DNA of 64,000 bases, taken from NCBI GenBank assembly GCA_025917655.1, contig CP084609.1, forward strand, positions 372,001 through 436,000, in the 5' to 3' direction. Position numbers and translations under genes: made by a program. Below, piece by piece: positions 1 to 64,000 of this stretch (its first letter is position 1; each line of letters opens with the position of its first letter). The notes beneath the pieces are model-generated. The model searched no databases and had not been told where the DNA came from. It was given only the letters and a program-made list of their open reading frames with translations. Source of the DNA: Chlorella sorokiniana. Its lineage: Eukaryota; Chlorophyta; Trebouxiophyceae; Chlorellales; Chlorellaceae.

Positions 1-2104
1 CCAGCGGACGCTTCTACCTACTGCGAGAGCGAAAAAATATGGCAATGCCAATAAGAGAGGTTAACTTCTCTATGTACGTGAATGGGGATGTTCTCGCCCC
101 GTATGCCACCACCATGGGGGTGATGACCAACATTAGCGTGCAGGTGTGCAGCCTTCCCTTTGCAGCCCAAACCCCCTGTTTGTGTGGCGTTTTCTTTCTG
201 GGTCGTGTGCCAGCCCAGGCCTGTCATCGCTATTGTGATGTACACGGGTGTAACAGCAGCAGCAACACTGCCAGCGGGCATAGACTTGTCAACCTACTTT
301 GTAAAGTCTTCCCACCATGTTGCAGAGCTCAAGCGGGACACATGTGTTGACAGACATCAGAGAAGGATACACAGTTGATAGCTTCTACAATGCAGATTGG
401 TCGCCATACACAAGGGACGTCTACAGGCCAGCCCGTCCATCGCCGCAGACATTTCCGAACAGCTCATACGACTACCTTGTGAAATGGATAGGAAGGTGGA
501 GGCCATGTTACAACAGTCCTTTAATGAGTTTGGGGCAGCTTGATTCACTTCATGTGGCCCCCGCAGAGCATACCCTAGTGAAAACTCTGGAGAGGGCAGC
601 ATCAATTACCCTGACGATGGCACATTGGCGGTGGAGTCGCTTCCAAACTACTATGTCATTGCAAACAACACAGAGCCAGGCGCGTGCAAGGCAGTGGCTT
701 TGGAGTATGAAGCAAGGCCGCACCGGTCGGCTCCTTGAAAGGGGCTGCTCCTGAGAATGCTGTCCGCGGCTCGTTTCCTTTGCTTCTTGTTCTGCGCTGC
801 AGGGCTCATCATTCCAAAGACACAGTTCAATAAAGGTTATGGGGTTTGGACAGAAAACCTGGTCATGTCCCCTGAAGTTTGGAGAGCGAGGAAGAGCGCT
901 GCTTGTGCAGCAGGAACGGACCAAGTGCTCAGCACAAACTATGATTCTCTGGTAAATCTTGTGAATCGGGCCTCCAATCCGGTCCGCAAGTGTGTGCCAC
1001 TTGGAGACCGTGGAACGCTTGAAATCGCGCGCCACTATCAAGAGCTTGGGTATCCGGCAGACTACCCCTATGCAAGCGCCATACCAAACCCACTGGTCCC
1101 ACCCAACAACTTGAACGAAGGTCAGCTTCTCAGCGCTTTACTCTACCGCATTGCATGCGATTATGATGCCGATCATTACGCGCCAGTATACTTCTTCAAG
1201 ATGAATCGGACGGAGCTGGAGGTCGGAATCGACCCGAGTGTTGGACGGTGAGCATGAAGCATATCAACGACTCTTGTGGCCTCTATCAATCTCCTGCTGA
1301 TTGGGGCCGCACTAGGGCTCCTGGTTTGATTCTTTTCAAAACGTCTGTGGTTGGGGGACAAGTCTCTTGATCAAGCATTTGCGCATAAACATGTTGGGAT
1401 GCCAGTATTGTTCTGATAGCAAAAGGAAGAGCGCTAGTGATCGACAGTTTGAACCTATTACCTTGGGCGGCGAAAATCAAGAGTGACAATCAATAGGTTT
1501 CACTTCCCCCATGTTGAATCATGGCAGTGAGATTGAATAAAACAAAAACTCTTGCTCCAACCAAATTGTCTAACAACTCCGCCAATCCTGGCGTTACGAC
1601 ACTGTGTTCGTCTGAAAGCCAGAGAAGCCAACCGCCCAGAAGCCATGTGCTCCTGAAGCACACTAAATTGCTCTCGTCAATATGTTCTCTACGGCCTGCT
1701 TGGCATCTCTAAATAACCTGTCAAGCATTTCTGATTGCAGTCCTTCTGGGGTGGACTTCATTATCAACCAGTTTAACGTGAGCAAATCAGCACTGTTAAG
1801 CGCCCATATCTCGAAAATTGCACAGGAGTTAGGTAATAACTCTAACGTTGAAATCAGAAAAAAATTGTTTTCTAGTGGTCAATGGTGTTCAGCTTGCTGC
1901 CTTGCAGGTACCCAAGTTGAGCCAATCACAACCCTTGCCATCAACGCAGCTCAACCAGAATCAAGTCTTCAATGTTATGTTAATTTTGCAGATTCTGACC
2001 TGCGAACATTAGTTAGTTTCTATAATGAAGTTAGCAATGCTGCTTCATCATGGCTTCACCCTTTCCCTGGCGCTATCGCCTCAAATGCAGTAATGCGCAG
2101 GTGA
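1..2104 (+). CDS. Unrecognised multi-exon gene, 5' end outside window
   Basis: I do not recognise this protein. The best exon is 803-1247: it follows a CTGCAG acceptor, is open throughout and ends at a GTGAGC donor. It encodes a soluble-looking segment with W, N and P residues (YGVWTENLVMSPEVW near its start). The frame continues cleanly across a long intron to 1741-1832 and then 1907-2104, ending in TGA. Upstream, about 420-750, another coding-like stretch reads ISEQLIRLPCEMDRKVEAML and later LPNYYVIANNTEPGACKA. I could not fix the splice that joins it to 803, so the 5' exons are unresolved. No transmembrane segment or catalytic motif is evident in the placed exons. The C-terminal exons (VDFIINQFNVSKSALLSAHI onward) look globular. 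I am confident of coding from 803 on and unsure of everything before it. Confidence 0.55.
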
Positions 2105-3834
2105 CAGTATTACTAGGACATTGTACTTCAGAATCGACGCAACTTTAGCCACAAACAACAATTGAAAAATTGTACATCTACATCGAAAACTGGAAAACAA
2201 AGCGTTCATCCCAATGTGCCACGAGGAGTACTGTAGCAGTGCTGTGTTACAGTAGCATAAGGAGGATAAAAAAGCATAAGAAGGTTAGGAAAACCACACA
2301 AGAACTGGGGAGAGGAAGGGAGCAGGAAGAAAGGAGGAGTGCACCATGCAACAAGTACTGGTCAGCATGCAGCACAAATCTGCCAGTATCCGTCTACATT
2401 AATGCTGCTGTACATCTCAAAGGTGTACTGCTACATCTGCTGTGCCCCAACGGGTGCAGAACTCGTCCTGTTCCTTTAGTTTTATGGGCAAAATTAGCCA
2501 CTGCCTCACGAAAGCGTGAAGGGGGACTTGCTTGCGGTGGTCATAACCACAAGTTGTGTTGGGGTAGTTGAGTGCAGAGTGGCGGGTGCATAAGCAGCCG
2601 GCCGCAAACCGAGCGGGACGGGAGGCTGGCAGAAGCGGAGTTTCAAGCGTGGGGGCCAGCAAGCAGCAATGGCTGCAACACACTTGGGCAATGTCGGGAG
2701 TATGCCGGCTTACCTGCAAATGGACAGCGCTTGAACCTATGTCTGCCTTGTCCACGCGCTGCAACTTAGTCATATCTGGTTGAAATCAACTAAACATCAC
2801 AAGGAAAGCCTTGTATTGATTCGCTGACATCATTAGCATTCAATTGGAGTCCATTCAGATATCCTACTTTTTCCTTCCTGGCTGCTGTTGCCGATTGCCA
2901 ATTGTGAGAGCACCCTGCGTACAGGGACATGTCCACAAGCCAGCTGTGTGCATCCACCTCCCCTGAGATTGATCAAGGAATAGTGTGGCACTCCCCTGGC
3001 TCTTGCTCTTGCGATTGCATCAATTCCACAATTGCAACGGCTATTGCAGCTCGACACGCAAGTGAAAAACTCGGGCAGGCGTTCGGGCGAGGCATGCTGT
3101 GGCCAGAAACAATCAGGGAGTGCTTCTCTCTCAACTGGTATCCTACCTTGTCTTCATATAGAACATCCACCAACAGTTCGACTGCCTTCAACCTGGCCTG
3201 CTGCAGAAACCAAGTAGCTGGGCTGGCCCAACATTACCTGCAACATTACTGCCTTGCAATTATTTTGTGCCTTCCTCGGGACTGCCCGCGAACCAAGCAT
3301 ATATATCGTTCTCCATTTGTCACAGACTGACCTAAGATGTGCCGTCATCGCTGCAAGGCCTTCTGATCAAAAAGGCAAGAGTACCTGACTGGCTTGTGCT
3401 CAATGCAAACGTATGTTGAAGCCCTCACGATTGAATTTGGTTTGATGATTCTCATTCGTCCTGACATAATGAGGCTTGGTCGGCAGCTCACGGCGCCCAA
3501 CAAGCCGCGGACGGTTGCCTTCCCAGTCTGCTCCCTGACTTTCATGAACGCAATCACAGTCTTCTGCAAACAATGTGGTGAGAAGGTCGGATTGCAGTTG
3601 TACAGGCAAGTGCATAGCGTGTACTGCTGTGTTGATGCATTAGATACGTCGTCACATTGCCGGCTTGGCCACGCCTGTTCCTTTGCATTATAGAGCATAC
3701 TGCGATGCAGTCCGTGGTGAGTGTTGAGCCCTTCTGAAACCGGGTGGCTGGCCGCCGGTGCACGCAGCTTATCCCGCCACCAGCAATCCACACACCTGCT
3801 GAGCGAATTCAATTCAATTTTATCCTCGCAGTGT
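2105..3834. other. Intergenic stretch, no convincing gene
   Basis: About 1.7 kb between the unknown gene and FAD6. Several open frames exist on both strands, but none shows a family motif. The only exon-like piece is on the minus strand near 3145-3200. It encodes LKAVELLVDVLYEDK between a plausible acceptor and a GTAGGA donor, but I found no partner exons in a consistent frame. The FAD6 5' UTR and transit-peptide start probably lie in the last few hundred bases. Confidence 0.4.
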
Positions 3835-6521
3835 GTGGCCCGCGCGCCTGTGGCGCAAATTGGCCTACGACCGCACCGTCAGCGAGCCCTTGCCGCTGTT
3901 CCTACCCAGCGCCTGGCGCACGTGGCACAGGCTGCCGCTGCAGATGTTTCCACCATTTCCTGCCCCCAAATGTTGGCCATCTGAGCGATGCGGAGCGCAA
4001 AGCTCTGGCGGAGAAGTTTGGCTACAGGTGCCAGCCGGCGGCTCCCCTGCTGACTGTGACACTGCCACCGCTCCTTGCCACTCGCCCCTTCCTCCTGACT
4101 TGCTGGCTGCAGGTCCATTGGCAAGGAGCTTCCTGATGACGTCACCTTGCAAGACATCATCAAATCCATGCCTTCGAAGGTGAAGCTCGTATAGATTCTT
4201 CCTATCCTAACTCTAAAAGTCACAGGCAATGTTGTAATGACAAGGGATAGTAGCCCAGCGCAGTGGATACCTTGACACCCACTGCCTAATGGTGATCCTC
4301 TTGATCCGCTCCCTAATACCCTCCCCAGGTGTTTGAGCTTAACATGTGGAAGGCGTGGGGCGCTGTGGCGGTCGCTGTGTCCTCCTTTGCCGCCTCCCTC
4401 TACCTCATCTCCATCTGTCCAGCCCCGTTGCTCCCCTTGGCCTGGGCACTTTCTGGCACCGCCTTTACCGGGGTGATCATCTTCTGGCGGCTGATCCATC
4501 CCTGTCCAAAAATTTATACGCTTAATGATGGCAACCCACCCCTATCGCCGCACCAAAGCACCAGAACTTCACCCCACCCCTGACATCCTCCAAAACACAA
4601 CATCCTCCCCATCATGCAGTGGTTTGTGATTGGGCATGACTGCGGCCACCGCTCCTTTAGCAAGAACAAGCTGGTGGAGGACATCGTGGGCACGCTGATG
4701 TTCATGCCCCTCATTTACCCCTTTGAGCCCTGGCGCATCAAGCACAACCAGCACCATGCGCACACGAACAAGTGGGTTGGGGCGTGTGCTGCAGCGCGCC
4801 ATTGCTGCTGCCCATGGCCTGCGCTGAGCTGCCCCACACATCATGCGGTCACCCTGCCTGAGACGTTTTTGCAGGGCTGTCAACCCTTGCACTTTCTGCA
4901 CATACCTTCAACATCCTTGCTGCACATGTGCACACACATTCACTCCCGACCGTGCAGGCTGGTGGAGGATACAGCATGGCACCCGGTGCAGCCCGAGACG
5001 ATGGCGCGGTGGAGCCCGGTGGAGCGCTTTCTCTACAAGACCTTCTTGGGCAGCCCGCTGAAGCTGTGGGCTTCCATTGGCCACTGGTGGATCTGGCACT
5101 TCGACCTGAGCAAGTGAGAGCGCGTGGAGGGCCATGGGTGGGCCAGGGCCGTGAAAAGGCGTGCCTATCCTAGGTGCAAGGCCAAGACACTGTAGTGCCT
5201 TGAATACATTATTGCGTGTCAGCGCAGCCCACGCCAACCTCTAACCCACCCAGGCCCTCGTCCTCTGCGTACCACCACCACACAAGGGCTCTCCTGTGTA
5301 GCCACCCACCAGCCTGCCCCGCCTGCTGTGTGCAGGTACACAGACCAGCAGAAGCCACGCGTGCTGGTCAGCCTGGCAGCGGTGGGCCTCTTCATGGCCG
5401 TTGCCTGGCCCCTCATTGTTTACCACGCAGGCTGGTGGGGCCTGGTTAAGTACTGGCTCATGCCGTGGCTGGGGTACCACTTCTGGATGAGTGAGTTCCT
5501 GGAAGTGTCCGCAATGCTGATGCAGCCTCTTTTGCACGTTGGCGCCATTGTTACTACAGCCTGGGCTGTGAGGTGGCCGCCTTGTCCTGGCCAACATGTA
5601 CCTGTCCAACCTCCTATACGACAACATGACAAAAAGTGCTTTGCCACTCACCGACATCCCCATCCCAGGCACATTCACTGTGGTCCACCACACCGCCCCG
5701 CACATACCCTTCAAGCCCGCGGGCGAGTGGAATGCGGCCAAGGCGCAATTGTCAGGCACCGTGCACTGCGACTATCCGCGGGTGAGGGCTGCTTTGGGCG
5801 GGGCATTGCTCACCTGCCCGGCAATGCATGCAATTGGCAATGCATGCATTTCTAAATGCAGACTTCCAAGCCCGTTTCTCATGTGGCATGTATGTGCGCA
5901 TGTCTTACCCTCCCGTGCTGCTGCAGTGGGTGGAATTCCTTTGCTTTGACATCAACGTGCATGTTCCGCACCATGTTATGTCCAAAATCCCCTGGTACAA
6001 CCTCCGTGCGGCAACGGACAGCCTGCGGCAGGTGCGATGCCGCGGATTGGTGGAGGATGGCAGGTCGGGCAATGAGTGGTTGGGTCAAAGTAGTGGGCAC
6101 CAGTGTAGGGAGGCCAGAGCAAACTACCAGAACACATTTGGTGGCTTGGCACAGAAATGTGACTCACGCGGTGCCCAGGCCTGCGCATGGCCACTTGCTG
6201 CGCCTCGTCCATGTGATTGCTCAATGTTAACCTCCCTGCGCCGTACTGCTGGTGCAGAACTGGGGCGAGTACATGACTGAATCCACCTTCAACTGGCGTA
6301 TGCTCAAGGTGGGGCTCTGACGTGTAGGCGTCTCTTTCTTTGCGCCTGGCTCACATGTGCTCCCTGGCCTGCTCGAGACGTTTCCTTGGGCGCTCCTGCT
6401 GCAGCACATCTTCACACATTGTCATGTGTATGATTCGGAGCAAAATTATGTGCCATTTGATCACGAGAGGGAAGAGGCGTTCTTCAATGTGCAGCGGAAG
6501 GTTTTGCCCGAAAACATGTAG
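3835..6521 (+). CDS. FAD6: Plastid omega-6 (delta-12) fatty acid desaturase
   Basis: FAD6 puts the omega-6 double bond into 16:1/18:1 acyl chains of plastid glycerolipids, using ferredoxin, in the inner envelope. The three histidine boxes are present: HDCGH (exon at 4620-4771), HNQHH (same exon) and HVPHH (exon 5927-6031). Membrane segments flank the boxes. Exons: 3835-4027, 4113-4179, 4329-4472, 4620-4771, 4958-5113, 5336-5490, 5669-5781, 5927-6031, 6258-6308, 6405-6521. All junctions after 4113 keep phase and follow plant FAD6 nearly residue by residue, down to the C-terminal [13 protein letters not shown]. The first exon carries an alanine/arginine-rich transit-like sequence, but its frame meets the conserved [16 protein letters not shown] only if the C5 run at 3963-3967 had one more C. 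The initiator ATG is not identified and may sit in an upstream exon. Confidence 0.93.
3963..3967 (+). other. FAD6: Apparent one-base shortfall in C run (FAD6)
   Basis: The C5 tract sits between the transit-peptide frame ([14 protein letters not shown]) and the conserved frame ([11 protein letters not shown]). One additional C joins them without loss of any residue. No intron could be drawn through this spot. A sequencing under-call is the simplest reading. Confidence 0.6.
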
Positions 6522-7814
6522 TACTCTTGCAGTACGATCCATCGCTGGGATAGAGAAGGTGGTCCAGTTATTTGGTGCTGATGAGACGCCTAATGCTCTG
6601 ATTGTGCATGCGCATGATGGAGAGATTGCAAATACTTCTGAAAGAAGATGACAATTACTAGGGAAATGTGAACTGCGGATGCTGTTTGAAAGTGGCATGG
6701 CTGTACCAGGCGCAGCCTACAGGCCCTGCCTTCAGTTGCGAAATCCTTGATGACTCTCCTTCGAGGCTTACCAGTTGGCATGTAGGCCTGGCATTATTCC
6801 AAGCAATGCTTAACATAGGCGGCCAGAAGAAGGGATTCATATTGTGCAGTTTTGACCAATTGCAGTGTTGACCAAATTACACTGCACACACTGAGCACTG
6901 ACACAATATCACTTGCGGATGCCTCAGCAAGTAGTTATGTTCCCCATGGTGTATCGTTGGAAGGCATCACTTCAGAGCCGCCTGGTCTCGCGGTGGGGTC
7001 AGGAGAGAAGAACACAAGAGCCTTCAAATGGACAGCTTCCGACAGTGGTGTCGTTTCTGACCCCTCTTTCTTGCCAGCATGTGAGAGAAGCCTGTCAGGG
7101 CAAGGGCGGAACTTAAAGGACAGCAGGCGTCAAAGGTAAGGAAGGGTCCAGACGCTGGCAAATTCGATTGCTTGGAAGTCATGGAATCGATTATTATGAT
7201 ATATGAAGGTCCTCAATCTGTACGCCAATCCAAGATTGAAGGCCATGTGGGGAACGTGCACCCATGCTGATTAGCCAACCCGCACCTCTTACATGTTTTC
7301 TTATGTTACATGTTTTCTTACAACATGTTTTAAGATAAAACGAGTAAATATGGTTAAGCCTGCATACAAACGCAACTCATCAATGGCTTGTGACATATTG
7401 AATTGCAACTTCTACCTTGATAACATGCATGTATAGTCTTAACTTACAACCTAGACGCAGCTAATTGTCTGCAGACTAAGCTGCGCCTGGGGGTGGGCAA
7501 ACACTCTTGCACATGACCGCCTAAGTCATGCACTTAGCAATGAACAAGCATTACGACCAACCATGGCAAAAAATGGCATGGTGGGTATGTTACACAATTT
7601 ACAAACACTCCAAAGGGATATTGGCAGCTGCCAGGGGCAGGTGTGCCCTGCCGTGGGTGAAGTTTGAACTGTGTGAAGAATGGCAAAACGCGCTCCTTGA
7701 ACCTGGTTCTAAGTGTACTTTGAGCATTTGTGCCTGTGTTCCTCAGATCATAGAGGGGACGGTCTGCAGCTCGCTCACGCATAGACTGTTGGGCACTCGT
7801 TACACCACTCCACC
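6522..7814. other. 3' flanks of FAD6 and NLE1, no gene recognised
   Basis: This gap holds the 3' UTRs of two convergent genes, FAD6 (+) and NLE1 (-). An open frame at 6852-7139 (+) is coding-neutral in composition and has no recognisable motif. AT-richer sequence at about 7180-7450 includes repeated ACATGTTTTCTTA words (7292-7333). I see no further gene. Confidence 0.5.
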
Positions 7815-10687
7815 TCAGTTCCGCCAGAGCTTCAGTACCCGATCTTTGCCACCACTGGCAACAGATACGCCGTCTGGACTCCAGTCCACACTGCAGGGCG
7901 CATGTGGATGTTGCAGAAACCAAGAACAAGCACCGCGGACGCTGCCAGAATGTGTAATTTTGTTGGTTGGACATACATACAAGCTGTTTCTGCCTTGAGC
8001 CACCTCGCAGTCTTCTTTCTGCTTGCTTCTGCTATAGTTTGTAATAACCTGAAAACATGAAAACCCCCACCTGAAAACCTCGTCGGCATGTCCTGGGAGA
8101 TCACCAATCAGCTTCTTGGAGGTGATGTCCCATACCTTCAATGTGCTGTCTTTGCTGCCGCTGACGAGTAGACGGCCATCCGCTGCCCAGGCAACCTGAA
8201 CCAATACTACCTCATGACACTCAGAAGCAACTCAAAAGGGGCCAAACACTTTGCCCTGTTAAAGCTTGTCTTGCCTGGTAGACGGGCCCCACATGGCCCC
8301 GAAAGGTAGCCAAGAAAGCGCCGTTGTAACCATCCCAGAGTTTCACTGCAATGTGAAAATTGCTTTCTAGCACTGAAAAGCTTGAGAAAGTGAAAGTTTT
8401 TGTTTTCATTTGCCCATTACTGGATCCTTGCAAGAAAACGAAAACAGCACACCTGACTTGTCGAAGGATGCGCTCGCAATCCATCGTCCATCCGGCGAGA
8501 ATGTGACCTGCAAGAGAGCAAAATAGTTCAACAACTTGCAACCACCAGGCCTCCGTCGCAATTTCGAAAGTGTGCAAATACGATGAACTAGTACCGCCGT
8601 GCGCATTGCTGTCACCTGATTCACTAACTGCATATGCCCCGCCATGCGTGCCCGTGGCAATTTATGTGAAGTCGGCTCCCACAGGAATAATGTGAAATCA
8701 TCACTGCCTGCATGCATACCTTGAATGGATACAGGAAGGCTTCGAAGCTGACATCACCAAAATCAGCTGCATCCACCTGTTGCAAGGCGCTCAGGCCTGC
8801 CGTTGAGGGCTTTGTCGTAACGGTCCTGAGCCAACTGTCTCATGGCAGCTGGAACATCAAGGCACAGAAACTTTATGAATGTTCAAGCACGATTGCATAT
8901 CCATACCAGGCGAGCTGCAGGACCGTACCTGTGCCAAGAGGCAACGTGCCTATGTGATCATATGGCCCGGTGCGCAGGGCATAGTCTGCACATGGGGCAA
9001 CTGTCAGTTGACAGCAGCTAGCAACAGAGTTGCAACAAATGGAAAGTTGCCTACCTGTGCTCAAACTCATGGTGTTCACCCAATGTCCGTGGCCCCTAAG
9101 ACTGCAAACCAAGCACGACGGATTGCCTTGGTGAGTGAGAGCACAGGTAAGCAAGAGCAAAACAACTATGCGTCGAGTGAATAGGCAACCTGTGGATTAG
9201 TGTTCCGTTGGCAGCGGACCAAACGTTGATGCTGCAGTCTCGGCTGGCACTAAAAATGTGCCCACTGCCACCCCATTTCACTTGCGTGATGGCCTGTGTG
9301 TGTTGGCTCATGGTGAACAGGCAGCGTCTGCAGTGGGACAGGGACGTCAAGCTAACTCGCCAAAAATCTAATATGTGCCCTTGCTCTCACCTACTGCTTA
9401 CGTCCCAAACTTTCAGAGTGGCATCCTTACTGCCACTGCACAGCCGCCGAGAGGGCAGTTGTACATGGGCAGGCTCCCATGCAAGGCTAGTAATGAACTT
9501 GCGATGTCCCTGCAACGGGTACACCAATGATGTTGAACCGGAGTAACACTTTCAAAGCTTGTTACGGAAAAGGAAGCTCTCACCTTGCACTGCCCAAGTG
9601 CCCTCCCAGTTTCCGGTTCCCACAACCAGATACCTCCATCGTGATCCCCTGCAGTGTTTCCGATACAGGAGCCATCAAGTGCTTTACCCCTGGACCGTAA
9701 CAGGAGGCAAATTCATTGCACTCACCCGAGCCAATGATTGCTGCGTCTGGGCTCCATGCGACAACAAGTACCCAGGCAGTGTGGCCTTTGCATACTTGTT
9801 TAGGTGTCTGCACTTGGTTGGTTCAGACACATGTGACACACATGTGATAAGACGTCCTGCCCAACAGCATGCAAGACGCCTGCTTGCCCGCCCGTCGCCC
9901 CCGCGCGAGCCCCCCTGCTACTCTACACACATGTGGGCAATGATCAGCAACACTACAACAGTAGCATTCGCAATCACATGCGCTTCAGTCCTGTCAACAT
10001 GGCACCTGGGTGTGCAGATCCCACAGGCGGACAGAAGTATCGCCGCTGCCGCTTGCTAAGCAACGACCGTTTGGACTGAATTGAACAGAGAGTATGGCTT
10101 CTGCGTGACATTGTGTTCTACATTAACCAGGCCAGCACAAGCGAGCAATCGCAATTCTGCAAGCGATAATACCTGCATGACCAGACATACTGGAGGTGCA
10201 ACGTGTTACAGCCCGAACCTTGAAGGCTGCCTGCGGCTGATACACAACACGTAGGATAGCCTCCACTGAGACCTGCTCGGGGTAAAAATGAGGGAATCAA
10301 TAGTTGATGAAGAGGCAAAGGGGCGGAGGCAGTCGCACCTTGTGCTTGACCAGGTGCATGCCGAGGTCGCAGCCCAACTCCTGGCCTTGCACAAAGAACG
10401 TATACATACAGCTGCCATCTTCCTTCACCAACCCATTCAGCAGTGCTTGCAGCTGAGATGGCGTCACATCATGAGGCACGTCCAGCACCGGACCTGCGAA
10501 GGGGGCCACAGCGTCCATACCAGGCAAGGCCCGAGGGATCGGATCTGCTCGCAGTCACACCTATGATGCGCCCATCCGATGACTCGAATTGGATAATGAC
10601 GTTTCCAGCAGGGCTTGGTGTTTCAACCGAGCGAGCTGCACCCAGGTTCTGCATGTGGCCGCGCGCTGTCCAAAATGCACTGGGCAA
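7815..10687 (-). CDS. NLE1: Notchless/Rsa4 WD40 ribosome assembly factor
   Basis: Notchless (yeast Rsa4) sits on pre-60S particles and is pulled by the AAA ATPase Midasin/Rea1 to drive late 60S maturation in the nucleus. Sixteen exons sum to 1476 nt (491 aa) with no frame conflict. The N-terminal NLE domain ([19 protein letters not shown], then [11 protein letters not shown]-like linker) is encoded at 10173-10561. WD40 repeats follow, with blades such as [37 protein letters not shown] and a C-terminal [13 protein letters not shown], then TGA at 7815. Exons: 10561-10687, 10339-10493, 10173-10272, 10006-10100, 9726-9807, 9584-9648, 9391-9509, 9190-9327, 9055-9101, 8929-8985, 8777-8848, 8616-8707, 8453-8507, 8275-8345, 8071-8195, 7815-7890. 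The intron after 8275 has a GC donor. An internal ATG at 10654 is an alternative start. It is head to head with RIO2. Confidence 0.95.
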
Positions 10688-10997
10688 CCACTAACTACTG
10701 TATCAATAACAGTAGTCCTGAATCTATATATTGAGAGAGCCTCTTCCGAGTCCACAGGGGGCGTTTGGTGCGTGGTGCCGCCCTTCCTACGCGGATCACC
10801 CGATGTTCGCCCAATTTCAGCGAGCACCTGGTCGCAATGCCGCAAGGGTCCAATTTCAACAAAAATGGCATAAGTGTACCGCCTAGAGCCGGTACGTAGG
10901 AAACCGGAAATGCAGGTGCAAGGCCTGGCGAGAACGCAAACGCGAGTCGTGAGAGCAAGGGCGAACGGACGAGCAGCGCCAGCGAATTTTACCTATA

Positions 10998-10998
<1 letters not shown>
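10688..10998. promoter_or_regulatory. Shared divergent promoter region NLE1/RIO2
   Basis: Only about 310 bp separate the NLE1 start (-) from the proposed first RIO2 exon (+). Both genes make ribosome assembly factors, so co-regulation from a bidirectional promoter is likely. The stretch is GC-rich with no obvious TATA box. The antisense open frame at 10561-10845 is taken to be a chance frame. Confidence 0.5.
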
Positions 10999-13252
<2,254 letters not shown>

Positions 13253-13690
13253 ATGAGCTTCAGTTTTTGGGGCACTACATACCAATTGCACGCACTGTCC
13301 ATCGATTTGCTTCCTGTACTTTGAATACAACTGCACCCTTTCTTTTCTAATCTAGGAGTATACAAATAGGCTGGTGGCGCTGCTCTGCTGGAAACATTTG
13401 CAATTTCTGCTGGGCTAGTGAGCATTGAGAATTCAGGAACTGGCGACTGTTCAGATTAGCTCTCGTTAAAACCTGAACACGAAACAACAAGGGCTGTCAG
13501 CTGTTTCATCTGGACTGGCATGTGTGAGGCGCTTTCATGCTGCTGCCAGTGAACTCTGCTGACCAGACTTCCGCATCTCCAGGAAGAAACGGAGAACCGG
13601 TGAATGCCCGCAAGCAGTGTGCCAATCCAATTGACAAACGTGAAACTGCTTTTCCAAGGAAACTTCTTCAAGGGAGAGGGATAGGACCTC
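13253..13690. other. Short gap RIO2 to NOC3
   Basis: About 440 bp between two same-strand genes. It should hold the RIO2 3' UTR and the NOC3 promoter and possibly a 5' exon. Nothing else is recognisable. Confidence 0.4.
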
Positions 13691-16600
13691 ATGAAACAGA
13701 CGGCCCGGAGCGCGGCAAAGCAGGGAACGGCGGCGAAACGTTCGCAAAGATTGCCCATCAAGAGGGAGAACGATTGGCTTGATGACGAAGAACAAAGCAC
13801 TTCGCATATGTGCTCCCAACACCGCATACGACTGTGCCTGGGATTGACGTTGTGGACGAGCTGGTCGAGCTGGAAGATAAGAGAGCTACACTTTACAGCT
13901 CTGCCGGCATTACTCCTCGGAGAAAGATAGCAAAATATAGTGCGCAGCAGCTGACAGGCTGCATGTTGGGAAACCGCTGGTGCAAGACGGGTCTGGTTTG
14001 AGAGATGCTTTGCTGCGCAGGCACACCACTGGCCGCTGCCATTCCTTCCATTCGTGCGCTTGCAAGGCCAACAGCATTGGACGCTGAAGCAGCAAGGCAG
14101 GACATGGCCAAAGCTGCGCAGCAATTGCTCCAAGACCCCATGCGGCACCTGGCACAGCTGGAAAAGTTGTTAGGCTTGGCACGGGCAACTGATTCGCAGG
14201 TGTTGGGCAGATGGGGGACATCATTGTCTGTTCAAATCCATGCGTGGCTTTGAATGAACCTCACCTTCACTGCATAAACCCCTCGCAGGTCCGCTGCCTG
14301 GCCATGCTTACGTTACTAGCGGTCTTTAAAGATCTGCTTCCTGCCTACCGCATTCATTCCAAGACTCGGGAAGAATTGCCTCACAAAGTGTGTCATGTGT
14401 TCCATAACTTGGGTCTGAAGGCTGTCGAACTCTTAAGAAAGCGTGGTCCTGCAGGTGACCAAGGGCGTGGAACAGCTGCAGCATTACGAGGCTGTCCTGC
14501 TCCAGGCATATCATTCATACTTAAAGCTCCTATTCCACGTGAGCATATGGCTTGCCAGTGCAGCATCAGGTTCATCCATGCCCTCCCTGATTAATGATTG
14601 GATTGCTTTGCTGAAAGGCAGGTTACTGAAAGGGCCGTGTTTGACACTGGCTTGGTGCCAGAGAGTCGCCTTGCAGTGAAATGCATGGCAGGTCTTTTGC
14701 AAGCAGCGCCACACTTTAACTACCGGTCAGGTGCATTGCCTGCATTGACGTGCCTGATGTCAAGCCTCCCACCCATCCCCCACCACACACTCTGATTATT
14801 TACAACAAAGCGTGCACACCCGTTCACCATCTGTAGACTTGCTCACTGCGCTTGTTGACTGTTTAAGGCATGTTGACCCCAGCGTAAGGTTTGTCAGACT
14901 GTGTTCTTACCATTTGTGTGCATTGCGATCTTGGTGTGTAGCCCATGAGAAAACGCAGAGCTCCCCTGTACAGGAATACAGCATCCAGAGCGCTTGCCAC
15001 CATTCTGTCCAGCACAGATGACACCGACTGTCAGGTGGCGCTTGAAATAGTGCAGGCACGTTGATGAAAAAGGTCGTTGTCACAAATTATTATATCTCAG
15101 CTTAAACGTGTTGATGTTTGTGTGTTGCAGTTGATCGCTGACCTGGTCCGGCAACACTCATGTGTTGCGCCGCCAATGGTGCTTGACTGTCTGATGCACT
15201 TACAGTTTCCCGAGACGCCAGCGCAGTTCCCAATTGCAACAGGTCGGTAGGAGCCCTCATGAGTCACTTCGCAGATGGCCTGAAGCCAAACGAGAGTCAT
15301 TGTACGTGCAGGCAACATGAGCAAGTCTGGCATGAAACACAGTAAACGTTATGCAGCCACACCCCCACAGCAAGATGGACAGGTATTCAGCGCTATGAAG
15401 GTAATGCCCTTGTGAAACTTGCTGACAGAAGATCCTTGGTGAGATGCAGGAACTCGCTGGTTCAGAGCAGGGACACGCTCATACGGCTGTCTTGACTGCC
15501 CTATTTGAAGTAGTATTCAGGTGCACACCTGGTTTGGATCACTGTCTCGCTGCGATGGCAATAGCAGCAGGAATGCACAAATGGTGATTTAACTGGTGCT
15601 TCAACTTGAACTTACCGTTTGTAGGGTGATCAAGCATTGCACCACATCAAAGCATGTTCAACAGGCAAATGGTGTGATGTGGTGCAACGGTCCTTTGTAA
15701 ACTTGTGCACTTCGGTCATTTATTTATTGTAAATGCAGAATTGCCTCTCAGTAGCGGCTTCTGCTCAAAGAAGTTTCCTCTGCTCGTCCCCGCCCTGCAT
15801 CTTTTGACCAAGTTTGGACACCTTATCAGGCGAGACTATGCTTGAGTTGTCTGGGTTTGATCATGCCCGTGGGCCTGGTTGCAGCTCTGCCTCCTCTTCA
15901 ATGTACCACTGCACTTTGCTGGCACAGTGTTGAGTACATTCAGAGCAACATCTCCCTGTTACGGACTCTCATCTCTCGACATGCCTTGCCGTTGGAAGAG
16001 AACTTGGCGGTGGTCCTAGCAGCTTTGAACCTAGCAAAATCGCAGGCATGCAGTCTTTGCCACAAGCGTTCAACCTTCAAGTGCTGCGGCACAAATGTAT
16101 TAGTTGCCACGCTGTGCAGGCCGCTTTAGCGATGGAGGCAGGCAACGACTGGATATTCGATGGGCTTTTGGTGCTGCTGGAACAATTAGTTTTGATGCCA
16201 ATCGTGGTAGTTGACAGGGAGGGCCACAGCCCATCCCCGCCAGGACAGAAATTGGCACCTGAGCTTGTTGTTGACACTGCCAATCTTTTACAGAAGGTGC
16301 ATGCGCACACAAACTTGGTATGCTGGGCTTCTGCTTTTAACAACACAAAGCCAAACAATGCAGGGTTGTCTTGCAATTCCATCTGTGCTGGATGCACTGT
16401 TGACAATAGAGCGGCCAGCCAATACGGCGCTGCAGGTGAGACAACTATACATCAATAATCAGGATTGTAATGTTCCTACTGCACTTCTGCCAATCAAACT
16501 TGACAGGTTGGCCGTTGCAAGCAATTGCTCATGATGGCATTATCAGTTGGAAACAGCGGGCTGGCGCTAGCACTTCTTTGCTACATACAACGCATATTAA

Positions 16601-17110
16601 GGCATGAAGCTGTTAAAGGTTCAGCATTGAATTTCGGATGTTATACATCCTTCATTTCCCAATGTTATATGTCTTGCAGGCAGTCGCGCGATTTGCAGTC
16701 TATGCTGCATCATGAAGCTGCAGGGCCATCCACTAGACCAATAAGTTTGGGCGGTCCATTTGCACATGTGAACTCCTCTCCTCCCCTCCCCTTTCGCAAC
16801 TTGTCCTGTTGGTGACTCAACCCCCTTTTGCCTGCAGACTGGTAGACTGACTGGAACACAATGGGAGCTGAGCCTGTTAGCCAACCACTACCACCCGCTA
16901 ATATCAGCAGCTTGTTCACAGATAGCAGCTGGTGCGCCTGCTGATTGTCTGCCAAGCTGCACACCTGGTAATCTTACACAGCTTGTCCAGTGCTTTTCTA
17001 CTGCCCTAGGCAGCTTTCAACCCCACCTCGAGAGTCTTGTTTGTCTTGAACAAAGTCAATATTACTCCTTAACAGCTGAAGCTGCCCATTTTCTTCTTTC
17101 CGAGAACAGA
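13691..17110 (+). CDS. NOC3: Nucleolar complex protein 3 (NOC3), 60S assembly
   Basis: NOC3 pairs with NOC2 to escort pre-60S particles from the nucleolus and is also linked to replication licensing in yeast. The conserved N-terminal domain is clear: about 13830-13945 (IDVVDELVELEDKRATLY), then an exon ending 14199 (DMAKAAQQLLQDPMRHLAQL), then 14289 onward (AMLTLLAVFKDLLPAYRI). The exon 14455-14538 reads GVEQLQHYEAVLLQAYHSYL, the family signature. The CBF/MAK21-like C-terminus at about 16850-17040 reads WELSLLANHYHPLISAACSQ. Exons between 14600 and 16700 are seen as fragments (RLAVKCMAGLLQAAPHFNYR) but were not all joined. The basic N-terminal stretch from 13691 is the probable start region. 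The stop is uncertain: the last frame runs into the 3' end of DXS on the other strand. Confidence 0.82.
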
Positions 17111-20100
17111 CAGTACCGTGGCTGCAATGTGAGATGCACTCAGACCTGCCTCTGCAAGCTGCTCAGCCTGCAAACCATAAACTTCCACTGTCAACACAAT
17201 ACCAGTGTGATGATGGCAGATCAACAGAAACACCTGCAATCCTGCGTACCTGAGTTCCATGGTCAATATAACGATCTGGTAATGTCATGGGCCGGAACTT
17301 GAGATTGCCATCCAAGTGACCCTCCAAGCAAAGGAACTGAAAAAGCAAGGACAGCAATCAGGCTGAATATGCCAGGAAGAATCCTTGGCTGTGCAACACA
17401 TACCTGCATCACATGCGCCGCGAAACCACCAACAGAACCTTCTTCGACTGTAATCATCACAGAATGCTCTGTCGCCAGCCTCCGCAGCATCTCAGTGTCA
17501 AGAGGCTTGCAAAATCGTGCATCCACGACAGTGGCTGACACCCCTGCCTGCATTCACAACGAACTTCGCTGAGCGTCGCTTTTAATGAGTGGCGGTACAT
17601 GCTCCACAGCAGTCTTGCCTGCTGCAGCATTTCTGCCGCTGCCAAACAGTCATTGACAGGGTTTCCGTAGCCAACGAGCGCAACATCAGCACCCCCCGGC
17701 GGAGGCGCATCTTACCGATCTGCACACACACACCGGGCAACGAAATTCATTTACACAACACAAACACGCGGGGTGGCATTACACTTTGAATCGTACAGGG
17801 GACATACCGGCACTGGGGTGCCCTTCATGTCTGTTGTGATGCCTTCGCTGGCTAAATCAATGCCGATCCCATTTCCACGAGGAAAGCGGAAGCATGATGG
17901 ACTGCACAATACAACAGCAAGGATGACTGTTGGCATGAGCACACCTGTTATTGCACATGCTCAGCTTCAGGTGGGCCACGGGCTCACCGGTCATCAATGG
18001 TGGCACATGTTGCCACCATATTGATCAACTCAGCCTCATTTGAAGGAGCCATCACTACCATGTTTGGAAGGCAAGCCATGTATGTGACATCAAAAGCACC
18101 ACAGTGGGTGGCACCATCAGCGCCAACCAAGCCAGCACGGTCCATGGCAAAACGAACTGCACAGGTATCAGTTTGACCAGGTTTGAGTACTCACTTTATA
18201 GAAACAAATGTGAATGAGTCGAGCCATGCATACTTGCTGTCATTAATGAGCACCTGGAAGGCTCTGAAGGGAGACATCATGGACAACCTGATCATATCCG
18301 CGTTGCAAGAAGGATGAATAAATGGCCACAAATGGCGCAAGGCCTTCACATGCAAGACCAGCTGCAAAAGTGACTGCATGCTGCTCAGCAATGCCAACGT
18401 CGTAGACACGCTCAGGGAATGCCTGCGGCAGTAGTTTTGGTGTCAGCTAAAGAGTCACAAAGGGTGTCTCCGTCTGCACACACAACGCGACACAGACCTT
18501 TTCAAATCGGTTCATTCCAGTGCCTCCACCCATGGCTGCATGAATGCCCACAATGCGCGCGTCTTTCTTAGCCTCGGCCACCAGCGCGTCAGCAAAGTAG
18601 TTGGTGAGGGACTGCGTCTGCAAGATTGGGCAACACAATCTTGCTGATTGAGAATCTGAAGGACAAACACCTAAGGGCAAGCGGACCTACCTGAGACTTT
18701 GCTTTTAGCTGCTTGCCTGTCACAGTATCGTACTGGACAACACCATGCATTTTATCAGAGGCACTCTCCGCCGGGAGATACCCGCGGCCTTTTTCAGTGA
18801 CAACATGTAAGAGGACTGGTCCCACCGTCTCGGTGGTCTTGATCTCTGCAAGAATGCATCCTCCAACCTGTTCAGTTTCCAGCAAGCGACCTCCATGCAT
18901 GCCCATCAAAATGCTCACCTGATAGAACATCAACAAGATCTTGCAGATTATGGCCATCTACAGGGCCAATGTAGTAAAAGCCCAGTTCTTCAAACAATGT
19001 ACTGCCCGTGCCACTGATCATACCACGCGCATATTCATCTATCTTGGCAGTGGCGTTCTGTATCACGCCTGGCAGTTGCTTGGTGACCCCTTTGGCAATC
19101 TCTCGAAGCTCACGAAGCTGACGGTTGGCCTGCAAATCAGTTGTGAAGGCAATGTTCGGATTGAGGGATGCCATGGTACGGCTTGTCATGCAGGAGGGAA
19201 ACAAGAGCGCGCACTTGAAGCCGAGCAAGGGCAGATGACAGTGCACCAACAGGCTCTTGGTTCTTCCCATTGTACTGAGTAGGTAGAGAAACCTGCAGCC
19301 CAGCGAAATCACCAAATGTTTGTTTATCAAACTGCGCAGGTCCATGTGTGATTTTCCATTTGCAGTAATTGCCACCTGCTGATTATCATTCAGCACCACA
19401 ATCATGTTGGTGTCCAGAAATCCGGCGTGATTCATGGCCTCATAGGCCATGCCGCCTGTGATGGCTCCATCACCAATTACCTGCGCATGTGGAATGCGAT
19501 ACCTTCATCATTTACCATACAGCGTACAAGGACACAAATCATGAAGAAGAAACCCACCGCGACAACATTGTTCTTCCTGCCCTTCACATCACGGCCAACA
19601 GCCATCCCAAGGGCTGCAGAGACGGAAGTGGAGCTATGTCCCGCACCAAACGGGTCGTACGGCGACTCGGTCCTCTTTGTAAAGCCTGCATATGTCAGCA
19701 ACATAGAACAGCTTAGGCAGTACAAATTAACCAGCGTTTGTTGCCGCTTCTGCTAGATGTTAGCATTGGTGGTTGGTGGCAAACAAAGCGTGCGTTTGAT
19801 CATGTACTGCCACATAAAGCAAGACTCCCCTGCCAATTCTCCTGCCTATGGGAGTTCGAGAGCTACAGCGGAACATGGCTGCGCTGCAAACAAACCTGAC
19901 AGGCCGCCCTGCTGGCGTATGGTGTGCATCTTCTCTCGGCGGCCAGTCAGCATTTTGTGGATGTAGGCTTGATGCCCCACGTCGAATATGACCTTGTCCT
20001 CAGGCGTATTGAAGACATAATGGAGGGCAACTGTGAGTTCAACCACTCCAAGGCTTGAGCCCAGATGGCCTCCTGTCTTGGCCACAGTGTGAATGAGGTC

Positions 20101-20567
20101 TGCAGGGTGCAAACACACCAAAAAAGCTATTAATACCTTGGAGCAGAGCCCACAGAGCATGCGCGGAGACTCACCAGCACGTAACTCTTTGCAAAGCTTT
20201 TGAAGATCGTTCAACCCCAGATTTTTCAGGTGAACAGGGTAGTTGATAGTGTCCAGCAGAGGCGTGGGTGGACCAGCATCCTAAGGGAGGTGGTTTGTGG
20301 TAGAACGCTAATTACCCGAATCTGAAGGCGCTGAACTGACATACGTATAGCATATGCACAAGCGGGTAACCAGAGTCTGCAAACCTGCTGCGACCAAGCC
20401 TCCAACTCGTCGATGCTAAGCGTCTCCCATGCTCGTCCATCTCCTTCTATTGTGCTGCGCACAGACACCGAACCACGATGGCGCCAACAGGAGCCCCCGT
20501 GAAGGGGAAACGCAGCGGGAAAGCAGGGATGTCCCTGCAAAGTCAGGAAGGGCCTTTGGCATGCCAT
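17069..20567 (-). CDS. DXS: 1-deoxy-D-xylulose-5-phosphate synthase
   Basis: DXS condenses pyruvate with glyceraldehyde 3-phosphate in the plastid, the first step of the MEP isoprenoid pathway. Sixteen exons were placed: 20385-20567, 20175-20280, 19896-20099, 19558-19685, 19376-19480, 19215-19292, 18919-19129, 18691-18845, 18498-18617, 18254-18422, 17988-18156, 17808-17901, 17619-17719, 17404-17547, 17250-17336, 17069-17167. The first exon encodes a transit-like N-terminus. Later landmarks are [20 protein letters not shown], the thiamine-diphosphate [13 protein letters not shown], the catalytic glutamate in [13 protein letters not shown], and [15 protein letters not shown] near the end. The intron after 17619 has a GC donor. 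The total is 2153 nt, one short of a full frame; the C6 run at 17692-17697 is where the frame slips. The gene otherwise looks functional. Confidence 0.95.
17692..17697 (-). other. DXS: Apparent one-base shortfall in G/C run (DXS)
   Basis: Read on the minus strand, IGKMRLRRG precedes this run and [10 protein letters not shown] follows in another frame. One more G restores a spacing identical to the DXS family (IGKGRVL.EG..VALLGYG). No splice signals explain the shift. Confidence 0.65.
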
Positions 20568-22708
20568 TGCAGTGAACTGACGCTGCGGGAGAGGAGTTGG
20601 ATATGAAGTGCTATCCTTATGTACGACAGGCGGTACAAAAACACAACTTGTAGATATTGCAAGCTTTTCACAATCAATTTTGCCACGCTGATCAGAAAAT
20701 CATATCATGCCAGTGGTCTCACTGCAACATACGCAGACACAATCTGCAGAACTGGTGGAGCGCACCGCTCATCATGCTTTTCATACTAAACGGGCGCATT
20801 TTGAATTGAGTCATCTCTCGGTGTGCAGCGATGAAAGCAGCGTCGGGGGACCGGCACACTTCCCTCAGCTGCTGAAGGTACCCGACTTTCAGCTGTGGTT
20901 CCGAGTTGAAGAAAGCGTGTCTACTGCTATGGTGCGTCATTTTGACACGCTGGCAGCTTGTGCGCTTTCCCAGTATTTTTCCCTGCCCAACGTTAGTTTA
21001 AGCGGCCGTTGCTATCAGTATTGGGGACTTGATTTTGTCCTTGGAATGCTGAGTTGTCAGCTGCTGCCATATTGTCGATCTGGGATAGGTTTGGGCGTGA
21101 ATATTCATCAGTGAATACCAATCGTGTTCTCCGTTAAATACCAATTAGATGTAGACATGAGAGGCTTGCTTTCGTCAGCTGGACAGTGAGAATGAGTTGT
21201 TATCATTGATGCCAGTGGTCTTTGCAGCTGTAAATGGTATATTTCTCGTTTTTAATACATTGCGCTTCATGGAATGCCTGCACGTAAGGTTGGTTGGATG
21301 AATTCAGCAGAGTTCTGCAGAATTGTGCAGGACTTCTTGGAAGTCTGATTTCGTGTTCTGACCTTAAAGGCATGATGTCTAACAGCCAACACTTGGGAGC
21401 TCTAATGATAGAGAGCCGAGTGAATGGCCTTTAATCAAAACGCACCAATTGAGGGATTAAAATATTTGATCGGCGGCTCTGATGATGCAATTCACGACAC
21501 GTGGTCTTCGGTCCCTTCGCATCAATCCAAGTCGGCTGATTTGAAGGTCCCACCTGGCAAGTCTTGATGTCACCCTCGAGTGTGGCATTGGAAAGTTACT
21601 TTAAGCTCCCAACTGTACCGCTGTTCCCATCAGTTCTCTTGGCAGGGCAGGCCATCCTGCGCTAGGGCATGCTTGTTTCCTGTGGTTTGCCAAGGGTGCA
21701 GGTATGCCTGGGCCAACAGGGGTTTGTTGGCCCAAATGTCAGGAACAAGCCTTTGAACTTTTGGATACTTCACCTATTGGAAAAAAGAATCACATATGCA
21801 AACCGATTGTTCAACTGTTTTATTCTTAACAAAAATCCAGAAATGAGGCTGCTAGGCACCTGCTAGGTGCGCCTGGAATAGCATCATTTTGCAGTGTAAT
21901 GGTGTTGGAAACACCAGTGGAGGGAAGGGAAGGGCACATCTTGCTGTCCAGTTATGCAAAGTCAGGGCCAAAGCTTCATCAACCAGACATCAAACCGCTT
22001 CCTGAATGGATGGACTGCCTGGATTATTAGAAGCAGTCAGATAAACAAAGATTTGCCCGGCATAAGACACCCTTGTCTCTGTGCATTGTACGCCTTGGGC
22101 GGCCCAAGCGACCCGATTGTGTGTGGGGGACACATAAAGTAACTGCAGCGGCTTGATAGGATTTTCCATTTTGAGGACCAACCCTGTTGGGCTGGGCCAA
22201 TGAGGGGCTGTGTTGGCCTCCAGCAGGGTTGCTGACAGAATGCCGCTTCGCCGAATCCGGGCAGTTTTGTGGTTTATCCTTGCCGCTTTTGCTGGGTTAA
22301 GTTTCAAATAAAAAAGCAATCCATGGACCTTCCGTCCCGTCCGATGATCCAAGACTGGGCACGTACAGCTGTGAACCCCAATCAACAGACACATGACCCC
22401 TTATCAATACATATGGGTCCTTGAGCCCTGTGGCCTGACTTCAGCCATTGCCTCTTTCTTGCGTTCTGGTCCGTCTCGAACTTGACAGTTTATGATGCAA
22501 CTGTCTAATGATTATGATGATTCTCTCTGTGATAATGGCCCATTTGATTTATATTGTGTAGCGGTGCACAGGCATACTAGAAAGAGCAGATTGCCTGGGG
22601 GTGACAAGCCCAGGCATTGGGTCCCGCAGCAATTTTATGACATGGCCCCTCCAGCCCCTCAGACATGCATCTACATAATTCCAAGACTGCCTGCTCTCGG
22701 TGTTGCAG
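20568..22708. other. 2.1 kb without recognised gene
   Basis: This region lies between the 5' end of DXS (-) and the first TAF6 exon I can place (+). It must hold the DXS promoter and probably the missing histone-fold exons of TAF6. An open frame at 20707-21114 (+) contains AELVERTAHHAFHTKRAHFE, which faintly resembles the second half of a TAF6 histone fold but is too weak to assign. A minus-strand frame at 21990-22394 has no known motif. An imperfect pair AGAGCCG...CGGCTCT flanks 21410-21482. Confidence 0.4.
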
Positions 22709-24199
22709 GCTAATAGTGAACCACAGAGTACGTTTCCTTTGGAGGCGGGAACTGCTCATCACTGGCTGGCAGTATCTGGACTGCAGCCAGCTACTGTCAA
22801 AACGCGCAGCCCCGTAGGGCACCGGAGCAGCCACGGCAGTCAGCAATTGAAACCAAGTCGAATCTGCTACTACAGCAAGGAAGGTGCAGCGCCAACACAT
22901 CAGGACAGGCTTCAACAACCACCAGTTTTGCGGGATTGCCTTTGAAGCATTCCCTGTCGAGCGAGCTTCAGCTGTACTTTGGCATGATGCGCCGATCACT
23001 CCAGCGATTGCATGAAACCAAGCAAGGGGCACTGCCACCCCAAGCTGTGACGGCAAGCCTGGCAACTGACCCAGGTGATACAGCACGTGCTGCATGTTGT
23101 TTGCTGTCCACTCTATGCATCCTCAGCCTTGGTTTTCATGTTGCAGGTTTACAACCCATTCTTCCATACCTGGTTCCATTGTTAAGAAATGAGGTGCAAA
23201 ACAGTATGGACAACCTGACTCATTTAGAATACATGCTGAGGTGTGCTCATGTTGCTATGTTCTACCTTTTGTTACGATTACAAGTTCGGTTAACATCCCA
23301 CGCGGTACATGTGCAATGCAGTGCAATTGATGCGCTGCTAAGCAACTCTCATCTTGAGATTGTACCCTACCTTCATCACTTTCTTCCAGGTTTGGTTCGC
23401 GTGATCCTTTGCTGAGCTGCAGATGATCATTCTGTTTGGACTCGCGGATCGTATTCAAATGTTAGTATATTTGTGAAATGCAGCAATACTGACCTGCCTG
23501 TTGGCCAGCCCACTAGGCCATGTGTGTGAAGATCATTGGGTGGTTCGAGACAAGGCAAGACATGTATCCTTTGCCTGTGGGTCAGTTGTGTTTGGTTCAC
23601 GAGGCATCGGCATTTTGATTCGCACCTATGTTTAATGTGCAGGCTGCAGCTTTGTTGGCCCGGTTCGCTCATCACTCACAAGTACACATAGACCTGGCAC
23701 CCATGCTGGAGCGTGTGCAGCAAGCCCTCGCAGGCGCACTGGATGCATCAGAACCAGGACCACAGTATGGTAGGCCGTTTTTGTATAATGAGGAAATTTT
23801 CCCAGTTATGTTGCAAAAGCATTAAGCTCGTATGGTTCACAGCCAGTCCTGATCCTGCAGGAGCTCTTGTGGGACTGATGGCTTTTGGCGTTCCTGTTGT
23901 TCTTCACACTGTTTTGCCCAAGCTAGACCGGTTTGCTGGCATATTTACTGATGTAAGATGCCATGGGCTGAACTGAAATGCTTAGTCTTCCACATCTTAG
24001 CAATTCAACTACTTGCATGCAGGGCGAAAAGTTACCCAGCTCCAGGCAATATGTGTTTGCAGCTTTAATCACAGCCGTTGGCCGCTGCCTTACCTGGCAG
24101 AATGGTTCACAGGCGGTGCGAGTGGTGAAGGCTGCCAGGGAAGCAGGGCTAAACCGCATCCTGGCCTTAGCCATGCCAAACATGGCTTTCCAGGTTTAA
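22709..24199 (+). CDS. TAF6: TAF6, TFIID/SAGA subunit (5' exons missing)
   Basis: TAF6 is a histone-fold subunit of TFIID, and of SAGA in many species, in the nucleus. The linker after the histone fold is recognisable in the exon from 22709: AHHWLAVSGLQPA matches the family's HWLAIEGVQPA. From 22940 to 23074 the reading is LKHSLSSELQLYFG..., then SLATDPG. Then come 23147-23240 (LQPILPYLVPLLRNEVQNSM), 23322-23389, 23484-23554 (SPLGHVCEDHWVVRDKA), 23643-23769 (AALLARFAHHSQVH), 23861-23952 (GLMAFGVPVVLHTVLPKLDR) and 24023-24199. These form the HEAT-repeat C-terminal domain. The intron after 23554 has a GC donor. The junction between the first two parts (22709-22830 and 22940) is unresolved, and the N-terminal histone fold was not found upstream. 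A TGTAA signal at 24355 would put the transcript's end inside DDX55's last exon. Confidence 0.88.
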
Positions 24200-24280
24200 A
24201 ATTTTCTCCACACATGTTTGCAAACCTCTCCATTGCAGTGTGCTCACAAAAGAAGCTATGTTTTGCAGCATGATTTTTCC

Positions 24281-27200
24281 TCAATTGCAAGCTTCTGTTG
24301 CTGTATCGTACTCTGAAGCAGTCAGCTTTCCCCTTTTCAGCTTTTTTAAAAGACTGTAATCTCGAGCAAGCTCATGAAGGTCCTCCTCGAGCTGCACTTT
24401 CCGCCGCTTTGCTGCTGGAAGATGCACATTCAAATGTGTTCCCTACATGAACAAGGCAGACTTGAGTGAATTTCTTGACACACGTACATCAGTTGCACTA
24501 GACCAGGTATAATTCTATCAATACCCCATAGTTGGTTGCTTTTGGAACAGGTGGACCTCGCACATTGTGCTTCTGCCGTTGCATAGTCACTTGTCGCTGC
24601 TTTTCTCGTGCTTTATCCTTGAAGCGGACTGGACCACAAATTTGTGACACAACGGGTAAGTGCAGGTGAAGAAAAAGAACAGGCACGATTGTTAATTGCC
24701 ACCTGAACTTGGGTCAACTGTTGATGGAGTAAAACCATCCAGTGCACTCCCCCTCTGCTTAATTTCAGGCATTCTGGGCAGCCTCAGCAGTGCAAATGAC
24801 GTCGCCAAATGGCCCAAAGCGAGATCCTGCAGGCCATCAAAGACATATGACAGGCGAGCGACCCTGTGCACGCAATACGGTCCCGACAGCCAACCTTGCC
24901 TGCAATTGAAAAATGTACTTGCAATGGTGCTCTTTGTATGCCCTCACATAGCTCACAAATGCCTTCACGCCTAGTTCCATAACCATCCTGAAGCAGGGAA
25001 GGCAACACTCCTGCCAAAAAGTCATAAAACATCTAGTGCCCATTGATGAGGCGGCTGGAACAACCGTGAATTACTGGTGATAGCGAGCGACTGACCTGTC
25101 AGACTCTGCCAGTTGTTGGATGACTGCCTGAAGTTCTGGTAATGCGGTTGTAGGTGTTGCTGGCTCCATGCGTATGTTTCGAACCTTGAGAAAGTCTATG
25201 TAGGTCGACTCATGGGGCAGCAAGTAGACCACTACAATAACAAGCTTGGTAAAGAGTCGAGCTGTCACTGTTAACGTCAAAGTGCAACTAAAGGCTGGAC
25301 ACAACTGGCATCATACCCAGCTTACCAGCATTACCACTGCGTCCCATGCGAGCGGTGCGTCCTACGCGATGCACAAAAGCACTGGGATCCTAGAACGAGA
25401 AAGGCAGGGTGAGACTAGTTGGCGTGGCTTGCACGCAAAACTAACAGTTTTGTCACCGAGGAATCAATAGTTGTGCCACCAAAACTCATACAAAAGCAAT
25501 TTCGACAACCTACTTGGGGGGGTCAAACTGTACAACCCAGTGGACATTAGGGATATCAAGGCCCCGTGCAGCAATATCTGTGCACAGCAAAACACCTGCT
25601 ACAAGTGGAAACGCGGAAAGTGAGGGGCATTGACCTGCTGCGCACGGGGAGGGGGGGGGGGCCATGATGGACAACCTGCTGAAGCGGCCTTGAAGGCCTC
25701 TATTGTGGCAGTGCGCGCTGCTTGCTTCATTCTCCCATGCAGCGTCCATATAAAAAGCTGTTTGATTTCAGGTACTTGCGAAAGCACAGCTGTACAAGTA
25801 AGGGGCACAGTTGTACAGGTAAGGGGGCACAGTTGTACAAGGCAAGGGCTGGTTGTTAGGCTGTGCAAAAGAAAAGGTGTAATTGTCGAGCTACCTGAGT
25901 AAAAGTCAACACATGCACATGTGAGGAAATACACAATGACCTTGCAGGCTTGGCGCTCCTGCAACGCAGGCATGTGTTGATTCTGCATGATATTTTATAT
26001 TGGCAACACCTCCCGGCAGTGAGAAGCCAACACAAGAACTTGCCTGAAGAAGTGCCACCAGCTGAGGCAATTTTTGGGTCGAAGGACAGATTAAGTACTG
26101 CAACATGAGTCATAAGTAAATTAGTGAATGTAGGAGCATCAGATTCACATTTCTCCTCCTGCAGTTCCCCCATACATCATTTGCTGTTACCAATCAGTAA
26201 TGTATCTGCACCTGCATTTGTAACGTGCTAGGCGTGCGAGACTCCTGCTGCAAGCCTGTGCTGCCACAAATTTCTTGCCCATGTTGACGGTGTTGCGCCA
26301 CGACGTTGATGCGCACTGCACTGGCATTTGAATATGATTTGGCCTGCCCTTGGTCTGTTTAAGCTCAAGACTTCCTGCAATGCTGTTTCAGCCACACCTG
26401 GATTTCGCAAGCCAGCCCGTGCGAGTGCATTCACTGCCTCTGTTTGTGTTGCACTGAAGAGGCCTGCATGGCAGGAGGGTGAGAACGCGAAAGTCCTCCT
26501 TGATGACAATACAGCGTGGCAGGGAATCAGGCACACGTCGCACGCAGACATGGAAAGGATGGTTGTCAAAGGCTCGCCTGTTCGTCGCTGTCGCGGCAAC
26601 CTCCGCATGATGGAGTCGAGCTGTGCCTGAAAACCCATGTCCAGCAGCCGATCTGCCTCATCAAGCACCAAGACCTCCACTGCAATGAGCCAGGGCAAGG
26701 TGGTTCTGTTGCATCTTCTGCTGCATTTGGTTGGGAGTGGTCCAGCAAATACCACGATAAAAACCCGAACTATACCTGTCCGGAAATCAATGGATGCACT
26801 GCGCTGCATAATATCGTTCAAACGGCCCGGAGTGCCAATCAGCACGTGTCCTCCAAATTCATGGAACGTGCGGACATCTGCTGAGACATCCCTGCATGCA
26901 ACATGCAAAAACGGGTTAAGTTCACTTTGTTGGCAGATGTTAAGAATGACACAAGTATAAAAGACTCACGTGCCGCCCACCAACAGCAGGGCTTTCAGCC
27001 AGGGGACTGTTGCAATGAACGGAGTCGCCACTTGCATGGTCTGACCGGCCAGCTCCCTGGTAGGGCTGATAATGATAGCCCCCACCTAGAACACAAGATA
27101 CTTGGGACAGTTAAAAGTTCAACAGCAGTTCAACCGCAGTAGAAGGAGAAGGAAATTTGAACAGCATTGCTAAGTTTGGAATACCTGATTGTTCTTCAAG

Positions 27201-27491
27201 GGAGGCTGCAGTCGTCGAAGCCGCTCCACCACAGGCAATACAAATGCCAAAGTTTTCCCACTGCCAGTGCATGCTTCAACGGCAACATCTTTGTTGCCGC
27301 AAAACAGTGGGATAGCGGCCTCCTGCAAGCCGTCGAAAACAAAAGCGTCCAAGAGCGGAGTGACGACTCGCCGCGGAGTTTGCGTCGCCCAAACTCGTGC
27401 TCACCTGAACTGGGGTAAGACTGACGAGGCCTAGGTGCTGCAGGATGTTCTGGCTTTCCGGGGCTATGCATTTGAGGTCGGTGAATAGCAT
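24281..27491 (-). CDS. DDX55: DEAD-box RNA helicase DDX55/Spb4 family
   Basis: Spb4/DDX55 remodels rRNA in early nucleolar pre-60S particles. Helicase motifs appear in order: Q motif ([15 protein letters not shown]), [23 protein letters not shown], the SAT box in LFSATQT, then domain 2 with ARGLDIP and [11 protein letters not shown]. The family C-terminus follows ([54 protein letters not shown]). Seventeen exons: 27405-27491, 27185-27322, 26970-27085, 26776-26891, 26578-26679, 26398-26463, 26212-26315, 26044-26097, 25895-25958, 25676-25774, 25514-25595, 25326-25389, 25096-25231, 24900-24987, 24703-24826, 24525-24628, 24281-24442. Donors after 26578, 26044 and 24900 are GC. The sum, 1706 nt, lacks one base; the G7 run at 25516-25522 is the slip. 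The start at 27491 fits the family length, though the open frame extends upstream to 27638. Confidence 0.94.
25516..25522 (-). other. DDX55: Apparent one-base shortfall in G/C run (DDX55)
   Basis: The exon reads HWVVQFDPP into a run of seven C (minus strand). With eight C the exon ends PPQ exactly at a GTAGGT donor and joins [16 protein letters not shown], matching the plant family's DPPQDPN. With seven, neither the donor phase nor the next exon fits. Confidence 0.65.
25785..25846. repeat. Short tandem repeat in DDX55 intron
   Basis: Three copies of a unit of about 22 bp beginning GTACAAGTAAGGGGCACAGTT, diverging by a few bases, lie in the intron between exons 25676-25774 and 25895-25958. 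On the sense (minus) strand they are pyrimidine-rich. An 11-base poly-G lies further along, near 25650-25661. Confidence 0.7.
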
Positions 27492-27659
27492 CCTTCCTGC
27501 GCTTTGTGCTCCCTCCCTGTGCTCCCACGCTTTGCACTCGTGCACTATCAAGTTGGTTTCGCTTGGTAGTGCCGCTGTACGGATGCCTCTCCCGTCTTGG
27601 TTCCTACACGAAGATGCACATGTGATTACTCTTATCAACCTTATCCTGCAATCTACACT

Positions 27660-27933
27660 ATGTTTCCTCCTTGGGTTGAAGCAGTAGTCCCTCTAGGGCT
27701 TATCACGGCTTTCATCGCCGCACAAGGAGGGCTGCAGGTTGGGGGCATTTTCATTTCTTTAATGGTATTGCCGTCTATGGTAGTGATTTCGCGACATCCG
27801 CGTCCCGCAGGGAGTTGTGCAACACGCGTGCTTTGGGAAGCCGAAGGCTGTGGGCGTAGATGCCTGGGATCGGTTATTGCTCGCCCGTAACAGTAGCAAG
27901 CCGTGGGTGAGTAGGAACCTCTGCACGTTGTAA
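27660..27933 (+). CDS. NDUFA1: NADH dehydrogenase MWFE subunit (NDUFA1)
   Basis: NDUFA1/MWFE is a one-span accessory subunit of mitochondrial complex I, needed for assembly of the membrane arm. Exon 1 (27660-27737) encodes MFPPWVEAVVPLGLITAFIA, the family's MxxVWLEAxLPLGII-like membrane anchor. Exon 2 (27811-27933), after a CCCGCAG acceptor, encodes FGKPKAVGVDAWDRLLLARN, matching the plant G(R/K)PKxxGxDxWDxxxxRR. The total is 66 aa, the usual family length, ending with TAA. A possible donor at 27907 (GTGAGT) would give a slightly different last few residues. The gene is divergent from DDX55 (about 170 bp between starts) and converges on RBP45/47. It is small enough to be missed by automated prediction. 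Confidence 0.8.
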
Positions 27934-28315
27934 CTTTTAGTTGTTGTCATGCCGCGCCTGAGCGCTTGGTGAACTTTACACGGACACTGACGTGAATACT
28001 TGTTTCTGTCACAGGCTTGAAGACCAGCAGCTGGGCAGCAAGGCGGCATGTAACCAACAGCAATTGCCACCATAAATACGGTCGTCAATTCAGGTGGCCT
28101 TGAACATAGTGAAAGGAAGCATACCAGCGACGTTGCACACAGGGATTGCAGAGGTGGTTGAATCCAGCATGGGAGAAGCGAGCAGACTAGAAGCTGGTGG
28201 CCGGGGAGCAAACCGTTTCTTTCAAAACCTCTTTCAAACCGTTTCAAAGAGGGGAAAAGAAGGGACGATTAAGTACGAGCTGAAAGTTCTGGGGTTTTCT
28301 TTTGGCGAAGAGTGA

Positions 28316-30493
28316 TTAGCCCATGAAGCTTGCAAACAGCTGGCTGCCAAGCAGTGCAGGGTTGGGCTTGCCAGGGAATTCGCCTGCAGGAAAGGAAAAC
28401 ACATCAACCTCACAGATGAGGTCATACTCCTGCCTGATGTTGCCAGCCCTCTTTTCCGGAATGCACCTGTGGAGGCCAGCGTACCTTTGTCAATTGTGTT
28501 GACATTCGCAATGCTATCGCCCTCGGTTTGCTGGGCTGTCCCTTGCTTGCCATTGATCTGTGATGCACTGTTAGTTGGTGGACCAGCAGGCGTCGTGGTG
28601 ACTGCGTTTCCACTGCCACTTTGAGCAGCAACAGCACTTGTCGCAGCGTTAGCGCCTCCCGGTGTTCCACCATTTGGTCGCATTAAGGTTGCCAATGTGG
28701 CCCCATTGGCATGCTGGTAGGCCTGAAACATAGCTGGATCAGGCTGCGGCTGCATGCCAAAGGCCGCTGCAGCATAGGGATCGCTCCCAGGCATACCACC
28801 CAGCTGATATGCACCTGCCATTGCTGCCGCAGCTGCTGGGTCAAATGGACCAGCCATACCAAAGGGGGCGCCTGCAAAAATGATTAACAGGGGTCCTTGA
28901 ATAGAAATGATAACATCATCTCCTCGACATGCAAGGCGTGAGCAGCAGCACACCGTGCATGCCAGCAAAATGAGGTCCGGCCATGGCGCCTTGCTGTTGT
29001 GCCTGGTTGGCTACCCGAGACGACGATCTGCCCCAGCTGATGCGCATGGCTGATGCGCCCATGACCTGGCCATTCATAGTTGCCATTGCACGCTCTGCTG
29101 CGGTGCGCAGCACAAACTGTACAAAGCCGCAGCCCTTCCCCTGTCACACACATGAGCAAGCACACGATGAACCAAGAATCCAGGCACACAGATCAGCATA
29201 CAACTTACGGCAGGAATTTTGACGTAGATAATGTCGCCAAAGCGGGAGAAAGCAGCCCGCAGCTGCTCTTCCGTCACCCCATTACTCAAGCCACCAATGA
29301 AAAGAGTCGTGTTAGTGGGATCAAAATCTGTGGTGGGCCCAAACACAAGCAGATTACGAAAGGACCAGTCACAAAAAAGGAAAGCACAAGCAACCTTCAC
29401 CTGACGGATGCGGTGCCTGCACTGCACTTGCCGTTGTTGAATTGGCATTCTTCTTAGCAGTTGCCAAGCTGACACGGATTGGACGATTGGACAAGAAGTG
29501 ACCATTCATTTCAGTTAAGGCTTTATCTCGCTCCGTCTCGACGCTGCGGATACACGAAAAAAAGTGTGGCAACCTGAACGTATGCATATCAAGATGCACC
29601 CACTTGCCTGAAACGCACAAAACCATAACCTTTGCTACGCCCTGTAGCTGCGTCAGTGATGACTTTGGCACTACGAACGCTGGGATAAAACTGCCGGAAG
29701 TACTCCTGCAGAAATAGTATAATTTGCACCCTTCATTGCAACAGAACACGCATGCCAATGCAGATGTTTGCCAACAGAGCCGAAAGCGTACCTGGAGAAT
29801 GATGTCGGTAACATCAGGCGCAAGATCGCCAACAAACAGAGACGCGCAGTCTGCAGATCCAGTCAACGTTGTACTTTGCAGCGTTCAAGCTTCGAATCAA
29901 CATGAATCAGCAGCCTAGCTCACCTTCGCCAGCAGGCTGAGCTTTTCCCACGCCATACGCTGCCCAGTTCAGCCGAAAAACCTGGTCTGTGCCTGGGATC
30001 GGTTGCCCATTAAAACTTTTGAGGAGCATATCAGCTGCTTCGTGGGTGCGAAACTCAAGGAAGGCATAACCTGCACAAGAAGTACAGATTCAAGTGGAGT
30101 CAACAGAACTAAAGACAAACACTGACCTCCTGCGATACCATAGAACATTTACAGTAATGGCGACATTGTGACATGCCCCTCTTGGCACCAGACTTCACCT
30201 TCACTGGCTCCAGTTGCACGATTCCGAATGAGCTTTACGCTCACGAGTTGGTTGGTACTCACAAATATGTTGTACAGAAAGCTCTCGTCCATCCAAGGAG
30301 CCAGATCGCCAACCTTGCAGTAATGGTGAAAAGCGCATCAACCCTCGGAAAAAGTTTGAACTTCAAGGGGTTGGGCACTATACGCTGCCTGGGGCTGCGC
30401 TCTGTTTTTGCTGTACTTGTGGTCGCAGCAACCCACCCATAGACTTTTTGAAGCCACCTCAGCAGAAGGAATTACGCTCGCATCGGTCGCCAT
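28316..30493 (-). CDS. RBP47: RBP45/RBP47-type triple-RRM nuclear mRNA-binding protein
   Basis: Plant RBP45/47 proteins bind poly(A)/oligo(U) RNA in the nucleus and join stress granules. Ten exons sum to 1380 nt (459 aa): 30437-30493, 30199-30313, 29924-30070, 29792-29850, 29608-29705, 29401-29543, 29209-29327, 28954-29140, 28485-28871, 28316-28383. RRM1 carries LWVGDLAPWMDESFLYNIF and GYAFLEF. RRM2 carries SLFVGDLAPDVTD and SKGYGFVRF. RRM3 carries TLFIGGLSNGVTEEQL and KGCGFVQFV. A Gly/Ala/Met/Gln-rich tail follows, ending FPGKPNPALLGSQLFASFMG. The donor after 29608 is GC. The initiator (MATDASVIPSAEVASKSLW) is the last in-frame ATG before RRM1; the frame is open further upstream to 30703. 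Confidence 0.93.
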
Positions 30494-33175
30494 TCCTCGC
30501 TCGACAACTTGCTGCGTCGCGTGCGCGTGCACAGTCGGTTCAGGGCCGCTTGAGCGGTTGTTGAACTGGCGAGGCAACGCTGGCTTGATGTAGTGAGCAA
30601 CGCAGGCACCTGGCTGCGGGCCCTCACTGATTCGCAAGAAAGATAAAAATTCGACGTCAAGCGAGGGAATAGCGCAAAGAAGCCGTAGAGAAGTGAGGCA
30701 CATGTCAGGAGGGCGAGGAAGGCACGGCTGCTGACCTGTTGAGGACTCCAGTTCGGTGACAGAGAACTGTCAAGGCTTGTTTCATTTCAGTGGTAATCCT
30801 TCTATTGGAGACGTTACAGCTGTCCCCTTGTGGCCAGGGCTTGGGGCCAGCCGGCGCATGGTTCATCTTTGCCAGTGCTCCGGCTTCATGTCTCGAGGCG
30901 GCACAGCCTTTGGGGGTTCAAAGCAAGCAAATTAATTTTAGGTTTCAGCCTTCGAAAGGAGCGTGGCATCAGGCAGGGAATTTGATTTGCTCAGCACAGG
31001 GCACTGAAGCCTGCGGCAGCCTCAGAAGCCTGCCCCAGACGAGCGTGCAACGAGTTGCGTTTCCCATTGCAACGTTCTACATTAATGTTGCCGTTGTGGG
31101 AACTTGCATTGCTTTGTTTCCAGCAGTTTATGTTGTCGCATATCTGGGTGCGCAATGGGCGGCATGTCAACAACACGCTCATTGCAATGACATGCAACAG
31201 AATCGCCTACTGCAGCATCCCTTCCATTTTAATAAGTACATGTGGTCCTTTCGTCCTGCTAAACCAGACCCAAAGCTGTCCATTCAGGACTGGGCTGGCT
31301 GCCATGAGCATTGCTTGATGGTGACATGGGCGGTAGCGTGAGTTTATTCTACATAATAATGCCGCTGCTTGGCCAACCTTATGCCTTCCCAATGTTCGCT
31401 GATTTGGGTGTCAAACGCTTAGCTTCGGTATCAGCGCCAAACCACGTTATTAGTTCCGCCAGGCCCCGCATGTTCCCATGTTGTGCCGCTTGACCCGGCG
31501 CCAGAGATTATCACGCCCCTGGCCAAGCCTGATTCTGCGCACACAAAATAGACCCGATACCCGACCCATCGCATGAACACGGCTGGCCGCCCTCCATCTC
31601 CACAGATATCAGACACACTGCCTCCTTTTCACGCATTCCAGCCTCTTCATAGAGCGTTGTCTGACCTATGTGGAGCGAAATTATGCCTGCGGGCGCTGCA
31701 GCGGTCAAACCATCCGTCGCCTGTGGCAGAACCCAGCGTGCCCACCCTTGATCCGATGTTTTGTTCTTTGTGCACGCACGTTTTCGCATTCTCTTGTAGC
31801 CGCCCTCTCTGGGCTGCCCTCTCTATCTGGCTGACAAAGCGCCGCCGGAAGCACCGCCATCCGGTGGTGCACCGTGCAAGCCTTCAATGCACCCCCGCGC
31901 CGAAAGCTGCCAACACGGCGGCAGGAGGCTGTCACGCCGTGCACACCGACCTCTTGTGTGTTCCGCTATAACAGTCCATCCCTTGAACCGATTGAGCAGC
32001 ACATATCTACGAATGAATGAAACCCAACTGTGTCTCTGTGGGCATGAATGGTTGGAAAGGTCGAAAGAAAGTCGTTGGCCACGCAGGGACATGCTATTTG
32101 TCCCTCGAGAGCGTAACGCGATGCTACAGGCTGTCCTCAAACAGTAGGGATAGGCATCAAAGGTATGTAAGTGATTTTTGTTGGGTTTCTGGTTTCAGGG
32201 CGGCCTCAAGACGACCGAGGGCATTGGGGAATAGACGCCTGGACAGTGACGATGCAAAGGCAGCAGAGGTGATCTTTATCGGCTCGCTACAGGTCCCTCC
32301 CGCCGCTGTGTGTTTTGGGTGGAAGCCTACTTGACAATCACTTTTGTGTGGTTTTCTTCTCGATCTTTTAGACATATTAACACTCGCATGCGGAATGCCG
32401 AGGGCTTGCTCCCAGGTATATTTTGTTCCAGGTGCACCAAGCGCATTAGCACACATAGTTATAATCAGTTGCAGGCATGCTTGCTGCGCACGAGGCAGTC
32501 CCTGTGCTTGACAGCACACCCCGCCACTTCCCATGAGTTCCTCCTGCATCAATGGCCTGCCTTTCACTACCCCACAGCACGCTTTAGCAACTGTCCAAGC
32601 AGTGACATTATCAGGGTTGTGTCAGAGTCGAGCCATAGTCAGTTACTTCTGTGCTCATTTGTGCCAAGATCATAACTCGCATCCCTAGTTGAAAGCGCTC
32701 AATAATATGCTAGTGTGCTGTGTGGATATACCCAAACTACATTGAAGAAGGATCGCAGTCCAGGCTGCCCCCTCCTTAGCTGAATCACTTTCCTCGTCTT
32801 TGCTTTCCTAGCATCCCCCTTGCAGCACATTGTCCTTGCCAGCATGCTCCCCTGTTCCATCCTTCAGTAACAGGGGAGCATTCAATTCTTCAGTTTCAAT
32901 AAATAGCAGGTCCTATTCTTCTATTGTTTCAATGCATTTCTTCTGCAACGTGCTCAAGTTGATGAGTCTATTCCAAGCCTGTTGAGCATTGTGCTTCGTG
33001 AAGCCTGCTGAAATCACAGTTCGTGGCAGCAACACTCGTCTGCCGGGCAGGGGCTAGCCAAGGTATCCTGTCGAGGACTGTTGTGTCCTGTCAGCAAGGT
33101 GTCAAGCTGTACCTTGGATTATGTAGCCACCCACCCACAATCTGGCACTTCTCCCTTCAACCCTTGCTTTTGTAG
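30494..33175. other. 2.7 kb without recognised gene
   Basis: Between the RBP45/47 start (-) and the first placed MFAP1 exon (+). A 183-codon frame at 30790-31341 (+) contains one hydrophobic span (AFPIATFYINVAVVGTCIAL) but has no family match I know. Frames at 31573-31971 (+), 31511-31789 (-) and 32157-32567 (-) overlap each other and look like chance openings. The short 5' exon of MFAP1, which should end ...AG, probably lies near 33000 but was not identified. Confidence 0.4.
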
Positions 33176-35025
33176 ATACTGGACGGGTAAAGCGCCGGAT
33201 TGGGCTGTTGAGCAAGCTGGGGATGAAACGCGCTTCGTGCCTCCCTCTTCCAGTATTCCTAGGGCCAGCTCTGGCCACGCAAAGGCAGATCCACGGCTGT
33301 TGCGACTAGGCCAAAAACAGCAGCAAAGCCAGAGCGGGCGCCGACATGCTACGGAGGCAATCATTGTGCAAAGACACCCAGCACCGGTGGCCGGAAGCAC
33401 CACGGGTGAAGCAAATGTCGACTCGGCTGGTGAAGCTGTATATGAGAGAGCGCATGAGCAGGATGACGATGAAATTGCCTTGCGAAGGTTGGCCATACGC
33501 TCTCGACAGGCGACTGAAAGTCACGGCGTGCATCTTGATGAGGAGTTTCAGGTCTGGGGACAGCCTTTGCGTCACTTGCCCTATATAAACAGCCTGTTGT
33601 CAGAATGTTGCGCTTCAATGTTTGACTGCCCTTCCATTGAGCTTCCTTCTCAATTTCAAGCAGGACAGCGAAGACACTTCTCACTACACCTCGGCCGATA
33701 GCAGCGATGATGAGGATAGGCCTGCTATGCTCAAGCCGGCATTTGTCCCCAAGGCAGAGCGCAAGGTATGCAAGTTTGAAACCATATGCATTTCTGTGGG
33801 AGGGTGCTGTTGGGGAGGCCATGGGCAAGGCCATCGTCGACTGTCGTATATGGAAGGGTCTGCGCCTTTGGCTCCCAATAAACGATGCAGACACTAGAGG
33901 AAGCAGATGGCAGTGCCATGGCAGAGCAGACTACATTGCAGCAGGCCGGACAACAAGATGATCGCAGGCGTCAGACGCATGAGCTTATTCTGCAAGCCAA
34001 GCTGCAAGATGTGCAGGTCCGAGGCTCGTCCACACATCATTCTGTTTCAAATGTTTCCAGTCGTTGTTCACTCACTAGCCCACTGGAAAATCTTGCGCAG
34101 GTAATGAATCAAGGCGACCAATCTGATCTGGATACTAGCGATGACGAAGAAAGCGAGCTAGCGCAGTATGAAGCTTGGAAGCAGCGGGAACTCCAGCGGA
34201 TTGCCCGTGACAGGTGCGCCCACCACATCTTGGTAACCTTTGCTGCTTGCAACGGAAACCGTCTCTGGCGCACTTTGCTGTGCCCAGTAAGGTCATCGAG
34301 TTTGAAATGCCAAGAGAAATTGTTGTCAATGCTTTGATTCAAGAGAGGAATGATAGTTTCTGGCTGTTGAGCTTGGATATGTCTGCATGGCTGAGACACC
34401 TTAGTTAAGCGCATGCTGTTTTTGGATGTGCAGGCACCTTCGACAGGCTAGCAACACAGCAGAAACGGGGGTCTCTGGCCCACTGTCTGGCTTATCAGGG
34501 GTGGGACAGCCCAACTCGAAGAAGAAATGGAAGTTTCTGCAGGTAGGCTTGGTTTTGTGCCCCTTAACACAAGCACTGCGATCTTGTGTCATGGTAGACG
34601 ACAAGCGTCATCATGTGCCAATGCGCCTTCATTGATGCAGAAATACTGGCACAAGGGGGCGTTTTTCCAAAGCGATGGTGGCGCAGGAGACGATGTATTG
34701 GGAGACATCATGCACAGGGACTACGATGCACCCACGGGCGAAGACAAGTTTGACAAGCAACTTCTGCCAAAGATTATGCAGGTCCATCTGCACCCTTGCA
34801 ATCATCCACCCTGCAGGCAGCAGCAGTTGAATTTGCCCCGACGTACCCTGAGCTCTATCCTCTTGTTTGTAGCAGGTTCGTGCATTTGGGCGTCGCGGTC
34901 GTGTGAAGCACACGCATCTTCTGGCGGAAGACACCACACAGCAAGCTACGCTGGAAATCCGCAACCAGCCCAGACCGCTCTTGCATGCTGCATCGTTTCA
35001 GCGTCCTAAGTTCACACCTACGTAG
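33176..35025 (+). CDS. MFAP1: MFAP1-like spliceosome B-complex protein (5' exon missing)
   Basis: MFAP1 (yeast Spp381-related) joins the spliceosomal B complex in the nucleus. Seven exons were placed: 33176-33551, 33664-33765, 33891-34016, 34101-34213, 34434-34542, 34641-34781, 34876-35025. The first begins with the conserved RYWTGKAPDW. Then come acidic blocks, KPAFVPKAERK, SDLDTSDDEESELAQYEAWK and WKFLQKYWHKGAFFQSD. The signature APTGEDKFDKQLLPKIMQV comes next, and VRAFGRRGRVKHTHLLAEDT precedes the stop. All phases agree. The charged helical stretch before KKKWKFLQ is shorter than in animals and plants and is replaced by a Ser/Gly-rich linker. One exon may have been missed in the 34214-34433 intron. 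The initiator exon is not found. The gene converges on CDKA with about 160 bp between stops. Confidence 0.9.
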
Positions 35026-35188
35026 ATGTAGACGTAGATACTGGAGCTTGAAGAAAAGCACTGCAATGCCCATGCCCTGTTGCCTTTTTGGTTCCAATGT
35101 GCGCATCGTAAATTAGATGACCTTTGTTAAAGACATAACAGCTGATCATAGTGAATGATTGATATTTTTATTTTGATATTTCATCCTA

Positions 35189-36687
35189 TCATTGTTGGAA
35201 CCAGGGATGCTCAAGGGCTGCCCGAGCCGTAATGCGTTCCGACGGATTGTAGCACAAAAGGCGAGATAGGAGGTCCACCCCAATAGGACCCAAGGTAGGG
35301 ACCACGGTGTGCAGGTCACGAGGCCGCCATTGAGGAAAACAGTCCTGGACAAGGTGATCAAGCAAATCAAGGCCAACGCATTTGTTAATTTTAGGAGAAC
35401 TAAGTTTACCTTAAAATCGGGAAGGTGCGAAACACCTGGCCACACTGCTTCCGAGGGGGTTCCCAGTACTTGAAATATTTTATACAGTTCATCTATCTCC
35501 TGCAAACGTGAACAACAACAAGACGGCATTGAGGGTTTGAGCATGCACTGCTGCTGCCTCATAAAGGCACAAAGTCCCGTACCGAATCCCCAGGAAAAGC
35601 GGTTTCTGGTTGACCATTTCCGCAAAAATGCAGCCAATGCTCCACAAATCCACGGGAGTTGAGTAATGTTTGGTGCCTAACAGGATTTCAGGTGCCCGGT
35701 ACCACAATGTAATCACCTGCACTTTACAAGAGACATCATTCATGCTGCAGGTTCACCGGTACAGGAACATCCTGGTAGGCATGCCTGCCAGTCATGGCTT
35801 ACTCCACGCACTTCATGCGTGTACTGTCTGACAGGGATGCCAAAGGCTCGTGCGAGCCCAAAGTCGGCCAGCTTCATTGTGTTGCTCATGCGGTCAATAA
35901 GCAGGTTCTGTGGCTTCATGTCACGATGTAGGATACTACAGGCAGACAAACCTTCGTCACGTTGAAAGGCCCATTGGGTTGAGGAACAGGCACTGGATTG
36001 CAGCGACTAGTTTGACCTGGCAGCCAACGTCAGGCACAGCCCCGAACAACAACTACACACCGATGTGAGTGGCAATAAGCAATTCCTTGCAACATCTGGT
36101 ACAAAAAGCGCTGCACAGCAAGACAGACAAGTGAGCTTGACAATTCACCAATTCATGCGGTGTCATGTCGCACCTTGACGACTGTTTCATCTTGGTAAAG
36201 TTGTGGATTTGAATCCATGTGTTTCTTTAAATCTACATCCAGAAATTCAAACACCAAGTAAAGCTTACGGTCTTCATGCACAACATCCTCCAAACTACAG
36301 TTGCAGCCGGGATTGGAACATGAAGGTGTTCGTCTCTCATAAGCTCATGCAAGATAGTAACTTCGCATCATGGGGCCTACCAAACTATATTTTCATGGTT
36401 CAATTCCTTCAACAAAGAAATTTCACGAATGGCAGTGGAGGGCACCCCTTCTTCCTCCTGTTCCAGCCTGGACACAACGCAAGGGTTGAGCTGCACTGTT
36501 CCACAGCCTATCTGCACAAGCTGTTGCACAAAAGGCACCTCATGCTTGGCACCTTATACTATGCTTTTGCAGTGTACCTGATCTGCTTCAGGGCAAGCAC
36601 GCGCTGAGATTCCCTGTCCTTTGCTTTAAAAACAACGCCATATGTTCCCTCGCCAATCCTTCCAAGCGTTTGGTACTTGCTGTCCAT
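35189..36687 (-). CDS. CDKA: A-type cyclin-dependent kinase (PSTAIRE)
   Basis: CDKA pairs with cyclins to drive G1/S and G2/M. Exons: 36578-36687, 36381-36467, 36174-36294, 36061-36110, 35812-35935, 35583-35716, 35410-35499, 35189-35344. Kinase landmarks are the G-loop [12 protein letters not shown] with its inhibitory T and Y, ALKQIR, the hallmark [41 protein letters not shown] with the T-loop threonine in QYTHEV, and [10 protein letters not shown]. The C-lobe ends [11 protein letters not shown]. The sum is 872 nt, one short of 290 residues plus stop. The C4 at 35588-35591 is the slip: one more G on the coding strand gives FLGDS joined to EIDELYKIF, the family spacing. ATG 36687 is chosen because the family starts just before the G-loop. 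The gene is head to head with UTP15. Confidence 0.95.
35588..35591 (-). other. CDKA: Apparent one-base shortfall in G/C run (CDKA)
   Basis: Coding strand reads KPLFLGI then a GTACGG donor in the wrong phase for the next exon EIDELYKIF. Adding one G to the G4 run gives LFLGDS, the standard LFPGDSEIDQLF of CDKA. Confidence 0.6.
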
Positions 36688-37418
36688 ACCTCTGCATGAA
36701 GAGCCATCGTGATGGTTCTGTTGCACATATATGAAGAGGGGAGGAGATAATTGTGCATGCATTGTCAGCGTAGAAGTCATGGGACTAGCTGCAAAGCCAT
36801 CAAAGGTGAGAATCGTGTGGAGGTGGGTGCATGAGGGGCAACTGCAACTTTGCCCTATGCAAGCAGCTCCCCTTTATTAGTCACAAACTTGCTGCTGATC
36901 GAAAGGCTTTTTGTGGCTGTGAACCTCAGCGGTCAACTCCAGCAAGTGCCAGATCATTCGACAGTGCACAGCAAAAGTGCAACAAGGCGCATGGTTCAAC
37001 ATAAATCGTGAAACGGCACTTGGCTTGCACCATGTCAGCCACGACTGTCAATCTCGCAAATAGGCCTCAAACTGCCAACATAAACAGGGAGAGTTCCCCA
37101 GAAGACGAAGTACCTGCTGTTCGCTGAAGCCGCTACGTCCCGTAGCACCTCCTTACCACAAGTGCCTTATTTGCTGTGCTTTTTCTGCGATTGTCCTCGC
37201 AGCCTCTTCCATCCCCGGCGCTTCTGCTGAGCAGTATACATGATGTACACCATTGGCGGAAGGGGCTCAAGCTGAAGAAACAACCAATGCACTAAACATG
37301 TATACCCCCGTTTGTCATTCTCATTGTTTGAGGCCTGGGTGATTCGTGCGAACTCACTGCGTGTGCATCCTTTTGGTTCTTTTCCAAGTCAAGAACTTAT
37401 CGCATCATATGTCCGAAC
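36688..37418. promoter_or_regulatory. Divergent promoter region CDKA/UTP15
   Basis: About 730 bp separates the starts of a cell-cycle kinase (-) and a ribosome-assembly gene (+). A small upstream exon of UTP15 may lie here, since its family usually has 30-50 more N-terminal residues. No other gene or clear motif is visible. Confidence 0.4.
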
Positions 37419-39633
37419 ATGAAATCGTTTAAGCGCCATGAATTGCAACTTACGGGCACCGTGACGAGCGTCGATGTGTGCCACTCTAGCCCTCACGATG
37501 TCTGTGCTGCGGCTGGCACCCGCCTGCAAACGTACGATGGGGCAACTGCAACCCCAAAGCGCCAGTTCACTCGCTTCAAGGACAACGTTTATGGAGCCAC
37601 CTTTCGCAAAGACGGTCGTCTGCTGGTGGCTGGCGGAGAGGACCCAGTGGTGCAGGTGTGCTGCCAAAGAATGGGCCGTCTAATTGGTCAATTGAAAGAA
37701 TTGCTGCCTTCAAGAATGTGTAGGTGTTCGATTCCAACAGTAGACTTTTGTTGCGGCAGTTCAAAGGGCACAAAGCGCCTGTCCATGCTGTTGGCTTCCT
37801 GGAGAACCAGCTGCATGTGCTTAGCGGTGGAGATGACGGGCTTGTGGCTCTGTGGGACATCACTTCCGGGAAGCGAGTAAGCAGTCAGTAAGAACTGAGC
37901 GAGCGTCAGCGTGACACTCCACTTCTCGTTCACCCGAGATCAATTTGTACGTGCAGGTGTGCGCCTTACCAGGGCACTCTGATTATGTCCGAGGCTTAGC
38001 GGGCAGCCCGCTGAACACGGACGTTTGGGCAACCTGTGGGTAAGAGGTTGCAAGGCAGGTGCAGCATATCCACGCTTATCTCAACGCCAATTCCTGCTTC
38101 CTGTGTCATCAGTTATGATCACACCTGCAAGCTGTGGGATCTTCGGCAGCAACGCTGTTGGTCAAGTATCGATCATTGGGCACCAGTTGAAGCGGCAGCC
38201 TTCTTACCGTCAGGTGAAGCATGCAGCGCCATTTTTCATGTGTGGCAGACATAGCCGACCACCACGTTGGCTGAGTGCACTGGTAATCCCCCCCGCGCCC
38301 CTCCCCACCCCCCAAAATGCCCCAAACACTATTTCTAGCAGGTTCATTGCTAGCAACAGCAAGCGGAACAGACATCTGCATCTGGGATGTGGCTGGCGGG
38401 GGCGGCTGATGCAGCGCATTGCTGTTCATAAAAAGACAGCAACAGGCGTTCTGGTCACACAACTGCTTGGCAGCAAACCACACGTGGTGTCTGCAGGATT
38501 GGACGGCCATGTGAAGGTAGGTATCCAGCACGATTGCTTGCAATGTCCATTCCCCACGCAGTTCTCCAGGGCTGCAGCTCTTGAGTATTTTTGTTATTTT
38601 ATGCAGGCGTTAGATGCCAACACATACAGCCCTGTCACCATACATAAGCACCATGTACCTGTTACGTGCTTGGCTGCATCTTCAAGCGGTGATTTGCTTG
38701 TTGTTGGCGGCGCCAATGGCACCTTGATAGTGCACAAGAGGCAAACGCCCAAATCACCCTCTGCGGCTGGAGTCCCCCGCCTACGGTGAGGGGGATCAAG
38801 TGCTTTTGTGGGATTCAAGTATACAGCAAGCTGGTCATGTCACAAGTCCCAGGCACTTGGCCAGAGCCAAGTGCCTTGAGCTGGAACTTGATTGCCTTAC
38901 ATTGCAGATATCAGCCACACCGCACATCTACCGCACGATCACAGTATGCGGCTGGCAAACCCTCAATAGGAAGTGCAAAGGACGAGTTAAACGTGTGCGC
39001 GATGCCCAATGTGAGCTAGGGATAGGGTAGGGGTGCGCAGTGCCCAAAGCCAGTAAAGTTGTTGCCTTTATGAGTCATGCTTTCTAGTTTTTGGCAATAG
39101 CCTAGTCCAGCCTATTCAGCCCTGAGATTTTGGCGTTGCGTATGTGAAGGTCGCTTCAAAACCGCACGAGGAGTTTTTGAACAAGTACAGATATAACGAA
39201 GCACTCAGCGCTGCTTTGGCTTCAGACCGACCTCAGGTGATGGCTTTTTTCTGCTCGTACCCCATCTTGCAAATGCATCGTAAATGCTATACTCTCAACG
39301 CCCTTCCCTCATATGCAGTTTGTGGAGTGCGTGATGGAAGCAATGCTGCGCCATGGGTTGTTGCGCACCACGCTAGCGACAGGCCCAACTGAGCTACTGG
39401 CTGGCTTGCTTCGTCACTGCCGTCGACAGCTGAGCCAACCCCAGCATGCACGTGGTGCCATTGCCGTGGCACAGCACCTCATGAGCTGCAGTGCTGGTAT
39501 TGCCAACGATGCTATGGCACATGCGCAGTTGGAGCGGCTGGCAGCCGCTGTGTTTGAGGAGCTGCAGGTGCAGGAGCATCTCCTGGCTCTGCTGGGCCTA
39601 GTGAACTCTTTGTGCATACCTAATAGGGTTTAA
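37419..39633 (+). CDS. UTP15: UTP15, WD40 subunit of the U3 small-subunit processome
   Basis: UTP15 belongs to the t-UTP/UtpA complex that starts 40S pre-rRNA processing and supports rDNA transcription in the nucleolus. Exons: 37419-37655, 37724-37876, 37957-38039, 38113-38213, 38342-38516, 38607-38785, 38908-39010, 39150-39236, 39319-39633. WD40 landmarks include QFTRFKDNVYGATFRKDGRL, FKGHKAPVHAV, LSGGDDGLVALWDI, GHSDYVRGLAGSPLN and GYDHTCKLWDLR. The UTP15_C domain follows (YRYNEALSAALASDRP, LRTTLATGPTELLAGLLRH, RQLSQPQHA). The sum is 1433 nt, one short; a G5 at 38398-38402 between WDVAGG and RLMQRIAVH is the slip. A TGTAA lies 15 nt after the stop. The N-terminus is short for the family, so an upstream exon is possible. 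Confidence 0.93.
38398..38402 (+). other. UTP15: Apparent one-base shortfall in G run (UTP15)
   Basis: GTDICIWDVAGG is followed by a stop in frame, while RLMQRIAVHKKTATGV continues in the neighbouring frame with no splice site between. One more G in the G5 run joins them as WDVAGGRLMQ, the normal blade spacing. Confidence 0.65.
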
Positions 39634-39647
39634 TATCTTGTCAGCAG

Positions 39648-39652
39648 TGTAA
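39648..39652 (+). terminator. TGTAA polyadenylation signal (UTP15)
   Basis: TGTAA, the standard polyadenylation signal of chlorophyte algae, sits 15 nt after the UTP15 stop. Cleavage would be expected 10-20 nt further on. Confidence 0.6.
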
Positions 39653-42648
39653 GCGGAACACCAGCCAGCTGTTGTTTTCAAGGTCAGGGTATAAACTTCC
39701 AAGCTCTTCCTGGGTGCGATGGGGTGTCGTTTTTGCTTTGCAAAGCATAGCTTGTTTGCTCGCCAGCGTCCTCTCGTGCTTATTGTCCTCCTCTTCACTA
39801 AAGATGACATCATCCTTGAGACAGTACGCATGCTGACTTTTGCTGTCTACTTGGGGGTGTCTGCGTGAAACAAACTTGTGTTCTGTCCCTGCTTTTCACC
39901 CATTCGGGCCCGAATTTTGTCAGTGCAACACTGATGCTCTGTCTTTCTGGTGTTGATTACAAATGCATGTACATGTTAGGGCACACTTTATTCTCACTTC
40001 CAAGGTTTGTTCCCGAGCTTTTATAAAACTGCATGGGGCACTGCATCGCAGTAACTGATGGTTGCCAACCGTTGTCCAATTTTTTTCCTAACTGCGACTA
40101 AATTACACCCTGTGGTTGCCTCGCTATTTCAACAGAGCCCTGCGGGGGAGCCTCACTTTGTTGAAGTGTGGCCACTACGAGGAGGAACAAAAAGCAGATC
40201 AGGCTGCCAACATTTCGTAAACAAATAGGGACTGCTAGCAAGTCAGCACACAACAAAAACCCTTCCCAGCAAAGGTCTGTTACAACCACGCCTCAGGAGA
40301 GTGGGTGCATTGCCAACGTGTCTTGAGACACAGGAGCTGTTGGATGCGCGCCTCAGCGTGACCCGTCGTGGCAGGTGGCTATCAGCAGCGAACTGCACGA
40401 CCCTGCTCGAATACCTCGCTTTAAAAACAATTTTGTGAAATTGGTGGCGTTCAAGAACTGATGGAAAGAAAGGAAGGGGCTGTATTTCGGTGGGTAGGGG
40501 CTTGCCAGGCGTAAAGGGGAGGCCTTACAGTGAGGGCAAGCCGTCGATGCTGCCCGAAAAGCTGTCACAGGATACCAGCATGCTATGCAACTCTTAATAG
40601 AGTTACTTACCTCGGAGTTGACTGTGGCAGAGTCGGCAACGGGAGGTTTGGTGGAAACCGGGCTGTTCCACGACGCCAGCTTATGTGGTAAGCCGGCACC
40701 CTACTATGCAAGAGTACAAACGCATTTGGTACTGTACAGCTCCCGCGGGTCAACTGGGCAGTGCCTGGAGAGCGTAATTACGCTGTAGGGCAGCTTTCAA
40801 GCTCCTTCAGGCAGATAAGACGGCATGTAACCAGGCCTAGCGGCTGTTGTTTGCGTTCTCTGACGCGGCTCAAGCGCCAGAAAGGTTTTTCTGGGCATGC
40901 AGTGAGGCAGCAGACTGAAGCACAGCAGGCTGGTGTTTTCCCTGCCGCCGCCCAACGGCGCCTCCGCTGAACGGCCCTGCCGCTGGCCCCTCCCTGAACC
41001 CGACCACCCCACCTCTGGCCGCCTTCGCCATTCGAGAAACATGAATAATGAGTTGGGTGCAAGCATATATTTCTGTTATGGCTGTGTGCTGTTGCGGGGC
41101 CTGCCGCTGTGCAACAGCTGGCTGGCGTCCTTACAATGCGCATTCATCGCGGTCCTCCCCCGCCCAAGCTGATTCCGGCAACTTCTTTTGCTGGCAGCTG
41201 AACCCGGAGGGCAGCCTGATCCGCTGCTGCTTCGCTCCGTGGGGGCGCAATCGTAGCCACACGCAGTAGATGCTGCCTGTGGGAAATGGTGCAAGACAAG
41301 CACAAGTTTAGTTACTGAGATAAAGCGGTGGAATGTGATTTTTCTAGCCTTCCCTCCAAGGGCCAGGCCTCCTTGCATGGCCCTGTTTCTGGTGGATGCA
41401 GCGCGACCGGGCTTGCCAAGTAAAGGGCGCTGCGGCCAACGTCAGTGCTGTGGCTGCAGGGCGCCATGCTCTCCCACAGCCGGCTGCCACTGCCTGCCTA
41501 TATCATGCAGCTTCACTCAGAACAGCTCGATGCAGGGCAAGCTCACCAACGAGAGCCCGGCGGCAAGGTGCCTACCCTTTGTGGCGAAGGCTTCTGTCTC
41601 TTCCCTCCAGCCAGCGATCTACAGTCCTTCGGCAGCAAGCTGGAGTGTAGGAAGGTTGCAGGGAGGGGAAACACAAGTCAACGCTGACGTCAAAGGATAT
41701 GGCCAGGAGCTCCTATGGCCAGCGTGATCAGACTAAGGAAACACGCTTCATGACAGGAAATGGGCTGCCTGCGTCACGCTTCATGGAGCGTGTTTTAGGG
41801 CTCTGCTTTACGCTACATGGCGCGGGTTTCACGCTTCATGGCGTGTTTCACGCTGCAGATAGCGTAAATTATGAAATAAGATACGACTAAAGCCACAAAA
41901 GTGGTGCCAACTTCACCCGCCGGAGCTGTACTGCCTAGAGAAAACTCCCGAGAGGCAGGACCGAAATAAACGCATACGCACTCCTGTCGGTTGGATTGAA
42001 GTGCACAACGCTGCGCATCCATAAGTTGATATATGAAAGAATGCTGGCCGGTATACAACGGCGGGTCTGGCTGCAGTGCAGCGGCTTTTTGGCGCGCAGA
42101 TCAGCCAGTTCGTCCGCCGATCAGGTTTGGATGTCGCATGACTGCACTCGGGCCCCTTTCCGCTAGTTTTTCTTGAGACCCCGCCGCTGCGAAGCACGGT
42201 AGACATCTCGGACGATAATTATCTGGCTCAACGCCCGTTGGAGAGCGCTAACAAAGTAGTTCGCTGCCTCGCTTGGTTTCATGCTCTTTCAGTAGAACTT
42301 TCATATCATACACTGCCTGTCAGCGATCAGTTTTGCAAGTAAACCAGCTTGAGCATTGAAACCAGACAAATGTAGCATGGAGGATCTGCCTGCACGAACT
42401 TCCACAATGTTTTTAATTTTGATAGAATGCTGGCAACCCTAGCTTCAGGAGGGCGAGGGGCAATGCATGTGTTGTGTAGCCTAATTGAAGTATGGAACAG
42501 ATTCGGCATTGCTGAGCACCTCAACTCTTGAAACAATCACTTCCGCCGTGGTTTGGCGTAGTTGCAGCGACAGTATGAGCTTCCTAATTAGTTTACCCAT
42601 GCTTTGAAACTATCCGTCATTTGACCATTCCTTTCCACATGGCTGTAG
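39653..42648. other. 3 kb between UTP15 and LPD, no recognised protein
   Basis: Open frames at 40585-40788 (+), 40778-41143 (-) and 41335-41727 (+) overlap each other and lack family motifs. The stretch should contain the LPD promoter and a mitochondrial-targeting first exon that I could not identify. A cluster of short palindromic repeats lies at 41741-41858 (separate entry). Confidence 0.4.
41741..41858. repeat. Cluster of CACGCTTCATGG palindromic repeats
   Basis: Five related words lie within 118 bp, at about 41742, 41774, 41807, 41829 and 41848. The clearest two are CACGCTTCATGGAGCGTG and CACGCTTCATGGCGTG. Their arms (CACGCT/AGCGTG and CACGC/GCGTG) are exact inverted repeats around a TTCATG-type loop. 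The cluster is about 0.8 kb upstream of the LPD coding exons. It could be a transcription-factor binding array or remains of a small repeat. Confidence 0.65.
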
Positions 42649-45053
<2,405 letters not shown>

Positions 45054-46329
45054 GGGCATGTCACCAACAGGTTATCTTGCAGGCGTGTCACCAACAAGTT
45101 GTCTTGCAGAGGAATGCAATCTGCCAAGTAGCGTGTGCACGTGGTCTGGAACTATGGCCCCCTGCAGCATGACAGCTTCGTCTTCTTGCATACTTTTTGC
45201 CACTGAAGTGTAAGGGTGACCGACAATCCAGCAACTTGCATTGGCTGTTCAAGCTTTGCACAAGAGCCTGTGTTTCCCTTGCCGGATGCCACAAGCACAT
45301 GTGGGTACTTGTGCTTTTGTTGTGCTTGTGTGGCTTGTTTGAGGATGTGATGGTGGTGTTGCGGGGGATAGCACAGTCAGGTGATGCACGCAAGCGCGCC
45401 AGGCCACTCATGGGTCTGGAACTCGAGTGTATGAGGTCAAGCAGCAAGGGGAGTCAGAATAATGGGAGAGGTCGTTGAGGGTGCTGCTGGCATCCACCAT
45501 CACCTCTGCACAACGGCTGGTGTGGCACAGCCGCTCCAGCGGGCAAATAGCCCCAGTCTGGGATATCTCTGAGCAGTACTCGGGAAGGATGCCATGGTGA
45601 TGCCTCCTGCAACTGGAGGTCCATCTGCCGCATGGCCTGCTGACCTCAACAGTGGAATGGGTGTTGTGCAGGAGACCCTGAAGAAGGAAAGAACTTTGGT
45701 GTAAAAGTTTCCCAGCTGGATTGGAAACCACTTGCACTATTGGTTCCGTTGGCATTGATATTATGCGTAGGCAGAATGCTTCTAGCGCAGACTGACGGTC
45801 TGTCCTTCTCCCCTCATGCTGCAATGAAATGAAATGCAAGCCCGTCTGATGCACGCACCCATACCCAGATGCATGTCTCGCACCAGCTGTTCCTTCAGCA
45901 ATACACTACACACTCTTTGCCGCAGGGCTCGACCCCTTCCTTCTGGTTGCGTTTCAACAAGTCATGCCCTCCAGGTTTGTAACGCTGATGTCTTTACGCA
46001 GAACCACAGGCCAAGCAACTGCAGCAGCTCCGTTCCACGCCCCATGGCGACGACCGCAAGCCGCTGATGTTGTTGCAGGGTCAGCTTAAAGAGCGATGGC
46101 CAGCAAGACGCCCAAACAATCTTTTCCAGGCTGGATGCAGCCGGCGATGCCAGGGATGGAGCTCTTGTAAAGGGTGCAGTGCTGGCGAACCTGGCCTTCA
46201 GCCGGGAAGACGAGGGGGTGCCCTGGCACAGCAGCCTCAGCAGCATGGCCTCATTATGTACGCAGGTTTTACTGCTGTAACAAGGACTGTTGATAGGCCT
46301 TTTGATTGTGTGTGGATCTAGTCGACAGC
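45054..46329. other. Gap between LPD and monooxygenase gene
   Basis: It holds the LPD 3' UTR with TGTAA at 45209. Minus-strand frames at 45408-45854 and 45962-46366 are open but carry no motif I know. The second (RLKARFASTAPFTRAPSLAS) looks like a targeting peptide in composition, yet lacks partner exons. Confidence 0.4.
45058..45111 (+). repeat. Direct repeat in LPD 3' UTR
   Basis: Two adjacent copies of about 27 bp, each built on GTCACCAACA and TTGCAG, with three or four differences, lie just after the LPD stop. A TGTAA polyadenylation signal follows at 45209-45213. Confidence 0.65.
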
Positions 46330-49012
46330 ATGGCTCAGGGGCGTGCTGCAAGTCAGGGCAAGCCACCGGACGAGTTTATAGAAACTGAATTCGTCATTGT
46401 AGGTGGAGGCATATGCGGGATTTTGGCGGCGAAGCAATGCTCGAAACGGCAATGGCCGTACGTCATGATTGAACGCAACCCGGAGCTCGGAGGGGTGTGG
46501 AGCACTCTGGCCAATAGGCACTCATACCTGCAGGTCGGGTTTGCGCATGAGGATCTCTTTATCCTGCACTTGTGCTGTCGTCTGTTGCGATTATGAGTCA
46601 ACCTCACACCATTATGACCAGTGACCTGCCCCTACTGGCGGCGGGTGGGCGAGGGGCTGGCAGGTCCTGCATGCGTCGATCAGCACCCCCTGTTCTGTGG
46701 TCCTTCAGGCCTACGAGTCAGGATACCGATGGGACAAAAACTATCGCCTGAACAGTAATGAGTTCACCAAGAATAGCGCCTTGGCTGTCTTGCACATGTT
46801 GAGGAAATTTGCATACGACAATGTCATAGACAGGTTCACTCGCTTTAACACTGAAGTGCAAACTGTGCGCCACCAGCAGGATGGAAGGTGAGCGTGTCAT
46901 ACTTCACGCGAGCAGACTTTTGCCTGGTTGAGTATGTTTTTGGCTCTGCTGCTTGCATGATTCCTTCAGCTTCTTATCAATATGCAAGAACCTCCTTTCT
47001 GGTAAAGTCATCCACATCAAATCTGCTTACATTATTGTGACAGCAGGCATCCTTGGGCGTCAGGTGAGGGTCTGACCTCGTTAATCGGACATTGTGCGTC
47101 TGATGTCTAAGAGATCTTCCCTCTTTGTGGCAGTTCACATCAGTAGAACGCGGCATTAAAGGTACTGAAAAGTTTACAGGCATCACGACCTATGGTGGAC
47201 GCATGAATGGAGTAGATTCTGCTGTGGGCCATACTGACTTGTCTGGAAAAGTATGCTGCGTTGCTCGTCTACGTCTCTATTGATTCTGACTCAATCTGTA
47301 CATTTGTTTGTATTAAGTGAAGGACGTGGTGATCATGGGAACTGGCGCCTTTGCCTTGGAGGCCATGGAGGCTGCGGAACGGAGTAATGCCAGACACATC
47401 TATCTGATTTCGCGTCCTCGAAAGAAGTGAGTACAGCATTTTTCTAGGTTGCTGAGGCGAAGAATGGTACAACGAGCAGATGCGCTGCCCTTACAGATGG
47501 ATACTTCCTTTTTCTCGACAGTATTTACTGACGTTTCTTGCGCACATGCCAATTGTGCCTTGGCCTTTAAAGATGAAGCTCGCTTCCGTAAGTGACAGTG
47601 ACAGCCCAAGTTTGTTCTTTCAGGGATTACTCACGCATTTGTATGGTTCGCAGTGGTATTTGCGAAAGCATTTCTTTAGTCCGGTCGGACTGGAGCATCT
47701 TCCTCCTAAGGGGCGACTAGAAGATCAAGATTGGGGTGGTGGGCTGCTCTCACACAAACTTATGAGAAATGGAGAATATGATCGTTTGATGTTAGTGCAT
47801 GGCATTTTGCTGCCTTCCAACAGGACAATGCAATGATGGTCTTTTTCGCTTAGCATACAACAAAAAAGTCACAGTCTTAATTGACTCAGTGAGCTGTCTC
47901 AACGAGAAGCACGTGGGTGAGTTGCATTATTATCCCCAGGAACCAGCTTGCACGTAAAGGGTATATGTGCAGGAAAAGGGGCAATTGCGGTACGCAGTTC
48001 TGGAAGCGTTTGGACCTTTAAAAGCAGACATGTTTGTTTGTGCCGCTGGGTGCCACTACAACCATTCCCCAGCATTCTTACGAGATATGGGTGTAGGTAA
48101 ACTTCCTAATGATCACAATGTCACCATTGCCTTTGTGGCCTCTAGAAATTGCTTTTAACATGCAGGGTTTCATAATCTAAAGAACTTCTGTTTTTGGGCA
48201 ACAACCCAAGGGTTGGCACTGCTTCTGACTTCATTTATGGTGAGCGGCATGCAATCATTACATCAGCAATAACTCTTTTTCATAACGCTGTCGACAGTAT
48301 TCCTATGCAGCTTTTGTGCCGCTTGGCCCACAAAAGCAGTTGGATATGTATTTTCACGCCGTGGAACAAATAAAACTAGGAAAAGAGCAGGCAAGAATTG
48401 AGAACTTGCAAGCCTTTAACTGCCAAGTCACTGTTGCATTGCTTTGTTGATGGCAGGACGTGGCAAAAGCGATGTTCCCAACGCCATTAGATTTCAATGG
48501 GAAGTTTATCAGCAGCCGTAAAGGCGGGCGCTTGGCAAGCCCTCACACTTGGTACGCATACAACAACTGGTACTCAAACTTGAGCATCAGTATGGAGGTA
48601 AGCTTGACTGCCCGCAATTCCTGTCACCTTCTGTATCCTGTAACAGTGTGCGATTGCAGGACCGTCTACATGCCTACTTTGCTACCATGGATGTGGGTGC
48701 ATCTTTATATCACCGCATTCTGCTCCGAGTCAACGTAAGTTTTGGATGGCACTCAATCGACAACAGTATTGCTGATCATTTCACGCACCTTTACAGGCCA
48801 TGATTGGAGGTTTTCTACATGCTGCACACTGCTTTCACAAAGGCGTTCATGTGAGTAGCGAAGTGGCTCATGATACTACTTCGTCTTTCAAGCTGAAATC
48901 CTCCGCTTAATACAAAAATGCTCACATATCAGAGTCAACGCAGGAAATCATCCACTACCCAGTTTATGGCGAAGGTGTTGCAGATCATTATCGCCCCTTC
49001 CCGCCAGAGTGA
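46330..49012 (+). CDS. Flavin-containing monooxygenase-like FAD/NADP oxidoreductase
   Basis: The protein begins MAQGRAASQG and soon shows an FAD Rossmann site, EFVIVGGGICGILAAKQCSK, followed by MIERNPELGGVWS, the layout of class B flavin monooxygenases. Exons include 46330-46533, 46709-46888 (AYESGYRWDKNYRL), 46970-47063, 47134-47250, 47323-47426 (second Rossmann site, VVIMGTGAFALEAMEAAERS, for NADPH) and 47497 onward (RQYLLTFLAHMPIVPWPLKM). Later pieces are at 47967-48100 (LKADMFVCAAGCHYNHSPAF), 48300-48390 (YSYAAFVPLGPQKQLDMYFH, ending at a GC donor), 48459-48597 and 48790-48850. The last exon ends GEGVADHYRPFPPE with TGA at 49010. The substrate cannot be told from sequence. The splice near 47790-47840 is unresolved. 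The gene converges on SAC3 with under 80 bp between stops. Confidence 0.82.
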
Positions 49013-49086
49013 ATTACGGCACTTGTGCGTGAAGCGGCATACACCACATGTTGTTGGGGCACACTTTGATGATGGGGCATTACATC

Positions 49087-52000
49087 TCATAGCGAAAGAC
49101 TAGCAATGTTTTTGAAGTCAGATGTTTCAATTTCTTCTAATGCAAGTGCTTGCTGTAGCTGCTGCCAAAGTGGGAGGGTGTCGCTGCATGCTGCTGGCCT
49201 GCCAGTGGATAATCCTGAAAGCCTGAAGGCAACTGGTGCACAGAGTGGGACGAGGAAATCGTCTTCATGCCGCTTACGCTTCAAATGAGGTGTATCTGCT
49301 CCAAGCAACTTCTGGCCCCGGCTTAAGGAGTTGGTGGCAAGTACTGCGTTTATCAGCCTGGACTTTATCAGTCCGTCGGCCAAGAAGTCGTGCAAGTCGA
49401 AAGGCGTGACTAGCCACGGGGCTGATGCTGAATTGGGTGCGGCTAGCAATGTATTGGCTGCCACCAAGAGTGCATGCAAGTCATGACCTGCACGTACACA
49501 CACCGTGCAAAGATCAGCACGGCAACCCATTTTCCTTGTCCTGAACAAAAAAGTGCACCTGAAGCTATTTGTAATAAAGAGGCTGCCTCCAGCTTGAACT
49601 GGTGCAGGTGGTTCGCAAGCATGTTGAGACGGTCCAACTCATACCACCGCTGCACGGTAGCTGGGGCCATCTCTGGTGGTGGCCAGTGCCACGCGGCAGC
49701 TGTGCTTTGATGGGCTTGCCTGCAGGAACCAACTCGATTTATGATCTGCGTAGCAAAGGACATGCTAGGGATGTGACCGACCGACCTGGCTGCGTCTCTT
49801 ATCAGTGCCACTGCTTCGTGGAGAGCCGTGCAGACCAGCTGGGCAGCAGGCACTCCGCAAAGATCTTGAGCCGGTATCCCTTGCAAAGCCATGCTTGTTG
49901 CAGCAAAGGCTAATCGCACTGCAGCTTCCAATGATGTGATCTGCATGGAAAAATAGGGAGGCGTGATGACGGCAAAGCTAGGCATGATGTCACGCCATCA
50001 AGCTATACGTACATGGAGAGATGGTTGCAGTGGCGCCTGTGTTGCCAGCCATTGCAGGCCTTGAAAGAGTGCACTTCGGCTGTAGAATGCAGGCGATTGT
50101 ATAGTGCTGGCACACAAGCCGGTTGTTGATGCCGAGAAGGCAGGCACAACCTGAATGGGTTGCAAAGCCTCACTGCCCATATCTATCACGTGTTGCCGCA
50201 CTGAAGTTGCGGCACCAGGTGAAGCTGCCAGCACGAGAACTGGCAGAAGGGGCCCTTGTTTGCTCAACCAGTCATTGATGACTTTGAGGACATTCTCTCC
50301 AGTGGACACCACCAGTATTATGCCAGACGCGCCTGCCAGAGCATTGGCAAATTGTTGGTTGCTATCAGGGAAGGTGAAGCATGCCCTGACTGTTGGAAGC
50401 AGTGCCGCCGATGCAGCTCCAAGTCCTTGAGGGTGATTCAATGAAGTCTCCTCCCAGTGTGGCATGCCTGACGCCACCGTGGAAGGGGTTCCTCTCCGCA
50501 GCTGCAAAGCCAGCCAACTATATAGTTGCTGTGCGGTTGCTGCGTCTGTTACGCTGCCACTCAAATGCAGCGGGGCAACCACTAGCTTCCAGTAAATCAC
50601 ATCAGCTTGTGTTAAGCTTTGCTCCTGCTGCGTTTGCTGCAGACATGAAAATACGTCTGTCCATTCGTTTTGGGTCGCAAAAGCGGGGGACTGCCCTCTG
50701 CTGGCAATGGTCCCTGCATAATCTTCCTCCATGCCCAATAGGTAACCTGACGGCTTGCAGCAGGACATAGCTTGCTGCAGCACAAAAAGTGTGCACGCAT
50801 AAATTTTAGGATGCGCATAACAGGAGAGGACCAAGAAGCCAGCATTGCCCAGAACATACCTGCATCGCAACCCTGCATGCCTTCAAATTTAAAACTTGCA
50901 TCTCCTGTTTATGCCGCTCCCAGCCACGTCTGCGGTGCACAGGCATCAGCACAACCATTTTGCCATAGCAGGCAGCAGTGAGGTGATTATGATGTAGGGA
51001 AGACACCTTCGTGCAATTGACCGCCATCTGTCAAAATACAAGCGTTGGAGTGATTGCTGTCGCTTTTCCTTGAGCTGCGCACAGGCTTGGCGATACTGAA
51101 ACAACTACACACAGGAAGGCCATAGAAGGACATTAGCGACATAGGAAGGCATTGAAACGTTATTGTGCCAAATCAAGGAGAGAATATATCAACCTTCAGC
51201 TCCTGCTCATGCCTACGCCTGGTCTGATTTTGTTGGTCGTCTCTGCAAACGGCATGGACAGAATGGTGGCCTGCATATGTCCAACCAACGACATGATGCA
51301 GCTGCAAATATTCTTGCCTCAAGAGTTGAACGTCCTTTCCTGCTTGATGCTGCAAGTCAGCCTCCTTTTGCAAAGGGACAGCCTCTATTGCTGCTTGCTG
51401 CTGCAAGTGATGATATCCCTGCTGACATTCAGCCACACCAGGTATTTGCTGCTGAGAACTTAACTCCCTCTGACGTTCGTCCACCGCCGGCACCTGTTGG
51501 ACTGGGAGTTTTGGAGGTTCTGTCTGCACTGCATCAAAGGAGTGCTGCTGCATCTTCTCAGCTTTCCAGTACTGTCCAGTGTGAGCTGCCTGATGAATAG
51601 CCTGCTCATGAGATTCAGAAACAGATGGCAGCAACTGCAGCTCCCGCACATCCTCAAGGCGAGTCTTGGCCATGTTGTGCTGCCCAGTCCTATAACTACA
51701 CACGTAGGGAACACAAGCCATAGTTTCGCAATTGGGAACCTTAACATCAACGTCATCTCATGATTTATTACCCCTCAGGTTTGTCACTCCTGCTCAGACC
51801 AGCGGCTACAAGCGATATGGGCTCAGAGTGCTGAGGGAGGTACTGTCTTGCATAGGTCTCCCTTTGCCCAAGACTGTCCTTTGCTGAAGTTGCTGTCACA
51901 GGCAATAGGGATGGGGTGGTGACAGTTTGGCTGCAGGGAGGGCATTGAACTTGCATTGACAGGTGGACACCGAAAAGCGTGTTCATGGCTGGCAAACGAC

Positions 52001-54408
52001 GCACCTCCGCGTACTTGGTGCTTTGCGAGCAATCAGCAAACTGCGCTTGCGTGCCAAAGGCGGGGGTGGGTCTGTGTAACCTCCCTGCACTCATGCAGCG
52101 AGTAGATGTCTTCTTTACTGAAATAAGATAAGTGGAAAGCATCAGCCCTGCAACTAGTTTCTCACCTTCACAAGCAGCACAACTGATGCACTGCCATGAG
52201 TGGTAGCTGAAAACCCATGCAGAGAACAAAGTGTCTTCGCTTCCTCTACAGAATCCAACATGAGAACATCCTGTGAAATTTGAAAATTGGGGCAGACACG
52301 CTGTGAAGAATGCAATATGTAGCTCCCGAGGGTCACAAAGAAGAATCACTTGCCATGAGCCATGTCAGCTTGACAGCAACAGCGATATTGCTCTTTGGCG
52401 TCAGTGTCTCTGCCAGTGTACGCAAAGCCCGAGCTCGCACCTGAAATGCAGGAGTGAATGGGGTAGCGGAAGTGACTCAGAGGGTCAAACCAAGCCTCAA
52501 GAACGCACAATTCATCAGTCACCTGGCCAAAGTAGATGTGGGCCAAACAAGCTAATAAGTAAGGCGCCTGCCGTACAAGGATGAAAAAGCGCACAAAATT
52601 CCCAGAAGAGAACGCACGCTGCAGCAGTGTAGCCAGGATTTGCCCCTCAATCAACAGTGACCCAATGATGACAGAGTGGAAGGGTTTCAAATACAAAAAA
52701 ATAAGTGGCAACATGACTTGTGCCAAAACCCCAATCTACCTGCAGCTGAAGTACCCATTGAACAGGGGCGGACTGTTGCAAACTAAATCGCATTTCCTGC
52801 AAGGATTTTAGCATTTATGTCTGGCCACGCAGAACAGTTAGCCTGAACATTGAACAGATGCCCACCTGTAACATGGATAGGAAATTTTGGGAATCCCCCT
52901 TGAACTTGCCATGCTGTCCCATAAGACTCAACAAGTGGTAGGCCCTGAACTCTGGCTCTGCAAATGATGTGGCGATGCCCGCTTGGCGCAGAACACTAAG
53001 AAAACAGTTGACTTTTGTCACACAAATAAACTGAGCAACCTGACACGAGCGCTCTGCCTGCCGCCGCCAGTTTGTTATACATATCGCAAAGCGAGATAAG
53101 CGCCTGCAAATATGGCGACAAGGAGCCTTGGCAGCACTGACAACTGCATGTCAGTTTTCAACAGGCCAGATCATGGCTGGCAATGGCACATAGTCATGAC
53201 GCCCCACAAGTCACACTTTGTTCATTTGCTCCATGTTCAAATGAGAATTGAAGCCTTCCAGTTCTGTGACTGCATGCATAGAAGTTGCCGATACGTGATC
53301 AGCACTGGATTCTATAAGCACATGCAAGGCAGCACGTGGCTCTCAAAGAACTCACTGGATGCTTCCTCTTCACACAGATCATGCTCCGACAACAGGTGAA
53401 AGCGAACAATCTCCTCGAAAACCTCTACAGCAAACTCATCCTGCAATGTTAAAGCACCGGAAGAAAGCATGAAAGTTGCGTCCACAGCATGCCTGTGGCC
53501 GTTCCAGGTGATGAGCAACTCCTCGCTGCTTGCTTACATCAATCCCTTGAATGTACAGGTCCTGGCGCACAGAGCGATAACGGTCCCAGAGAAACTTGTG
53601 AATGAGGCCTAATCGGACATCTTGCCTGCAACCAGTGATAACATGTTGAGCGTGCTGGTAAGAAACAATCTGGCTTGCAAGCAAGCGCCCATGCCTGTCC
53701 AGCAAGTTGCGCAGATGGGCCATGGTTAGACGCAGAGCACTGCGTGTACGAAAAATTCTGGTCCATTGTTGGTGTCGTCAATCTACGGCAACACCCAGCA
53801 CCAGTCAGTATTTGCTGCTATTAGAAAGCTTGGCGTAGAAAGAAAGAAAGACTTAGAGGAGCATCCGCTTCGCAAAATAAAGCACCCACCGTCCGTGCGA
53901 ACCGCTTCACTGCCAGCTCAGGAGTGGTAACCGCTGAATTTTGCAGATCCACACGTTCAAATATCTGTTTGCATAGTGCAGTCCAGCGATGGAAACAGAC
54001 ATCTTGACTAGCTTGCAATCCCACCCAACCATCTCACTTGAATATCATTCAAACGACTTCGACGATCCCGCTCAGTTGCAGGACACATCTCTTCACAAGT
54101 GCCAACAATAGCGTCGGGTTGGCCATCCCACTCTTGGTCTGCTGCACAGACTACGTTGCAAGCATGGGGTGTCATAGGCGAGGCAAAATCAGTTGCATGT
54201 GAAACATTCATTGTTGTGGCACACCAGCGTTTGAAGTTTGTCGATCTGGTTTATTGGTGCAGCGTTTCTGGAGGTCACGCAAACGTTTCTGAAGGTCACC
54301 TCCTTTCAAGGTGGCTGCCGGCACACATGAACTTCCAAAGCGGGATGCTCGCAGGAGCTCCTTCAGCTCATCTTCCTCCATGCCCCAAAAAGCAAACGTT
54401 CTCTGCAT
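49087..54408 (-). CDS. SAC3: SAC3/GANP-domain protein, TREX-2 mRNA export scaffold
   Basis: SAC3/GANP scaffolds TREX-2, which couples transcription to mRNA export at nuclear pores. The start at 54408 (MQRTFAFWGMEEDELKELLR) leads through exons 54225-54408, 54038-54150 and 53890-53964. The SAC3 signature is GTCEEMCPATERDRRSRLND, then FERVDLQNSAVTTPELAVKR. The helical core follows at about 53440-53780 (LRLTMAHLRNLLDRHGR; FLWDRYRSVRQDLYIQG), 53310-53440 (FEEIVRFHLLSEHDLCEEEA), 52830-53010 (EFRAYHLLSLMGQHGKFKGD) and 52560-52620 (AFSSGNFVRFFILVRQAPYL). Around 51160-51720 is a Gln-rich, coiled-coil-like stretch. The C-terminal part (49998-50870 and 49443-49985) is divergent, and the stop is at 49087. 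I did not fix every exon. The large size and domain order resemble plant SAC3B. Confidence 0.85.
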
Positions 54409-54744
54409 ACCTAGAAGCGGCCCCGGTTGTTTTGCGTTTCCAAACAGAAGTCGAGGATATTGCTGCGGCTGTTATGCTCAATCATCGCCCTGAAACATAT
54501 CCGTCTTGAGTTTACCTGAAACTTCAACGTCCGGGGCACTAGGGCCTAGCAGGTGCCTCCAGCGCCAGCTGTTTCTACAAACCTCGGCTCATCGGGAGGT
54601 TCGTTGTTCGTCTCTGCCTGATCTCACATGTGTGTGTGAAGACAAGTGTCCTGCTTGCAGTACTGCATGAGGGTAAAGGGTGAGAAAGAGGAAGCAAAGA
54701 AAGAAGAGCTTGCGACCACACGGTGACCCGGGAGTGAGAACGAA
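54409..54744. promoter_or_regulatory. Divergent promoter region SAC3/LC8
   Basis: About 335 bp between two divergent starts. No coding motif is seen. The + strand frame over 54410-54510 is antisense to the SAC3 5' UTR. Confidence 0.4.
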
Positions 54745-55230
54745 ATGACATCGGAGCGCAAACCGGTTGTCAAAAGCACAGACATGAGCGACGAGCTGCA
54801 GCAAGACGCTATCAACACTGCGCAACAGGTTGCTTGCGCATGAGATCAAACGAAACCGCGCCAGCCCCAGAATGTCGAAACGGTCCACAACGGCGCCGTT
54901 CAAACCTAGCATCTGCACCTATGGAAAGTTTCTGACAACTTGCTCATATGCAATGCACTCCTCTTATCCCAGGCACTGGACAAGTTTAATATTGAAAAGG
55001 ATGTTGCGGCATACATCAAGAAGGAGTTTGATGCTAAGCATAATCCCACATGGCATTGCATTGTGGGCAGGAACTTTGGTGAGTCACATGATAATGTAGC
55101 TGGTAGTGTGGGTGTGAGCAAGACGTTCCCTCCCCTTGCCAACCCAGGTTCCTACGTGACACATGAAACCAAGCACTTCATATACTTTTACTCCGGTCCA
55201 GTGGCTGTGCTTTTGTTCAAAAGCGGATGA
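54745..55230 (+). CDS. DYNLL: Dynein light chain LC8 (DYNLL family)
   Basis: LC8 is a dimeric hub that binds linear motifs and serves dynein, flagellar radial spokes and myosin V. Three exons sum to 273 nt (90 aa): 54745-54828, 54973-55078, 55148-55230. The N-terminal [20 protein letters not shown] matches the family start. The second exon encodes [20 protein letters not shown] then [13 protein letters not shown], and the last encodes [20 protein letters not shown] to LLFKSG, virtually invariant from algae to animals. All phases agree and no frame problem is seen. A TGTAA signal lies at 55357-55361. Confidence 0.96.
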
Positions 55231-55356
55231 CTCTGCACAGTTCATCAGACAAGAAGACTCTCGGAAGTTTCCACCGCTAAAGATATGTTATCTTCTTGTG
55301 AAATCACAAGGGAAAGTGAGGCTGCCCTCCTTCACAATGATCGTGTTGTGTCCGCC

Positions 55357-55361
55357 TGTAA
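55357..55361 (+). terminator. TGTAA polyadenylation signal (LC8)
   Basis: Chlorophyte-type signal about 130 nt after the LC8 stop on the same strand. Confidence 0.45.
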
Positions 55362-55561
55362 GGGGCAGTTGTTCAGCTGCATGGTTAAATTCATGTGCAC
55401 GATAAGGGGCCCTGCCATCTTCCGCTGTTTGGACTATCTCACCAGACCGCTGTATTTGTTACAGATCTTCGCGTTCGTCCGTGGGAACTGAAATTGGAGC
55501 CCGTGTGCCGGAGTAAAGCAAGGAAAAGAAGGATGCTGCTCATGTTGATCCTTCATAGGAG

Positions 55562-55636
55562 GGTGCGCGATCGGGCGGGGGGCGGGCGCGCGTGCGCGCA
55601 TGCGCGCGCGCGTGCGCGGGGGGGGGGCGCGCGCTG
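55562..55636. repeat. Alternating CG-rich tract (Z-DNA prone)
   Basis: A run of GCGCGC/GTGCGC dinucleotides, including a GCGCGCATGCGCGCGCGCG-like core, is flanked by G8-9 runs. Alternating purine-pyrimidine sequence like this can adopt Z-form DNA. It lies between LC8 and the RING-AP2 gene in a locally GC-rich region. Confidence 0.7.
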
Positions 55637-56714
55637 TGGAGCCATGCCGTCACCCAGTCCCTGAACGCTGCTTCCAGGCCTCCTTAGGCATGCACGAGCT
55701 ACGGCTGCGAACTCATGCTCCCATGTGGCTGGCTGACCCACAGCATACGATGTGCCCTCTCCCCCGCACCCCCGGCGCCCCCTCCCCCACACACAAATGC
55801 ACACCTCTTCGCTTCCAAAGGCCTGGCTGGCAGGGGCGCAGGTAGGTGCGCTGAGCACAAGCCAGGCCTGCTGCATTGCTGTCGGCGCCGGAGCTGGCAC
55901 CAGCATCACTGTTTTGAGGAGGACAGCTTCGGGCATGGCGTCAAAGTCCTTGTTGGGGACGGCGCGCTGCCAGAAAGCAGAGCAGGATTGCAAAAGTTCC
56001 ATACTTCTCGAGAATGATTCATCTTTAATTCAAAACTCCTTCCATGCAGCCTACGCTGCCGATATTGCTGCTTCTTGGGATGAGCATGTTGGTGGCCTGC
56101 TTTGGCTGTCAAGAGCCGGCCCAGATGGCCAACCTGAATCATCGTTTGGCCATCTTTCATCGTGCTGTGCGATTGTGTTGTGCTCGCACAGTGCAGCAGT
56201 GCCAAGGGCTGCCTATGTTGCTGAGCCACGGTGTGCAAGGCCGCCTTGTTGCTGGAGAGGCATGTCACTCAGCCTTGTTAGCTGACTTGCTCTTGGGTGA
56301 GCGTCGCGCATCCCCGGCCCAACACAGGCCCTCATCCGCTGCTGCACCTTTGCCCCCACCGCAATGGCCTCTTCTGCAGCTTCCACCAACTTTACCTGTG
56401 CGTGACAGTGACAGCGCCATCACTGTCTATCAGCGCCCGCTTTTGCTCCGTCTTTACCCTTGCGTCTTCATTGGCCACCGCTGTCATAGTGATGAAATAA
56501 TTAGGGCCCCGGATTGTAAGTGCGTGTTGAAAATCTGACTCATTCCAGGTGCGCTGACCGGCTCGTGCACGCGGCAGCAGCGTTTAGCAGCGCCCTTCCC
56601 TGGAAATTTCGCCAGTGCACGCGCCGAGGAGGAAACTTAAGGAGGAGCGGAAATTCGCGACGGCCGGCTGAGCGGTGAGAAGAAGAAGAAGAAGATGACG
56701 CGCGGGGCGTATTC

Positions 56715-56740
56715 GCGTAGTGCCCGTGAGGGCACTACGC
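56715..56740. repeat. Perfect 11-bp inverted repeat
   Basis: GCGTAGTGCCC, four bases (GTGA), then GGGCACTACGC: exact 11-bp arms. As DNA it is a cruciform or dimer-binding site; as RNA, a strong hairpin. It sits about 0.9 kb upstream of the RING-AP2 start. Confidence 0.85.
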
Positions 56741-56805
56741 AGGAGGAACGGGGTTAATCGCGATCTCACGCCCCTGGCTCCTATAACAAAGCAAAGCAAC
56801 GAAAG

Positions 56806-57435
56806 TCAGCCAGAATCTGCGGGCCTGGGCCGCGCCCTAGCTGTCTGCCGCTGCTCCGCCCACCGCGCCGTCGCTGCAGCCTCAGCAGTGCGCGCTGCAG
56901 CCGTCGCCGCAGCCGCCTCCGCCGTGACTGCCCCCGCCGCCGCTGTCCCTGTCGCTGCCCGCTGTCGTTTGACGTCGCCCTTAGGAGGATCATGCCCCGC
57001 CAGCCGCTTGCCACGCCTGGCTGGTCTCGCCGTAGGCTGCTGTCTCGGGCGCTGCTGCCGCTCCCCGCCTGACGACGGAGATCGCCTTCTGCGCCTGGCT
57101 CCAGGTGGTGCCCCTGGCACCGAGGACATTGGGTGTATCGAAAGCATGGGCGACTGCGGCTCATCTGGGGGAAGGGGCAGGGCAGGGGCTTTAGGCAGCT
57201 GCGGCAAGGGGCCATGCGGGGCTGGCCCGTCAGCAAGCCGGGCGCGGGCGCGCTTGCGAGCGGCAACGAATGAAACGCAAGACTGCACAGAGCGCTGCGC
57301 AATATCAATCACAAGCTTGCGAACGCAAAGAAAGAAACTCGATCTCCTCGAGAGCCGGACGCAATGTACAACGGGGTGCAGTACTGTGGCACCTGCCTCT
57401 CCAGAAAACTCAAATTTCTCGAATATATAACGCAA
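56806..57435 (-). CDS. Hypothetical basic, low-complexity protein
   Basis: An ATG-led frame of 209 codons, head to head with the RING-AP2 gene (about 220 bp between starts). It is rich in Arg, Ala, Pro and Gln, with clusters such as GARRRRRSPSSGGERQQR and an Ala/Thr tail that could suit a disordered nuclear protein. However, the region is very GC-rich, and frames of 236 codons (+, 56720-57430) and 175 codons (-, 56781-57308) are open over the same bases. So openness alone is poor evidence. It may instead be a promoter-proximal GC island. Confidence 0.3.
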   Translation of the reverse strand: MRYIFEKFEFSGEAGATVLHPVVHCVRLSRRSSFFLCVRKLVIDIAQRSVQSCVSFVAARKRARARLADGPAPHGPLPQLPKAPALPLPPDEPQSPMLSIHPMSSVPGAPPGARRRRRSPSSGGERQQRPRQQPTARPARRGKRLAGHDPPKGDVKRQRAATGTAAAGAVTAEAAAATAAARTAEAAATARWAEQRQTARARPRPADSG

Positions 57436-57655
57436 TGGCCCGTTACAGTATCAGTCACTCAAAGAAACCCTAAACGTCCCCGGTAACCTCTCAAATTGTC
57501 CCTGCTTGAAGCCAAACAGTACGTGCGGCTTAGCAAACAAAAAAGGATAGACAGCTGCCCTTTTCGAGCCTGGCCAGACTCTGGTTGACGAGCCCGCATT
57601 AACAGCTGAACGGGTGTCGCTGAAGCCCGGTCCCGCCCCGCGCCCGGAAATAAAC

Positions 57656-59807
57656 ATGGAGAGAGGGCAAGTGACTCTGTCCCTCGACACGATCCTCCAG
57701 CACTGCCGCTGTTCTATCTGCATGGGTGAGTTCTGTCTGCATGGGCTGGACTTCACGAGTGTCAAATCAGTCGTCCTGATTGTAGGGCTTGAGAGCTTGC
57801 AGGGCTAATGAAGAATACAAGGGCGATCTCCGCGTGCATGCATCGGTTCTGCAAAGACTGCATCGAAGCTTGGCTGCGAACCCAATTGTATGTTGTTTGA
57901 CCTCCATCTACATTGCCATTGTCAAAGTCCTTAACCAAGTTTGTGCTGCATCCACAGGGACAATAGTTGCCCACAATGTCGTGCCAAGTTTGCTAGCAAG
58001 CGTGATTGCAAACCAGTGAGGCTGGTCACCTATCATGTTGTGGGCTGCGCATTGGTGTAACTCCCTGAATACGCTGTACAGAATCGCGTCGTCTGCAGGA
58101 TCCCGTTTTCGATCTCCTCCTGCGCGCCATGTTTGGCGAGATTGAGGAGTTTGAAAAGCAGATGTTAGAGCCTTCTAGGGAAATCCTCGAGCGTGCCAAG
58201 ACCGTTGGACAGCACATTGTGCAGGTGAGTGTCATTCTTTGTCCTGCGCAGAGAATACCTCGAAAGACCTTCGCTGAAAAGTAGCATTGGGCTTCTCTTG
58301 GCTTCTACGTAGGCCAAAGAGAGGGCTGCAGCGAAGAACTGGCCATCGCCTATGCCTACAACCATGGAACTGCAACATGACTGGCACTGGCCTGCACACC
58401 AGTGCACAATCTCTGGAAGTGACATGGATGATGTCAAGACTGCACAGACCAGCATATATCCGCAAAATCGTCAAGCGTCTGCTTCCAGCCTGGGCTTGTC
58501 GCATGCCAGCAAGCGTCATGTCCGCACCATGGATTCGTACCAAGACGAGCAGGGCTTCAACAGTCAGGGAACCGTTGATCCTGCTGGCATGCTGTACAGG
58601 TTGGTGCTCTGTTTGCTTGCATCTGGATTTGCAAGTGCAGTAAGGTTCACTACTGTACACCATCGCTGTTGTGGGGATAGCTTAATTGCAAGACACTGTC
58701 CATAACCCTGCAATATCAGCTCAGTGAATATGTAGCTTTGCCTCAATTGCAGAGGCGTGCGTTTTCAAGGCGACAACTGGCAGGCACGGACAAAACGTAG
58801 TGGCAGGGAGGTCAGCCTGGGCCTTTACAACAGTGCAGAGGAGGCGGCAATGGCGTACGACCTTGATCGCTTGCAACAACAAGGCGGCAAGGCGCAGCGC
58901 CTCAACTTTCCACTCCTACGGCAGCACTACAAGCAGATTCTCAGCGACCTGGCTCATGTTCACCAACCCGATGGCCTTCTAGACTTCCTTGCAGTGGCAG
59001 TTCAGGCGGCTGCCAAAGCAGCACATAATGTTCCAGGCGCCACTGCATTGAAGAATACAGGGCCAGTAGCGGCTTCATTGTTAAACTCCCGGCGAACTGC
59101 CGCATCAATGGCTGCTGTCAGTCAGCCGCAAACGCAGCTTGCTGCATGTCCACCAACCAACAATGACGCAGATCTGTGCACAGCAACTAAACCCAGCGGC
59201 GAACAGCTTACTGCTGCTGTTCCGCTGCACACCTCTGCAAGAGCAGGGACCCTTGCTGAACAGCACCCATTGCATGCTGGGTTAGCTTTGAAAATTGCGC
59301 ACGTCCACTTGCAGCCTGGCAATGGCCTGAAGTGGCAGGTAGCCTACCTTGCATGTCCTACTTCAGTTACTGTGCGACAGGTTAAAGAGGTGGGAATGTG
59401 CTTCAATATTGAGACTTGGCAATCATGCTGCCCTGCATCACATGCATATGACAGTTCGCCAACTTCAGGCTGTGGTGCTTGGCGTGGGAGAGAAGCACCG
59501 CATGTCTTCAGGCTCATTACAAATCGAGTTATCTGTGATAAATGACTCAATTTCCACTTTAGACCTCAATGATCTTTACTATAAGGATGACAGGACAGGT
59601 ACTCTCGTACTACAAAATCACATTACCATCAGGTGGGTCATTGCAAGGCAAGAAACCTACTCACACAGGTCACAGCATGTAAACGTTGACCTGATAACTA
59701 CATTGCATTGCAGGGATCTAGTGGCTAGTTTGCAGTCCGCAGAGGAAGGTCTTTGCCTCGAGTATTGGTGCAAAGAGATAGAAGCGAGCAAAGATGCTCA
59801 AGTATGA
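57656..59807 (+). CDS. RING1-like RING finger + AP2/ERF domain + RAWUL-like tail
   Basis: Eight exons (57656-57725, 57803-57887, 57958-58015, 58099-58224, 58313-58599, 58753-59380, 59469-59632, 59714-59807) sum to 1512 nt, a 503-aa frame with no conflict. Residues about 18-60 form a C3HC4 RING: CSICMG, CMHRFCKDCIEAWLRTQ, CPQCRAKFASKRDC, followed by DPVFDLLLRAMFGEIEEFEK. That is the layout of RING1/BMI1 Polycomb ubiquitin ligases. Residues about 205-265 are a full AP2/ERF domain: YRGVRFQGDNWQART, then SLGLYNSAEEAAMAYDLDRL and RLNFP. The last 170 residues (AHVHLQPGNGLKWQVAYLAC, TVRQ, TLVLQNHITIRDLVASLQSA, LCLEYW) resemble the ubiquitin-like RAWUL fold that ends RING1 proteins. Expected role: histone H2A ubiquitylation directed by its own DNA-binding domain. 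That role is inference. Confidence 0.88.
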
Positions 59808-60829
59808 CTGTTTGCTAGGTTATTATTTCATCATCCAGTGCAGTGCCGGTCTGTCCACCTTCTCACCGCTGGACAGATGCAAAGGCTTGCCTTTTGGGAC
59901 ATGCCTGGCCGCCGACCAGTATGTTGATCTTGAATACGTTCGCGCCAGCTCAACCAGTACTGTCCGTCCCGCCCAAATGAGGGTGGCGACCGGTCGAATG
60001 TGCAGATTGACTAGAGGAAGGCTGCGATAATACCACGGGGTGTCCAAAAGACAGAGGATATCAACTTATATAACATGGCCAGCGGTGCTGGTGCTGCAAT
60101 ACTGCCAAAGTGTGCACCTGCGTAGCGAGATGGATGGAAGAACCCACAGATATCCGTAGGCACTTGTAACGTGCAAGCTGACCGCCCTAGAACCCTTGGT
60201 AGAAAGTGTGGCTGCTGGGAGTTTGCTGAAGGCAGTAATCATAGCAGCGTGCATACTGCGCAGCAGTTGCGCCCCTGTGTGATACACTGCGCCTATTCCT
60301 TTGGCTGTAGGCAGGACATACAGTGGACGCACTGCAAGAACCAAAACCAAAAAGAAGGGAAAAGGGTGCTGGGCCGGAAGGTTGCTTCCACTTGGATTTG
60401 ACTGCTCTGGGATGTGTACGCATCTGAGCCTTCAACCTCTAAGAGGTCGTTCCTGTTGTACTTGTTGATTGCGCCTCGTCGTGTTTTCCCTTGGTCTATG
60501 TCCAAGGCCTCATTTCTCAACTCAGTGCCGTTTCAAATCTCCTTCAAGCGGCATTAGCGACATTACATAAAGGTGGATTTGTTGTTCACCAGAAAGCATA
60601 ATTATACACTATGCTCTTGGAGGCGCCATCTCTCTCTCCTCTCTGGCAGTTTACGACATTCCTCCGTTCCTGATTACCATGGACCGACTCGTGGTGCGGT
60701 TGGCCCGTTGCAGTGTTTATTTTGTTGGCGGTCAGCACTGCTGTTGCCATCATGTGCGAACCAGGCCATAAGCTGGCCATTGGACGTAAAATTAATTCCG
60801 CACTGTCCATAGGCCCCCTGAATGGTGTA
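59808..60829. other. Convergent 3' region RING-AP2/ALG5
   Basis: The gap holds a TGTAA signal at 60165-60169 for the + gene. Several short open frames exist on both strands without motifs. A further spliced 3' exon of ALG5 cannot be excluded here. Confidence 0.4.
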
Positions 60830-62411
60830 TCAGAAAAAGCACACTGAGCCACCAGAAGCCATTGTTACAGGCTTGCAGCACCTACCTTCGTAGCCTGCTT
60901 TGATCAAAATCAGTTCCAGTGCCATATGCAAGACCGAGCTTAACCGGACTTTTGATCCTGGTATTTCAGTCCAGTTAACTTGGACCTCTGCCATTGGAAT
61001 CTGGACAGGTAAGGCATGGTAAGAACGAACCTTTGACAGTGATGTGTGTATTTGGTGCTCTACTCCCACACATCGTACACAAGCAGGTTACCACCTCCAT
61101 CTTTTGTGCCAAGTACACAAGCTCAACATCAAAACACCATCTTTGTAAACGTTGGTTCATGAACAGTCGGTGTGCGGCTGTCCTTGTGAACAACTGCAGA
61201 ATGAATGTCTGGACCCATGACACGCAGTCATAGCATCGTGCAAGCAAGGCACAGGCGCGCCCTACCTTGAATCCGCATTGTGTATCGCGTACATTGTTCC
61301 CGACCACTGCCATCACAAGCATGTGAAAAGAATGCATCAGAAAGTTGCGCACCGGGCTTCGCCTCGCTGTCGCTCGCTCCTGCAGCAAACATTGACCTAC
61401 GTAGTCAGCGCCAGCAGGAATCAGGATGGCGCCCCAATTCTTCTGCGATCTAGGCATGCCTGCAGGTGTGCTCTACTGCCAAGCACCATCCCTAAACCTC
61501 TTTCATGACCAAGATGAATCATACGTTGTATGCTTGAACCGTTGGTATAGGAACCGGATCCTATAATGCCCATGAAAACAAAGTTAAGGTGAAAAGGAGA
61601 CCCTTACAGCTACATTGAAGTAACACACCAGAAATTTCGAAGAGCTTGGCCTCAAGAAGTTCTAAGTCAGACACCTGGGTAGCGCCATCAGCATCCATCA
61701 TGAGAAGGCGTTGCCCGCAAGCGCACATCATGCCTACTTTAACTGCAGCGCTTGGCATGAGAGGGTTGTGAATGCCAATCCAGAAATTAGGAAACACCAG
61801 GGAATCCTGCTCATCGTGCATGTGAAGTAAACAGACCACTGCAAGAGCCTGAAACTGCCTTCAACAGACCTGCAAATCCTTTGCCCCGGTTCCGTGCAAG
61901 GCGCACCAATCTCACTGCATCACTCCCATGCGCTTTGATAAATGTCAAAGCTATGCGTGAGGTGCCATCTGTGCTGCCATCATCCACCACGATGACTTCA
62001 AAAGTAAATTGAGGCCCTTCCCTGTCACGTCGCCGCTGCAAGTAGCTACGTTGGCGCCAACATAGAATTCAAAATGTGAGTATTCATCGACCTGTATGAA
62101 TGGGCCCCTGGTTGTATCGCCTACTGACCAGATCATTTCCTGGAGTGTGGCAGGTAGCCTCTGCTCTTCGTTGTAGGCAGGGATCACAACTGACAAGGTC
62201 TTAATGGGATCAGCAGTCTGCAGGACAGATTGCTTGGATTGAACGCCTAAAGAATGACGTGGCTGAGCAGGAAGCCCACCATCTGTTCTCTTGCAGACAA
62301 GTCCACCTTCATCGAGCTGTCAGCGTCCAGGCGCGCAAAAGCGCTGAGAGCAGCCTTTGTTAAAAAGGCAACTATGCAGGCCTGTATGTAAGCAATGAGA
62401 AAGCCATGCAT
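60830..62411 (-). CDS. ALG5: Dolichyl-phosphate beta-glucosyltransferase
   Basis: ALG5 makes dolichyl-phosphate-glucose from UDP-glucose at the ER membrane, the donor for the three glucoses of the N-glycan precursor. Eight exons sum to 909 nt (302 aa): 62280-62411, 62129-62217, 61870-62021, 61629-61742, 61460-61497, 61266-61379, 61095-61193, 60830-61000. The N-terminal helix (MHGFLIAYIQACIVAFLTKA) anchors it. The GT2 domain shows LSVVIPAYNEEQRLP, FEVIVVDDGSTDGTSRIA, RNRGKG, the metal-binding LLMMDADGAT, VLGSRAHLQ, NVRDTQCGFKLFTRTAAH and WCFDVELVYLAQKM. The 38-nt exon 61460-61497 is followed by a GC donor. After IKAGYEG the C-terminus differs from the family, so a GTAGGT donor there could lead to a different last exon. 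Confidence 0.93.
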
Positions 62412-63562
62412 TAGTTGAAAAAATTGCGACTTGCTGCAGGGGATGCGGGAATGTTTGGTTGTGTGGGGTGGGGGTTGGGGGAACCAGGCGGACCCACATT
62501 GTTTTGTGACTACGATAAGTCGTGTGAAAATAGCTCTACTAGTCTGCACCCTGTCGCTTCCATTTCCCCAGACCCAAATGTTTGCCCACACATTTCTCAT
62601 TAAGGCATGACAGACTCTGCCTGTACCACCAGGTCCTTAGGCTGGAACCAGGCACGATCAACCCGCCTATCATCAGCCTTACTTCAACCTCCGTGAGGAT
62701 ATTAACTTTCACCCTCCGTGATTATGTCTAAGGAAGGGGCAAGCCTATTTCAACTACTTCAAGGCTCAGCTTATGTGGCCAACCGTGCATCTGCAGGTGC
62801 CCAGCTGGGCGCTGTGGTTGAATTCTCAACATAGATGTGACAACTACGCAAGGAAAATTTTGCCCCTGGGCTGCAGGCTCAAATGATGAATTTTCAACTC
62901 TGGGACAAGTAAAAACTGAACCTAAACATGGGCGGACAGCTAAAGCATAGAGAGCACATAGAGACGTTAGTAAGTTGCATCGTAGCCCTTCTGTTTTGGC
63001 CTAAAACTCATTGAATAATTAAAAGAATTGCAGGGAAGGTTACACTTCCAGTTGCGGGCACGTGCGCTTTAAAGCATGTAGCAGCAGAGTCGGTGCATTG
63101 CTGCCCACGCCTTGTCGGCAAAAGGTATACTCCGTAATCAGGGAAAAGGAGCCCGGAAAAGATAATTGTCGGCTTTGCTCTGAAGCGCTCGCTGGGAGCA
63201 AAAAATCCCCGATTAGACAGCTTCGTAACAAGCAATCAGCGCAGGGTGAGCCCCACCAACGTTATAATGCCGAGCATGTCCGCCGTGACCCAACAGCGAC
63301 CCTTCACGTGCGTTCTCCGCTGCCGCTTTGATACTTGCGTGGAAGACAAAGGGAGCATGTGCCGCGCATGCAACGAATAGGAGCTTCGAAGGTTGTTGGA
63401 GAAGAGCCGGCTGTGGAGAAAGAAAAGAAGGCTTCATGGTACATAGAACGCTTTTCCCTGATATTTTTTATGAGTGATCCTTGTACTCAAATCTACCGAC
63501 AGTGCGCCGTTGACGTTGTCACAATGGCTGGTAGGAGCCGGCTCTTAAAGGTATCTCTCGCG
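62412..63562. promoter_or_regulatory. Divergent promoter region ALG5/PEX4
   Basis: About 1.15 kb between divergent genes. Frames at 63008-63235 (-) and 63335-63595 (+) carry no motif. No other gene is recognised. Confidence 0.4.
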
Positions 63563-64000
63563 ATGGACGTCGCGAACAAGTGCAGTTCCCCGTAACCCGT
63601 CCTGCTCAGGCATTTCAGGCTTGCAAGTGCGCTATTGCAGGAGTTGAAAGCAACTGCAGTGTCCGAGGACATTGCGTTGCGGTGTGATGACAGCAATTTG
63701 TATCACTGGCAAGCATGGCTAAAGGTATGGAAATGCTGGACGTGCGTTGGCCACAGCTTGGCCACGGTGCCAATGCCCGTCCTCACCCATCTCGCCTTCG
63801 CGCTCGAACCCTAAATGGCAGACATTCCCCGCATTGCCAATGTATCTCCCCTCGGTTTTATCCATTTGGCAGGGCCCTCCCCATTCTCCATTTGAAAGTG
63901 GAGCATTTGGACTTGATATTTTAGTTCCTGAGCAGTACCCGTTGGTCGCCCCTTCAGGTGACCTGGCCACTGCCTCATCATATCTACACAAAGTGAGTCG
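63563..64000 (+). CDS. PEX4: PEX4-type ubiquitin-conjugating enzyme (cut by window end)
   Basis: PEX4 (plant UBC21) is the peroxisome-anchored E2 that monoubiquitylates the PEX5 import receptor for recycling. Exon 1 is tiny (63563-63579, MDVAN plus part of K), exon 2 is 63619-63724 and exon 3 is 63873-63957. The next exon begins beyond the window. Joined residues give LASALLQELKATAV, EDIALRCDDSNLYHWQAWLK, then GPPHSPFESGAFGLDILVPE and QYPLVAP. These match the N-terminal half of UBC21/PEX4 (CDDTNIFKWTALIKGP). The catalytic cysteine lies past the edge, so assignment within the E2 family is likely but not proven. Confidence 0.75.

Follow-up and report, generated by a model that had tools for sequence, protein, structure and literature searches.

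A RING1-family protein with a compact AP2 domain in its linker, predicted in Chlorella sorokiniana and recurring in its relatives

The main finding of this study, made by sequence, is that a RING1 protein with a built-in AP2 domain is real in C. sorokiniana, recurs in relatives and forms a variant within the known RING1 family: we find one gene with a fixed order of its domains, a combination that relatives share, and an AP2 domain that is strongly conserved. It has long been asked how PRC1 is guided to its targets, because the recruiters that are known are separate proteins and partly redundant. Here, the putative histone-marking ligase may locate its DNA site by itself, via a DNA-binding-like AP2 domain in the same chain. 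If this is true, a unicellular alga would allow a single gene to be used to test how a DNA motif leads to H2A ubiquitin. In addition, the analysis brings out an overlooked AP2 domain in proteins filed as RING1a or RING1b, which went unseen because its score lies under the standard cut-off.

The gene and its predicted protein

The gene lies in the window, by which we mean the whole stretch of 64,000 nucleotides that was analysed, and rebuilding it from the DNA yields eight exons on the forward strand (57656-59807) that encode one protein of 506 residues (506 codons plus stop). The coordinates, the phases and the single continuous frame of the original prediction are thereby reproduced, whereas its count of 503 codons is corrected to 506. 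The exons (all from the gene model) and the features of the protein, with the evidence for each in brackets, are as follows.

57656-57725, forward strand, exon 1
57803-57887, forward strand, exon 2
57958-58015, forward strand, exon 3
58099-58224, forward strand, exon 4
58313-58599, forward strand, exon 5
58753-59389, forward strand, exon 6
59469-59632, forward strand, exon 7
59714-59807, forward strand, exon 8
57704..57982, forward strand, RING finger, residues 17-60, across introns 1 and 2 (Pfam E 2e-10, RING2 chains)
57983..58161, forward strand, post-RING RING1 segment SKRDCKPDPVFD..., residues 61-92, across intron 3 (RING2 alignment)
58586..58915, forward strand, compact AP2 domain, residues 205-263, across intron 5 (sub-threshold Pfam match, two profile tests)
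58916..59116, forward strand, conserved post-AP2 stretch, residues 264-330, LLRQHYKQIL...DFLAVAVQAA (identities in relatives)
59282..59786, forward strand, conserved C-terminal region, RAWUL-like candidate, residues 386-500, across introns 6 and 7 (identity in P0001-P0004)

The seven introns are all GT-AG, have consistent phases and measure 70 to 153 bases each (631 in sum). Two of the acceptors were chosen by us: 58099 because it restores the RING1 motif KPDPVFD (KRDCKP/DPVFD), whereas using the closer AG at 58082 disrupts the frame, and 59469 because it keeps the frame. When proteins of relatives were aligned independently to the raw DNA of the window, they covered 57802-57888 (exon 2), 57959-58015 (exon 3) and exons 6 and 7, and they matched the start of exon 4 at 58099; for exons 5 and 8, borders included, support from relatives is weaker and the frame carries more of the weight. 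Elsewhere in the window, two open frames on the reverse strand resemble by eye a deoxyxylulose-phosphate synthase exon (18875-19504) and a helicase-like exon (26231-26965), both ordinary nuclear neighbours.

The RING finger is of the C3HC4 type, its residues checked as C19, C22, C35, H37, C40, C43, C56 and C59, and it matches the Pfam C3HC4 RING family above the cut-off (E 2e-10). Its best match in the PDB is a RING2-BMI1 chimera (1.8e-19), followed by unfused RING2 chains at 3.1e-17 to 2.2e-15, with PCGF/BMI1 chains at 3e-7 to 4e-4. To judge by these matches, the RING is closest to the RING1/RING2 rather than the PCGF/BMI1 type, which narrows the earlier proposal of a RING1/BMI1-type RING to RING1, RING2 chains scoring far more strongly than PCGF/BMI1. 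The alignment with RING2 extends through the post-RING segment to residue 92, with SKR...PDPxFD present. At the positions that we take to be E2 or nucleosome contacts in RING2, the window protein has I21, K62, K66 and R67 where RING2 has I53, K93, K97 and R98, while D56 and K92 are replaced by G24 and A61.

The C-terminal region of the protein is conserved in P0001-P0004, the four nearest relatives (39/91, 44/113, 42/109 and 41/112 sites identical to the window, or 37-43%), and we consider RAWUL a plausible identity for it. Pfam RAWUL matched neither the window protein, nor the nine relatives scanned, nor seven C-terminal segments, and even at E up to 10 a profile of the region had no match in the PDB. 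Compared directly with the RAWUL of RING2, and with those of RING2 and RING1 together, the profile gave weak matches over 24-25 columns (E 0.12 and 0.067), in a plausible register and with a score that 1 of 100 column shuffles equalled or beat. Of the RAWUL-like C-terminus originally predicted, what stands is a conserved C-terminal region; its identity as a RAWUL is weakly suggested by the direct comparison. The Pfam RAWUL model likely overlooks some true orthologs, according to the available text of PMC10638273.

The AP2 domain in the window protein and its relatives

The Pfam AP2 model matches the window protein at E 1.2e-4 with 22.7 bits, under the cut-off of 33.3, and at E up to 0.01 it matches four of nine relatives scanned (P0001, P0002, P0004 and P0006), all likewise under the cut-off. 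Standard annotation misses the domain because of this score, and the precomputed domains of the protein matches consist of RING families or nothing, never AP2. Two profile tests establish the domain as an AP2. In the first, a nine-member family profile, the window included, was compared with the PDB, where all five matches at E up to 1 are AP2/ERF proteins, the best being WRI1 (1.1e-19). Conversely, a profile built from seven reference AP2 domains only recovers the window (1.8e-7), P0006 (1.5e-10) and P0007 (1.8e-7), and 15 of the 20 protein matches pass 0.001, among them P0019, which is the window's own exon. The profile search that the original prediction had proposed as a check thus places the RING above the Pfam cut-off and finds the AP2 significant by two profile tests. 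With the same reference profile P0014 is marginal (E 0.065), and P0011, P0012, P0016 and P0020 have no match listed among the 20 proteins tested; since P0011 and P0020 start within the AP2 domain and P0016 is a fragment that carries a RING, only P0012 has both ends without an AP2.

These 20 distinct proteins come from three protein searches, the first two of which were limited to scoring the 8000 candidates with the most words in common; a search with the RING region (43 candidates) returned seven proteins, all already among the known matches. RING and AP2 stand in one chain in six of the 20 (P0001, P0002, P0003, P0004, P0006 and P0007, the RING of P0004 beginning inside the domain). The combination sought in relatives therefore exists in the same order, and the predicted placement of the AP2 between the RING and the C-terminal part is shared by relatives that include Chlorella vulgaris (P0001) and Micractinium conductrix (P0003). 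A seventh protein, P0014 from Nannochloris, has a RING and a diverged, marginal AP2, and P0012 has a RING and the C-terminal region with no AP2, so that the AP2 is not essential to every member of the family.

Where present in the four nearest relatives, the AP2 is the best-conserved segment of the aligned proteins, ahead of the RING. Of its 59 sites, 53, 49, 50 and 51 are identical to the window in P0001-P0004 (83-90%), compared with 68/85, 61/85, 64/85 and 46/57 in the RING segment (72-81%) and 23-40% of aligned sites in the two linkers. More distant AP2 domains share 32/58 (P0006), 38/59 (P0007) and 21/58 (P0014) sites. Conservation continues past the domain, the post-AP2 stretch being identical at 48/67, 40/57, 41/66 and 45/67 sites in P0001-P0004. 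This stretch, in which our Pfam scan found no family, may extend the AP2 for DNA binding or dimer formation.

The relatives also bear on whether the exon model has joined two neighbouring genes, which we regard as highly improbable. Such a fusion might be suspected from the start of the AP2, which nearly coincides with an exon border (58599/58753), and from several matches in which the AP2 exon is a separate frame (P0008, P0009, P0010, P0015, P0017 and P0018). However, these free frames overrun the same residue into an apparent intron, just as the window's own exon (P0019) does, and the RING-AP2 order is the same in six relatives, two of which are named and annotated as RING1. Moreover, the 529 residues of P0004 take up 1587 bases, its contig is no longer than 1823 bases, and the roughly 236 bases left over are too few for the six introns of that part of the window, so that it looks like a cDNA or an intron-free copy. 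We took the source tag 'lgn' of the relatives' records to denote assemblies of public reads. P0002 does not decide the matter, since the approximately 616 spare bases of its contig (495 residues on 2104 bases) are close to the window's intron sum of 631 and a spliced prediction is possible on size alone. Two joined genes were rejected on the common order in relatives together with the size of P0004.

The layout of the domain sets it apart from its plant counterparts. From the strand-2 aromatic (a tryptophan) to the LG, the window AP2 counts 12 residues, compared with 14, 14, 14, 14, 15, 15 and 22 in seven plant-type references. The domain predicted as a complete AP2/ERF domain is thus, to judge by matches and spacing, an AP2, but one without the plant AP2/ERF layout (12 residues vs 14-22). 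Among viral AP2 domains, 74 of the 79 that could be measured have a spacing of 12; they come from a sample of the best 80 of 141 viral relatives from the family alignment, a sample that is biased, the confirming alignment favouring gap-free matches. Identity to the window hardly separates the groups, at about 36-53% for the best viral domains and 37-42% for full-length plant references. Another compact-looking AP2 exon, QARILVHGKVTHLG / QARILVHGKVTHLGYYETEEEAARVYD, lies elsewhere in the genome (G000:C6:1770640-1770774, L109); from this exon, the compact AP2 may be old stock in the alga. In alignments of the PDB matches read by eye, the residues at positions that we take to be the base contacts of AtERF1 are mostly not kept in the window AP2, and the DNA specificity of AtERF1 is therefore not transferable to it.

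Polycomb parts of the genome and possible mechanisms

In the genome assembly searched (38.8 Mb, 15 contigs), the H2A C-terminus gave nine matches, and the eight with loci read carry LLPKK followed by TGKK or SGKK. Six H2A genes on contigs C11 and C12 of G000 (L013-L018) have the identical C-terminus LLPKKTGKKAEA, and two further H2A genes have an H2A.X-like ending, SQEF in L019 and SQEY in L020. A SUZ12-type VEFS-box over the cut-off (E 2.8e-11) at G000:C5:1030003-1030245 (L026) indicates that a PRC2 component is probably present. A shallow, exon-by-exon search with a BMI1 RING gave six weak matches, and none of the four that were read is PCGF-like by eye. The RING of the window protein itself gave 15 matches, four inside its own gene and the other 11 at 2.9e-5 or weaker. 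A second RING1-type gene was rejected, the best outside match being at 2.9e-5 and the four read of these 11 being by eye other RING proteins, and so was an E(z) CXC domain, whose one match lies under the cut-off (E 0.22) in a frame that by eye is not E(z)-like. The Pfam RAWUL and chromo shadow models gave no match in the genome, but they gave none in any control either, and these blanks therefore carry no information on absence. In the available parts of published surveys, chlorophytes are described as having full-length RING1, no LHP1 and a BMI1 without RAWUL (PMC4397884), and algae as having RING1 with few other PRC1 parts (PMC5405695), which agrees in outline with the Polycomb parts of this genome.

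Our preferred reading is that the protein is a PRC1-type ubiquitin ligase of the RING1 family, with a compact AP2 in its linker that would direct H2A ubiquitylation. The RING, with the basic patch that follows it, would dock on the nucleosome and, together with an E2, ubiquitylate the C-terminus of H2A. The AP2 would bind DNA and keep the ligase at chosen sites, one chain thereby doing the job that animals and land plants leave to separate recruiters. Binding of partners would fall to the C-terminal region, and the RING may self-associate. Self-interaction of AtRING1a via its RING region is described in the available text of PMC3900384, and that of PMC10638273 portrays plant RING1 as able to homodimerise and DNA binding as important for Polycomb targeting. 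We give this reading a probability of roughly 0.5, and no higher because transcript evidence is thin and the RAWUL is unproven. We counted in its favour the RING1-type RING and post-RING motif, the AP2 identity from both profile tests, the six of 20 proteins that combine RING and AP2, the conservation of the AP2 above all other segments, the residues of the nucleosome patch, the LLPKK tails of H2A and the SUZ12-type VEFS-box, and against it the lack of AP2 in P0012, the marginal AP2 of P0014, the AtERF1 contacts that are mostly lost, the changes of D56 to G24 and K92 to A61, and the failure of the shallow search to reveal a BMI1-type partner. A bolder version, to which we lend only tentative credence, is a single-chain ligase in which the AP2 would read a motif and the RING mark H2A, replacing the recruiters and perhaps also BMI1 and LHP1, the AP2 having come from a compact stock shared with viruses and not from plant transcription factors. 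BMI1 and LHP1 are reported as reduced or missing in chlorophytes in published surveys, e.g., in the available text of PMC4397884.

Two other explanations retain the protein and assign its AP2 or its RING a different task. The AP2 might merely provide a non-specific grip on DNA or nucleosomes, or protein contacts, that raises ligase activity with no choice of site. We think this rather unlikely, although the segment is basic overall (11 K/R vs 6 D/E in 68 residues), the base-contact residues of the ERF type are mostly lost in the alignments, and the conserved block does not stop at the AP2 but reaches about residue 330, as if the unit were larger than a motif reader; the AP2 is more conserved than the RING, and that is more than a loose grip on DNA needs. 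AP2 domains are, on the other hand, typical of transcription factors, and the protein could chiefly regulate transcription, with itself or the factors bound to it, instead of H2A, as the targets of its RING. The shallow genome search, in which no BMI1-type RING was seen, fits this explanation, as do the available parts of surveys suggesting that algal RING1 may work outside PRC1 (PMC5405695, PMC4397884). Yet the RING is nearest to RING1/RING2, with residues placed at the nucleosome patch kept, and H2A retains its LLPKK tail, so that we consider a mainly transcriptional role improbable.

Comparison with known systems

The AP2/ERF transcription factors (WRI1, AtERF1, ERF096 and TEM1) have in common with the window protein the YRGVR, LG, AEEAAxAYD and LNFP signature. 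They differ in the longer stretch from strand 2 to LG, and the window AP2 is fused to a putative RING1 ligase. The compact AP2 domains of viral contigs share instead the spacing of 12. Viral compact AP2 domains often accompany HNH nucleases. HNH-AP2 homing endonucleases carry such a nuclease domain, whereas a Pfam scan at E up to 1 found no HNH family in the window protein.

In line with the original prediction, which knew of no described protein with this architecture, the combination of RING1 and AP2 was not found in the literature searched. The term AP2 is absent from the main text of PMC6599366, PMC10638273, PMC5405695 and PMC4397884; in the available text of PMC3900384, "AP2 domain" occurs once, in the title of a reference, and that of PMC7147800 mentions RING1, AP2 and Chlorella without connection to one another. 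Odd extra domains are listed for some plant RING1 predictions in the available part of PMC6599366, such as a POU domain in maize.

Animal RING1/RING2 and plant RING1A/B share with the window protein the type of RING, the post-RING DPxFD, the basic positions facing the nucleosome and a conserved C-terminal region, but they have no AP2 between the RING and the C terminus, and the RAWUL is unrecognisable by sequence in the window protein. B3-domain VAL proteins are separate PRC1 recruiters in plants. VAL is listed among PRC1-associated proteins in the available part of PMC6599366. Recruiters of this kind would supply the same DNA-targeting step as the one we propose here, but as separate proteins, whereas the AP2 of the window protein lies inside the chain of the predicted ligase itself.
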